Counted from the stretch's first letter, positions 1 to 54,258 are shown. The stretch: 54,258 nucleotides of DNA from Gemmatimonadota bacterium (GCA_007124095.1 SLFU01000155.1:1-54258), one strand, 5' to 3'. Program-made: numbers and translations. The notes: a model not told the origin generated them from the sequence alone.

Positions 1-1069
1 AGACGGTCGAATACGCGAGCACCTTCTTGATATCGTATTGCTGGAGGGCAATCGTAGCGGCGAAGAGCGCGGTCACCGCCCCGATCACGGCCACCGCGGC
101 TGCCCCGACGGGCGCGAGGGCAAAGAGGACGCTCGCTCGAGCCACGAGGTAGACCCCTGCGGTGACCATCGTCGCGGCGTGGATGAGAGCGGAGACCGGA
201 GTGGGTCCGGCCATCGCGTCGGGGAGCCACACGTAGAGCGGAACCTGCGCGCTCTTTCCGATCGCTCCGAGGAGAAGGAACAGGGTCACGGCCGTGACGA
301 TCCCCCCTCCATAGGCAAGGACCTCCGGAGCTTGGTCGAAGATGCCGACGTAGTCGAACGTCCCGAAGCTCACGAAGAGCAAGAAGATCGCGAGGAGAAA
401 TCCGAAGTCCCCGATCCGGTTGACGATGAAGGCCTTCTTGCCCGCATCCGCCTTTTCCCGGTCCTGGAACCAGTATCCGATCAGGAGATACGAGCAGAGC
501 CCCACGCCCTCCCACCCCACGAACATCATGGGGAAGTTCGCCCCCATGACGAGTATCAGCATGAAGAAGACAAAGAGGTTCAGGTACGCGAAGTACCGCG
601 CATACCCGGGATCTTCCTTCATGTAGCCGACGCTGAACACATGGATCAGGAATCCGACCCCGGTGATCACCATCATCATGATCATGGAAAGCTGATCGAG
701 CTGTATGGCCGCATCGATGACGAGGGTCCCCGTGGCCATCCAGGTCCAGTAGCTTCGCACCACCGGCTCCGTCAGCTCGACCCCCAGCATTCCCAGGAAG
801 TTCATCAGGGTGAGGAGGAAGGCGAACCCGATTGTGGCGGGACCGATCCAGGTGGGGAGAGAGCGCGCCAACGGGGAGGATACGCTCGAGGAGGTGTCGC
901 CGGAGCTTCTAACCTGCTCCGCCCCCTGGATGCCGGAGACCAGCGCGAGAGCCCCGTTTGCGAGGAATCCCAGCAGGGGGAGAAGCAGGATCAACCCCGG
1001 AAGGATTGGATCGAAGCCCTCCGGGCCCGCCTGCAGCAGCCCGACCGTCGTCAGTCCGAGACCCGTCAT
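1..1069 (-). CDS. nuoL: NADH-quinone oxidoreductase subunit L (partial, runs off left edge)
   Basis: Reverse-strand translation from ATG at 1069: MTGLGLTTVG...NFPMMFVGWEGVGLCSYLLIGYWFQDREKADAGKKAFIVNRIGDFGFLLA...; typical NuoL core; follows nuoK. Confidence 0.93.
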   Translation of the reverse strand, partial: MTGLGLTTVGLLQAGPEGFDPILPGLILLLPLLGFLANGALALVSGIQGAEQVRSSGDTSSSVSSPLARSLPTWIGPATIGFAFLLTLMNFLGMLGVELTEPVVRSYWTWMATGTLVIDAAIQLDQLSMIMMMVITGVGFLIHVFSVGYMKEDPGYARYFAYLNLFVFFMLILVMGANFPMMFVGWEGVGLCSYLLIGYWFQDREKADAGKKAFIVNRIGDFGFLLAIFLLFVSFGTFDYVGIFDQAPEVLAYGGGIVTAVTLFLLLGAIGKSAQVPLYVWLPDAMAGPTPVSALIHAATMVTAGVYLVARASVLFALAPVGAAAVAVIGAVTALFAATIALQQYDIKKVLAYSTV

Positions 1070-1073
1070 GCCC

Positions 1074-1367
1074 TCACCACTTCAATAGGTTGAAGTTGTC
1101 CACGTTGACGGCTTCGAAATGGCGGAAGACCGAAATGATGATCGCGAGCCCCACAGCGGCCTCTGCCGCCGCCACCGTCATGACGAAGAAGACGAAGAGT
1201 TGCCCGTCAATTCCGAGGTATCGAGAAAAGGCGACGAACGAGAGGTTCACTGCGTTGAGCTGGAGCTCGATACACAGGAAGATGATGATCGCATTTCGTC
1301 GAAGCAGGACCCCGAAGGTCCCGATCACGAAGAGGATCGCGCTCAATACCAGTGCTTCGACAAGCAT
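1074..1367 (-). CDS. nuoK: NADH-quinone oxidoreductase subunit K
   Basis: 97 aa [49 protein letters not shown]...; start trimmed from the longer listed ORF; operon position. Confidence 0.95.
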
Positions 1368-1371
1368 CGCG

Positions 1372-1896
1372 TCAGGCTCTCTTCTTGGCGAGGGCGACCG
1401 CTCCCACCAGTGCGACAAGCAGGAGAATGGCCACGAGTTCGAAGGCCACCACGTATTCGGTATAGAGCGGACGGGCGATCGCACCCACGATTCCCTGCTC
1501 CGCGAGGAGTTGATCCATTCCCTCAGGTCCCGGGAACTGCTGGTAAATGGGGTTGTCCGCAGCTCCCCGGAACTGGCGCGCGAGGAAGCCGGCGATCGCT
1601 CCGGAAGTCGCGAAGGCGACGAAGGCACCCAGGCCACTCCGGATGTCGGCCTTGTAGTCATGCCCCAGGTTCAGGAGCATGATCACAAAGAGGAAGAGGA
1701 CCATGATGGCCCCGGCATACACGATCACCTGGATCGCCGCGAGGAAGTGGGCCTCGAAGAGCACGAAGATCCCCGCCACCGCCCCCAGAGTCCCCACCAT
1801 GAAGAGGAGGCTGGATACCGGGTTCTTCTGCAGGACGACCCCGAAGGCACCCCCCACCGCCATGGCGGCGAACACGAAGAAGAGTACGTCAACCAT
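1372..1896 (-). CDS. nuoJ: NADH-quinone oxidoreductase subunit J
   Basis: 174 aa membrane protein; [52 protein letters not shown] motif. Confidence 0.95.
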
Positions 1897-1908
1897 TGGG
1901 GGTGCGCC

Positions 1909-2409
1909 TCATTCGGAGCGGGGGTCGGACGGATCCCACAGGAGGGTGCTGGGATGATCCTGCTCCATCAGTCGATCCAGATCGTATACGAAGCGCTCGC
2001 GGGTGTACTCGGCGTTCTCGAAGTGGACCCCCACGTGGATGGCCTCCACGGGACAGACCTCCTGGCACATCCCGCAGAAGATGCAACGGAACTCGTCGAT
2101 CTCGTAGACGATGGGGTAGCGATTTCCCATGTCGTCCTCCCCACCCACGAGCCGGATGCAGTTCGCCGGGCACACCGTGGGGCAGAGGCCACATGCGACG
2201 CACTTCGGCCGTCCGTCCGCATGGGTCTCCATGACATGAGTGCCCCGCCACCGGGGTGAGATCTCGGGCTCCTCCTCTGGATACTGTACGGTCACCGTGC
2301 CGGGCCTGATCAAGTGCTTGAACGTCAGCTGCATGCCCTTGAGCGTCGCCCTGAGATAGGAGGTCTTCCCCGCCTCCGGGCGTCGCATGACCTTTACCGT
2401 GGCTGCCAT
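1909..2409 (-). CDS. nuoI: NADH-quinone oxidoreductase subunit I (two 4Fe-4S motifs)
   Basis: 166 aa; CVACGLCPTVCPANCI and CIFCGMCQEVCPVEAI. Confidence 0.95.
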   Translation of the reverse strand: MAATVKVMRRPEAGKTSYLRATLKGMQLTFKHLIRPGTVTVQYPEEEPEISPRWRGTHVMETHADGRPKCVACGLCPTVCPANCIRLVGGEDDMGNRYPIVYEIDEFRCIFCGMCQEVCPVEAIHVGVHFENAEYTRERFVYDLDRLMEQDHPSTLLWDPSDPRSE

Positions 2410-2452
2410 AGAACTACTCCCCTCGGATACTCGAAATGATCATCGGTCCCAC

Positions 2453-3766
2453 TCATCGCTCGACCGGGCCGACCGGAAGTTCGTGGGCGGCGCCCGCCCC
2501 CCGAGTGAACTCCCGGTCGAGCTTCGCCCGCATCCGATCCGCCCTGGCCGCGGAGCCGCCACCGATGACCCGGTCGCGATCGACCACGAAGACGAAGAAG
2601 AGCGTCGCCGCCCCGCTCAACACCGTGAGGATCGCTCCGAACAGGAAACCCTCCACACCCAACTGATCCAGGGTGAGAATTGCGGCGGCGATCCCGATCA
2701 CATAGGCGAGAGCGGTCGGAAGCATGACCTTCCAGCCGAGATGCATCACCTGGTCGTATCGGAAGCGGGGGAGGGTCCAACGAACCCAGATGAAGACGAA
2801 GGCGAAGAATGCCGTCTTCAGAGCGAAGGAGAGGAAGGTCAGGAGTGTCTTCCACCAAGCCGGGTTCGCGGCGATCGGCTCCCCGGCTGCCGTGAAGCCG
2901 GAGATGAGAGCCCCTTGGTACCAGAACATGTGGTCTCCCGCCCAGAACGGAACGCTCCATCCACCCAGGAACAGAGTGGCCATGAGCGCTGATGCGGTCA
3001 GGATATGGGCGTACTCGGCGATGAAGAACATCGAGAACTTCATTCCGGAGTACTCGGTGTGATAGCCCGTGATCAGCTCGGATTCCGCCTCGGGGAGGTC
3101 GAAGGGGAGCCGGTTCGTCTCCGCGAAGGCCGAGACCACGAAGAGGACGAAGGCGAGCGAGAGCGGAAGAAGATACCAGAACCCCAGCTGCTGCTGCTGC
3201 CATACGACCTCGGTGAGCGTGACGTTCCCGGCCAGCATAAGGACCGGGATGAGAGAGAGCCCGAGGGCCACCTCGTAACTCACCATCTGGGCCGACGAAC
3301 GAACCCCGCCCAGGAATGCGTACTTGTTGTTCGACGACCACCCGGCCAGAAACAGCCCGTAGACTCCCAACGAAGCAAGCGCCAGCACGAAGAGGACTCC
3401 AATGGGGATGTCCGCCACGATCATGTCGACCACTCCCCAGGGAGTCGTCAGCGGTGCCGCGAAGGGAATCACCGCGAAAGCGACGAGGGCCGGGATGATC
3501 GAGAGCGCTGGAGCGAGGATGAAGAAGGTGCGGTTCGCCGTGGCCGGCATCGTCTCCTCTTTCAGGATGTTCTTGATGCCGTCCGCGATCGGCTGGAGGA
3601 GCCCGAAGGGGCCAACCCGGTTCGGACCGAGCCGGTCCTGGATGAAGGCCGACACCCGGCGCTCGGCCAACGTCATATAGGCGACCGCCACCATGAGACC
3701 CGTGAACACCAGCATTACTTTGGCCCAGGAGGCAATCCAGAAGGCCGTGGGGGAAAGCTCGGTCAT
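2453..3766 (-). CDS. nuoH: NADH-quinone oxidoreductase subunit H, with extended C-terminus
   Basis: 437 aa; AERRVSAFIQDRLGPNRVGPFGLLQPIADGIKNILKEE, AETNRLPFDLPEAESELITGYHTEYSGMKF. Confidence 0.95.
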   Translation of the reverse strand: MTELSPTAFWIASWAKVMLVFTGLMVAVAYMTLAERRVSAFIQDRLGPNRVGPFGLLQPIADGIKNILKEETMPATANRTFFILAPALSIIPALVAFAVIPFAAPLTTPWGVVDMIVADIPIGVLFVLALASLGVYGLFLAGWSSNNKYAFLGGVRSSAQMVSYEVALGLSLIPVLMLAGNVTLTEVVWQQQQLGFWYLLPLSLAFVLFVVSAFAETNRLPFDLPEAESELITGYHTEYSGMKFSMFFIAEYAHILTASALMATLFLGGWSVPFWAGDHMFWYQGALISGFTAAGEPIAANPAWWKTLLTFLSFALKTAFFAFVFIWVRWTLPRFRYDQVMHLGWKVMLPTALAYVIGIAAAILTLDQLGVEGFLFGAILTVLSGAATLFFVFVVDRDRVIGGGSAARADRMRAKLDREFTRGAGAAHELPVGPVER

Positions 3767-5385
3767 GACCTCAGCTTCCCGCCCGGGAGGGTGACCGGCT
3801 CGTTCACGAGCGCACCCCGGGTTCCAATCGATTCGTAGGTGAGCCCCTGGAACTCGGGTGCGAGCTCCCCGGCTCTGACGAACGCCTCATCCGCCCCGGA
3901 GGGTGGTGTCGTTCCATTGAGGTGAGCCGCCAGTAGGCTCAGCGGGAGCCACGCCGGCCGTGCCGCGCCTGGTCCCTGCAGCGCCGGCCAGAACCTCTGG
4001 ACCCGCCCTTCGTAGTTCGTGAAGGTCCCTTCCTCCTCCGCGTGGGTCGTGATCGGCATGACGACATCCGCCTCGGCGGCTGCCGGTGGGAAATGGCTTC
4101 CGAGATAGAGGTAAAGGGACGCGTGCGCACCGAAGTCGGACTCCAGGTCGGTGAGGTCGTCGCCCAGGACGATCAGGGTGCCCGAGTGATCCTTGAGCTC
4201 CTCGAGTCCCCCGGTACCGTCTTCTTCCCCGACCCGAGACAACCCGAGGAGCTCGGCGCCCCTCCGGTTCGGGACGAGGTCCCTCCTCCGTGTGAGCTTC
4301 GGAAAGCCCGGGAGGGGAATCTCCTCATCGGCCCTGGGCGACCGAAAGACGATCTCTCCGCCCCCAAGGCCCTGTACCAGATAGACCAACGCCGCAAGAG
4401 CCTCGTTCGACGCAAAGGGGGAGGCTAGCGCGCGCACGGGCGCCGCGCCGTCCGCCATCCGGGTGAAGATCGGTTCGAGAACCCCGGGCCAATCAGTCGC
4501 CTCGTGCCCGCCTGCCCCCCTCTGGAGGGGAGCCTCGATTCGATCTCCCCGGTTCATCCACTCGTAGCGATGCCGGCCATAGTCGCACATCCAGTACTGG
4601 TTCACATCCAGATTGGGACGGGGCTTGAGCCGCTGAACGAGGTTGTCTCGGGTCTGCAGATCGATGTTGCATCCCTGGGAGCAATTGGGGCAGACAGACG
4701 GCGTGTGGTCGAGGTCCCAGGCACGCGCCTTGTGGAGGAAATCCTTTGAAACGAGCGCCCCGACGGGGCAGATGTCCACGATGTTCCCGGCGTAGGGGGC
4801 CCCTTCCACACCTTCCTCGAAGAAGGTATCGATGATCGAACGATTCCCCCTCTCGACCACGGTGAGCCTCGGGTCCTGCGCCATCTCGTCCATGAACCGG
4901 ACACACCGCGTGCACATGACGCACCGGTCCCCGTAGAAGAGGACATCGCCCCCGAAGTCGTCGCGGCCGAACACCCGCTTCGGTTCCCGACTGCGACCGT
5001 GCTTCCTTCCCTCCTCGAAGACGTAGTCCTGGAGCTTGCACTCCCCCGACTGATCGCAGATCGGACAGTCGAGGGGATGGTTGGCCAGGTAGAATTCCAG
5101 GACGCCCTGGCGCATCCCCTTGGCGGATGCACTCTCCGTGTGGACGACCTGTCCGTCTTGAACGTCGGTGATGCAGGAGGGTGCGAGCTTGGGGGCGCCT
5201 TCGACCTCAACCAGGCAAAGGCGGCACTGAGCGGGGGCCGAAAGCCCCGGGTGATAGCAGTAGTGGGGGATGCGATTGCCCACAGCCTCAGCCGCCTGGA
5301 GAATCGTCGTCCCCTTCGGAACCGTGACCTCCCGACCATCGATGGTCAGGGTGACGATATCCTGTTTCTGTCCGTTCTCGCCCAT
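3763..5385 (-). CDS. nuoG: NADH-quinone oxidoreductase subunit G (short form, about 540 aa)
   Basis: MGENGQKQDIVTLTIDGREVTVPKGTTILQAAEAVGNRIPHYCYHPGLSAPAQCRLCLVEVEG...; Fe-S cysteine motifs; start trimmed from 664 aa ORF. Confidence 0.9.
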   Translation of the reverse strand: MGENGQKQDIVTLTIDGREVTVPKGTTILQAAEAVGNRIPHYCYHPGLSAPAQCRLCLVEVEGAPKLAPSCITDVQDGQVVHTESASAKGMRQGVLEFYLANHPLDCPICDQSGECKLQDYVFEEGRKHGRSREPKRVFGRDDFGGDVLFYGDRCVMCTRCVRFMDEMAQDPRLTVVERGNRSIIDTFFEEGVEGAPYAGNIVDICPVGALVSKDFLHKARAWDLDHTPSVCPNCSQGCNIDLQTRDNLVQRLKPRPNLDVNQYWMCDYGRHRYEWMNRGDRIEAPLQRGAGGHEATDWPGVLEPIFTRMADGAAPVRALASPFASNEALAALVYLVQGLGGGEIVFRSPRADEEIPLPGFPKLTRRRDLVPNRRGAELLGLSRVGEEDGTGGLEELKDHSGTLIVLGDDLTDLESDFGAHASLYLYLGSHFPPAAAEADVVMPITTHAEEEGTFTNYEGRVQRFWPALQGPGAARPAWLPLSLLAAHLNGTTPPSGADEAFVRAGELAPEFQGLTYESIGTRGALVNEPVTLPGGKLRS

Positions 5386-5510
5386 ACCTGTACCGCGTTC
5401 TCGGGTCTCGGCGGAAGAGAGATTCCTCCTCTCGAAGCCCTGGGAATCTGTTGTGGTTTCTCCGGTTCGTCCATGGCCGGCCAATCCGGTCACGGGCGCA
5501 CCAACTCGAT

Positions 5511-6803
5511 TCAGCCTGCGCCGACGGCCTCGCCCCGTCGAATCAGCGCCAGATAATCGTCCCGGAACTTCTCGATCGACGAGATCACCGGAGCCGCTGC
5601 GGAATCGGAGAGGACGCAGATCGTGGTCCCTGTCATCTGCTTCCCAAGATCGACGAGGGTATCCAGATCCTCTTCCGTCCCCTTCCCCTTCTCGATCCGG
5701 AGCAGGATCCGCGAGAGCCAGGTCGTGCCTTCGCGGCACGGGGTGCACTGCCCGCACGACTCGTGGGCGAAAAAGTCCACCGTGCGACGGACCTGCTTCA
5801 CGATATTCGTGCGGTCATCCATCACCATCACCGATGCACAGCCCAGCATCGACCCCTTCTCGATCACACCCTCGTAGTCGAGCGTGCACCCGGCGCAGTC
5901 GTCGGCATCCAGGAAAGGGACCGAGCTGCCCCCGGGGATCACGGCCTTCAACGTTCGTCCTTCCTCGAAGCCCCCACAGACGTCATAGAGGAGATCTTCA
6001 AGAGGGAAGCCCATCGGGAGCTCGAAATTCCCCCTCCTCCGAACATGGCCGCTCACGCAAAAGAGTTTCGTGCCCGGGCTCTTCTCCGTCCCCCACTGGC
6101 GGTACCACTCCCCGCCGTGAGCAATGATATGCGGCACCGCACAGAGGGTCTCGACGTTGTTGATCGTAGAGGGCTTCCCGAAGGCACCGATCGCCGCGGG
6201 AAAGGGCGGCTTCACCCGCGGGAGGCCCCTGCGACCTTCGAGAGACTCCATCAGGGCGGTCTCCTCTCCACAGATGTAGGCGCCCGCCCCCTGATGGACC
6301 GTCACGTCGATGGAGACTCCGGATCCCAGGATGTCCTCCCCGGCCAGCCCCGCCTCATACGCTTCCTCCACGGCTCGGGCGACCACCTGATTCGTCTCGA
6401 AGAACTCGCCTCTGCAGTAGATGTAGACATGCTCGGCCTGAATTGCGTAGGCGGCAATCAAGCATCCCTCGATGACCTGGTGGGGAGTCCATCGCATCAG
6501 CTCCCGGTCCTTGAAGGTCCCCGGCTCGGATTCGTCGGCATTGCAGAGGAGATAGTGCGGCCCCCGCTTTTCCTGGGGCATGAAAGACCACTTGACCCCG
6601 GTCGGAAAGCCCGCCCCCCCGCGCCCGCGGAGCCCGGAAGCCTTCACCTCCTCGATCACGCTCTCGCGACCGACTTCGAGTGCCTTTGTCAGGCCCTCGT
6701 ATCCGCCCAGCGTCTTCCAGCCCTCGAGGGTTCGCGTCGCGGGCTCGCCGAAGCCCCGACTCAGCACGCGGACCTCCCGCTCGTGGGTGTAGGGATACGC
6801 CAT
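5511..6803 (-). CDS. nuoF: NADH-quinone oxidoreductase subunit F
   Basis: 430 aa; GLRGRGGAGFPTGVKWSFMP, ESCGQCTPCREGT. Confidence 0.96.
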   Translation of the reverse strand: MAYPYTHEREVRVLSRGFGEPATRTLEGWKTLGGYEGLTKALEVGRESVIEEVKASGLRGRGGAGFPTGVKWSFMPQEKRGPHYLLCNADESEPGTFKDRELMRWTPHQVIEGCLIAAYAIQAEHVYIYCRGEFFETNQVVARAVEEAYEAGLAGEDILGSGVSIDVTVHQGAGAYICGEETALMESLEGRRGLPRVKPPFPAAIGAFGKPSTINNVETLCAVPHIIAHGGEWYRQWGTEKSPGTKLFCVSGHVRRRGNFELPMGFPLEDLLYDVCGGFEEGRTLKAVIPGGSSVPFLDADDCAGCTLDYEGVIEKGSMLGCASVMVMDDRTNIVKQVRRTVDFFAHESCGQCTPCREGTTWLSRILLRIEKGKGTEEDLDTLVDLGKQMTGTTICVLSDSAAAPVISSIEKFRDDYLALIRRGEAVGAG

Positions 6804-6804
6804 C

Positions 6805-7488
6805 CTAGTCCCCTCCCTCGTCCCTCAGGTGTTCCAGAAGGCCGGGGACATCCCCGGCACCGATGCTTTCGTAGTACCGGGAGTTGATTTGAACCGCCGT
6901 GGGGAAGCCGCACGCCGCCAGGCATTCGACCTCCATCACGGTGAAAAGACCATCGGAGGAGGTTTCCCCAAGCTCGGTTCCGGTGTTCTCGAGAAAGGCT
7001 TCGAGCACATCGTCCGCCCCACAGAGGTTGCACGAGACATTGGTGCAGACCTGGATGAGAAAGCGACCGACGGGGCGCTTGTTGTACATCGTGTAGAAGG
7101 TGGTCACCCCGCGCACGTAAGCGTCGGAGAGGCCGAGGAGCGCTCCAACCTCTCTCATCGTCTCCTGCGAGATGTGCCCTCGAAGCTCCTGGGCGAGGTT
7201 AAGGACGGGAAGCAGAGCGCCCCGCATGTCGGGGTAGCGGGAGAGAATCTTCTCGTAGCGCTCCCTGTAGGGCCCCTCGAAGAGGGGGGCGTCAGGGGTC
7301 TTGTCCTCGAGCATGAACGGGTAGCTCGGGGCCCGAGAGGGATGGCCCCCATCCGCGGGACGAGAGCCCACGTACTCGTCTCCCCGCACCTCCGCCTCGG
7401 AGAGGTCGAATTCCCCGGTGTTGCCGGCCCAGCCGGGGTTGCGAAACGGGACCGACGCCCGCTCCGGGCCCTTCTTCGTCTCACTCAC
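6805..7488 (-). CDS. nuoE: NADH-quinone oxidoreductase subunit E
   Basis: 227 aa; VCTNVSCNLCGADDVLEAF, ECLAACGFPTAVQIN. Confidence 0.94.
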   Translation of the reverse strand: MSETKKGPERASVPFRNPGWAGNTGEFDLSEAEVRGDEYVGSRPADGGHPSRAPSYPFMLEDKTPDAPLFEGPYRERYEKILSRYPDMRGALLPVLNLAQELRGHISQETMREVGALLGLSDAYVRGVTTFYTMYNKRPVGRFLIQVCTNVSCNLCGADDVLEAFLENTGTELGETSSDGLFTVMEVECLAACGFPTAVQINSRYYESIGAGDVPGLLEHLRDEGGD

Positions 7489-8762
7489 CTGTCGATCTCT
7501 CCCAGCACGATGTCCAGACTTGCATTGACCACGATTACGTCGGCCAGCAGACCGCCCTCGACCAGCTTGGGGATCACGGACAAGTTGACGAAGGAGGGGG
7601 GCCGGACCCGCCAGCGCACCGGCTTGGATCCGCCGTCGCTCACGACGTACATTCCCAACTCGCCCTTCGAGCCCTCGATCGGGAGGTATGACTCGCCCGG
7701 AGGCGACTTCACTCCCTCCATCACCAGCTTGAAATGGTGGATCATGGACTCCATGTCGTTCATGCAGTCCGTCTTCGACGGGAGGATCACCCGGGGGTCA
7801 TCCACGTTGATCGGACCGTCGGGGAGCCGGTCCAGCGCCTGGTGGAGTAACCGGCAGCTCTGCCTCATTTCCTCCATCCGCACCAGATACCGGTCGTAGC
7901 AATCCCCGTGTTCTCCGATCGGTACGTCGAAATCGTACGTTTCATAGTCGTAGTAGGGCCGGTCCTTCCGCACATCGTAGGGAACACCCGAAGCTCGCAG
8001 ATTCGGACCGGAGAACCCCGAGTTGATGGCCTCCTCCCCCGAAATCTCTCCAACCCCCTGGGTCCGGCCGGCATGGATCCCGTTGTTCGTCAGGAGAGTG
8101 TCGATCTCGTCCAGGGTCCTGGGAAGGGTGTCGGCAAATTCCCGAACACCGTCCGTCCAGCCCTCCGGCAGATCCGCCAGCATCCCCCCGATGCGAGTCG
8201 CGGAAGTGGTGATTCGGGCACCGACGTACCGGTCGTGGAGTTGATAGACCCTCTCACGCTCCTGAAAGGCGTAAAGGAAGGGGGTGAAGGCACCCACGTC
8301 GATCGCCCACGTGCCCAGCCAGAGGAGGTGGGAAAAGATCCGGTCCAGCTCCATGCAGATGACCCGGACTACCTTGCATCGCTCAGTCACCTCGACACCC
8401 ATCATCTTTTCTACGGCCATCACGAAGGCGCAGTTGTAGATGAGCGGGGCGAGGTAGTCCATTCGGTCGGTGAGGGGAACGATCTGGTTCCAGTCCCGGT
8501 ACTCACCCAACTTTTCGAAGGAGGAATGGAGGTAGCCGATGTGGGGGATGCAGCGGACCACCGTTTCCCCGTCGAGTTCGAGGACCAGCCGGAGCACCCC
8601 GTGGGTGGCGGGGTGCTGCGGCCCGACGTTGATCAGCATGTTCTCCGAACCGAAGTCGGGTTCCACCACGTCGGTCGGCATCAGCGGGCCTTCCTGTGCC
8701 CGGAAGTCCATCCCCAGCTCGGGCGTTCGGGAGACCTCGTATTCTACGGTTCGTTTCGACAT
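7485..8762 (-). CDS. nuoD: NADH-quinone oxidoreductase subunit D
   Basis: Start MSKRTVEYEV; NVGPQHPATHGVLRLVLELDGE, HIGYLHSSFEKLGEYRDWNQIVPLTDRMDYLAP. Confidence 0.95.
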   Translation of the reverse strand: MSKRTVEYEVSRTPELGMDFRAQEGPLMPTDVVEPDFGSENMLINVGPQHPATHGVLRLVLELDGETVVRCIPHIGYLHSSFEKLGEYRDWNQIVPLTDRMDYLAPLIYNCAFVMAVEKMMGVEVTERCKVVRVICMELDRIFSHLLWLGTWAIDVGAFTPFLYAFQERERVYQLHDRYVGARITTSATRIGGMLADLPEGWTDGVREFADTLPRTLDEIDTLLTNNGIHAGRTQGVGEISGEEAINSGFSGPNLRASGVPYDVRKDRPYYDYETYDFDVPIGEHGDCYDRYLVRMEEMRQSCRLLHQALDRLPDGPINVDDPRVILPSKTDCMNDMESMIHHFKLVMEGVKSPPGESYLPIEGSKGELGMYVVSDGGSKPVRWRVRPPSFVNLSVIPKLVEGGLLADVIVVNASLDIVLGEIDR

Positions 8763-8770
8763 GGGTGGCC

Positions 8771-9496
8771 CTAGTCCGTTTCCTGCCTGGCGTCGCCTCC
8801 GGCCGGCTCGGTGTCCATACGGTCTTTCGACTCTTTGGAATCGCGGGCCGACCGGCGGGGATCGGCGCTCGGCTCGGTGCCCCCACCCACTTCCTGCCAA
8901 TGGACCACCTGGGGCTCGCGACCCGAATCGAACTCCTCGGGAATGTAGTAGTCCTCTGGTTCCTGGGAGAGGGCCCGACGCGTCTGCTCCGCCCGTGAGA
9001 ACCGTCCCCTCAGGGGAAAATCCTTTCGCAACGGATGCCCCTCGGCATATCGCTCCGGCATGAGGATCCGCCGTAGATCCGGGTGATCCCGGAAGACGAC
9101 CCCGAACATGTCATAGACCTCCCGCTCCAACCAGTTCGCCGCGTCCCAGAGCGGCACAGCCGAATCGATCTCCAGATCCGAAAGCGGGAGCTCGGCCTTC
9201 ACCCGGAGCGCTCGTCGGTGAGTAATCGAGAAGAGCTGATAGACCACCTGAATCGGACGCCCTCCGCCGTAGTCCACCGCCGTCACATCCGACAGGTAGT
9301 TGTAGAAGTGGTCCGGGTCTTCCTTGAGCCACCTCAGAATTTCCAGGATCCGGGAGGGGGTGACGTATATCACGTGCTCGTCTCCCGCCACGACCTCGTG
9401 TCGGAGGATCGCCTCCGAGAAGCGCTCCTGGACGGCGGTCACCGATGGATGGGTGAGCGCGCCCCCGTCAACCTCTCTCCCCTCGACTCCGCTCAC
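8771..9496 (-). CDS. nuoC: NADH-quinone oxidoreductase subunit C
   Basis: 241 aa; [41 protein letters not shown]. Confidence 0.94.
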
Positions 9497-10197
9497 GGAC
9501 GCCGATCCCCGGGACGCTGCGGGGGGGTGGGATGGATCAGGCCGCTCGTTTGATTCTGAAGGGTGGAATTCCCGAAGGGTCCCGAAAGGGCCTCGATCTC
9601 GTCCTCCCCGGCCCTCGGCGACCCGGCCTGCTCGGGGTCTTCGAATCGGTGCTCCCCATGTCGGGCGAGGGATTCGCCCCTCACCTTTTCCTGGATCATC
9701 ATCAGGCCATAGATGAGGGCTTCAGGTCGAGGAGGGCACCCGGGTACGTAGACGTCTACGGGGATGATCGTGTCGATTCCCTGCACCATGGAGTAGACGT
9801 CGAAGACGCCCCCGGAGGAGGCGCAGGCGCCCATCGAGACGCACCACTTGGGCTGCGGCATCTGGTCCCAGATCCGGCGGAGGACCGGCGCCAGCTTGAA
9901 CGGAACCCGCCCGGCACAGATGAAGACGTCCGCCTGCCTCGGCGTGAAGGACATCCGCTCCATCCCGAAGCGGGCCAAGTCCTGATTCGAGGCGGCAGAA
10001 GCCATCATCTCGATGGCACAGCACGCCGTCCCGAACGGCATGGGCCAGAGGGAGTTGCGGCGTGCCCAGTTGACCAGGAAGTCCACCTTGGTGGTGAGGA
10101 AGGTGGGCGTCCCGGATCCGAACATGCCGCCCGGGAGTCCCCCTTCAGCCGGCGGTCTCCCTTCAGAAGGGGTCTGTGTCTCACTCATCCCAATCAA
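9493..10197 (-). CDS. nuoB: NADH-quinone oxidoreductase subunit B
   Basis: 234 aa; [68 protein letters not shown]. Confidence 0.95.
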
Positions 10198-10540
10198 GCC
10201 CTCCTTTTCGCCACTCGTAAATCAACCCGACGACCAGGATCGCCGTGAAGATCGAGACCGCGATGAAGCCCTCCCATCCCAAGTACCGCATCTCCACCGC
10301 CCACGGGATCAGAAAGATCGTCTCCAGATCGAAGATGATGAAGCTGATCGCCACCATGTAGAACTTGACCGAAAACCGAGCCCGCGTGTCCCCGAGCGGG
10401 ATCATCCCCGACTCGTACGGCATGTCCTTCTGACCCGTCGGACGCCTCGGGTTCAGGATATGTGCGGCAGCCAACATCCCCACTGCGTTCAGAATGGAGA
10501 CGCCGAACAAGATGAGTACCGGCAGATAGCTGGACGACAT
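10181..10540 (-). CDS. nuoA: NADH-quinone oxidoreductase subunit A
   Basis: 119 aa; [42 protein letters not shown]. Confidence 0.95.
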
Positions 10541-10559
10541 GCGGCCGCGGCGGAGAAGT

Positions 10560-10577
10560 TTGTGAAAACATTCACGT
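10560..10577. promoter_or_regulatory. Rex/CRP-like operator TTGTGAAAACATTCACGT upstream of nuoA
   Basis: Inverted repeat GTGAA-AACA-TTCAC; matches TTGTGAA-N4-TTCACAA at 12 of 14 defined positions; about 20 bp from nuoA start. Confidence 0.5.
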
Positions 10578-10792
10578 TCCAGAACTGGAAAGGTACCCGA
10601 CAGACGGAAGGGGTGTCAACCCGCGGGGAAGGCTGGATTTCCGAGAGATTTCGAGGGATCCCGGGGAAGTCCGAAACCGCCTCCGGCCGTCCGTGACCGC
10701 TCCCCCTTTCCCCGTCCGGCGACGCTCCCCTATACTCCCGGGCGGCTAGACATCGACCCCGCCCCCAAGAGCTTCCCTCACGACGATTCCAA

Positions 10793-11347
10793 ATGACCAT
10801 CCGAAACGACCGCTGGATCCGGACGATGTCCCAGGAGCACGGGATGATCGACCCCTTCGAGCCGCGACAGGTCCGGGAGGACACGATCTCATACGGCCTC
10901 TCCTCGTACGGCTACGACATCCGGGTCGCGCCAGAGTTCAAAGTCTTCACCAACGTCTTCAACGTGGTGGTGGACCCAAAGGAGTTCGACGATCGATCCT
11001 TCGTGGACGTCGACGCGAATGAGTGCATCATCCCCCCGAACTCCTTCGCTCTCGCCCGCACGGTCGAGTTTTTCCGAATCCCGAGGGACACCCTCGTGCT
11101 CTGTGTGGGAAAGAGCACGTACGCGCGGTGCGGGATCATCGTGAACGTGACCCCGCTCGAGCCGAGTTGGCAGGGGTACCTGACGTTGGAGATCTCCAAC
11201 ACGACACCCCTCCCCGCGAAGATCTACGCGAACGAAGGGATCGCCCAGCTTCTCTTCTTCCAGGGAGCCGAGGAGCCGGAGGTGGCGTACGCCGACCGGA
11301 AGGGGAAGTACCAGGATCAGCACGGCGTGACGCTCCCGAAGCTGTAG
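10793..11347 (+). CDS. dcd: dCTP deaminase
   Basis: 184 aa; [73 protein letters not shown]. Confidence 0.94.
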
Positions 11348-11366
11348 ATGGGCTCGGGTCTGCCAG

Positions 11367-11388
11367 CCCGGCCACGCTCCGGGCCGGG
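11367..11388. terminator. Hairpin between convergent dcd and sdhB (possible bidirectional terminator)
   Basis: cccggcc-acgctccg-ggccggg, 7-bp perfect stem in 42-bp convergent gap. Confidence 0.45.
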
Positions 11389-11389
11389 A

Positions 11390-12151
11390 TCAAGTCGAGT
11401 CGAACGCCACCCCGGCCAGTCGCGCCCTCAGGACGTCCCGGTTCAGCCTGGAGATGTAGTCCACGCTGATCCCCTTCGGGCACGCCTCCTGGCAAGCTCC
11501 GTGGTTGGTGCAATTTCCGAAGCCCTCTTCGTCGTGCTGGTGGACCATCTGGATGGCCCGCTCGTAGCGCTCCGGCTGCCCTTGCGGCAAATAGGAGAGG
11601 TGCCCGGCCTTCGCAGCCGTGAAAAGCATGGCGGAGGCGTTCGGGCAGGCGGCAACACAGGCACCACACCCGATGCAAGCCGCTGCGTCGAAGGCCTTGT
11701 CGGCATCGGGCTTTGGCACCGGCACGGCGTTCGCGTCGGGAGCGCTCCCGGTCCGCACTGAAATGTATCCGCCCGACTCGATGATTCGATCGAAGGCGTT
11801 GCGGTCCACGACCAGGTCCCTCATGACCGGGAAGGCGTCCGCCCGCCACGGCTCGATCCAGAGCTCATCTCCGTCGGAGAAGGATCTCATATGGAGCTGA
11901 CAAACAGTCACGAGGTCCTCTGGCCCGTGGGCCATGCCATTCACCATCATCCCGCACGAGCCGCAGATCCCCTCCCGGCAGTCGTGCTCGAAGGCGATCG
12001 GATCGCCCCCGTCCCGGGTGAGTTCTTCGTTCACGAGGTCGAGCATGTCCAGGAAGGACATGCTCGGCGCCACATTCTTCGCTTGGTAGGTCTCAAAGTC
12101 TCCCTTGGACCCCGGTGTCCCCTGTCTCCATACGTGCAGCGTGAAGTCCAT
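11390..12151 (-). CDS. sdhB: Succinate dehydrogenase/fumarate reductase iron-sulfur subunit
   Basis: 253 aa; [69 protein letters not shown]. Confidence 0.93.
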
Positions 12152-14064
12152 TACTTATAGCTCCTCTGCGAAGGAGGCACGTGCTCGAAGATGAGCTCTT
12201 CGCGGTGGCGGGCCGGCTTGTGCCCGACGCCCGAGAACTCCCATACCGCCCCGTGCGAGAAGCGCTCATCGTCCCGGAGAGCCTCACCTTCCGGGGTGGT
12301 GTGCTCCTCCCGGTAGTGAGCGCCGCAGGATTCGTCACGTTCCAGCGCATCCCAGCACAGAAGTTCCGCGAACTCCAGGAAATCGGCCACGCGACCGGCC
12401 TTCTCGAGGGATTGGTTCAGGTTGTCGCCACTGCCCGGTACCCGAACGTCCCTCCAGAAGCTCTCCCTCAGCTCGGGAAGCTTGGCGAGGGCCTCCTTGA
12501 GCCCTGCCTCGCTTCGGGACATTCCGCAGAGGTCCCAGAGAAGGCGTCCGAGTTCCTGGTGGAAGGAATCGACGGTGCGATTCCCATTCACCGCTAGAAG
12601 TCGCTCTTGCACCTCCTCCACCTCACGAACTCCGTCCCGGAACGCCGGGTGGTCGGCGTCCACTCCGCCGGGAGCAACCTCGGCAAGGTGATTTCCGACC
12701 GTGAGCGGAACGATGAAGTAGCCATCCGCGAGTCCCTGCATCAGAGCGCTCGCACCCAGCCGGTTTGCCCCGTGGTCGGAGAAGTTCGCCTCGCCGATCG
12801 CGAAGAGGCCCGGGACCGTCGTCATGAGGTTGTAATCGACCCAGAGCCCGCCCATCGTATAGTGCGGGGCCGGATAGATCCGCATCGGGACCGTATAGGG
12901 ATCCTCTCCGGTAATCTTTTCGTACATCGCAAAAAGATTGCTGTAGCGCTCGGAGATCGCCTTCTTTCCGAGCCGCTGGATGGCGTCCCGAAAGTCGAGG
13001 TACACTCCATTCCTCCCCGGTCCGACTCCATGGCCCGCATCCACCATCTCCTTGGCCCTGCGCGAGGCGATGTCCCGGGGCGTCAGGTTTCCAAAGGAGG
13101 GATAGAATCGCTCGAGGTAGTAATCGCGCTCTGCATCCGGGATCTCGTGAGGGGGCCTTGAGTCTCCGGCCCGCACCGGGACCCAGATCCTCCCGTCGTT
13201 GCGGAGCGACTCACTCATCAGGGTCAGCTTGGATTGGTACTCGCCGCTCTGCGGAATGCATGTGGGATGGATCTGCGTAAAGCAGGGGTTCGCGAACGCC
13301 GCCCCTCGCTTGTGCGCCCGCCAGCTCGCGGTAACGTTGCAGCCCATCGCGTTCGTGGAAAGGAAGAAGGCGTTCGAGTAGCCCCCTGTCGCCAGGACGA
13401 CCGCGTCCGCGACGTGGGCCTCGATCTTCCCGGTCCCCAGGTCGCGGGTGATGATGCCGCGCGCCGCCCCGTCGATCACCACGACATCGAGCATCTCCTT
13501 CCGGAGGTGTGGGATGACCGTGCCCGCGGCCACCTGACGTTCCATCGCCTGGTAGGCGCCCAGGAGAAGTTGCTGTCCCGTCTGTCCCCGAGCATAGAAG
13601 GTTCTCGAAACCTGGGCGCCCCCGAAGGAACGATTCCCCAGATACCCCCCGTACTCGCGAGCGAAGGGCACGCCCTGCGCCACGGCCTGGTCGATGATGT
13701 TGAGGGAGAGCTGGGCCAACCGGTAGACATTGGCCTCACGGGAACGGAAATCCCCTCCCTTCACGGTGTCGTGAAAGAGTCGGTAGATGGAGTCCCCGTC
13801 ACCCTGATAGTTCTTGGCAGCGTTGATCCCACCCTGGGCCGCGATGGAATGGGCTCGCCGGGCCGAGTCGTGGAAGGTGAAGGCGTGGACCCGATAGCCG
13901 AGCTCACCCATCGTCGCCGCAGCCGAAGCACCGGCGAGGCCGGTGCCCACGACGATGACCTGATGTTTCCGTTTGTTCGCGGGATTCACCAGCTTCATCT
14001 CGAATCGGTGAAGGTCCCACTTGTCCGCCAGCGGGCCGGACGGAATCTTGGCGTCGAGCTCCAT
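12151..14064 (-). CDS. sdhA: Succinate dehydrogenase/fumarate reductase flavoprotein subunit
   Basis: About 637 aa; [95 protein letters not shown]. Confidence 0.94.
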
Positions 14065-14095
14065 TCCCCTCACACCTCCACAGTCAGCGAATTTC

Positions 14096-14779
14096 TCACC
14101 CCAGCGTCAGGATTCCCAGCACGACCGCCAAAGGGACCACGGCGTAGCCCAGGAACATCCCGATCGCGATCGCGGCGGCGGCAGGCCTCCGGATCCGATT
14201 CACCCGCACGTTCTCGTTCCCGAGCGTCGAGAAGACGCTCCAGAGTCCATGATAAAGGTGGATGCTGAGCGCACCCACCGCCACGAGGTAGAAGGCCGTG
14301 ACTGGAGCGGACTGAAACCCGATGACCAGATTGTCGTAGACGGAGCCGTACTCGAAATCCGGATGCACCGTCCCGGTGGTCATGTGGAGGAGGTGGTAGA
14401 CAATAAAGGCCAACACGATGACGCCTCCCCACCGCATCGTCCGGGACGCGTAGCTGAAGACCTGGGATCGGCTCTTTAGATAGCGGTGGGTACGGGCGCT
14501 CCGACTCTGCCTCCAGAGCTGGAAGGCGGACAGGGCATGGACCCCCACCGCCGCGAGGAGCGCGATGCGCACGAGCCAGAGGACCCCGTACTCCGGGACG
14601 ATCGGGGTTCCCACCACCCGAAGGAACTCGGCATAGGAGTTCATCGCTTCCCGCCCCTCAAAGGCTTTCAAGTTCCCCAACATGTGCATGAGGACGAAGC
14701 CGAAGAGGATGATCCCCGAGAGGGCCATCGCGATTTTCTTCCCGACCGACGAGCTGTAGAGGGTCGTCACTCGGCGCAT
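14096..14779 (-). CDS. sdhC: Succinate dehydrogenase cytochrome b subunit (single five-helix-type anchor)
   Basis: [40 protein letters not shown]...[17 protein letters not shown]-like segments; precedes sdhA; start trimmed from longer ORF. Confidence 0.88.
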
Positions 14780-14822
14780 GAATAGAATCCCTTCGAGGAC
14801 GGGCTCAGGGCGAACCGGGAGA

Positions 14823-15746
14823 TCACTGCAGAGCCGCGATCGTCGAGCGCACGGCCTCCGCGCTCTTCTCGAGCTCGGAGCGCTCGTGGTCTGTGAGCTC
14901 GACCTCCAGGATCTCCTGGAGCCCACCCTCGCCCAGCTTGCAGGGCACACCCAGGAAGATCCCCTCCTGCCCGTACTCCCCCTCGAGGTAGGCCGCGCAG
15001 GGGAGGATTCTCTTCTTGTCCTTCGCGATAGCCTCTGCCATCTGGACGGCCGCCGAAGAGGGAGCGTAGTAGGCACTCCCCGTCTTCAGGTGAGCGACGA
15101 TCTCGGCGCCCCCTTTTCGGGTCCGCTCAATGAGCGCCTCGATTCGTTCCTTCGGGAGGAGCTGCGTCAGAGGGATCCCACTGACGGTCGTATAGCTTAC
15201 GAGTGGCACCATCGTGTCGCCGTGCCCGCCGAGCACCAGTGCCTGGATGTCTTCGACACTCACATCGAGCTCGAGCGCGATGAAGGATCGGTATCGCGCC
15301 GTATCGAGGACCCCGGCCATGCCGATGACACGCTCACGGGGGAATCCGGAAGCCTTCATCGCCACGTAGGACATGGTGTCGAGTGGGTTCGAAACCATGA
15401 CGATGATCGACTCGGGGGCCACATTCGCGATCTCCTTGGAGACCGACTCGACGATATTGGCGTTGGTCCTGAGCAGGTCGTCCCGGCTCATCCCCGGCTT
15501 ACGGGCGATCCCCGCCGTCACGATGAAGAGGTCGGAATCCTCGGCGAGATCGTAGTCGGTGGAACCCGAGACTCGAGCGTCGAACCCCTCCACCGGAGCA
15601 CTCTCCCACTGATCCAAGGCTTTTCCCTGGGCGATTCCGTCAGCCACGTCGACCATGACCACCTCTCTCGCCAGCTCCATCTCAGCCAATCGCTGTGCAC
15701 AGGTCGCTCCGACGTGCCCGGCGCCCACCACGGTAATCTTCCGCAT
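14823..15746 (-). CDS. mdh: Malate dehydrogenase
   Basis: 307 aa; [69 protein letters not shown]. Confidence 0.94.
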
Positions 15747-15962
15747 TCCGTCCTCTCGAAAAAGGGATTCAGGGATTCTGAGGAGGGGAAAAAGTTCGCC
15801 GCAAGCTATCCGAGGGGGTCGCGGGTGTCAACGTCCGCAACGACTCTGCAAGTAGGTGGGGACAAGGGAAGTCCCGGCCTCAGCGGCATGCTCGCTCCCG
15901 AGGGCCGAGGCGGAGGCTCCCACATCGCCTCGGTCCGTCACCACCGAGGACAAGGGGAGGAT

Positions 15963-15978
15963 CGTCCAGCGTTGGACG
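15963..15978. terminator. Small hairpin downstream of the HU-family gene
   Basis: cgtcca-gcgt-tggacg perfect 6-bp stem 31 bp past the HU-family stop; no clear U-tract. Confidence 0.25.
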
Positions 15979-16008
15979 GCAGGTGGAGGGGAAGGAAGGA
16001 GGGGCAGG

Positions 16009-16311
16009 CTAACCTTCTCGCTCCGCTCCCTTTCGAGCCACATTGTTCCGAAGCTGCCTGGACGGCTTGAACACTGGTACGTGTCGGGCCGGAACCCGGA
16101 CCGACTCTCCCGTTCGAGGGTTGCGCGCCATCCTGGACTTCCGCTTCCGAACCTTGAAGGTGCCGAAGCCGCGAATCTCGATGTTCTCTCCGTGGGCGAG
16201 CGCCTTCTTCACGGCGTTCAAGAATCCGTCCACAACGAGGGCGCAGTCCTTCTTGGTCACCCCCGGGCCAATCGCCTCGGCCACCTCTTCCACCAAATCC
16301 GCTTTCGTCAT
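16009..16311 (-). CDS. HU/IHF family DNA-binding protein
   Basis: MTKADLVEEVAEAIGPGVTKKDCALVVDGFLNAVKKALAHGENIEIRGFGTFKVRKRKSRMARNPRTGESVRVPARHVPVFKPSRQLRNNV. Confidence 0.93.
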   Translation of the reverse strand: MTKADLVEEVAEAIGPGVTKKDCALVVDGFLNAVKKALAHGENIEIRGFGTFKVRKRKSRMARNPRTGESVRVPARHVPVFKPSRQLRNNVARKGAEREG

Positions 16312-16461
16312 CCGTTCCTCCTCACCAGGTTGGCTCCGGCAAGCCGGATCTGCGCGTGGGCCAAAGTCAAAAGGCTCAATGAGATCCGGAGTCACTCCTC
16401 CCAATCGAGCACGCCTCGGGGGACGGCGCGGCGCTAGGGTAACCTGCTCCCCTCCCGAGCG

Positions 16462-17625
16462 TCAACCCTGCGCCGTGGCTGACCGTCCCCTCTCCTTCCG
16501 CTCCTCCATCATTCGGACGAAGCGCGCAAAGAGGTGGCGGGAGTCGTGGGGCCCTGGAGCCGACTCCGGGTGAAACTGCACCGAGAAGACCGGGCGAGAC
16601 ACATGCTCGAAGCCCTCCAGGGTCCCATCGTAGAGGTTCAGATGGGTGGTCCGAAGCTCCGGCGCCCCCGGAATCGATCCGTCCTCCGCGAACTCCACCG
16701 AGAACCCATGGTTCTGGGAGGTGATTTCGACCCGGTTGCGTTCCAGGGACCGGACGGGGTGGTTCACCCCGTGATGCCCGAATGGGAGCTTGTAGGTGCG
16801 AGCGCCAAAGGCCCGACCAATGAGTTGGTGACCCAAACAGATCCCAAAGACCGGGACCCCCGCCTCCGAGAGGCGGAGGATCACGTCCGTGGCCACGTCG
16901 ACGGCCGACGGGTCTCCCGGGCCGTTCGAAAGAAAGATCCCGTCCGGGTCCTGATCGACAATCCAATCGACCGGAGTCTCAGCCGGGACCACCGTGACCC
17001 GACAACCGGCCTCGGCGAGCAGCTTCGAAGAGTGGGCCTTCACCCCAAAGTCATAGGCCAGGACGCGAAATCGCTCTTCACCCTCCGCAGGGATCTCGTA
17101 GCGTGACTCGGTGGAGACCCCGCAGGCCAGGTCGAGCCCTTCCATCCGGGGGTGGGCGAGGATCCGGTCCATCAGCTCCTCCTCCCCAGTGGAGGCGGGG
17201 GCGAGTCCCCCTCGCATCGCTCCCCGATTTCGAATGTGTCGGGTCAGAGCCCGCGTATCCACGTCGGTGATGCCGACCACCCCGTGGTCCTTCAGGTACT
17301 CGTGGAGCGTGCTGCGGGAACGCCAGGAGGAGGCGCGGCGAGACGCCTCCCGCACGATGAAACCCGCTACGGAGGGATTCTCCGACTCGCGGTCTTCGTC
17401 GTTGACCCCGTAGTTCCCGATCAGGGGGTAGGTCATCGTGACAAGCTGGCCGGTGTAGGACGGGTCGGTCAGGATCTCCTGGTATCCCATCATTCCCGTG
17501 TTGAACACCACCTCGCCAAGTGCCTCTCCAGTGGCCCCCAGGGAATACCCGTCGAATCGGCGTCCGTCCTCGAGGAGGAGGTACGTGGCGCGGGTCTTAC
17601 CGGGTCCTGACGGGAGTTCGAACAT
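16462..17625 (-). CDS. carA: Carbamoyl-phosphate synthase small subunit
   Basis: 387 aa; VVFNTGMMGYQEILTDPSYTGQLVTMTYPLIGNYGVN, VPVFGICLGHQLIGRAFGARTYKLPFGHHGVNHPV. Confidence 0.95.
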   Translation of the reverse strand: MFELPSGPGKTRATYLLLEDGRRFDGYSLGATGEALGEVVFNTGMMGYQEILTDPSYTGQLVTMTYPLIGNYGVNDEDRESENPSVAGFIVREASRRASSWRSRSTLHEYLKDHGVVGITDVDTRALTRHIRNRGAMRGGLAPASTGEEELMDRILAHPRMEGLDLACGVSTESRYEIPAEGEERFRVLAYDFGVKAHSSKLLAEAGCRVTVVPAETPVDWIVDQDPDGIFLSNGPGDPSAVDVATDVILRLSEAGVPVFGICLGHQLIGRAFGARTYKLPFGHHGVNHPVRSLERNRVEITSQNHGFSVEFAEDGSIPGAPELRTTHLNLYDGTLEGFEHVSRPVFSVQFHPESAPGPHDSRHLFARFVRMMEERKERGRSATAQG

Positions 17626-17770
17626 GGGGCTCTCGCCTTGGCCTGCTACAGGATCGGGATCCTCATCGGGTCGACCGAGGTGCTCGGCGCCTCCCCGGGC
17701 ACGGGAGGGAACGTCGACGAGGAGCGGGACTCGGTCCGGAATGTAGAGCCGACCTCCACCCCGTCAAGAC

Positions 17771-17799
17771 GGAACCCACCCCGACTTCCGGTGGGCTCC
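17771..17799 (-). promoter_or_regulatory. Stem-loop in carA 5' region (putative leader structure)
   Basis: Minus strand GGAGCCCACC-GGAAGTCGG-GGTGGGTTCC: 10-bp stem with one G-T position, about 145 nt upstream of carA start. Confidence 0.35.
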
Positions 17800-17899
17800 T
17801 TCCTTACCTAGCTTTCTCCAGATTCGGAGAGCCTGCTCCTTTCAAGACGAATACTCGGTCTCCATCCTCATCCTCCCTGCCCCGTCCCCGTCATCCAGA

Positions 17900-18511
17900 A
17901 TGCCAGAAGCCCCCGGGAACCCGCCTTCCGAAGGACCCCGCGCCGACGTCGTCATTCACGCGGACGAGTCCTGCCTCGGAAACCAGTTCACGGGCCGCGC
18001 AAACCCAGGCGGAGCAGCCGGTCTTGTCGAGTTCTGGACCGGAGATCGGTGGATCCGACGGGATTACTGGGAGGCTGCGCCGGACACCACGAACAATCGC
18101 ATGGCGATCCAGAGCGCCATCGCGGGACTCAGCGGACTCACCCGCCCCTGTCGGGTCCGGTTCGTCTCTGATTCCCAGTATCTGGTAAAGGGGATGGAGG
18201 AGTGGCTTCCGGGTTGGAAGGCCCGAGGGTGGAAGCGCAAGCGGGGAGCGATCGAGAACCTCGAGCTCTGGCAGGCACTCGACCGGGAGGCGGAACGGCA
18301 CGAGATCCGTTGGGAATGGGTCCGGGGACACGACGGGCACCCAAAGAACGAATACGCCAATGACCTCGCCGTGCGAGCCGCCCGCGAACAGGACTCCTCG
18401 GGGGGATTTCGGGAATCCGGCTTCGAAGACTGGCTGGAGAAGCAGCGGGAGGAGAAGGATCGATACCTCGACTACTTCGAATTCACACCGCCCGGGGGCG
18501 TGTCCGACTAA
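17900..18511 (+). CDS. RNase HI-like protein with altered catalytic residues
   Basis: 203 aa; HADESCLGN, TTNNRMAIQSAI, VSDSQYLVKGMEEWLPGWKARGWK, WEWVRGHDGHPKNEYANDLA align along E. coli RNase HI. Confidence 0.85.
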   Translation: MPEAPGNPPSEGPRADVVIHADESCLGNQFTGRANPGGAAGLVEFWTGDRWIRRDYWEAAPDTTNNRMAIQSAIAGLSGLTRPCRVRFVSDSQYLVKGMEEWLPGWKARGWKRKRGAIENLELWQALDREAERHEIRWEWVRGHDGHPKNEYANDLAVRAAREQDSSGGFRESGFEDWLEKQREEKDRYLDYFEFTPPGGVSD

Positions 18512-18544
18512 TCGAGCGAACCGGAAAGGCCGTGGAAGGGCGCA

Positions 18545-19249
18545 TCAGCGCACGAACTCGGGCGGGATGCTCTCCGAGGCCGCTCGCACTGTCCGACCGA
18601 ACACGTCCCCAAACGCCACCGAGGTGCGATCCATCACGTTGTCAATCGACACCGCTCGACCCAGGAGATGTTCGAGGGAGGTCACCCGCTGGTCTGCGAG
18701 CCCGCAGGGTACGATCGCCCGGAAGAAACTGAGATCTGGGGCTACGTTGAGGGCGAATCCGTGGGAGGTGATCCATCCGGAGGACACCCGGATCCCGATC
18801 GCCGCCACTTTTCCCTCCTCCGTCCACACTCCGGTCCGTCCCTCGGTGCGGCGGCCCTCCACCCCGTAGCCGGACACCACCCGGAGGAGCACTTCCTCGA
18901 GGTCTCTCAGGTACTGGTGGAGGTCCTGTCGGTCGGGTTTGAGGTCCAGGATCGGGTAGCCGATGAGCTGGCCGGGACCGTGGTAGGTCACGTCCCCTCC
19001 CCGGCCAGATCGAACCAACGCCACCCCCATTCGCTCTCGGGTCGCAGCGTCGGCGAGAACGTGCTCGACCTTCGCCCCCGATCCCATGGTGATGACGTGC
19101 GGGTGCTCCAGAAAGAGCAATTGATCGGGGATCACCCCATCTCGCCGTCGGGCGATCAAAGCCTCCTGTAGCTCGACGGCTCGATCGTAGCGCACGCGCC
19201 CCAGCCGCCGCACCTCTATGTCCAATGGGGCGCGGTCTGTTTCGGCCAT
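18545..19249 (-). CDS. lipB: Lipoyl(octanoyl) transferase
   Basis: MAETDRAPLDIEVRRLGRVRYDRAVELQEALIARR...; RSGRGGDVTYHGPGQLIGYPILDLK, KVAAIGIRVSSGWITSHGFALNVAPDLSFF. Confidence 0.94.
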   Translation of the reverse strand: MAETDRAPLDIEVRRLGRVRYDRAVELQEALIARRRDGVIPDQLLFLEHPHVITMGSGAKVEHVLADAATRERMGVALVRSGRGGDVTYHGPGQLIGYPILDLKPDRQDLHQYLRDLEEVLLRVVSGYGVEGRRTEGRTGVWTEEGKVAAIGIRVSSGWITSHGFALNVAPDLSFFRAIVPCGLADQRVTSLEHLLGRAVSIDNVMDRTSVAFGDVFGRTVRAASESIPPEFVR

Positions 19250-19311
19250 TCGCCTTCCCCCTGCGCCCGTTAAGCAAACCGGGTCGCCCAACCACGCGGA
19301 CCCCGCTCGCG

Positions 19312-20697
19312 TCACGCGTCGTCCGGAAAATCCTCCAACAGTTCCTTCAGTCGCGCCAGGAAGCGCGCGGAATCGGCCCCGTCCACGATCCGGTGGTCGT
19401 AGCCGAGCGAAAAGATCGACCGCTTTCGAATCGCGATCGCGTCCTGGCCCGTCACCGGATCCTCCACCGCCACGACCCGCTTCTCAATCGCCCCCGTCCC
19501 CAGAATTCCCGACGTTCCCTTCGGGATGATCGGGAGCCCGACCATGGTCCCGAGCACCCCCGGGTTCGTGATCGCGAAGGTGCCTCCCTGGATTTCGGCC
19601 GGTCCGAGTTTGCGTTCCCGGGCACGCTCGGCGAGGTCGACGATAGCTTTCGCGATCCCCACCAGCGAAAGGTGGTCTGCGTCGCGGATGACCGGGACGA
19701 TGAGCCCCGGATCCAGATCGACCGCGATCCCGACATTCACATTCCCGCGGTAAATGATGTTGTTCCCGGACGCGGTTGCGTTCAGCATCGGGAACTCCCG
19801 AAGCACCCGGGACACGGCCCACACCACGAACGCGGTAAAGCTGACCCGGGCTCCCCGCGAAGCCCACTTCTCCTTGTTGCTACGGCGGAGGTGGTCCACC
19901 CGTGTGAAGTCGATCTCGATGAAGGAGTGGACGTGGGGAGCCACCCGCTTGGCCAGGACCATGTGCTCCGCCGTCAGGCGGCGCACCTTGTCCATCGTCT
20001 TGACCTCATCCGCATCCCGCACCGGAAATTCGGGGTTCTGCACCTCCCCGTAGAAGGTGGACCAGAGTTCCGATGGTGCGTGGGCCGCCGCCCGTTTTGG
20101 TTGGGGCGCGGGCGGCTGAGGATCCGGGGTGGCCTCGGACCGTTCCCGGGCCGGCTCCTCCTGCGCCACCTCCTCCTTCTCGCTCTCCAGGTAGTCGAGC
20201 ACGTCCTGCTTGGTGACCCGACCGGCATGGCCCGTCCCGGCCACGAGGGCCAGATCCACACCGTGCTCTTCAGCCATGCGCCGCACTACCGGGGTCGAAC
20301 GCTGCTTGAGCCTCTCCTCCTCGGACAGCCCCTCTTCGTCGTCGTCGGACGGCTTGGACTCGGACCGGGTCTCTTCGGCCGCAGGGGCCGCCTCGTCTTC
20401 GGCGACCTCGGCAGCCTCCCCTTCCCCATCCCTCGATGGCTCGGGCGCTGCGCCGCCTTCGGTGTCGAGGAAGGCGACGATCGTGCCGACCTCCACCGTC
20501 TCCCCTTCCTCGACGGCGATCTCCACGAGGGTGCCGGCCTGGGGCGCCGGAATTTCGGCGTCCACCTTGTCCGTGGAGATCTCCAGGATGGGCTCGTCCC
20601 GCTCGACGGCATCACCGACGTTCTTGAGCCACTTGGACACCGTTCCCTCGACGATGGATTCTCCCATCTGAGGCATGGGAACTTCGATTCGAGCCAC
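19312..20697 (-). CDS. 2-oxo acid dehydrogenase E2 component (dihydrolipoamide acyltransferase)
   Basis: 461 aa; lipoyl domain EISTDKVDAEIPAPQAGTL; E3-binding segment; catalytic YDHRIVDGADSARFL. Confidence 0.93.
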   Translation of the reverse strand: MARIEVPMPQMGESIVEGTVSKWLKNVGDAVERDEPILEISTDKVDAEIPAPQAGTLVEIAVEEGETVEVGTIVAFLDTEGGAAPEPSRDGEGEAAEVAEDEAAPAAEETRSESKPSDDDEEGLSEEERLKQRSTPVVRRMAEEHGVDLALVAGTGHAGRVTKQDVLDYLESEKEEVAQEEPARERSEATPDPQPPAPQPKRAAAHAPSELWSTFYGEVQNPEFPVRDADEVKTMDKVRRLTAEHMVLAKRVAPHVHSFIEIDFTRVDHLRRSNKEKWASRGARVSFTAFVVWAVSRVLREFPMLNATASGNNIIYRGNVNVGIAVDLDPGLIVPVIRDADHLSLVGIAKAIVDLAERARERKLGPAEIQGGTFAITNPGVLGTMVGLPIIPKGTSGILGTGAIEKRVVAVEDPVTGQDAIAIRKRSIFSLGYDHRIVDGADSARFLARLKELLEDFPDDA

Positions 20698-20842
20698 GTT
20701 CGGTTTCTCCGTAGTCCGTTTGGGAGGGCTTGGATTACACGAGCGATCGGGTATCGACCCTCAGTTTAACCGCGGGTCGTTGCTTGGCAAGGTGATCGGG
20801 AAAACCCGGGAAGGCGGGTCACCGGCGCGGCGAAGTGTATGG

Positions 20843-21223
20843 TCACGGGTCTGGAAGCGGCGCCGGATCGGCGGGCTGCGCAGGGGCAGCCGGCTGTTCT
20901 CCGGTAGGCGCCTCGGCTCCAGGCAAGACCGGGGAAGGCGCCTGCGGGGCCTGCTGGAAGTCCTGCTGGAGGATCGACCCCGGCTGCTGAGCTCTCGAGG
21001 AGACGATCGCCAGAATCAGGGAGAGGACCATGAAGGCCGCCCCGGCGCTCCACGTGGCGCGGGTCAGGAACGTCGTCGCCTGACGTCCGCCGAGCACTCC
21101 CTCGGTTGCCGTAACACCACCACCCATCGCGGCGAGACCTCCCCCCTTCCCCGCCTGGAGAAGGATGATGACGGTGAGGAAGATCCCGTCGAGAACCAGA
21201 AGGGTCAGGAGAAATCCGTACAT
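20843..21223 (-). CDS. secG: Preprotein translocase subunit SecG
   Basis: MYGFLLTLLVLDGIFLTVIILLQAGKGGGLAAMGGGVTATEGVLGGRQATTFLTRATWSAGAAFMVLSLILAIVSS. Confidence 0.9.
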   Translation of the reverse strand: MYGFLLTLLVLDGIFLTVIILLQAGKGGGLAAMGGGVTATEGVLGGRQATTFLTRATWSAGAAFMVLSLILAIVSSRAQQPGSILQQDFQQAPQAPSPVLPGAEAPTGEQPAAPAQPADPAPLPDP

Positions 21224-21290
21224 TGGTCCCGTGTGTGGTGTTGGGGTTCCCGCGTAGCCGAGAAAAAGGTCACCGCGCCAGCGAGGAGTG

Positions 21291-22055
21291 TCAACCGGCG
21301 GAAGCCGCGATCCGGCCGAACGACTCCGGATCCAGGGAGGCTCCTCCGACAAGCACGCCGTTCACATCCGGACTCGATAGGATATCTCCCGAGTTCTTCG
21401 GATTCACGGACCCTCCATACAAGATGGGGATCGCTCCGGCGGCACCACTCCCCACCCTTTCGCTCAGCCGGGCACGCAGAAGGCCGTGGGCCTCCGAAGC
21501 GTCATCGGGTGTCGCAGTCTCCCCCGTCCCAATCGCCCACACCGGCTCATAGGCCAGCAGGAGCGGGTCGCCACTCGCAATCCCCTCCCTTAGGTCCCGG
21601 GCGGCCAGGACCGCATCCAACTGCCGAATGAGAACCTCCTCGAGTCGCCCAGCCTTCCGCTCCTCCAGCGTTTCTCCCACGCAGAGGATCGGGAGGAGCC
21701 CCGCTCGTCGGGCCGCTCTCACCTTTCCTGAGGTGTCGCCGTCCGATTCCCCGAAGAGCTGTCTCCGCTCGGAGTGTCCCACGAGGGCGTACCGGGCCCC
21801 GGCCTCCACAGCCATTTCGGCCGAGATTTCCCCCGTGAAGGCACCCGACGCCTCTGGGTGGATATGTTGGGCCCCAAGCGCGATCGTGCCTTCTCCCTCC
21901 AGGGCCGCCCGCGCTGCGGCAAGCGAGACAGCCGGAGGGAAGATGACCAGCGTCACCTCGTTCGGGCCCTCGGAATCCCTAAAGCTCTCGAAGAACCGAG
22001 TCGCGTCACCCGGACCCATGTGCATCTTCCAGTTCCCCGCCACGACCGGCTTCAT
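21291..22055 (-). CDS. tpiA: Triosephosphate isomerase
   Basis: 254 aa; MKPVVAGNWKMHMG, YALVGHSERRQLFGE, AYEPVWAIGTG, ILYGGSVNPKNSGDI. Confidence 0.96.
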   Translation of the reverse strand: MKPVVAGNWKMHMGPGDATRFFESFRDSEGPNEVTLVIFPPAVSLAAARAALEGEGTIALGAQHIHPEASGAFTGEISAEMAVEAGARYALVGHSERRQLFGESDGDTSGKVRAARRAGLLPILCVGETLEERKAGRLEEVLIRQLDAVLAARDLREGIASGDPLLLAYEPVWAIGTGETATPDDASEAHGLLRARLSERVGSGAAGAIPILYGGSVNPKNSGDILSSPDVNGVLVGGASLDPESFGRIAASAG

Positions 22056-22092
22056 AGTCCCTTTCCTCTTCCTATGGGCCCCGTCCCAGGCC

Positions 22093-23322
22093 TCACCGGG
22101 AGGCCATCTCCACCGTCTCCAAGACCGTCACGCCGGGAAGCTCGTTTCCGGCAAGCAGGTCCAAGGACGCCCCCCCTCCCGTGGAAACGTGTGTCATCCG
22201 CCCGGAAACCCCCGCGGCGGCGGCGGCGGCCGCGGAGTCGCCTCCGCCGACCACCACCGGAACCCCGGCGTCGGCTTGGTCCGCGAGGACGCGTGCCAGA
22301 TGGAACGTCCCCTCCCGGAACGGCTCCAGCTCGAAGACGCCCATCGGACCATTCCAGAGCACGGTCCCTGCATTCAGAACCTCTCGGGAGAAGATCTCTC
22401 TGGACCGCGGGCCGATGTCGCCAATTCGGTCCGCCGGACCGACCGCCTCCCGATCGCAGTCTCGTACCTGGGCGTCCGCCGAGATCTCTTCCGCGACGAC
22501 GCAGTCCACCGGTAAGAGAATGGTCTCTCCCCCGGACTCCAGGAGCTCGGCCGCCATCGCCACCCGGTCCTCCTCCAGGAGGGACTCGCCAGTCTCCAGG
22601 CCGAGCGCTCGAAAGAACGTATTCGCCATCGCACCCCCGATGATCAACCGGTCCACACGCGGAAGGATCGCGCGGATGAGGTCGATCTTCCCGGAAATCT
22701 TCGCACCGCCGAGGATGGCCACGAAGGGGCGTTCCGGATCGGCAAGACACTCGCGCAGGAATCGCAACTCCCGGGCCATGAGGAGCCCGGCCACCGCCGG
22801 GCCGCCTCTTTCCCGGATTATCCGCGCCGCGCCGACATTGGACGCGTGGGCCCGATGCGCAGTACCGAACGCTTCGCCCACGAATCCCTCCGCGAGGGAC
22901 GCGAGCGCCTCCGCGAACTGAGGGTCGTTCTCGGTCTCACCGGGGTGGAACCGGATGTTCTCCATGAGGGCGATCCGCCCGGGCTCGATGCTACCCACCC
23001 GGTCCTCCAGCTCCCGGCTCCCGGGAGGATCCGTCAGCAGAGGAACCTCGTATCCGATTCGCCGAGAGAGCTCTCGCGCGACCGAGGCAAGGGACGAGGA
23101 AGGATCCCACTTTCCCTTCGGGCGCCCCAGATGCGAGACCAGGACCGCCGAAGCCCCCGCTTCGCGCAGTCGTTCGAGGGTCGGGAGCGTCGCGTCGATC
23201 CGGGTCGCGGCCGAGACCTCGCCCTCGGGATCGAGGGGGACATTGTAGTCCACCCGGGCCAGAAATCGCCGACCCTCGAGTTCTCCGTCTTTCAGGTCGG
23301 AAAGGGTGCGAGTTCTTGCCAT
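22093..23322 (-). CDS. pgk: Phosphoglycerate kinase
   Basis: MARTRTLSDLKDGELEGRRFLARVDYNVPLD...; VLVSHLGRPKG; FVAILGGAKISGKIDLI; start trimmed. Confidence 0.95.
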   Translation of the reverse strand: MARTRTLSDLKDGELEGRRFLARVDYNVPLDPEGEVSAATRIDATLPTLERLREAGASAVLVSHLGRPKGKWDPSSSLASVARELSRRIGYEVPLLTDPPGSRELEDRVGSIEPGRIALMENIRFHPGETENDPQFAEALASLAEGFVGEAFGTAHRAHASNVGAARIIRERGGPAVAGLLMARELRFLRECLADPERPFVAILGGAKISGKIDLIRAILPRVDRLIIGGAMANTFFRALGLETGESLLEEDRVAMAAELLESGGETILLPVDCVVAEEISADAQVRDCDREAVGPADRIGDIGPRSREIFSREVLNAGTVLWNGPMGVFELEPFREGTFHLARVLADQADAGVPVVVGGGDSAAAAAAAGVSGRMTHVSTGGGASLDLLAGNELPGVTVLETVEMASR

Positions 23323-23329
23323 CCGGCCG

Positions 23330-24358
23330 TCAGCTCCGAGCCGGGGAGGGAAGGCGCTCCCCCACATGCCGAACCATGTCGACAACCCGCGAGGAGTACC
23401 CCCACTCGTTGTCGTACCAAGAGAGGACCTTCACCAGCCGTCCCTCGATCACGGCCGTCGACTGGAGGTCCACCACCGAGGAGTTGGCATTCCCGTTGTA
23501 GTCCACCGAAACGAGTGGCTCGTCGGACACGCCCAGGATCCCCTTCAACCGTCCCTCGGCCAACTTCTTGAAGGCTCCGTTTAGTTCCTCTACCGTGACC
23601 TCTCTCTCCAACTCGGCGGTTAGATCGACGAGGGAGACATTCGGGGTCGGTACGCGGATCGCCATTCCGTCGAGCTTTCCCTTCACTTCGGGGATCACAA
23701 GCGCCGTTGCACGGGCGGCCCCGGTCGTGGTGGGGATCATCGAGACGGCGCCAGCGCGAGCACGACGCAGGTCCTTGTGGGGGGAGTCCAGCATTGCCTG
23801 GTCGTTCGTGTAAGAATGGATCGTGGTCATCAGGCCGCGAACGAATCCGAACTGCTCGAGCAGAACCTTCACCACCGGCGCAAGGCAGTTGGTCGTGCAC
23901 GAGGCATTCGAGATGACGTCATGTTGATCCGGATCGTACTGATCCTCGTTTACCCCGAGCACGATCGTCACATCCTCGCCCTTCCCGGGAGCGGAGATGA
24001 TTACCTTGCGGGCGCCGGCCTCCAGGTGCTTGGCCGCGGCCTCCCGGGCCGTGAACCGCCCGGAAGATTCCACAACGATGTCCACGTCGAGCTCCCCCCA
24101 GGGCAACCTGGCCGGATCGGATTCGCTGAAGACCCGCAGGTCGTTGCCGTCGACCCTGAGACCGGTGCCGGTGACTTCAACCGCACCTGGATACGCCCCG
24201 TGGACGGAGTCGTACTTGAGGAGATGAGCGAGGGTCTGACTGTCCGTGAGGTCGTTGACCGCCACGAAGTCCAGATCTTCCCTTCCGGATTCCTTCGCCG
24301 CGCGAAGGACCAGGCGGCCAATCCGACCGAATCCGTTGATAGCTACTCGAATGGACAT
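23330..24358 (-). CDS. gap: Glyceraldehyde-3-phosphate dehydrogenase
   Basis: 342 aa; [48 protein letters not shown]. Confidence 0.96.
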
Positions 24359-24385
24359 GATATATGGATCTCCTGATGGGGGTTG

Positions 24386-25219
24386 TCAGCCCGATTTCAT
24401 TTCGGCGGCTCCCCAGTCCGGAAGGGACCGGGCGAAGGTGAGCACGGCCACCTCCCTCGCACCGCCCCCTTCGAGGACCGTGGATGCAGCCACAGCGGTC
24501 GCCCCGGTCGTAAGAACATCGTCAATCAGAACGACGCGCCGCTCACGGAGCTCGGAAGCCGCGCCATCCGCGAGCGAGAAGGCATTGGAGACGTTAGCCC
24601 GCCGGTCTCCGGGGTGCAAGGAGACCTGACTTCCGCCCCCGTCCCTGCGGAGGAGGCTATCCAGGACGGGGGCTCCGGTTTCATTCGACACCGCGGCAGC
24701 CAGCACCCTGGCCTGATTGTAGCCCCGGACCCGAAGCCGCTCAGCGGTGGTGGGGACAGGCACGACCACCGCCCCGTCCGACCACCACGCACCGGGTACT
24801 CCGGCACGGACCATCCGTGCCCCCATCTCGGTCCCGAGGCCCGGCCAACCTCCGTACTTGAAGCTGTGTACAAGCTTGTCGGCAGGATCCGCGAGGACGA
24901 CCGCCGAGCGCGCGAGTCGGATCACCGCGGGCCACTCCGCGCACTCCGGACACGGTCGGCTCTCCGGCAGCCCCGTCCCGCGGGGAGCGTGACAGCGCGA
25001 ACACCGTGGATGGGGAGGAGACTTGAGGCGAGTCGCGCAACGCGGACAGATCCATGGGACCTCGGAATCCGTTCGCGCCGGGAGCTCCTCTCCGCACGCC
25101 ACGCAAGCGGGCGGAAGGATGAAGTTGAGCAGGCGCCGGCCAAATCGGCGGCCCCACCTACCGTCCCTTATCAGGTCCCGGTGCATAAGCTCATGACATG
25201 ACGTGACATGCGCCCTCAC
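24386..25219 (-). CDS. ComF family protein (phosphoribosyltransferase-like)
   Basis: 277 aa; N-terminal CVACGEE...CPRCATRL...CSRCHAPRG zinc-finger-like region; VVLIDDVLTTGATAVAASTVLEGGGAREVAVLTFAR. Confidence 0.9.
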   Translation of the reverse strand: MRAHVTSCHELMHRDLIRDGRWGRRFGRRLLNFILPPACVACGEELPARTDSEVPWICPRCATRLKSPPHPRCSRCHAPRGTGLPESRPCPECAEWPAVIRLARSAVVLADPADKLVHSFKYGGWPGLGTEMGARMVRAGVPGAWWSDGAVVVPVPTTAERLRVRGYNQARVLAAAVSNETGAPVLDSLLRRDGGGSQVSLHPGDRRANVSNAFSLADGAASELRERRVVLIDDVLTTGATAVAASTVLEGGGAREVAVLTFARSLPDWGAAEMKSG

Positions 25220-26076
25220 TCCTCATGCAGGGGCTCGGGAGTCGCGTCCCTCCGCACTTCCTCCAGGGCATCCCTCATCACGGGTAGGGGTGGCGCCCGG
25301 TCCCACCAACGCTGGAAGGCCTCGGCGCCCTGCCTGACCAGCATCTCCCCGCCATCCGCCGCCGGCATCCCCAGCTCGCGGGCACGGCGGACCAGTCGGG
25401 TCTCCGTGGGCCGGTACACCAGATCCAGGACCGGGGCCGGCTCCCTGAGGACCTCGAGCTCAATCGGGAGGGGGTCGGCGTCTGCGAGCCCGAGCGAAGT
25501 CGAGTTTACCACCAGCTCGAAGGGGACTTCGGTGACGGATTCGAGCGACGCCGCCGTCCGTGCCCGACCGGCTCCGAGCGCCTCGACGAGCATCTCCGCC
25601 TTTGCCAGGGTCCGATTCCAGACCACGACCTCATCCACCTCATCCTCGAGGAGCCCGATGAGAGCGGCGCGGGCCGCTCCCCCGGCGCCGAGCAGCAGTA
25701 CCTTCCGTCCGGAGGCCGGCTCGCCCAGAAGGGTCTCCACCGCACCCCGAAAGCCCTGGACATCCGTGTTGTCCCCGCAGATTCGGCCACCATCGGACCA
25801 GAAGGTGTTGCACGCACCGGTAAGCCGCACCACGTCGGTCGGGTGATCTACGGTCCGGGCGGCCTCTTCCTTGTGCGGTAGCGTGACGTTCCCACCGCCT
25901 CCTGCCCGGGCGATTCCGCGAAGGAGACCCGCCACGTCGGACGCTTCGCAGCGGAGGGCCAGGTAGGCCCCATCCAGCCCCATGCTCTCGATGGCAGCAT
26001 TCTGGATTCGAGGAGAGAGGGAGTGGCCCACGGGGTTCCCGAGGAGAGCCAATAGGCGCGTGGCCGCTCCGATCAT
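25216..26076 (-). CDS. aroE: Shikimate dehydrogenase
   Basis: MIGAATRLLALLGNPVGHSLSPRIQNAAIESMGLDGAYLALRCE; GNVTLPHKEEAA; LLLGAGGAARAALIGLLE; start trimmed. Confidence 0.92.
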   Translation of the reverse strand: MIGAATRLLALLGNPVGHSLSPRIQNAAIESMGLDGAYLALRCEASDVAGLLRGIARAGGGGNVTLPHKEEAARTVDHPTDVVRLTGACNTFWSDGGRICGDNTDVQGFRGAVETLLGEPASGRKVLLLGAGGAARAALIGLLEDEVDEVVVWNRTLAKAEMLVEALGAGRARTAASLESVTEVPFELVVNSTSLGLADADPLPIELEVLREPAPVLDLVYRPTETRLVRRARELGMPAADGGEMLVRQGAEAFQRWWDRAPPLPVMRDALEEVRRDATPEPLHEE

Positions 26077-26630
26077 GGGGACACCAACGGCTCCAGGCGA
26101 GCCAGGACCTTCTGAATGAGTGCCTCGAGCTGGCGGAAGGTGTCCTCGTAATCCGAGTCGTCCCCTCCGATCGGATCGGACACGCCCCGGCTGCGAACCA
26201 CTGCGGACGACGTTCCGGCTTCCGCCTCCCGAACGAAATCGGTGATCACCGAAACCTTGTGCTCCCCGCCGAGAATGGCGACCCCATCCAGGTGGCTCGG
26301 AGACATCGTCAGGATCAGATCCGCCCACTCGACCATCGCGGGTTCGAGTGGAGTGGCACGATGCCCCCTCAGCTCGAGCCCATGGCGATCCCCGGCCCGC
26401 ACCGATCCCCGACTGGCCGGCGCCCCCTTCGTCGCGGCGACGCCCGAGGATCGGACCTCGACATGGTCCCATCCGCGCTCGGCGAGACCGCGCCGGGCAA
26501 GGAGCTCCGCCAGAGGACTCCGGCAGGTGTTTCCCGTACAGACAAAGAGGAGGTGGAACGCTTCCCCTGGAGAGTCGGAATCCGACGCTCGGGGACGTGG
26601 GTCGTCGGTCGTGCGTTCGAGGTCATCCAT
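26073..26630 (-). CDS. Low-molecular-weight protein phosphatase (YwlE-like)
   Basis: FHLLFVCTGNTCRSPLAELLARRGLAERGW; C-X5-R P-loop; overlaps aroE start. Confidence 0.88.
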   Translation of the reverse strand: MDDLERTTDDPRPRASDSDSPGEAFHLLFVCTGNTCRSPLAELLARRGLAERGWDHVEVRSSGVAATKGAPASRGSVRAGDRHGLELRGHRATPLEPAMVEWADLILTMSPSHLDGVAILGGEHKVSVITDFVREAEAGTSSAVVRSRGVSDPIGGDDSDYEDTFRQLEALIQKVLARLEPLVSP

Positions 26631-27339
26631 GGAGGTGCGAAAGTACCTTTGCCACTTCCTCTGCGGAGACGGCGCCCACGCGGAGGAGTCGCGGTCGAGG
26701 GTCCGTGCAATCGATGACGGTCGACGGGTCCGAGGCCGGAAGGGGTCCCCCATCTGCAATCCAGAATCGATCAAGTCCGGGGCGCCCCTGCACCGCTCGC
26801 TCCACCTCCCGCGCCGATCGGGCCGGAGCTCCACCGGGCCGGTTTGCGCTGGTCGAAAGGAGAGGCGCATCCCAGACTTCGAGGAGCGCAGCCACGAACG
26901 GGTTCGAGCTCACCCGGACAGCCACCCCGCCAGAGGTGCTTCGAACCCCTGGAGGATAACGCCCTTCCGAGTCCGACAGGACCAGGGTCAAAGGGCCCGG
27001 CCAGAACGCACTGGCCAGCTCTCTAGCGGGGGCCGTCCACTGCAGGCCCGCGTCCCAGACACCACTCGCTCCGGCCAGATCCTTTCCTCCGCGGATTCCG
27101 GTATCCTTGTCCCCGTCCGGCAGCAGAACCAGGAAGGGCTTGTCGTCTCTTCTTCCCTTCAGCTTCCGGAGTGCGTCCGTACCATCCACGGTCGCCGCGG
27201 CGCCTAGACCATAGACCGTCTCCGTAGGATAGCCCAGGAGTCCTCCCCGCTCCAGATGCCTGGCGATGCGAGACAGGAGCTCCCGGTCAGCGGGATCGGC
27301 CCTCACGATCAGGAGCGGAATCACTGCGCGGCCTCCCAT
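26623..27339 (-). CDS. L-threonylcarbamoyladenylate synthase (Sua5/YciO/YrdC family)
   Basis: LERGGLLGYPTETVYGLGAAATVDGTDALRKLKGRRDDKPFLVLL; LLSTSANRPGGAPARSA; start trimmed. Confidence 0.92.
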   Translation of the reverse strand: MGGRAVIPLLIVRADPADRELLSRIARHLERGGLLGYPTETVYGLGAAATVDGTDALRKLKGRRDDKPFLVLLPDGDKDTGIRGGKDLAGASGVWDAGLQWTAPARELASAFWPGPLTLVLSDSEGRYPPGVRSTSGGVAVRVSSNPFVAALLEVWDAPLLSTSANRPGGAPARSAREVERAVQGRPGLDRFWIADGGPLPASDPSTVIDCTDPRPRLLRVGAVSAEEVAKVLSHLHG

Positions 27340-28100
27340 TCCCTCCGGGAAAGAACGGCGTGGGCGAGGGCGAGATCTTCGGGGTGGGTGACCTTCAGGT
27401 TCCAGGGAGCTCCCTCCACCATTCGAACCCGCCCTCCATTGCGGGTGAAGACCCCAGCGTCGTCGGTCGCCCCCCAGTCCTCGCGCAGTGCGCGCTCGTA
27501 GGCTTCCAGGAGTGAGCGCCCCGGAAACGCTTGGGGAGTCTGGGCCCGCCAGAGTCCGGATCGCTCGGGTGTGGAGAGCACTACGCCCTGCCCGTCCACT
27601 CGCTTGAGGGTATCCACCACCGGCCATCCTGCCGCCGTCCCCTCCCCGGCGAAGACCCCGGCCAAGCAACGGTCGATGATCTCGTGGGTCACAAAGGGCC
27701 GCGCAGCGTCCTGCACGAGGACGACCTCCTCATCGAGCGAAAGGGCCTCGAGCGCCGCGTGGACGGAACGGGATCGAGTCGAGCCGCCTTCCACGACCCG
27801 GACTCGGGAATCCAACCCCACGAGCCAGGGGGGTGGATCGCCGGCGTCCTCGGAGGAAAGAGCCACGGCCACCCTCGTGACCCGCGGATGGTCGAGAAAC
27901 GGTCGGAGCGCGTGGAGGAGCAACGGTTCTTCCGCGAGAAGAAGAAAGGCCTTCTTCGTCCCGCCCATCCGCCGTCCAGAACCGGCGGCGGGAATCGCGA
28001 CCATGACCCCCGCCTCCCCCTTCGACCCTTGACGCGGATCCACTCGGAAGCCACGTGCCACGCGCGTGCGCTCTGGAATGCTGGCATCCCCTTCGCTCAT
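27321..28100 (-). CDS. ispD: 2-C-methyl-D-erythritol 4-phosphate cytidylyltransferase
   Basis: 259 aa; MVAIPAAGSGRRMGGTKKAFLLLAEEPLLLHALRPF, VLVQDAARPFVTHEII, AQTPQAFPGRSLLEAYERAL; exact start uncertain. Confidence 0.9.
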   Translation of the reverse strand: MSEGDASIPERTRVARGFRVDPRQGSKGEAGVMVAIPAAGSGRRMGGTKKAFLLLAEEPLLLHALRPFLDHPRVTRVAVALSSEDAGDPPPWLVGLDSRVRVVEGGSTRSRSVHAALEALSLDEEVVLVQDAARPFVTHEIIDRCLAGVFAGEGTAAGWPVVDTLKRVDGQGVVLSTPERSGLWRAQTPQAFPGRSLLEAYERALREDWGATDDAGVFTRNGGRVRMVEGAPWNLKVTHPEDLALAHAVLSRREWEAAQ

Positions 28101-28111
28101 CCCGCCTCCGC

Positions 28112-29548
28112 TCAGAAGGGCGTATCCTGGGCGCGACGGGGGCCCGCGGAGTGGGAAGCCGGACGCCCGTCCGGTTCCCGAGCGAGTTCGTCGAATCGGG
28201 TGTAGGACTTGTGAAAGTAGAGATTGACGGTCCCCGTGGGCCCATTTCTCTGCTTGCTCACGATCAGCTCCGACTTTCCCTCGAGCGATGCCCCATCCTC
28301 GTCCGTACCCGTCGAACTGTAGTACTCCGGCCGGTACAGGAACATGACGATATCGGCATCCTGTTCGATCGAGCCCGAGTCCCGAAGATCGGAAAGCTGG
28401 GGTCGATGGTCGGTCCGCTGCTCCGGGCCTCTTGAGAGCTGGGAGAGCGCGACCACCGGCACCTCGAGTTCACGAGCCAAACCCTTCAGCCCACGTGAGA
28501 TCTGGCTCACCTCCTGCTGCCGACTCTCCTGCTTCCCCGATCCGGCCATCAATTGAAGGTAATCGACGACCATCAGGCCCAGCCCGGCCTCCGCCTTCAG
28601 ACGCCGGGCCTTGGCTCTCATCTCGAGGACGGTTCCGCCCGGGGAATCATCAATCCAGATCGGAGCCGTGTTCAGCTTCGCCCCGGCCGTGCCGATCCTC
28701 TGGTAATCGGATGGTGAGAGCCGGCCCGTTCTCAGCTTCTGGGCATCCACGCGAGCCTCGGAGCAGAGGAGGCGCTGCACGAGCTGCTCCTTCGACATTT
28801 CGAGTGAAAAGAGGGCGACCGGAACCTGGTGATCGATGGCCGCATTCTGCGCCACGTTCAGGACCCAGGAAGTCTTGCCCATCGCAGGGCGAGCGGCGAC
28901 GATGACCAGATCCCCGTTCTGAAACCCGGTGGTCATGCCGTCCAGCGTCTTGAAGCCGGAGGGGATCCCGGTCAGACCTCCCTCTCCCTCCTGCATCTTC
29001 TCGATGTTCTCGAATGCCTCCCAGAGCAGGTCCTTGATCCACACGAATCCGGCGCGGTCGTGGCTCTCCGCGACTTGGAAGACCCGCTGTTCCGCCTCGT
29101 CGACCACCTCGTCGACGGTCCGCCCGCCCGGCTCATACACATCCTGGATGATGCGCGTGGAGGCATCCACAAGCCTCCGGAGAAGCGCCTTCTCGCGTAC
29201 GATCCTGGCGTGGTACTGGATGTTGGCTGCCGTGGGCACGGCGTCCAGCAACTCGGCCAGGTACTCCATCCCACCGACTCGGTCCAACTCCCCCGAGCTC
29301 GCAAGGTGGTCTCCCACCGTGACCACATCGATCGCGACCCGCCTCTCGTGGAGGTGGCGCATTGCCCGGTAGAGGATCCGGTGAGCCTCCTGGAAAAACA
29401 TCGATTCCCCGACCACATCCTCGATCCGGATCATCGCATCCACATCGATGAGGAGGCCACCCAAAACGGACACTTCGGCCTCCATCGAGAAGGGAGGGTC
29501 CCGGTCGTACCGAGCCGAGGTGCGCTGGTTGGTTTCGGAGACGGTCAC
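28112..29548 (-). CDS. dnaB: Replicative DNA helicase
   Basis: PPFSMEAEVSVLGGLLID, VIVAARPAMGKTSWVLNVAQNAA, LSDLRDSGSIEQDADIVMFLYR; GTG start at 29548 overlaps the upstream stop. Confidence 0.94.
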   Translation of the reverse strand: MTVSETNQRTSARYDRDPPFSMEAEVSVLGGLLIDVDAMIRIEDVVGESMFFQEAHRILYRAMRHLHERRVAIDVVTVGDHLASSGELDRVGGMEYLAELLDAVPTAANIQYHARIVREKALLRRLVDASTRIIQDVYEPGGRTVDEVVDEAEQRVFQVAESHDRAGFVWIKDLLWEAFENIEKMQEGEGGLTGIPSGFKTLDGMTTGFQNGDLVIVAARPAMGKTSWVLNVAQNAAIDHQVPVALFSLEMSKEQLVQRLLCSEARVDAQKLRTGRLSPSDYQRIGTAGAKLNTAPIWIDDSPGGTVLEMRAKARRLKAEAGLGLMVVDYLQLMAGSGKQESRQQEVSQISRGLKGLARELEVPVVALSQLSRGPEQRTDHRPQLSDLRDSGSIEQDADIVMFLYRPEYYSSTGTDEDGASLEGKSELIVSKQRNGPTGTVNLYFHKSYTRFDELAREPDGRPASHSAGPRRAQDTPF

Positions 29549-30330
29549 GTTTGGTCCAGAAGCCGTCGGAGGAGCTGAAGATCCTCCCACGTAGCACGGG
29601 TCCATCCCGAGTTCCTGAGCAGTGCCGCAGGATGGTACGTCACGATGAGAGGGGTCCCTTCATAACTGTATATCTCGCCCCGCAGTCGTCCGAGAGGTCG
29701 GTCGTGTCCAGAGAGGAGCTTCGCGGCGAAGGTACCGACCGCCAGAATCGCCTCCGGCCGTACCAATTCAATCTGCTTCCGAAGATAGGGCGCGCAAGCT
29801 TCGATCTCGTCGGGACGCGGATTCCGATTCCCGGGGGGACGACACTTGATCACATTGCAGATGTAGACGGAGCTTCGGCGAGACAGACCGACCGATGCCA
29901 GCAAGAGGTCGAGCAGCTTTCCGGCGGCTCCGACGAAAGGGAGACCGGTCCGGTCCTCATTGGCGCCCGGCGCCTCTCCGACGACCATGACGCGAGCATC
30001 CGGCGCCCCGTCGGAGAAGACCACCTGGCTCCGGCCCTCTGCCAGCTGGCAGCGCGTGCATCCCAGGGCCAACTCCCTGACGGCGTCGTACTCGTCCGGA
30101 AGGGTTTCGGGATCGCCTCCCGGGATGGGAGGAACGTCGGGGGCCGAAGCCGCACTCGGGCCGGACTCGGCAGATCCGGACTCGGCAGATATAGTCGCGG
30201 GCCAGTCGGCCGCCCACCGGACGACGGCATCGGAGCGGAGTGACTCGAGAATCCACTCGTCCGCCTCCAGCTCCCTCCGCTGCCGGATCAGCCTCACCAG
30301 CACCGCGCGATCGATGGGGACGCGGCTCAC
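29545..30330 (-). CDS. Uracil-DNA glycosylase (Fe-S type, family 4-like)
   Basis: 261 aa; CTRCQLAEGRSQVVFSDG, VMVVGEAPGANEDRTGLPFVGAAGKLLD, YICNVIKCRPPGNRNPRPDEIEACAPYL, VTYHPAALLRN. Confidence 0.92.
   Translation of the reverse strand: MSRVPIDRAVLVRLIRQRRELEADEWILESLRSDAVVRWAADWPATISAESGSAESGPSAASAPDVPPIPGGDPETLPDEYDAVRELALGCTRCQLAEGRSQVVFSDGAPDARVMVVGEAPGANEDRTGLPFVGAAGKLLDLLLASVGLSRRSSVYICNVIKCRPPGNRNPRPDEIEACAPYLRKQIELVRPEAILAVGTFAAKLLSGHDRPLGRLRGEIYSYEGTPLIVTYHPAALLRNSGWTRATWEDLQLLRRLLDQT
30161..30190. repeat. Perfect 15-bp tandem repeat (ccggactcggcagat x2) inside the uracil-DNA glycosylase gene
   Basis: Direct reading; encodes the SAESGSAESG linker. Confidence 0.95.
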
Positions 30331-31577
30331 CCGCCCTCACCGCGCACCGCCAACCTCGCTCCCGCTCGATCCATGATGAGCCGTGCCACCTCTCCTTTTT
30401 CCTGAAGAGGAATGCGCTCCTCTCCCCCATCGCGGTCCAGAATCAGGACCTGGTTGGTGGCAACCTCAAAGCCGGCGCCCTCCACCCCGGGATCGTTCGC
30501 CACGATCAGGTCGAAGGCCTTGGCCTCCAGCTTCCCTGCAGCCCTCTCCCGAAGCTCCTCGGTTTCGAGGGCGAATCCGATCGTGACGGATCCCTTCCTT
30601 CGCATCGCAACGGTCTCGAGAGCAATATCCGGGTTTTCAACCAACTCGATCTCGAGCTTCTCTCCCCGAGCCGATCTCTTGGTCTTCCCCGGCCGGATTT
30701 CCCTTGGGCGAAAGTCGGCCACCGCCGCGGCGAAGGCCGTGAGGTCCGCCTCAGGGATGAGGGACTCCACTTCCTCAAGCATTTCACGGGCCGTGTGCAC
30801 CCTGACCGTGTGGACCCCGACCGGGTCAGGCAGCTCAGAAGGGCCCGTGACGAGGAAAACCTCCGCTCCTCGCAGCCAGGCCTCCCGCGCCAGCGCGAAG
30901 CCCATCCGCCCCGAGGACCGGTTTCCGACGTAGCGCACCGGATCCACCGGCTCCCTCGTCGGACCCGCGGTCACGAGGACCCGTCTCCCTTCGAAGGTGG
31001 GATCACGACCGAGGAGCCGACCGGCATGGTCGACGAGCGCCTCGGGCTCGAGCATTCGGCCAGGCCCCTCCCCTTCCCCGATCGCAAGCGGGCCCACCCC
31101 CGGGCCCGCCACGTGATAACCCAGCACCTCACGGCAGTGTTCGAGGTTCCGGCGGGTCTGAGGATGGCTAAACATCCGGTCATTCATGGCCGGGGCCAGA
31201 AGGATGGGAGCCCGGGTGACCAGAAGGGTCGTCGTCAGGAGGTCGTCCGCCCTCCCCTGTGCCGCTCGCGCCACGAGATCCGCGGTGGCGGGCGCCACCA
31301 GGACGAGATCCGCTTGGTTTCCGAGCCGGATGTGGAGGGCGCTCCCCTCACCGGAGAGGAGCTCGGAATACACGCTCCGACCAGTGACCCCTTCGAAGGA
31401 CAGGGGCGCAACGAAGGAGGCGGCAGAGCGCGTCGCCACCGTATCTACGAGGGCCCCGAGCCGCGTGAGGTCTCGGGCCAACTGCACGGCCTTGTAGGCC
31501 GCGACACCACCGGTCACCCCCAGAACCACCCGGCGTCCGCGCCACGGCGGTCGGGGGATCAGAGGGCGATCCGCCAC
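30327..31577 (-). CDS. coaBC: Bifunctional phosphopantothenoylcysteine decarboxylase/phosphopantothenate-cysteine ligase
   Basis: 416 aa; VVLGVTGGVAAYKAVQLARDLTRLGA, APAMNDRMFSHPQTRRNLE, VLVTAGPTREPVDPVRYVGNRSSGRMGFALA. Confidence 0.94.
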   Translation of the reverse strand: MADRPLIPRPPWRGRRVVLGVTGGVAAYKAVQLARDLTRLGALVDTVATRSAASFVAPLSFEGVTGRSVYSELLSGEGSALHIRLGNQADLVLVAPATADLVARAAQGRADDLLTTTLLVTRAPILLAPAMNDRMFSHPQTRRNLEHCREVLGYHVAGPGVGPLAIGEGEGPGRMLEPEALVDHAGRLLGRDPTFEGRRVLVTAGPTREPVDPVRYVGNRSSGRMGFALAREAWLRGAEVFLVTGPSELPDPVGVHTVRVHTAREMLEEVESLIPEADLTAFAAAVADFRPREIRPGKTKRSARGEKLEIELVENPDIALETVAMRRKGSVTIGFALETEELRERAAGKLEAKAFDLIVANDPGVEGAGFEVATNQVLILDRDGGEERIPLQEKGEVARLIMDRAGARLAVRGEGG

Positions 31578-31580
31578 CGG

Positions 31581-31901
31581 CTACTCTCCGACTCGGCGAC
31601 GCCCCACGAGCCGGAACTCGATCTGCCCTGAAATAAGTGCGTCGACCGCCCGGGTCGTCAGCTTCTCCTCTTCACCGAGGGGCTTCAGATCCCGGGGGAG
31701 TGAGTTCAGCTCGCGGGCATACTTCGAGGCGACGAGGACGCCCAGATACTTGCTCCCTGTGCTCTTCGCGACTTCCTTCGGGGTAAATACGCGCACGTGC
31801 CACACTCCCTTCGATGATGCATCGAGGAAATCTCCCTCGACGCGATGAATGTCCAACGAACCGGTCCACCGGCTACCCACCGGCGGGATCTCGAACTCCA
31901 T
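31581..31901 (-). CDS. rpoZ: DNA-directed RNA polymerase subunit omega
   Basis: VRVFTPKEVAKSTGSKYLGVLVASKYARELNSLPRD...EEKLTTRAVDALISGQIEF; between gmk and coaBC; internal GTG start possible. Confidence 0.85.
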   Translation of the reverse strand: MEFEIPPVGSRWTGSLDIHRVEGDFLDASSKGVWHVRVFTPKEVAKSTGSKYLGVLVASKYARELNSLPRDLKPLGEEEKLTTRAVDALISGQIEFRLVGRRRVGE

Positions 31902-32550
31902 CCCGCGCTACGACCCGATCGATTTCCGATCGGATCCGTTCCACCTCGCCCGGGAAATCCAGAGCCCGCCCGGGTTTGTGGCTCTCCGCTTCGACGATTG
32001 TGCGAACTCGCGCGATCGCTCGCTCGAGATCGTCGTTCACCACGATATAATCGAAGTGGACCGCTTCCTCCAGCTCCGCCCTGGCGGCGACCAGCCGGCG
32101 CCTCACCTCGTCCAGCTTCTCGGTACCCCGCTGCGTGAGACGGGTCCACAGGTGGTCCGCCGACGGAGGGAAGACGAAGATGAGCACCGCCTCCGGTACC
32201 CGGCCCCGGATCTGGCGAGCACCCTGAACGTCGATGTCCAGAATTGCGTACTCCCCTCGCTCCGCTGCCGTTTCGAGGTTCGAGCGCGGGGTCCCGTAGA
32301 GGTTTCCGTGCACCTCTGCCCACTCGACGAGCTCGCCCTCGGAAATCATGTGCTCGAACTCGTCCCGGGAAACGAAATCGTAATCCGATGCGTGTCGCTC
32401 CCCTTCCCTGGGTGTGCGGGTCGTCGCCGACACCGAGAATACGAAGTTGTGGAACCGCGCCACGAGGGCGTGCGCAATCGTGGTCTTTCCCGTTCCGCTG
32501 GGCGCGGCGAGGACCAGCGGCGAAGGGCGGAAGGGCAGGCCCGTGATCAC
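31873..32550 (-). CDS. gmk: Guanylate kinase
   Basis: 225 aa; LVLAAPSGTGKTTIAHALVARF, SATTRTPREGERHASDYDFVSRDEFEHMI, YAILDIDVQGARQIR. Confidence 0.95.
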   Translation of the reverse strand: MITGLPFRPSPLVLAAPSGTGKTTIAHALVARFHNFVFSVSATTRTPREGERHASDYDFVSRDEFEHMISEGELVEWAEVHGNLYGTPRSNLETAAERGEYAILDIDVQGARQIRGRVPEAVLIFVFPPSADHLWTRLTQRGTEKLDEVRRRLVAARAELEEAVHFDYIVVNDDLERAIARVRTIVEAESHKPGRALDFPGEVERIRSEIDRVVARDGVRDPAGG

Positions 32551-33455
32551 TCGATGTTCTCCACCTGCTCCCGCAACCGCTCGATCTCCTCCTTGAGCAC
32601 GAGAACCCGGGCAGCGACCTCCGCATCGTTGGCCTTGGCCCCAATGGTATTGGCCTCGCGCAGGAGTTCCTGTGCGATGAAGCCGAGACGCTTTCCCACT
32701 CCGGAACCCGAGCCGTTCTCGAGCGTCTCCCTGAAGATCCCCAGGTGCGAACGAAAGCGAACCACCTCTTCATGGATGTCCCATCGCTCGGCCAGGTACG
32801 CTACCTCCCGGGCCAGGCGTTCCTCATCGACCTCGAACTCCGTGTCGAGGAGCTCCCGGATGGCCTCCCGAAGCCGGTCCCTTTCTCCGATCAGCCTTTC
32901 TGGGGCTCGCCTCTCCACCTCCCCCACCTCGCTCTCCATCGCCCCAATGCGGTCGAAGAGGTCTCTCGCCATCCGGGCGCCTTCCTCCTCCCTCATCGCG
33001 ACCACTTTCCGGGCCGCCTCCGCGAGGAGGTCCCGGAGGATCCCCTCGTCGAGGTCAACAAGGCCGTCCCCGGGGTCGGCCTCCCTGAAGAGGTTCGGAA
33101 ACCAGGCGAGCACATTCAGGTCAATCCGCCCCTCCAGCTCCAACTCCTCTTGAAGTGTCCGCAGCGCGGCCAGATACCCGCGCGCCCTCTCCACATCGAT
33201 CGTCACCGGCACGGCAGGCAGGTCGGTCCCCTCCCGGATCAGGAAGAAGGTCACTCGAACATGGCCGCGCGCAAAATACTCCTTCAAGGCCCTTTCGAGC
33301 CCATTCTGATAGCGCTCGCAGGACGACGGCACCCGCATCTGCACGTTCAGGTGACGGTGGTTGACCGTGCGGACCTCGACCCTGAGCCGGCCAAAGGGAA
33401 GATCCTGCTCAGCCTCTCCGTACCCGGTCATGCTCCGAATCGGTGCGCTAGTCAT
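32547..33455 (-). CDS. YicC/YloC family endoribonuclease-like protein
   Basis: 302 aa; IRSMTGYGEAEQDLPFGRLRVEVRTVNHRHLNVQMRVPSS; C-terminal FIAQELLREANTIGAKANDAEVAARVLVLKEEIERLREQVENIE. Confidence 0.93.
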   Translation of the reverse strand: MTSAPIRSMTGYGEAEQDLPFGRLRVEVRTVNHRHLNVQMRVPSSCERYQNGLERALKEYFARGHVRVTFFLIREGTDLPAVPVTIDVERARGYLAALRTLQEELELEGRIDLNVLAWFPNLFREADPGDGLVDLDEGILRDLLAEAARKVVAMREEEGARMARDLFDRIGAMESEVGEVERRAPERLIGERDRLREAIRELLDTEFEVDEERLAREVAYLAERWDIHEEVVRFRSHLGIFRETLENGSGSGVGKRLGFIAQELLREANTIGAKANDAEVAARVLVLKEEIERLREQVENIE

Positions 33456-33484
33456 GGATCATCAAGGATAGCAGACTCCGATGC

Positions 33485-35515
33485 CTAGTTCCACATGGTC
33501 CAGCGGATTCCGTACATCGCCCGGGTCTGTGGGAGGACTCGGCCGGGAAAGTCCTGATTCCGGTGTCGGAGGGTGAAGTTGTCCCAGAGGAGAAAGGCCC
33601 GCACCGTCACGACCCGGACCTGGAGGCGGCCGAACCAATTCAGCTGAGAGGGGACCACGGCCAGGGCGTTCGGGTCCACCTCGTCCGCAAAGGGGATGTG
33701 CATCTGGTCGCGCCCCCTCACCCCGATGTCGAGCCATACCTCTAGATTCCCGGTCTCGAAAAAGTCATCATGGAACCGCAGCCCCGCCTCGTAGCTCTCG
33801 GACGGGAGATACCTCCAAGCCTCATCCCGGTCCCAGAACTGAACGCTCCCCTCCACGGAAAGTCCTCCGTGGAGGGGTCGCAGGGGGATACGGCCTGAAG
33901 CCTCGATTCCAGTCCTCTCACTCCCTTCGCGCACCAGTGCGCCCCGGTCCGTGGGAAGGCCCATCGGATGGAGGGAATCCGCCCGAGTCGAGAGTCTCGC
34001 CACTCCCGCAACGAGCCCCGCCCCCTGGAACTCCGCCCCAACCCGCGTGCTCGTACGATCCGTAAGGGAGACAGGGCGCGCCGTCTCCTCCCCTTCCCCA
34101 TTCATTCTTCCCTCGGGGATCCAGTAGGGAACCCCCTTCCGTCCACCCTCTATTTCACCGTAGAGGGAAACTCCGTATCTCGGCTCCGTCCATACGCGGC
34201 TGTGGAGGCTCACGGCCCGGTCCTGCCCCCAGGACTCGCTCTCCAGTGCCCCGGATACTCCGACCGCACCTGGAAGGAAGCCACCCAGTCGGAGCTCCTG
34301 GCTCCAGGACGGCCACCCCTCCCCCCACCCCCGGCGGAGCTCTCCTTCGAGCCACCATGTCTCGCGGTCCGCCGCAATTCTCAGCCCGACCTGGCTCCTC
34401 GGATCGCGGTTCACCCCCGTCACGGCCGCGGTCTCCCCCTCTTGATCGACGCCCAGCGAGGAGCGATGGAAATAGACCCCGGCCAACAGCCCGGGAGCAA
34501 CGTCGTACCGCGCTCGAAGTCCCCAGTCGGTGCGCGTCACGTCCCTGGGCTCCCAGATGTCGTCGGGTCGCCTCGAGGTCATCCTGCGGAAGTCGAGCGC
34601 CATCCCCCCTCGATCCCCCTGAAAGAGGGTGTAGCGGAACTGGGACCCGAAAGACGCTCCCGGCTCGGCCCGGGCGGTGCCCTGGGTGTCTACCCGATCG
34701 AGTGCCACGATGACGGTCCCCCCGAAGGCGGAGGGGTGCGCGAAGGTTCCTCTAAAAAGGTTCGTGTTGAGGTCCCCCGTTCCCACTTCGAGCAGGGAGT
34801 ACGGCCGCGCATCGGTCACCTGGAGGGGAGTCAGTTCGATGCGGAGGCCGGAGGGTCGGCGTTCCACACGCACCTGATCGAGCCCGGCGAGTCCGATCCG
34901 CGACAGGTCGACGACCCCGCCGTCCAGGGGCGGGAGCTCGACTCCGTCCAGGAAGATCCGAACCCGGCCCGGATCGAGTCCCGAGGCCGTCACCGCTGTG
35001 GGCTGACCGAAATCCCCCCCGCGGAGCGGAAGGATGCCCGGAACCTCCTCGAGAAGCTCGACGAGTGTCAGCGCCCGGGTTCCCAGGAGGCCCTCTCGAT
35101 CCCACTCCCACACCCCCGTACTCCACCGGGCCGGCACATGGTTCGGAATGACCGGCAGATTCCGGACGGCCACCACCCCGTCCTCGAGCAGCTCCTCGGC
35201 GGTCAGCTCGGACTGGAGCTCTTCCGGGAGGAGGGTGTCCGGGACGATCAGCCCAAGGGGAAATTCGTCCATCTGATCGAACGGTGAGATCGTGTCCGGG
35301 GGCGGAACCGTGTCCGGGGGCGGAACCGTGCCCGGGGGCGGAACCGTATCCGGCGGCACGGCCTCAGGCGCGGGAGGCCTGTCCGTGGGGGAGGGGAGGT
35401 CCTGAGCCCATTCGACCGGGGGGCCGGCTGCATTCAGTAATGCAGGCACCACGCCTACGGTTGCCAACACGAGGGAGAGCAGCGGGAGGAGGACGCGTCC
35501 GCCCAAGAAGGTCAC
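33485..35515 (-). CDS. TonB-dependent receptor plug domain-containing outer membrane protein
   Basis: Signal-like [21 protein letters not shown]; Pro-rich linker; plug-like TLVELLEEVPGILPLRGGDFGQPTAVTASGLDPGRVRIFLDGVELPP; barrel-like C-terminus; GTG start overlaps pepA stop. Confidence 0.75.
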   Translation of the reverse strand: MTFLGGRVLLPLLSLVLATVGVVPALLNAAGPPVEWAQDLPSPTDRPPAPEAVPPDTVPPPGTVPPPDTVPPPDTISPFDQMDEFPLGLIVPDTLLPEELQSELTAEELLEDGVVAVRNLPVIPNHVPARWSTGVWEWDREGLLGTRALTLVELLEEVPGILPLRGGDFGQPTAVTASGLDPGRVRIFLDGVELPPLDGGVVDLSRIGLAGLDQVRVERRPSGLRIELTPLQVTDARPYSLLEVGTGDLNTNLFRGTFAHPSAFGGTVIVALDRVDTQGTARAEPGASFGSQFRYTLFQGDRGGMALDFRRMTSRRPDDIWEPRDVTRTDWGLRARYDVAPGLLAGVYFHRSSLGVDQEGETAAVTGVNRDPRSQVGLRIAADRETWWLEGELRRGWGEGWPSWSQELRLGGFLPGAVGVSGALESESWGQDRAVSLHSRVWTEPRYGVSLYGEIEGGRKGVPYWIPEGRMNGEGEETARPVSLTDRTSTRVGAEFQGAGLVAGVARLSTRADSLHPMGLPTDRGALVREGSERTGIEASGRIPLRPLHGGLSVEGSVQFWDRDEAWRYLPSESYEAGLRFHDDFFETGNLEVWLDIGVRGRDQMHIPFADEVDPNALAVVPSQLNWFGRLQVRVVTVRAFLLWDNFTLRHRNQDFPGRVLPQTRAMYGIRWTMWN
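35290..35356. repeat. 18-bp tandem repeat encoding PPPDTV units
   Basis: Repeated cggaaccgtgtccggggg units; protein PPDTVPPPGTVPPPDTVPPPDTI. Confidence 0.85.
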
Positions 35516-37137
35516 CGGACGCGACTCCGCACCCACTCGAGGAGAAGTCTCGTGGGAAAGCCGAGGCCTCCCTTCCGATGGTATGGGGCCCTCGGCTCCC
35601 CGTAGGCCGTGCCCGCGATGTCGAGATGAGCCCACCGGGCGTCCCCCACGAACTCCGAGAGAAACCAAGCAGCCGTGATGGTCCCTGCAGGCCGTCCCCC
35701 GACGTTCTTCAGGTCGGCCACGGGGCTTTCTAGCTGCTTGCGATAGGGCTTCCAGAGAGGCAGGGGCCAGCAACGCTCTGACGCCCGGTCTCCGGCAGCT
35801 CGGACCTCCTCAATCAGCTCCTCATCGTTCCCGAGCACCGCAGCCGCGTGGTGGCCCAGCGCCAGGACGCAGGCGCCGGTGAGCGTGGCGCAGTCCAGCA
35901 CGGCGTCGGGGCGGTACCGGTCCACAACGTAGGAGAGTGCATCCGCGAGAATCAGACGCCCTTCGGCATCGGTGTTGATGATCTCCACCGTCTTGCCGGC
36001 CCGAGTCCGGATCACGTCCCCCGGCTTGGTCGCCTTCCCCGAAAGCAGGTTCTCCGACGCCGGGACCACGCCCACCACGTTGAGGGGAAGGTCGAGAACA
36101 CCGATCGCCTTCATCGCTCCCAGGACGGCCGCGCCTCCGGACATGTCGTACTTCATATCCTCCATCCCCAGCGAAGGCTTGATGGAGATCCCACCGGAAT
36201 CGAACGTCAGCCCTTTCCCCACCAAGGCGATCGGGGAATCCCCCTCCTCACCCCCATGGTGCTCCAGGACAATGAGCCGCGGCTCCTGCTCGGAGCCGGC
36301 CGCAACGGAGAGGAGGGCCCCCATCCGCTCGGCCTCCATCTCTCCGGGACCGAGGATGCGGGAAGTGAAGCCGTGCTCCTCAGCCAGGGACAGGGCGACG
36401 CTCGCCAAGTGGGCGGGTGTCGCGACATTCCCGGGGCGCCACTGGAGCAAGCGCGCCAGGTTCTCCCCCTCCGCAAAGGCAGCTCCCGCCTTCAGGCTCC
36501 GCTCCGCTCCGTCGGACTCGCCATCTGGATGGATCCAGAGCTCGTTCACGAGTGGAGGCGGGGCGTCCTCACCCGAGCTCTGCGCCTTTCCGTCGTCGCC
36601 CTGATCCGGCCCGTCCCCGTTCGACCGGCTCTCCGCCGTGGACTTCAGCTCCCGAAAGTCCCACGCGGCCAACACTCCGCCTTCTGCAGCGGCCTGAACA
36701 CCCACTTCGACCCCGCCCATCCTGCTGACCGGCACATGAACCGAAATCGAAGTCAGGGAAAGGGATTCGGCCCGACGCACGGCCCGGGCGGCCACCTTGC
36801 GGGCGACTTCCGCATCGGCGTCCTCCCGGCGTCCCGCTCCGACGAAGGCGATCCGGGTCGGTCCACCCTCCTCCGACCGGTAATGGAGGAAGAAGTCCTC
36901 CTCCTTTCCCTTGAAATCCCCCGCCTTCCTCGCCCGTCCGAATGCGCCCCCGATCAGCTCGTCCGCACGGGCGGCGGCACCTTCGAGCCGCGCTTCGCCC
37001 TGGAAGACGGGGAGTACGAGAAGCGGGGTGTCATGGGAGAACAGGTCCCCCCGAATCAATCCTACCTTCATATGCGCGACGTCCGTGACCGGGTGTCCGA
37101 TGTAGCTGTTCGCGAAGTCCCCTTTCCGTCGCTTCAC
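35512..37137 (-). CDS. pepA: Leucyl aminopeptidase (M17)
   Basis: 541 aa; [61 protein letters not shown]. Confidence 0.94.
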
Positions 37138-38369
37138 ATGTTCCGGACGATCTGCTCCCCGAACTCCGAAGTGGAGACCTTTTTCGCACCCTCCATCTGC
37201 CGCTCGAGATCGTAGGTGACGGTCTTCTGCGCGATCGCCCCCTCGATGCCCCGATCAATCCGACGAGCCGCTTCGTCCCACCCCATGTGCTCGAGCATCA
37301 TGACCGCCGAAAGAATCAGAGATCCGGGATTCACGACATTCTTCCCGGCGTATTTGGGGGCGGTCCCATGTGTGGCCTCAAAAAGCGCGATCTCGTCGCC
37401 CACGTTGGCTCCGGGTGCCATCCCGAGGCCTCCGACCTGCGCCGCGCACGCATCGGAGAGGTAGTCTCCATTCAGATTCGGGGTGGCGAGGATGTCGTAC
37501 TCGTCCGGCCGGAGCAGCACCTGCTGGAACATTGCGTCGGCAATCCGGTCACCAATGACTATCCGCCCGGCGGGGTCCTCCCCTTCCCAGACTTTGGACT
37601 CGGGGAGGGTCTGTTCGGCGAAGCGCTCCCTCGCGACCTCGTAGCCCCAATCCGAGAAGGCCCCCTCGGTGAACTTCATGATGTTCCCCTTGTGGACGAG
37701 GGTCACCTTCGAGCGGTTCCGGTCCAGAGCGTACTGAATCGCAGCCCCGACATGGCGCTTGGTCCCGAACGGAGAGATCGGCTTGATCCCGATTCCGCTC
37801 TCCTCACGTACGGTCTCCCCCATCTCCTCGACGAGGAACTTCCGAACCTTCTCGGCCTCGGGAGTCTTGGACTCCCACTCGATCCCGGCGTAGACGTCCT
37901 CGGTGTTCTCCCGAAAGATGACCACATCGAGCTTCTCCGGTTCGCGCATCGGAGAGGGGACGCCCTTGATCCAACGGACCGGGCGAATGCAGGAGTAAAG
38001 ATCGAGCACCTTCCTCAAGGTCACGTTCAGCGAGCGAATTCCACCCCCGACCGGGGTCGTCAATGGGCCCTTGATCCCCACCTTGAAGTCACGCAGCGCC
38101 TGAAAGGTCGCCTCCGGAAGCCATTCCCCCGTGGCCTCGTGGACCTTCTCACCCGCGTCGATCGCCATCCACTTGATCGAACGGTCACCCTCATAGGCCT
38201 TCTCGACGGCGGCATCGACGACAGCCTGGGTCGCCTTCCAGATGTCGGGGCCGATTCCGTCCCCTTCGATGAACGGGAGGATCGGGTGGTCGGGGACCTG
38301 AAGCGATCCGTTTTCAACGGTGATGCGCTCCCCATCCTGGGGGACTCGGGCGGATTCAGATTCGCTCAT
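37134..38369 (-). CDS. icd: Isocitrate dehydrogenase (NADP-dependent type)
   Basis: 411 aa; [97 protein letters not shown]. Confidence 0.94.
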
Positions 38370-38470
38370 GACTGTCTTTTCGTGGTATTGAGGAAGCGGT
38401 TCACCGGGTCAGTCTTTCACGTCCGGCAAGAGCCATCGAAGGTAGTCAGCCTTGGGTCGGTCGGGCAAGG

Positions 38471-38529
38471 CTCCGGAGAGCCTCCGCGTACCGCCGAAAC
38501 GCCTTCGGCACTCCCGGAAACCCTCCGGG
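38471..38529. repeat. Cluster of small inverted repeats in icd/SDR divergent region
   Basis: ctccggag (38471-38478); gccgaa-acgcc-ttcggc (38493-38509); cccgga-aaccc-tccggg (38513-38529). Confidence 0.6.
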
Positions 38530-38653
38530 TATGGGGTTCCTCCGCGGGCCCGGACCAGACAGCCCAGACCAGACAGCCCGGGCCAGATAGCTCGACCTTT
38601 TTATCGGACATCACCATCCCCCTTTCGATCCTCACGGCTTACGAGGCCATCGC

Positions 38654-39376
38654 ATGACCGCGGACAGTCGCAATCGAATCGCCCTCGTGACGGGTGGAGC
38701 CGGACAGTTGGGTCGCTACGTCGTGGAGCGACTCCAGGAGGTGGGCGCAAGTCCCCACGTTCCCATATTCAGGGAGGATGAGGGAGGGGAGTTGCGAGAC
38801 TTCCTTGGATCTGACGCCCAGGAGGTCCGTTTCCACCGGAACGGGGACCTCACCGACCCGGGGACCGTGGCCTCCCTCTTCGAGACCATCCGGTCCGAGG
38901 AGGGGGTGGGTCCGGAGATCGTCCTCAACCTGGCGGGTGGCTTTGCGATGGCGCCGGTCGAGGAGACCGAGCCGGAGATGTGGGCCCGGATGTGGCAGAT
39001 GAACGCCACCACGGCCTTCCTTGTCTCCCGAGCCGCCTTCGCGGAGATGAAGGAGAGAGGTTGGGGCCGCATCGTGAACGTCTCGGCCTTCCCCGCGCTC
39101 GATCGGGGCCAGGACGGCCTTTCCGCCTACGGGGCGGCGAAGGCCGGAGTCCTCAACCTGACCCACACGCTGGCAAGGGAAGGAGTGGATCACGGGATCA
39201 CCGTCAACGCAGTCCTGCCTTCGATCATCGATACTGCGGCGAACCGAGAGGCGATGCCCGACGCCGATACCTCCTCCTGGATCCATCCAAGGGAGATTGC
39301 GCGAGTGATCTCCTTCCTCGTCTCCGAGGACGCCCGAACCGTCAACGGAGCCGCGATCCCGTTGACCCTCGGCTGA
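38654..39376 (+). CDS. SDR family NAD(P)-dependent oxidoreductase
   Basis: 240 aa; IALVTGGAGQLGRYVVERLQE, GRIVNVSAFPALDRGQDGLSAYGAAKAGVLNLTHTLARE. Confidence 0.9.
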   Translation: MTADSRNRIALVTGGAGQLGRYVVERLQEVGASPHVPIFREDEGGELRDFLGSDAQEVRFHRNGDLTDPGTVASLFETIRSEEGVGPEIVLNLAGGFAMAPVEETEPEMWARMWQMNATTAFLVSRAAFAEMKERGWGRIVNVSAFPALDRGQDGLSAYGAAKAGVLNLTHTLAREGVDHGITVNAVLPSIIDTAANREAMPDADTSSWIHPREIARVISFLVSEDARTVNGAAIPLTLG

Positions 39377-39402
39377 GGTGGATGACCCTCGGCTGAGGTG
39401 GA
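39363..39402. repeat. 20-bp perfect tandem duplication spanning the SDR stop codon
   Basis: tgaccctcggctgaggtgga x2, 39363-39382 and 39383-39402. Confidence 0.95.
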
Positions 39403-39420
39403 CTTTCTGCCCCCACTGGT

Positions 39421-39441
39421 TGAGATTTGTTCTCAATCTCA
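39421..39441. promoter_or_regulatory. Fur-box-like palindrome upstream of iron ABC genes
   Basis: TGAGATTTGTTCTCAATCTCA; 15-mer TGAGATTTGTTCTCA resembles TGAGAATnATTCTCA-type Fur sites; also a perfect TGAGATT-N7-AATCTCA repeat. Confidence 0.55.
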
Positions 39442-39536
39442 GGAAGCTTCCCGGGAGAGTGCGGGGCTGGCGTCGCAGGGGCACCTGCCGCGAGGCCGGA
39501 AAGCCGGATTCGCAATAGCGGACAGGGGAATCTCGA

Positions 39537-40607
39537 ATGATGGGGCGAACAACAGACCGTCTCCGAAGCATGGCCGGAGGGGGAGGGGTCCGTCTCCTCC
39601 TGGCGTCCTCCGTCCTCCTCCATCTCGGGCTGGCGGGCTGCGGGGACGTGGGTGGCCCCGTCGTGAACGTCTATAGCCACCGGCACTACGACACCGACCA
39701 AGCGCTCTTCGATCGATTCGCCGAGACGACCGGAATTCGAGTGCGTGTGGTGAGCGCTTCCGCCGACGAGTTGATCGCACGACTCGAACGGGAGGGCGAC
39801 GCCTCCCCGGCCGACGTGTTGATCACGGTCGACGCGGGGCGGCTCCACCGGGCGAAAGAAAGGGGACTACTGAGGCCGGTCGAGTCGCGGATCCTCTCGA
39901 ACTCGATCCCTCCACACCTCCGAGATCCGGATGGTTATTGGTTCGGCCTTACCCAAAGGGCCCGGATCCTCGCATATGCCCGGGACCGGGTGGATGCGAC
40001 GAGGCTCACGGACTACGAGTCCCTGACGAATCCGGAGTGGGAAGGGCGCATCCTCACTCGCAGCTCGGAGAACATCTACAACGTCTCCCTCCTCGCCTCC
40101 ATCGTGGCTGTGCATGGCAGTGACGGGGCCACGGAGTGGGCCCGGGGCGTGGTGGCCAACTTCGCTCGCCCTCCCCGCGGAAACGACACCGACCAGATCC
40201 GGGATGTGGCCGCCGGTGTCGGAGACGTGGCGATCGTGAACACCTACTACATCGGTCGTCTCCTCAACGCCGAGGACGAAGCGTCGCGGGAGCTGGTCGG
40301 CAATATCGGCATCATCTTCCCGAACCAGGGTGGACGGGGTACCCACATCAATGTGAGCGGCGCGGGCGTAACCGCCCACGCACCCAACCCGGAGCACGCC
40401 CTGGAGCTTCTCGAGTTCATGGTGAGCGAGGAGGCGCAGCGCGCCTTCGCAGAGGCCAACTTCGAATACCCGGTCCGGGAAGACATTCGATGGGCCCCCG
40501 CGCTCGAGGACTGGGGCACCTTTCAAACGGATACCCTCAGCCTCGAGAGGCTAGGGGAGCTGAACAACGACGCGGTGATCATCTTCGACCGAGTCGGATG
40601 GCGGTAG
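39537..40607 (+). CDS. Fe(III) ABC transporter substrate-binding lipoprotein (FutA/FbpA-like)
   Basis: 356 aa; lipobox LGLAGC; VVNVYSHRHYDTDQALFDRFAETTGIRV; NTYYIGRLL; GNIGIIFPNQGGRGTHINVSGAGV. Confidence 0.9.
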   Translation: MMGRTTDRLRSMAGGGGVRLLLASSVLLHLGLAGCGDVGGPVVNVYSHRHYDTDQALFDRFAETTGIRVRVVSASADELIARLEREGDASPADVLITVDAGRLHRAKERGLLRPVESRILSNSIPPHLRDPDGYWFGLTQRARILAYARDRVDATRLTDYESLTNPEWEGRILTRSSENIYNVSLLASIVAVHGSDGATEWARGVVANFARPPRGNDTDQIRDVAAGVGDVAIVNTYYIGRLLNAEDEASRELVGNIGIIFPNQGGRGTHINVSGAGVTAHAPNPEHALELLEFMVSEEAQRAFAEANFEYPVREDIRWAPALEDWGTFQTDTLSLERLGELNNDAVIIFDRVGWR

Positions 40608-42307
40608 CGACCGCGGTAGCCCGGCTCGGGCGCCGAGTGCAGCACACCTGGGACCGGTACCGGCCCCGCGGCCGTCAGCTCTTCACTCCCTGGACCGTGG
40701 CCACCCTGATTGCGGTGGCCCTCGTGCTGCTTCCCCTGGTCTCGATCTTCGTCGGTGTCTTCGCCGAGTCCAGCGACACCTGGGATCACCTCGCCTCCAC
40801 AGTCCTCTGGGACTACCTCCGGAACTCCGCCCTCCTGGTGGTGGGGGTGGGCGGACTCGCGCTCGTCCTGGGCGTCGCCACTGCCTGGCTGGTCACGACC
40901 TGCGAGTTTCCCGGGCGGAGGGTCTTCGGTTGGGCCCTCATCCTCCCCCTCTCGGTGCCGACCTACATCATGGCGTATACCTACGCCGAGCTGATGGCGC
41001 ATTCCGGGCCGATCCAGGGGGCCCTGCAAACCGTGCTCGATCCGGCCACTACTGCGGGCCTTCGGAGCGCCCTCATGTCCCTTCCGGGCGCAGGGGTCAT
41101 GATGGCCCTGGTCCTCTACCCCTATGTCTACCTCATCACCCGAACGTCCTTCTTGAAGCAGTCCGGAGGGATCCTCGAGACCTCCCAGATCCTGGGCAAG
41201 TCGCCCTGGTCCACCTTCTTCCGGGTCGCGCTCCCGATGGCCCGTCCTGGGGTGGTGGCCGGGGTGACGCTGGTCCTCATGGAAGTCCTCAACGAGTACG
41301 GCGCAGTAACCTACTTCGGGGTGAGCACCTTCACGACCGGGATCTTCCGGGCGTGGTTCTCCCTGGGAGACGCCCCGGCCGCAATCCGCCTCTCCGGCTG
41401 CCTCCTCCTTTTCGTCTTCGTCCTGATCCTCCTCGAGCGGGCGCAGCGCGGCAGGGCCCGCTTCGACGACGGACCCCGCAGCCACCGGCCCGTGGTGCGA
41501 TTCGAACTCGAGGGGTGGCGGAGGTGGGCCGCCTTCGGCACCTGTGCCCTCCCGGTCTTTTTTGGCTTCCTCCTCCCCGTCGCGCAGCTCGGGAGCTGGG
41601 CCTTCCAGGTGGCTCCCGAAGTCCTGGATCGGCGATTCCTCGTCCTCGCGGCCAACTCTTTCGGGCTGGCGATCGTAGCCGCCTTGATCACCGTAGCCGT
41701 GGGGCTATTGATCGTCTACTCGGTCCGCCTTTCCCCGACCCCACTCCTGAAGCTCTCCGCTCGGGCCTCCTCCCTGGGATACTCGATTCCGGGAGCAGTC
41801 ATTGCGGTCGGGATCCTCGTTCCCTTCATCTGGCTCGACCGTCAAATTTCGGGCCTCCTCCAGGCCACCACCGGTCTCTCGCCCGGCCTGATCCTGACGG
41901 GAACCGTCACCGCCCTCATTTTCGCCTACGTCGTACGCTTCCTGGCTGTGTCCCTCAACCCCGTGGAATCCGGATTCGAGCGAACCTGTGGGAGCCTGGA
42001 CGAGACGTCCCGGTCGCTGGGGGCACCTCCGCTCAAGACCTTGGTGAAAGTCGACATCCCCCTCCTCCGAGGCACGCTCATCTCCGCCGGGCTGCTTGTT
42101 TTCGTGGACGTCTTGAAGGAGCTTCCGCTCACCCTGATCCTCCGGCCCTTCGACTTCGACACCCTGGCAACTCGGGCATTCCAACTTGCCATGGACGAAC
42201 AGGTTGCACGCTCCGCCCTCCCCGCCCTCTTGATCATCGCGACGGGGATGCTACCGGTGATTGGGCTCTCCCGGCTCATCAGCCTGATTGGCCGCAAGCG
42301 GATCTGA
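40598..42307 (+). CDS. Iron ABC transporter permease (fused double permease, FbpB-like)
   Basis: MAVATAVARLGRRVQHTWDRYRPRG...; two permease halves with EVLNEYGAVTYFGVSTFTTGIFRAW and VDVLKELPLTLILRPFDFDTLATRAFQ; ATG overlaps upstream stop. Confidence 0.9.
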   Translation: MAVATAVARLGRRVQHTWDRYRPRGRQLFTPWTVATLIAVALVLLPLVSIFVGVFAESSDTWDHLASTVLWDYLRNSALLVVGVGGLALVLGVATAWLVTTCEFPGRRVFGWALILPLSVPTYIMAYTYAELMAHSGPIQGALQTVLDPATTAGLRSALMSLPGAGVMMALVLYPYVYLITRTSFLKQSGGILETSQILGKSPWSTFFRVALPMARPGVVAGVTLVLMEVLNEYGAVTYFGVSTFTTGIFRAWFSLGDAPAAIRLSGCLLLFVFVLILLERAQRGRARFDDGPRSHRPVVRFELEGWRRWAAFGTCALPVFFGFLLPVAQLGSWAFQVAPEVLDRRFLVLAANSFGLAIVAALITVAVGLLIVYSVRLSPTPLLKLSARASSLGYSIPGAVIAVGILVPFIWLDRQISGLLQATTGLSPGLILTGTVTALIFAYVVRFLAVSLNPVESGFERTCGSLDETSRSLGAPPLKTLVKVDIPLLRGTLISAGLLVFVDVLKELPLTLILRPFDFDTLATRAFQLAMDEQVARSALPALLIIATGMLPVIGLSRLISLIGRKRI

Positions 42308-42319
42308 CGCCGGTGGGAA

Positions 42320-42880
42320 TCAGGGAAGCCACGTAGTCCGGTGCGTCGCCGCGGTCCGAGGTTTCGGAGCCGGTAGCTCCGCGGGCTCCCCGATCTGGAC
42401 CAGGGCCACGACACGCTCGCCGTCCCCGACCCCGAGCGCCTCACGAAGACCCTCCCCCTCCAGTTCTCCGCCTGTCTTTACGTGCGTGCCCAACCCCAAG
42501 TCCACGGCCCCCAGGAGAAGGTTCTGAATTCCCATGTAGAGCGTGGCGTAATCCTCCTCCCGGACGTCCGGAGCGTCTGCCAGCGGCTGGATGAAGGCGA
42601 TCAAACCGGGAAGCGACTCGATGTCCTCGATCGTCCTCCTGCGAATCGCCTCCGCCACCTCCGCGTCGTCCACCCGACCAGCCCGACTCTCGCCCTTGAT
42701 CTCAGCCCAGGCCCGCTTTGCACGGGGACCCAGGACGACGAACCTCCAGGGCTCCGTCATCCGATGGTTCGGAGCGAGCACCACCAACTCCAGGAGACCC
42801 GCCAGCTCCTCCGGGTCGAGGGGTCGGGCTGTGAACCGTTTGATCGAGCGACGACGGCGGACGGCATCGGAGACGTTCAT
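42320..42880 (-). CDS. Nitroreductase family protein
   Basis: MNVSDAVRRRRSIKRFTARPLDPEELAGLLELVVLAPNHRMTEPWRFVVLGPRAK...; DVREEDYATLYMGIQNLLLGAVDLGLGTHVKTG; start trimmed. Confidence 0.88.
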   Translation of the reverse strand: MNVSDAVRRRRSIKRFTARPLDPEELAGLLELVVLAPNHRMTEPWRFVVLGPRAKRAWAEIKGESRAGRVDDAEVAEAIRRRTIEDIESLPGLIAFIQPLADAPDVREEDYATLYMGIQNLLLGAVDLGLGTHVKTGGELEGEGLREALGVGDGERVVALVQIGEPAELPAPKPRTAATHRTTWLP

Positions 42881-43068
42881 GGCCTGAAAACGAGGGAGTC
42901 GGAGGAGACGATTCGGGATCCGGAAAATCGGAAGGTGGCACCCCGGAGGCAGGATGAAAAGCCGCACCGCCCAGGTGACCCCCTTGCTCCCGGGGCCCAA
43001 CAACCCCAAGCTGCATGGGTGCAGCCGCGTCCGATGGCGGCCATCCTCACTCAAGCGGGAGATCCCCA

Positions 43069-43278
43069 ATGTCCGAGAGCGTCTACAAGGTCATCGAGTT
43101 GGTCGGCACGAGCAGCGAGTCCTGGGAGAAGGCGGCCGAGGCCGCCGTCAACACCGCCTCGAAGAACCTGCGGAACCTCCGGATCGCCGAGATCGGAAAG
43201 CTGGACCTCCAGCTGGAAGACGGGAAGGTCGTCCGCTACCGGGCGAGAGTTAAGGTCTCCTTTCGCTACGAAGGATAG
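43069..43278 (+). CDS. Dodecin family flavin-binding protein
   Basis: 69 aa MSESVYKVIELVGTSSESWEKAAEAAVNTASKNLRNLRIAEIGKLDLQLEDGKVVRYRARVKVSFRYEG. Confidence 0.93.
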   Translation: MSESVYKVIELVGTSSESWEKAAEAAVNTASKNLRNLRIAEIGKLDLQLEDGKVVRYRARVKVSFRYEG

Positions 43279-43332
43279 ACGTGCCCTCGAGGGGCATGCA
43301 CCTCTCGAGTCTGGTACCGTGCGCCCGGCGAT

Positions 43333-43356
43333 GAGGCTCACCCGACGGTGAGCCTC
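43333..43356. terminator. Strong hairpin at convergent dodecin/DinB gene ends
   Basis: gaggctcac-ccgacg-gtgagcctc, 9-bp perfect stem, overlaps the DinB stop. Confidence 0.55.
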
Positions 43357-43796
43357 CGGTGATAGTTGGCCTGACCGAGGTGATAGGCGAGGTGGGTCAC
43401 CAGGTGAAGGAGAACCAACACCGTTGGAGCGCGAGGCAAGGCTTCCGGAGGATCGGGGAACGGATCCCTCAGACTCTCGTCGGAAAGGCCCGGGAGAACC
43501 TGATCCACGACCGCCCGCGCCTCCTGCAGCCTCTCGCGCAGCTCCTCCCGGGATAAGCCCCGCTGCGAAAACTCGGCGGCCCGGTCCCGCACGTATCCAG
43601 TCCCGCCGAGGAGCGCTCCGACGTAATGCAGAAGGTTTCCGGAGACATGGAGGGCTAGAGTACCGGCGGAGTTGGCAATGCCCTCGGGAAGCACCCAGAC
43701 AGCCTCATCCGACGGGAAGCGCTCCAACTCGTCCTCGAAAGCCCCGAGGTCGCGGCGCAGCATCTGGAGGATCGATCCTGCCAGGGTGGGATCCAC
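43338..43796 (-). CDS. DinB family protein
   Basis: 152 aa; ANSAGTLALHVSGNLLHYVGALLGGTGYVRDR; VLLHLVTHLAYHLGQANYHRRL. Confidence 0.87.
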   Translation of the reverse strand: MDPTLAGSILQMLRRDLGAFEDELERFPSDEAVWVLPEGIANSAGTLALHVSGNLLHYVGALLGGTGYVRDRAAEFSQRGLSREELRERLQEARAVVDQVLPGLSDESLRDPFPDPPEALPRAPTVLVLLHLVTHLAYHLGQANYHRRLTVG

Positions 43797-44064
43797 AGGG
43801 CAGACCTCCGGCTATGGGATGGAACGACCTTCACGGAACAACTCGCGTTATCCACTCCTACGCGTGCACCAGTACGCTATCGCCCTTCCCTCCCCGTAGC
43901 AACATTCACGGCGATTCGCTGCCCTTTCTTGCCCCGGTCCCAGGGCCAGTCTACCTTGCCTTTCCCAAATTCCCGGGGGTGACCCTACCTGCCGACACGC
44001 GCCGTATTCCCGAGTCGCGCGCTCTCGTCCGCAGACCGCAGACATCTCCACTTCCTCCGTTCAA

Positions 44065-45207
44065 ATGCGAGGCATCCGCAGCCTGATCTTCCCCCGAGGG
44101 GCCTGGTTTCACTTCGGTGCCAGCGCCTGGATCGTCGCCGCTCTCGCCCTCGCCCTGACGTCCTGCGAAGGTGCAGCCGACTTGGAGGGTCGCACTGCCG
44201 AGGAATTTTACGACGGCGTGCGCCTCGACGTCATCGTCCCCTTCGGCCCCGGCGGTGGCACGGACACCTGGGCCCGCCTGGTGGCGTCGTTCCTTCAACA
44301 GGAGTTGGGACCGGGAAGCAGCGTTCAGATCATCAACATCGCCGGCGCCTCCAGCATCGCGGGAGCGAACGACTTCGCGCTTCGGCGGCGCCCGGATGGC
44401 CGGACGGCCCTGGTCTCGGCAGGCACCACCTTCTTCGCCTACCTCCTGGGCGAGCCGATGGTGCGGTTCGACTACCGGGAGATGAGGGCCATCCTCTCCT
44501 CCCCCGCCGGGGGCGTCGTCTTCATCCGTCCGGAGTTGGGGATCGGGTCGGCCGCCGCACTCCGAGATCTCCAGGAACAGGTCGTCTACGGTGGGATCTC
44601 CGCGACGGGAAACGATCTCCTCGCCCTCCTCGCCTTCGAACTCCTGGAGCTCGACTTCCTCCCGGTGCTCGGATACGGAACGAAGGGTGCGAGTCGCATT
44701 GCCTTCGAGCAGGGCGAGACGAACATCGAGTACCAGACGTCGCCGGCATACCGATCGAATGTGGTCCCCCTCGTGGAACGCGGCCTCGCCGTGCCCCTCT
44801 TCAGCTTCGGACTCCTGAACTCGGCGGGAGAGGTCGTACGGGATCCCGTTTTCCCCGACCTGCCCACCGTGTTCGAGGTGTATCGAAGCCTCAACGGACA
44901 GGATCCCTCCGGCCCAGCGTGGGACGCGTACCGAGCTATGCTCGCAGCGGGAATCGAAATGCAGAAGTCGCTCTGGATGCATCAGGACGCTCCGGAAGCA
45001 TCGGTGGAGGCCCTCCGCACCGCGGCCCGGCGGGTGATCGTCAACCCGGAGTTCCTGGAGCAGGCGACCCAACGGATGGGCGACTATCCCTTCTACGTGG
45101 GTGAGGACGTGGAAGACCTCTTCCGGCTGGCCGTGGAGATCCCCCCCGAAGCCATGGACTGGTTGACCGAGCTCCTCCGGGTGCGTTACGGACTGGACCG
45201 CATGTGA
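44065..45207 (+). CDS. Tripartite tricarboxylate transporter substrate-binding protein (TctC family), lipoprotein-like
   Basis: 380 aa; lipobox-like LALTSC; LDVIVPFGPGGGTDTWARLVASFLQQEL; TFFAYLL...FDYREMRAILS. Confidence 0.85.
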   Translation: MRGIRSLIFPRGAWFHFGASAWIVAALALALTSCEGAADLEGRTAEEFYDGVRLDVIVPFGPGGGTDTWARLVASFLQQELGPGSSVQIINIAGASSIAGANDFALRRRPDGRTALVSAGTTFFAYLLGEPMVRFDYREMRAILSSPAGGVVFIRPELGIGSAAALRDLQEQVVYGGISATGNDLLALLAFELLELDFLPVLGYGTKGASRIAFEQGETNIEYQTSPAYRSNVVPLVERGLAVPLFSFGLLNSAGEVVRDPVFPDLPTVFEVYRSLNGQDPSGPAWDAYRAMLAAGIEMQKSLWMHQDAPEASVEALRTAARRVIVNPEFLEQATQRMGDYPFYVGEDVEDLFRLAVEIPPEAMDWLTELLRVRYGLDRM

Positions 45208-45208
45208 C

Positions 45209-46690
45209 GTGATCGAGGCCGCCTTCCACGCGCTCCTGGCCCTCCTGGAGCCCGCACGGATCCTCATGATGGTTGCGGGTGTGGGGGTGGGTCTTTGTGT
45301 GGGGCTCATTCCGGGGCTTTCGGGGACTGTGGGCATGTCCTTGGTCCTCCCCTTCGTCTTCGGGATGGATCCTTCTTCCGCGATGGCGTTGCTCATCGGG
45401 ATGGTGGCGGTCATGCACACGGCAGACACCTTTCCCTCCGTGCTACTCGGCGTCCCGGGCTCCTCCGGTTCTCAGGCCACGATTGTGGACGGCTACCCCC
45501 TCGCACGAAAAGGCGAGGCCTCTCGTGCGCTGAGTGCCGCGTTCTTCTCTTCGATGATCGGGGGGCTGATTGGAGCCGTCGCAGTATTCCTCTTTCTGCC
45601 GGTGACCCGCCCGCTCGTCCTTGCGCTCGGCTCCCCCGAGCTCTTCATGCTCACGATCCTGGGGCTCTCGATGGTGGGGGTCCTGGCGGGACAGAGGCCC
45701 CTTCTGGGAATCGTGTCGGGTACATTGGGGCTTCTCCTGGGCGCTGTGGGTGCGGCTCCGGCCGCACCCCACTACCGCTTCACCTTCGACGCCCTCTACC
45801 TCTTCGACGGCATCCCTCTGGCGGTGGTGGCCCTGGGGCTCTTCGCACTCCCGGAGCTCCTGGACCTCCTCGTGCGGGGCAGAGCCATCGCCGATGTTCC
45901 GAAGCTGGGGTCCGGATGGATGACCGGCTTGAAGGACGTCATAGGGAACCGCTGGCTGGTCTTCCGTTCGTCCGTCCTCGGAGTAGGCGTGGGGCTCATC
46001 CCCGGACTTGGGGGAAGCGTCGTCGACTGGTTGAGTTACGGTCAGGCCGTTCAGTCCTCGAGTGACCGCCAGGAGTTCGGGCGAGGCGACATCCGGGGGG
46101 TGATCGCCCCTGAGAGCAGCAACAACGCGAAGGAAGGGGGCACCCTCATCCCCACCCTCATCTTCGGGATCCCGGGAAGTGGCACCACCGCGGTACTCCT
46201 GGGTGGGCTTCTCCTTCTGGGGCTCGAGGCCGGCCCCCAGATGTTGGACGCCAACCTCGACGTGACCCTTCTCATCCTCTGGACGCTGGCACTGGCCAAC
46301 GTCGTGGGCACGCTCGCCTGCCTCCTCCCTTCGCGGTTCATCGCCCGCCTCTCCTTCGTGCCGGCGTCTCGCCTGGCCCCGTTTCTCCTCGTCATCATGC
46401 TCTTCGGAGCATACCAGAGCACCCGTCACTGGGGGGACCTGGTCGCCTTCGGGGCGATTGGACTGCTGGGCTGGCTGATGAAGCAAAACGGATGGCCCCG
46501 TCCCCCACTCCTCATCGGGTTCGTGCTGGCGGCAGCGTCCGAGCGCTACCTCTGGATCTCGTGGACCCGCTATGGCTGGGAGTGGATGACGCACCCCGGA
46601 GTGCTCATCATCGGAGCGGTCACGGTCGTCCTGACGATCACCGGAGCCCGGATGAAACGCTCCGCGGTACCCGGAGGCGGGGCCCCGTGA
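45209..46690 (+). CDS. Tripartite tricarboxylate transporter large permease (TctA family)
   Basis: 493 aa; GVGVGLCVGLIPGLSGTVGMSLVLPFVFGMDPSSAMALLIGM; PESSNNAKEGGTLIPTLIFGIPGSGTTAVLLGGLLLLGLEAGPQML. Confidence 0.94.
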   Translation: MIEAAFHALLALLEPARILMMVAGVGVGLCVGLIPGLSGTVGMSLVLPFVFGMDPSSAMALLIGMVAVMHTADTFPSVLLGVPGSSGSQATIVDGYPLARKGEASRALSAAFFSSMIGGLIGAVAVFLFLPVTRPLVLALGSPELFMLTILGLSMVGVLAGQRPLLGIVSGTLGLLLGAVGAAPAAPHYRFTFDALYLFDGIPLAVVALGLFALPELLDLLVRGRAIADVPKLGSGWMTGLKDVIGNRWLVFRSSVLGVGVGLIPGLGGSVVDWLSYGQAVQSSSDRQEFGRGDIRGVIAPESSNNAKEGGTLIPTLIFGIPGSGTTAVLLGGLLLLGLEAGPQMLDANLDVTLLILWTLALANVVGTLACLLPSRFIARLSFVPASRLAPFLLVIMLFGAYQSTRHWGDLVAFGAIGLLGWLMKQNGWPRPPLLIGFVLAAASERYLWISWTRYGWEWMTHPGVLIIGAVTVVLTITGARMKRSAVPGGGAP

Positions 46691-47169
46691 CCACCTCTCC
46701 CCTGGCGGTCCGCCTGGCCTTCCTTGCCCTTACGGGACTCGTCTTCCTCTGGGTGGCGTGGGAAGCAGCGGGATTCCCGGACCGTGCCCGTATCTTCCCG
46801 CAGACGATCGCCGTCCTGGGCTTTCTGGTGGTCGCCGCCAAGATCCTCTTGCTGGTGAGAACCGATGATGTGGACCCGGACGTCATCGCCGCCCAGGAGC
46901 GCGACCCGGATTCGGTAACGACGATTGGCGAGGAGTGGCGCCAGGGCATGCCCTTCCTGGGTGCCTTCGGAGGATACGGGGCCGGAATCGCACTCCTGGG
47001 CTTTCTACCGGCCTCCTTCCTCTTCGTCCTCTCTTTTCTTCGCCACTTCGACCGGATGAGTTGGGCGAGAGCGACGGCCAGCGCCGTTCTCTTCACCCTG
47101 GTCCTCCTCTTCCTCACCCGCTTGATCGGGCTCGAGCTCCCGGAGGGCCTCCTGGGCATCGGGGCGTGA
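46687..47169 (+). CDS. Tripartite tricarboxylate transporter small permease (TctB family)
   Basis: 160 aa membrane protein from GTG at 46687 (overlaps TctA stop); AWEAAGFPDRARIFPQTIAVLGFLVVAAKILLLV. Confidence 0.85.
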   Translation: MTTSPLAVRLAFLALTGLVFLWVAWEAAGFPDRARIFPQTIAVLGFLVVAAKILLLVRTDDVDPDVIAAQERDPDSVTTIGEEWRQGMPFLGAFGGYGAGIALLGFLPASFLFVLSFLRHFDRMSWARATASAVLFTLVLLFLTRLIGLELPEGLLGIGA

Positions 47170-47206
47170 ACCCGTGCGACGACGGGCTCAGCCCTCTCGG
47201 ACGCCA

Positions 47207-48274
47207 TTATCCCACATTGCGACCCGCATCACCCTTCCGCTTCCACTGGGCCATTGCCTTTCCTGCGACGATCGGCGCGCCAAGGAGCACCACGACAAGC
47301 CGCACCAGATGGTGCGTCACCACGAAGGCCAGGTCGGCACCTGCCACCAAGGCGAGCACCACCATCTCCGCCTGTCCTCCCGGCGCAAAAGCCAGGAAGG
47401 CCTCGAGGGGCGGAGCAAAACCGCTGAGTGCCACCCCTTCGGCAAAGACGAAGGTGATCAGCGCCAGAACGAGGCAGAAGCCCAAGCCGGCCGACACATC
47501 CCGCCGCAACTCGGCAAAGGTGACGCCCAGATACGCCGCCCCGATGCCCGCGCCGATAATGAACTGTGCCGCCAGGATCGCCTCCGCCGGAGGCCGGAAC
47601 GTCAACAGTCCCGAAAGGCTGAGCAACGCCGACACGATCATCGGTCCCAGGATGGCAGCTCCGAAGAGCCGTACTTTCTCCGCAGCCCACCATCCGAAGA
47701 GACCCGATCCTACCATGAGCCCGAGCTGGAGCAGCGGCACCTCGAAGACGGGCGCGCCCGGCGCCTCGGTGAGCGGCACGTCCCAGATTCCAGTGATGAG
47801 AAGGGGCGCGAGCGTGACGATCGTGAGCACCCGGGTGGCGTGGACCAGCGTGAGCGTTCGCACCTTCGCTCCGGCCTCTTCCCCGAAGAGGAGCATTTCC
47901 TGCAATCCGCCAGGCACGGCGGCGTAGTAGGCCGTAGGGACGTCGTAGCCGCAAACTTTGCGGAAGAAGGGATACCCCACCCCCCAGATGGCCAAGACGA
48001 AGAGAGGGACGAGGGCCACCGAATAGGCCATCTCGGGAAGCCGCTGGGCCAGTTCGGGGGTGATCGAGGCGCCGACCGCGACACCGAGCACGGCCCGCAT
48101 CGCCCTCCCGAGACCGCCCATGTCCTGGAGTGGCGCTCCGGAAAGGGCCCCCACGAGACAGGCCGCGAGGGGACCCAGCAGGAAGGGAAGCGGAAGCTGG
48201 AGGATCTCGAAGGCGACGACACCGAACCCTGACAACGCTACGGTGAGGAGTCGCCGCCTAGTCAGAAAGGGCAT
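47207..48274 (-). CDS. AbrB family membrane protein
   Basis: MPFLTRRRLLTVALSGFGVVAFEILQLPLPFLLGPLAACLVGAL...; PGGLQEMLLFGEEAGAKVRTLTLVHATRVLTIVTLAPLL; AFAPGGQAEMVVLALVAGADLAFVVTHHLVRLVVVL. Confidence 0.87.
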   Translation of the reverse strand: MPFLTRRRLLTVALSGFGVVAFEILQLPLPFLLGPLAACLVGALSGAPLQDMGGLGRAMRAVLGVAVGASITPELAQRLPEMAYSVALVPLFVLAIWGVGYPFFRKVCGYDVPTAYYAAVPGGLQEMLLFGEEAGAKVRTLTLVHATRVLTIVTLAPLLITGIWDVPLTEAPGAPVFEVPLLQLGLMVGSGLFGWWAAEKVRLFGAAILGPMIVSALLSLSGLLTFRPPAEAILAAQFIIGAGIGAAYLGVTFAELRRDVSAGLGFCLVLALITFVFAEGVALSGFAPPLEAFLAFAPGGQAEMVVLALVAGADLAFVVTHHLVRLVVVLLGAPIVAGKAMAQWKRKGDAGRNVG

Positions 48275-49754
48275 GCCGCGCAGCGCCCTGCCCCGCAATG
48301 CGTCCAAACACCGCGCCAGAGGTGAGCCCCGCCCCTCCCGGGTAACCGTGAAAGAAAACTCCCCCCACAATCTCTCCGCAGGCAAAGAGCCCCGGGATCG
48401 GATCTCCATCGTCCCGGGTCACGGCACCGCCATCATCCACCTTCAGGCCCCCATAGGTGAAGGTGATTCCACCCGTCACCGGAAACGCCTTGAAGGGAGG
48501 GGTGTCGAGCCGCTGCGCCCAGTTCGACTTCGGCAGGGCAAGTCCCCGTGTCCCGCGTCCGTCCTTGACTGTCGGGTCGAAGGGGACTTCCTCCATGATC
48601 GATTCGTTGAAGGCTTGGAGCGTCTGCAGGGCACTTGCCCGATCCACCCCCGCCAGCTTCCCGACCAGTCCATCCAAAGTCGTGTCCTCCACCCAGTGCG
48701 CGTCGTGGAATCTGTACTCGGCATACAGGAGGTCCTCCACCTTCGCGTCGAACACCTGCCAGGCGAACTGTCCGGGCTGCTCGAGCACCGCCCGTCCGAA
48801 CTGCGCGTAGGTGTAGTTTCTGAAGTCGGCCCCTTCGTCGACGAAGCGCTCGCCACGGGCATTCAACATCACGCCCAGGAAGTAGCAGATCTTCCGGTAG
48901 TGCTTTCGGTCGCCGTGCGGGATCTCCAGGTTCCCGAAGTCCTTCATGTGCAGGTCCATGGGGGTGGCATGGCACCCAGCGAAGAACCCGTACGGCATGG
49001 CACCCAGGTCCAGGGCCATCCTGAGGCCGTCGCCGGTATTGTGCGGTGTCCCTCGCACCTTGGCGCCAGCCCAGATCTCCCCCATGTGCCTGCGTCGCAT
49101 CTCTTCGCTCGCCTCGAACCCCCCGCAGCCCAGTACCACGGCTCCGGCCCGGATCTCCTCGTCACCCTCGGGCGTGGTTGCCTTGACCCCGACGACGCGA
49201 TCCTCCTCGACGAGAAGTCCGGTAGCCGCGCAGTCGTACCGCACCACACCCCCTCCGGCTTCGAAGGCCGTCCGCTCCGTTTCGAACAGACCCACGCCCT
49301 CCCGGGCCGAGGCAAGAGTCAACCCTCCCCAGAAGACGTACCGACCCTCCTTCTCGAAACTCTGGCGGTCGTAGATCGGTTCGAACTTCACACCCCGCTC
49401 CGCGAGCCAGCGCATCGTCGGGTAGCTGCGGCTGATCAGGACCTCCTGCTCCGGACTCAGGGCCCTACCTTCGTTGAACTGGAGGAGGTCGTTGGTAAAG
49501 GTCTCCGCGGTGTAGGCACCGAAGTCGGTCCGTTCGAGCCTGGGGTCGGCCGGATCCCGGAGGAGAGGCAAGAGGTCGTCCTTCCCGTCGTACACGAAAC
49601 GCATCGCCCCCGCCGTATACTGGGTATTTCCGCCGGCCATCTCCCGTGGCGCCTTCTCGATGACGAGGATCCGCGTCGCATCCTCCTGCGCCGCCAGTGC
49701 CGCACATAGGGCTGCATTCCCCGATCCGACCACCACCACATCCCACCTCTCCAT
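48258..49754 (-). CDS. FAD-dependent dehydrogenase of TcuA (tricarballylate dehydrogenase) family
   Basis: MERWDVVVVGSGNAALCAALAAQEDATRILVIEKAPREMAGGNTQYTAGAMRFVYDG; TGGITFTYGGLKVDDGGAV; GLFACGEIVGGVFFHGYPGGAGLTSGAVFGRIAG. Confidence 0.87.
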   Translation of the reverse strand: MERWDVVVVGSGNAALCAALAAQEDATRILVIEKAPREMAGGNTQYTAGAMRFVYDGKDDLLPLLRDPADPRLERTDFGAYTAETFTNDLLQFNEGRALSPEQEVLISRSYPTMRWLAERGVKFEPIYDRQSFEKEGRYVFWGGLTLASAREGVGLFETERTAFEAGGGVVRYDCAATGLLVEEDRVVGVKATTPEGDEEIRAGAVVLGCGGFEASEEMRRRHMGEIWAGAKVRGTPHNTGDGLRMALDLGAMPYGFFAGCHATPMDLHMKDFGNLEIPHGDRKHYRKICYFLGVMLNARGERFVDEGADFRNYTYAQFGRAVLEQPGQFAWQVFDAKVEDLLYAEYRFHDAHWVEDTTLDGLVGKLAGVDRASALQTLQAFNESIMEEVPFDPTVKDGRGTRGLALPKSNWAQRLDTPPFKAFPVTGGITFTYGGLKVDDGGAVTRDDGDPIPGLFACGEIVGGVFFHGYPGGAGLTSGAVFGRIAGQGAARHALSD

Positions 49755-49848
49755 GGTCCGCCTCTTCCTTCCCACGTCACGTGGTTTCCACAGGGTGACA
49801 AGCATTGCCGCCGCCCGCATCGCACTCTAGTCTAGATCCTGGCTCCGA

Positions 49849-49879
49849 GACCGTCCATGGAGATTCGAAGACCGTCCAT
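49849..49879. promoter_or_regulatory. Phased direct repeat GACCGTCCAT in the TcuA/PrpF divergent promoter
   Basis: AGACCGTCCATgGA and AGACCGTCCATtGA, start-to-start spacing 21 bp. Confidence 0.5.
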
Positions 49880-49948
49880 TGAAGGGTGGGGCCCTTTGAT
49901 CCGGACATCGGCCCAGCAACTCCGACTCCCCCACCAATCGAGCCACGG

Positions 49949-51046
49949 ATGACCCAACGCGCCATTCCCTGTACGCTCATGCGAGGCGGTAGCTCCAAGG
50001 GGCCCTATTTCCGGCTCGCGGATCTCCCCGCCGATCCGGATGCGCGTGCCCGGGTCCTCCTTGCGATCATGGGCTCCCCCGACGCACGGCAGATCGACGG
50101 TATCGGGGGCGCCGATCCCCTCACCAGCAAGGTTGCCATCGTCGCACCCTCCACCCGGCCGGATACGGATGTGGACTACCACTTCGCCCAGGTGGCCGTG
50201 GACCGCGAACTGGTCGACACCAGCCCGTCGTGTGGGAACATGCTGTCCGGCGTCGGTCCCTTCGCTATCGAAACCGGCATGGTTGCAGCAACCGGAGACG
50301 AGACACGCATCCGCATTTTCGAGGTAAACACCGGCAGTCGGATCGAAGCGACCGTCCGGACCAGGAATGGCACCGTCACCTACGACGGAGAGGTCGAGAT
50401 CTCCGGAGTTCCCGGCACGGCCGCACCGATCCAGCTGGACTTCCTGGACATCGAAGGATCGAAAACGGGCGCCCTGCTCCCTACGGGTCACGTACAAGAC
50501 GAGATCGACGGCATTGGGGTCACCCTCATCGACGTCGCGGTGCCCATGATGCTGCTGCGTGCCGAGGACCTTGGAAAGACCGGACATGAGACCCGCGCCG
50601 AGTTGGATTCGGACACCGGATTTCTTGCCCGCATCGAGGCGCTGCGCCGTGAGGCCGGTCACCGGATGGGGCTGGGTGATGTGGCCGATCGCGTCATTCC
50701 CAAAGTCGGCATCCTGGCCCCCCCATGGGGGGGCGGGCATATTGCCGCCCGCTACCTCGTCCCCCATAGGACGCACGCTGCGATGGCCGTGACCGGATCC
50801 ATCTGCATCGCCTCTTGTGCTGTCCTGGAAGGCTCAGTCTCCGACGGCCTCGCCACTCGTCCTCCAGGAGATGAACGGCGAATTGTGATCGAACATCCTT
50901 CGGGAGCGATCGAGGTCGCGTTGTGGTCGCAGGGAAGTGGTACCGAGCTACACGTCCTGCGCGCCGGAATCGTCCGGACCGCGCGTAAGCTCATGAGCGG
51001 TGAAGTCTATTGCCCTGAAGGAGCCTTCGAGCTCCCCGGCGGATGA
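49949..51046 (+). CDS. PrpF-family isomerase, 4-oxalomesaconate tautomerase-like
   Basis: 365 aa; MTQRAIPCTLMRGGSSKGPYFRLADLPADPDARARVLLAIMGSPDARQIDGIGGADPLTSKVAIVAPS; SPSCGNMLSGVGPFAIE. Confidence 0.9.
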   Translation: MTQRAIPCTLMRGGSSKGPYFRLADLPADPDARARVLLAIMGSPDARQIDGIGGADPLTSKVAIVAPSTRPDTDVDYHFAQVAVDRELVDTSPSCGNMLSGVGPFAIETGMVAATGDETRIRIFEVNTGSRIEATVRTRNGTVTYDGEVEISGVPGTAAPIQLDFLDIEGSKTGALLPTGHVQDEIDGIGVTLIDVAVPMMLLRAEDLGKTGHETRAELDSDTGFLARIEALRREAGHRMGLGDVADRVIPKVGILAPPWGGGHIAARYLVPHRTHAAMAVTGSICIASCAVLEGSVSDGLATRPPGDERRIVIEHPSGAIEVALWSQGSGTELHVLRAGIVRTARKLMSGEVYCPEGAFELPGG

Positions 51047-51251
51047 TGGGGGATGCTCGGAGAGCCGGACAGCGACGCAACGGTGCACCACGGCGTTGCT
51101 TTCGGGCCCGGGAGCCAGTGTGGTGATTCAGAGATTCGACGAAGGAACGAGGGGTCCGGCGCGGCGGGGAGGCCAAGGGTCCGACCTGCTGCGACCGGAC
51201 GCCCGGCCCCCACGCCACCACCGCCACTCCGGGGCCTAACCGTGGAAGTGC

Positions 51252-52847
51252 CTACGATGCGGCCACATCCCACCCGCCTCGGGGCGGCGGATGATTCGCC
51301 GCGTTGGTTCCGGAGATGAATCCAAATGCAGCGCCATAGCCCAGGAAGCCAAGGTAGGCATAGTTCCCGATATTACCGATGTCGATTCCGGCGGCGTAAA
51401 GACCCTGGATCGGCCGACCCGTCATCGAAACCACCTGGCCCTCGGGATTCGCCTTCAATGCGCCAAAGGAGCCCGTAATGCCCGTTTGGCCCAATGCCGC
51501 GTAAAAGGGCGGCTCCAGGAGCGGGACTGCATTATCGGGATCCTCCTTGGGAATAGGGAGCGCCCAGGCCCGACCATTTCGAGCGGCCTCGTTGTATTCA
51601 GTGAGCTCCCGGAGCACGAGCTCCGCCGGCATCCCTCGCCCCCACCCCTCCATCTGATTGGCCAACTCCTCGAGCGAATCGGCTCTGGCGACCGGTGCCC
51701 CGGCCTGCCTGAAAGCCTCGAACTTGTCGATATCGCCCAAGCCATGCTCTGCCAGGGCCCTCGTCTCGTTGATCACATGGTCCCAGATGTAGGCTGCGCT
51801 GGCATCCGGTTGCCGCGAGGTTTCCACATTGAGCACCTGCTCACCGGGTGAAGTCGACCCATACCTCGTGTACCCATGGTAGTCGCGGGCCGTCACCTTG
51901 CCCTTGGATTCGTCCGTGAAGCGCTTTCCATAGAGGTTCAAGGCGACGCACCACTGCCCATGATACATCGAATAGTTGATCAGGGGATGAGTGAACTGAG
52001 CGGGGCGCGCCGGCAGAAGGTGCCCGTAGAATGAGTCGAAGCCCCCATCCGACGGAGCAGCCCCGATGCTCTTGGCCGCCAGGAAGCCATCGCCCGTCAG
52101 GGGGGGCTGCAGTCCATTGAACCCGCAATTGCGCTGATGCAGACTATTGAAGTCACGGGTCAGATGCTGGTTGACCATCTCGGCGTTGCCCGCCCAACCT
52201 CCGGTGGCCAGGATGACGGAATTGGCCAGGATCCGCACTGGCCCATCGGGGCCTTCGGCCAATACTCCGATCACCTCGTTCCTGGAATTGGCGAGAAGTC
52301 GCAGGAGCGGCGTCTCTACCAGCAGCGTCCCCCCCTGACTCTCGAAGTCCGACACCATGAAATTCGAGAACGCCACCGGAGGACGTCCGATGCTCCGACT
52401 CAGCGGGTTGTCCGTCGCAGGTCCGATCGGCGCGTCAATGCTTTCGTAGAACGCATATGCGAGTGGCAATCCGTCGGCCAACGCACGCTGGAGGTCGGGG
52501 TCGCCCCAGGGACTGGCGTCCCGCATCTCCTGATAATTACTGGCACCGCCGTGAACGCCGCCCGCAGACTCTCGCATCGTGCCGCCAGGGTCCGCGGCCT
52601 TTTCCAGAAGGATTACGTCAGCTCCAAGGCGTTGTGCCCTCACCGCTGCCGTCAGCCCCCCCATGCCCGCTCCCGCCACCACCACATCCGCCCTGCGCTC
52701 GGGAACAGCCTCGATCGACACCGACTCGGCACGGGCGTTGGAAAAGCCTCCCATGGTGGCCGCAGCGGCACCCGCCCCGGCAACTCCGAGAAAGCGCCTG
52801 CGTGAAACCTTGTTCTCCTTCGCGGAAGAGTGGGGATGGTCGGCCAT
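51252..52847 (-). CDS. Tat-exported FAD-dependent oxidoreductase (fumarate reductase/3-ketosteroid dehydrogenase flavoprotein fold)
   Basis: 531 aa; Tat motif SRRRFLGVAGAGAAAATMGG; VVVAGAGMGGLTAAVRAQRLGADVILLEKAADPGGTMRESAGG; GLYAAGIDIGNIGNYAYLGFLGYGAAFGFISG. Confidence 0.87.
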   Translation of the reverse strand: MADHPHSSAKENKVSRRRFLGVAGAGAAAATMGGFSNARAESVSIEAVPERRADVVVAGAGMGGLTAAVRAQRLGADVILLEKAADPGGTMRESAGGVHGGASNYQEMRDASPWGDPDLQRALADGLPLAYAFYESIDAPIGPATDNPLSRSIGRPPVAFSNFMVSDFESQGGTLLVETPLLRLLANSRNEVIGVLAEGPDGPVRILANSVILATGGWAGNAEMVNQHLTRDFNSLHQRNCGFNGLQPPLTGDGFLAAKSIGAAPSDGGFDSFYGHLLPARPAQFTHPLINYSMYHGQWCVALNLYGKRFTDESKGKVTARDYHGYTRYGSTSPGEQVLNVETSRQPDASAAYIWDHVINETRALAEHGLGDIDKFEAFRQAGAPVARADSLEELANQMEGWGRGMPAELVLRELTEYNEAARNGRAWALPIPKEDPDNAVPLLEPPFYAALGQTGITGSFGALKANPEGQVVSMTGRPIQGLYAAGIDIGNIGNYAYLGFLGYGAAFGFISGTNAANHPPPRGGWDVAAS

Positions 52848-52974
52848 CGTTAAATCTCCGTGGTCGGAAACACTGTCAATAGCACTGCGAGAGTGAGCCT
52901 ATCAGGTAGACTAAGGGGCAAGCAGCTCAGAAGCAAAGGAAACGGGAAATCAAACGCGCTCTCGCTTCGCCGAG

Positions 52975-52988
52975 ACCGGCATGCCGGT
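52975..52988. repeat. Perfect 14-bp palindrome ACCGGCATGCCGGT
   Basis: Direct reading; between lipoprotein 3' end and Tat-flavoprotein gene. Confidence 0.9.
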
Positions 52989-53023
52989 TGGATGGGCAGG
53001 TGGGCGCGAGCTGGGTGGGACGG

Positions 53024-53734
53024 TCAGAAATCGTCCGGAAAGAGGGGGAGCCTCACCCCGCCTGCGGTCGCGTCGTACGACCCGATGCGAAGAGTGGCCG
53101 AGATGTCTTCTTCCTCTCCGGTTTCCGACGACGGGAGCGTGCCGGACATCCGGACCTCCATCACCCCTCCAGCCGGCCGGTTCCCGGGGGTCGGGGTGAC
53201 TTCCACCACCCCGATGTCCGAGGTGAGCAGCCCCAGGCGACCATCGTCGGTTCGGAAGACTAGATAGATTCCGAAGCCCCGGATCAGGGGCTGGATGTCC
53301 TCCAGGCTGACGACCCCCTGACGGAGCAAGTCCGCTTCGAATCGTCCCACCTCATAGAGACCGGGAGCAATGCTGAAATCCGAACGTGCGGCCACGAGTC
53401 CCATCTCGAGAACCGGACCCCCATCGTCCGGCTTGAACATGACGATCAGGAAGTTGAGACTCCCCTCGGGGACATTCGATGCATCGACCGCTCCATGGAT
53501 CGCGCTGCCCCGGAAGGAGCCGGAAATCTCGCCACTGATGTCCGCCTGAAAGGAACCGACGTTGCTCCCGCCACCGTTCCCTCCACCACCTCCACCACCC
53601 CCTCCTCCTCCACCGCCTCCACCGCCACCACTTCCGACAAGGCTTCCGGTGTCCAAGCAGCCGACGGTGGCCACGATCGCGACAGTGGCCCAAAGCCGTA
53701 GCAGGAAGGGCGAGCAGCGGACCGAGTGGATCAT
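53024..53734 (-). CDS. Hypothetical lipoprotein with poly-Gly linker
   Basis: MIHSVRCSPFLLRLWATVAIVATVGCLDTGSLVGSGGGGGGGGGGGGGGGGGNGGGSNVGSFQADISGEISGSFRG...; lipobox-like TVGC; start trimmed. Confidence 0.75.
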   Translation of the reverse strand: MIHSVRCSPFLLRLWATVAIVATVGCLDTGSLVGSGGGGGGGGGGGGGGGGGNGGGSNVGSFQADISGEISGSFRGSAIHGAVDASNVPEGSLNFLIVMFKPDDGGPVLEMGLVAARSDFSIAPGLYEVGRFEADLLRQGVVSLEDIQPLIRGFGIYLVFRTDDGRLGLLTSDIGVVEVTPTPGNRPAGGVMEVRMSGTLPSSETGEEEDISATLRIGSYDATAGGVRLPLFPDDF

Positions 53735-53799
53735 CTGATCAACCTGGAGGTGGAAGGGAGTGAGCCCGCGAACTAGAATGCATAATGACACGGTCCCAT

Positions 53800-53839
53800 C
53801 TGGGGCAATGCCCTGCGCCCTGGGGCAATGTCCTGCGCC
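53800..53839. repeat. 20-bp tandem direct repeat upstream of the lipoprotein gene
   Basis: ctggggcaatgccctgcgcc / ctggggcaatgtcctgcgcc, one mismatch. Confidence 0.9.
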
Positions 53840-53962
53840 GGATCGTGGATGAACCCCAGACAGCGGAGTCGGCCAGGCCCGTCGCTCGAGTCCCGTTGTA
53901 GATGCGTCCATCCTTCTGAAAAGGACCTCGACCGTGGCCAGGATGACCCTTCAGGTTTCGAA

Positions 53963-54258
53963 TTGAGCGCACCCACCGGGGGGACGGAGAGGGCTCCCGG
54001 TACTCCCGGAACGGGACCGACGATTCCCCGGGGGCACCCCGAAGAACCCTGCCGGAACTGCGGGGATCCGACCCCGGGGGCCTTCTGCCCCTCCTGTGGG
54101 CAGCGGAAGGTAGCGACTCAGATCTCCCTCAAGGTGCTCGTGAAGGAGCTGGCCCGGGACCAGTTCGGGGTGGAGGGTCGCCTCCCCCGGACCCTGGGAA
54201 CCCTCTTCTTCCGTCCCGGACTCCTCACCCGGGACTACCTGGATGGTCGGGTGGCGCG
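53963..54258 (+). CDS. DUF3667-like protein (N-terminal part, runs off right edge)
   Basis: Open frame from TTG at 53963: ...PCRNCGDPTPGAFCPSCGQRKVATQISLKVLVKELARDQFGVEGRLPRTLGTLFFRPGLLTRDYLDGRVA; start uncertain, not in supplied ORF list. Confidence 0.7.
   Translation, partial: MSAPTGGTERAPGTPGTGPTIPRGHPEEPCRNCGDPTPGAFCPSCGQRKVATQISLKVLVKELARDQFGVEGRLPRTLGTLFFRPGLLTRDYLDGRVA

Follow-up and report, generated by a model that had tools for sequence, protein, structure and literature searches.

The tcuRABC genes of Salmonella enterica encode one of the closest described systems, in which the FAD-dependent dehydrogenase TcuA converts tricarballylate to cis-aconitate, as cited in PMC10468695, and hands its electrons via TcuB to the membrane (PMC8593673, PMC10468695). 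In Bacillus velezensis, TarA, an aconitate isomerase of the PrpF superfamily, works with an importer (PMC11495376). PrpF of S. oneidensis, which also interconverts trans- and cis-aconitate, needs K73 and C107, and variants at these positions are impaired (PMC5690661). The substrate range of the TTT importers is little explored (PMC5812351). Alphaproteobacterial islands with the order TctC-TctAB-OMT-AbrB-GntR-TcuAB are known from annotation, for example in Paracoccus alcaliphilus p305818, Gemmobacter fulvus and Pacificitalea; a published description of a TTT island with TcuA, PrpF, OMT or AbrB was not found in the open-licence literature.

The locus described here lies in the window, by which we mean the whole 54,258-nucleotide stretch of DNA that was analysed, which is contig C167 of a draft genome measuring 2.83 Mb, with a completeness of 95.8% and a contamination of 2.27%. 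Like S. enterica tcuRABC, it encodes an FAD-dependent dehydrogenase of the TcuA type, recognised by NF006130 and with a predicted aconitate-like alkene as product. The enzyme belongs, however, to a long subfamily that falls outside TIGR02485 (about 36% identity to canonical TcuA), TcuB and TcuC are missing, and a TTT importer, a PrpF-type isomerase and an AbrB protein are added. With the alphaproteobacterial TcuAB islands the locus shares the type of transporter; its isomerase, also of the OMT type, is up to 69% identical to theirs, and its AbrB up to 58%, in the Tcu islands of Rhodobacterales. Those islands, however, carry canonical TcuA and TcuB, as well as genes for GntR or two-component regulators and for IDH-family, LDH2 and D-2-hydroxyacid dehydrogenases, none of which is found next door in the window. 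The islands of a Paracoccus liaowanqingii plasmid and of Rhizobium albus have a long TcuA-like protein (70% and 66% identical to that of the window, respectively) and an OMT (66% and 67%); TTT and AbrB occur together in both and no intact TcuB was found, but both have extra genes for IDH-family and other dehydrogenases, and a broken tcuB is still present in P. liaowanqingii. The tar system of B. velezensis also pairs a PrpF-superfamily isomerase with an importer (TarB), a likeness drawn from its description, but this importer is of the MFS type and there is no flavoenzyme.

Organization of the locus

Seven intact genes with open frames lie between positions 44065 and 52847 (Table 1), in agreement with the first-pass annotation, which had listed TctC, TctA, TctB, AbrB, TcuA-like, PrpF-like and Tat-FAD genes. 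Their orientation divides the block into four units: a tightly packed TctCAB operon; the overlapping TcuA-like and AbrB genes; PrpF, divergent from the TcuA-like gene with 194 bp between them; and the Tat-FAD gene, convergent with PrpF. Orientation and overlap rule out a single operon for the whole block. Since the start of AbrB overlaps the stop of the TcuA-like gene, the two are probably translationally coupled. The region between the TcuA-like gene and PrpF contains a direct repeat, AGACCGTCCATKGA, which is a possible operator or regulator site; no regulator gene that would show co-regulation was found near the block. An Rfam scan of the whole window returned zero matches, and counts from a promoter and terminator scan were not above those of shuffled sequences. 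The GC content of the block (63-66%) is like that of its surroundings, and the GC profile carries no trace of recent transfer. The contig also has genes of central metabolism within positions 2453-38369 of the window, three of which are listed in Table 1.

Table 1. Features of the locus and of the surrounding window (positions counted from the first letter of the window)
Feature	Position	Strand	Remarks
SdhA	12151-14073		central metabolism gene
2-oxo-acid dehydrogenase E2 (SucB-like)	19312-20697		central metabolism gene
NADP isocitrate dehydrogenase	37134-38369		central metabolism gene
TctC-type periplasmic receptor	44065-45207	+	N terminus resembles a lipobox (LALTSC); divergent subfamily of TTT substrate-binding proteins
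TctA large permease subunit	45209-46690	+	PF01970, 408 bits
TctB small permease subunit	46687-47169	+	PF07331, 51.6 bits; GTG start, overlaps TctA stop
AbrB-family membrane protein	47207-48274	-	PF05145, 251 bits; TIGR03082, 168 bits; start at 48274
Long TcuA-like FAD dehydrogenase, 498 aa, TcuB-less subfamily	48258-49754	-	start at 49754; NF006130, 571 bits
Intergenic region TcuA-like/PrpF	49755-49948		14-bp direct repeat at 49848-49861 and 49869-49882; 21-bp spacing
PrpF-superfamily isomerase, LigU/GalD/YbhH (4-oxalomesaconate tautomerase) branch	49949-51046	+	ATG at 49949; NF033377, 507 bits
Tat-signal FAD oxidoreductase	51252-52847	-	FAD_binding_2; N-terminal SRRRFLG motif

The importer, the flavoprotein and the isomerase

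Both permease subunits of a TTT importer are recognised by their Pfam models (408 bits for TctA and 52 bits for TctB). The Pfam model for TctC is silent on the receptor even at E ≤ 1; the assignment of this protein to the TctC/Bug receptors comes from a phmmer match to Bug27 (1.7e-8), from an AlphaFold model (pLDDT 86) with Foldseek TM scores of up to 0.79 to Bug27 and a terephthalate-binding protein, and from its contiguity with TctAB. The receptor is 55% identical to the TctC that adjoins a TcuA-like gene in a genome of the same family (G070), whose TctA is 73-74% identical to that of the window, the sole TctA of its genome. A solved structure related to the window AbrB was not found; the protein perhaps acts as an auxiliary membrane transporter.

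The flavoprotein scores well above the cut-off of NF006130 (369 bits). Its reading as TcuA proper was not borne out: against the narrower equivalog TIGR02485 the protein reaches 241 bits, under the cut-off of 372.55, and six other long proteins also stay under it (230-309 bits), whereas three canonical TcuA proteins from TcuB-bearing clusters score 569-608 bits. In a tree of 39 proteins the canonical TcuA make up a single clade, set off by a long branch (support 100/100), and the window protein groups with those of P. liaowanqingii and R. albus in a separate clade (100/100). The FAD, GCH/QCH and TFT motifs are common to the two types, which differ in the loop that holds the catalytic arginine by reference to flavocytochrome c fumarate reductase (EGADFRNYTY in the window, EGEDVWPKRY in canonical TcuA) and in the GGN-x3-T-x2 region, differences that may bear on function. 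The fold predicted for the window protein places it with the urocanate/fumarate reductases. As judged from their sequences, the long TcuA-like flavoproteins are an uncharacterised offshoot of the known enzyme TcuA. Elsewhere, their genes are found with ABC importers, LeuCD, PrpD and aldolases, and because of these settings, and of the altered substrate-loop motifs, the substrate of the long enzyme may be different from tricarballylate.

The isomerase falls within the 4-oxalomesaconate tautomerase equivalog NF033377 (cut-off 440 bits) and outside the 2-methylaconitate isomerase equivalog TIGR02334 (224 bits against a cut-off of 440.55), a score so far under the cut-off that a PrpF of the 2-methylcitrate cycle is ruled out. 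Its closest solved relatives include YbhH (6otv) and LigU (6p3j). It belongs to the same branch of the superfamily as LigU, GalD and YbhH, and its conserved Lys and Cys (codons at about 50129 and 50231) align with the active-site pair of LigU, YbhH and PrpF and are invariant in 54 relatives.

Conservation of the island and exclusion of the Tat-signal flavoprotein

When GTDB genomes were scanned with the PrpF protein, 33 loci with close relatives came up, 30 of them with at least 3 kb of upstream DNA. TctA lies on the same strand within 2.5 kb upstream in 25 of the 30. These 25 loci contain AbrB in 16 cases, a gene of the isocitrate/isopropylmalate dehydrogenase family in 12, a TcuA-type gene in 15 (canonical in 10 and long in 5) and TcuB in 9, counts that are lower bounds, some loci being truncated where the contig or the 10-kb flank stops, and that do not represent independent events, since the loci are mutually related. 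The two TcuA types never share a locus (0/25), and no long-type locus has TcuB. A reverse search of a plasmid collection from TctA recovers the same islands. Five of seven further annotated records have OMT directly downstream (Rhizobium rosettiformans, Gemmobacter, Alloyangia, Palleronia and Pacificitalea); Pannonibacter and Sagittula stellata do not. The island of Shinella has an AcnA gene within it. The association of TctCAB, PrpF, AbrB and a TcuA-type protein is far beyond chance, and the synteny check called for in the first-pass annotation finds these families co-conserved. A view of the block as particular to this genome is not supported: many Alphaproteobacteria have the TctC-TctAB-OMT-AbrB-Tcu arrangement, in most cases together with canonical TcuA and TcuB. 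The island in the window is a TcuB-less form of this widespread TTT-linked, Tcu-like system.

The Tat-exported flavoprotein, earlier proposed as a further step of the pathway, has no such place. Its gene is convergent with PrpF, and none of the 25 TctA-PrpF loci has a close homologue nearby. The genome of the window (G000) has eight paralogs, 53-79% identical, located in the window and on contigs C1 (four copies), C49, C163 and C178, and, among the genomes sampled from the family, just two more have relatives. The seven copies elsewhere are near cyclase, PQQ and cytochrome genes; on C1, a PQQ dehydrogenase, two PF04199 cyclases and a cytochrome c accompany two successive copies, and a cyclase is also next to the copy in G020. 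Synteny and paralogy rule out the Tat-FAD protein as a pathway member; it is part of a different system for periplasmic oxidation and only a neighbour of the island. Eight copies in one genome represent a lineage expansion.

The absence of TcuB and a possible electron acceptor

No match to the TcuB model TIGR02484 is present in the whole genome of the window. TcuC likewise has nothing above its cut-off in this genome, the best match being an MFS background match of 35 bits against 445. The absence of both, as well as the presence of the TTT importer where TcuC would be, had been anticipated from the sequence and is upheld. Seven long-type genomes lack TcuB (R. albus, G036, G070, G167, the gammaproteobacterial MAGs G335 and G336, and that of the window), and two further long-type MAGs give only weak matches of 31-34 bits to part of the model (cut-off 246.6); canonical genomes, used as positive controls, gave clear matches. 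A tblastn search at E ≤ 1e-3 near the long TcuA-like genes returned only the broken copy of the P. liaowanqingii plasmid, which has stop codons and lies beside PrpF (L071, 13167-13662). An intact long tcuA-like gene is found elsewhere in this same island, and canonical tcuA was not detected in the 25-kb stretch analysed there. The simplest reading is that TcuAB was replaced by a TcuB-independent enzyme.

Since TcuB is missing from the genome of the window, the electron step must differ from that of Salmonella. Both ETF genes adjoin a long TcuA-like gene in Bradyrhizobium, an ETF-domain gene does so in G036, and the genome of the window encodes ETF, which makes ETF a reasonable acceptor; a general carrier of this kind probably takes up the electrons of the reduced flavin. 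A broader proposal, to which we give somewhat less than an even chance, is that the long TcuA-like proteins, at present annotated as TcuA by default, are a TcuB-independent dehydrogenase family whose electrons go to a soluble carrier, be it ETF or a different one, and that, together with TTT and an OMT-type isomerase, forms an uncharacterised tricarboxylate pathway spread across distant phyla by gene exchange.

A model for polycarboxylate use and its alternatives

The interpretation that we prefer, at slightly better than even odds, is that the block at 44065-51046 is a polycarboxylate uptake-and-funnelling island, combining TTT import, FAD-dependent oxidation and isomerisation to aconitate. 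TctC, whose family and fold are clear, would capture a presumed di- or tricarboxylate in the periplasm, and TctAB would import it. In the cytoplasm the TcuA-like enzyme would remove two hydrogens from the succinate-like part of a saturated acid, or act on an unsaturated one, an oxidation in keeping with its fold and family but whose direction and substrate are presumed. The PrpF/OMT-type isomerase, by means of the Lys and Cys that it retains, would move or flip the double bond to yield cis-aconitate or a close analogue, a reaction suggested by these residues. The product would then enter the TCA cycle by aconitase and, in a putative link, the isocitrate dehydrogenase whose gene this contig also carries. 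The external substrates are most likely C6 tricarboxylates of the tricarballylate or trans-aconitate type.

Against this model, the isomerase is placed in the OMA-tautomerase equivalog and not in an aconitate-isomerase model. The varied settings and the substrate-loop motifs of the long enzyme, the differing nearest relatives of the genes and the absence of a regulator gene nearby also speak against it. The isomerase might be a true 4-oxalomesaconate tautomerase, and the island would handle intermediates of the gallate or protocatechuate-4,5-cleavage type (OMA, 4-carboxy-2-hydroxymuconate, PDC), either taken up or made from aromatics. The 507 bits to NF033377 and the presence of LigU among the closest solved relatives agree with such a role, as do a CHA-aldolase-like gene that follows the TctA-linked OMT in Propylenella (L014), PIG-L and CHA aldolase genes nearby in Roseivivax (L073) and a tannase-family gene near the island of a gamma MAG (L025). 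The genome of the window, however, has no match to the LigB-type extradiol dioxygenase (PF02900), no hydratase or aldolase gene adjoins its PrpF, by which it differs from LigU and GalD, and in Roseivivax the hydratase/aldolase-linked OMT branches away from the TctA-linked one, with which the window protein groups. The missing LigB and the OMT tree disfavour aromatic OMA metabolism, which we regard as unlikely; aconitate-type chemistry is the likelier for the isomerase.

Scarcely more probable is that the island serves another polycarboxylate, for example a C4-C7 acid such as a derivative of citraconate, itaconate, an alkylsuccinate or a hydroxytricarboxylate, and that the long enzyme acts on another succinate analogue, which an esterase may release. 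This would fit the motifs around the substrate loop, which differ between the canonical and long enzymes, and the company that long TcuA-like genes keep elsewhere (LeuCD, PrpD, HpcH/HpaI aldolases and CocE/S15-type hydrolases), including S15 genes beside TctC or TcuA-like genes in G036, G070 and G167. Yet one and the same TctCAB-OMT-AbrB setting carries either canonical TcuA with TcuB or the long TcuA-like protein, which suggests similar chemistry. That the genes have no shared pathway, a native TctCAB operon having come to lie by chance beside separately acquired TcuA-AbrB and PrpF, is improbable: the transcription units are separate and the nearest relatives of TctA differ from those of the enzymes, but these families keep company in Alpha- and Gammaproteobacteria alike and in three relatives from the class of the window genome, with TctCAB and the TcuA-like gene in G070 and G167, and with PrpF too in G036.

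If the preferred model of uptake and funnelling to aconitate is true, TTT would gain a defined catabolic partner set, and the substrate of the widespread TTT-OMT-AbrB island would be assignable in culturable Rhodobacterales and Rhizobiales. Public databases would also be seen to give the name tricarballylate dehydrogenase wrongly to a large subfamily of flavoproteins, which is without the electron-transfer partner of the known enzyme.

Origin of the genes and neighbouring functions

The TctA of the window is nearest to those of G070 and G036, of the same family, whereas the nearest relatives of the TcuA-like protein, of PrpF and of AbrB are alphaproteobacterial. PrpF occurs in 3 of 96 genomes of the family, that of the window included, and one of the other two is a short, weak match. 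The TctCAB operon adjoins a long TcuA-like gene in G070 and G167, and G036 has both together with PrpF and PrpD. Because the relatives of TctA and of the other proteins differ in this way, and because the modules recur in these three genomes, the island is a mosaic, put together from modules that tend to travel together.

The hydrolase genes beside TctC or TcuA-like genes in G070, G167 and G036 (L084, L085 and L087) are of the S15/PepX_C (CocE) type; these, and the tannase-family gene near the island of the gamma MAG, point to an ester as a possible source of the substrate. At 39537-42307 the window also encodes an ABC importer, in which a substrate-binding protein is paired with a fused double permease and which weakly resembles 2-aminoethylphosphonate/sulfate systems, with scores far under the model cut-offs.
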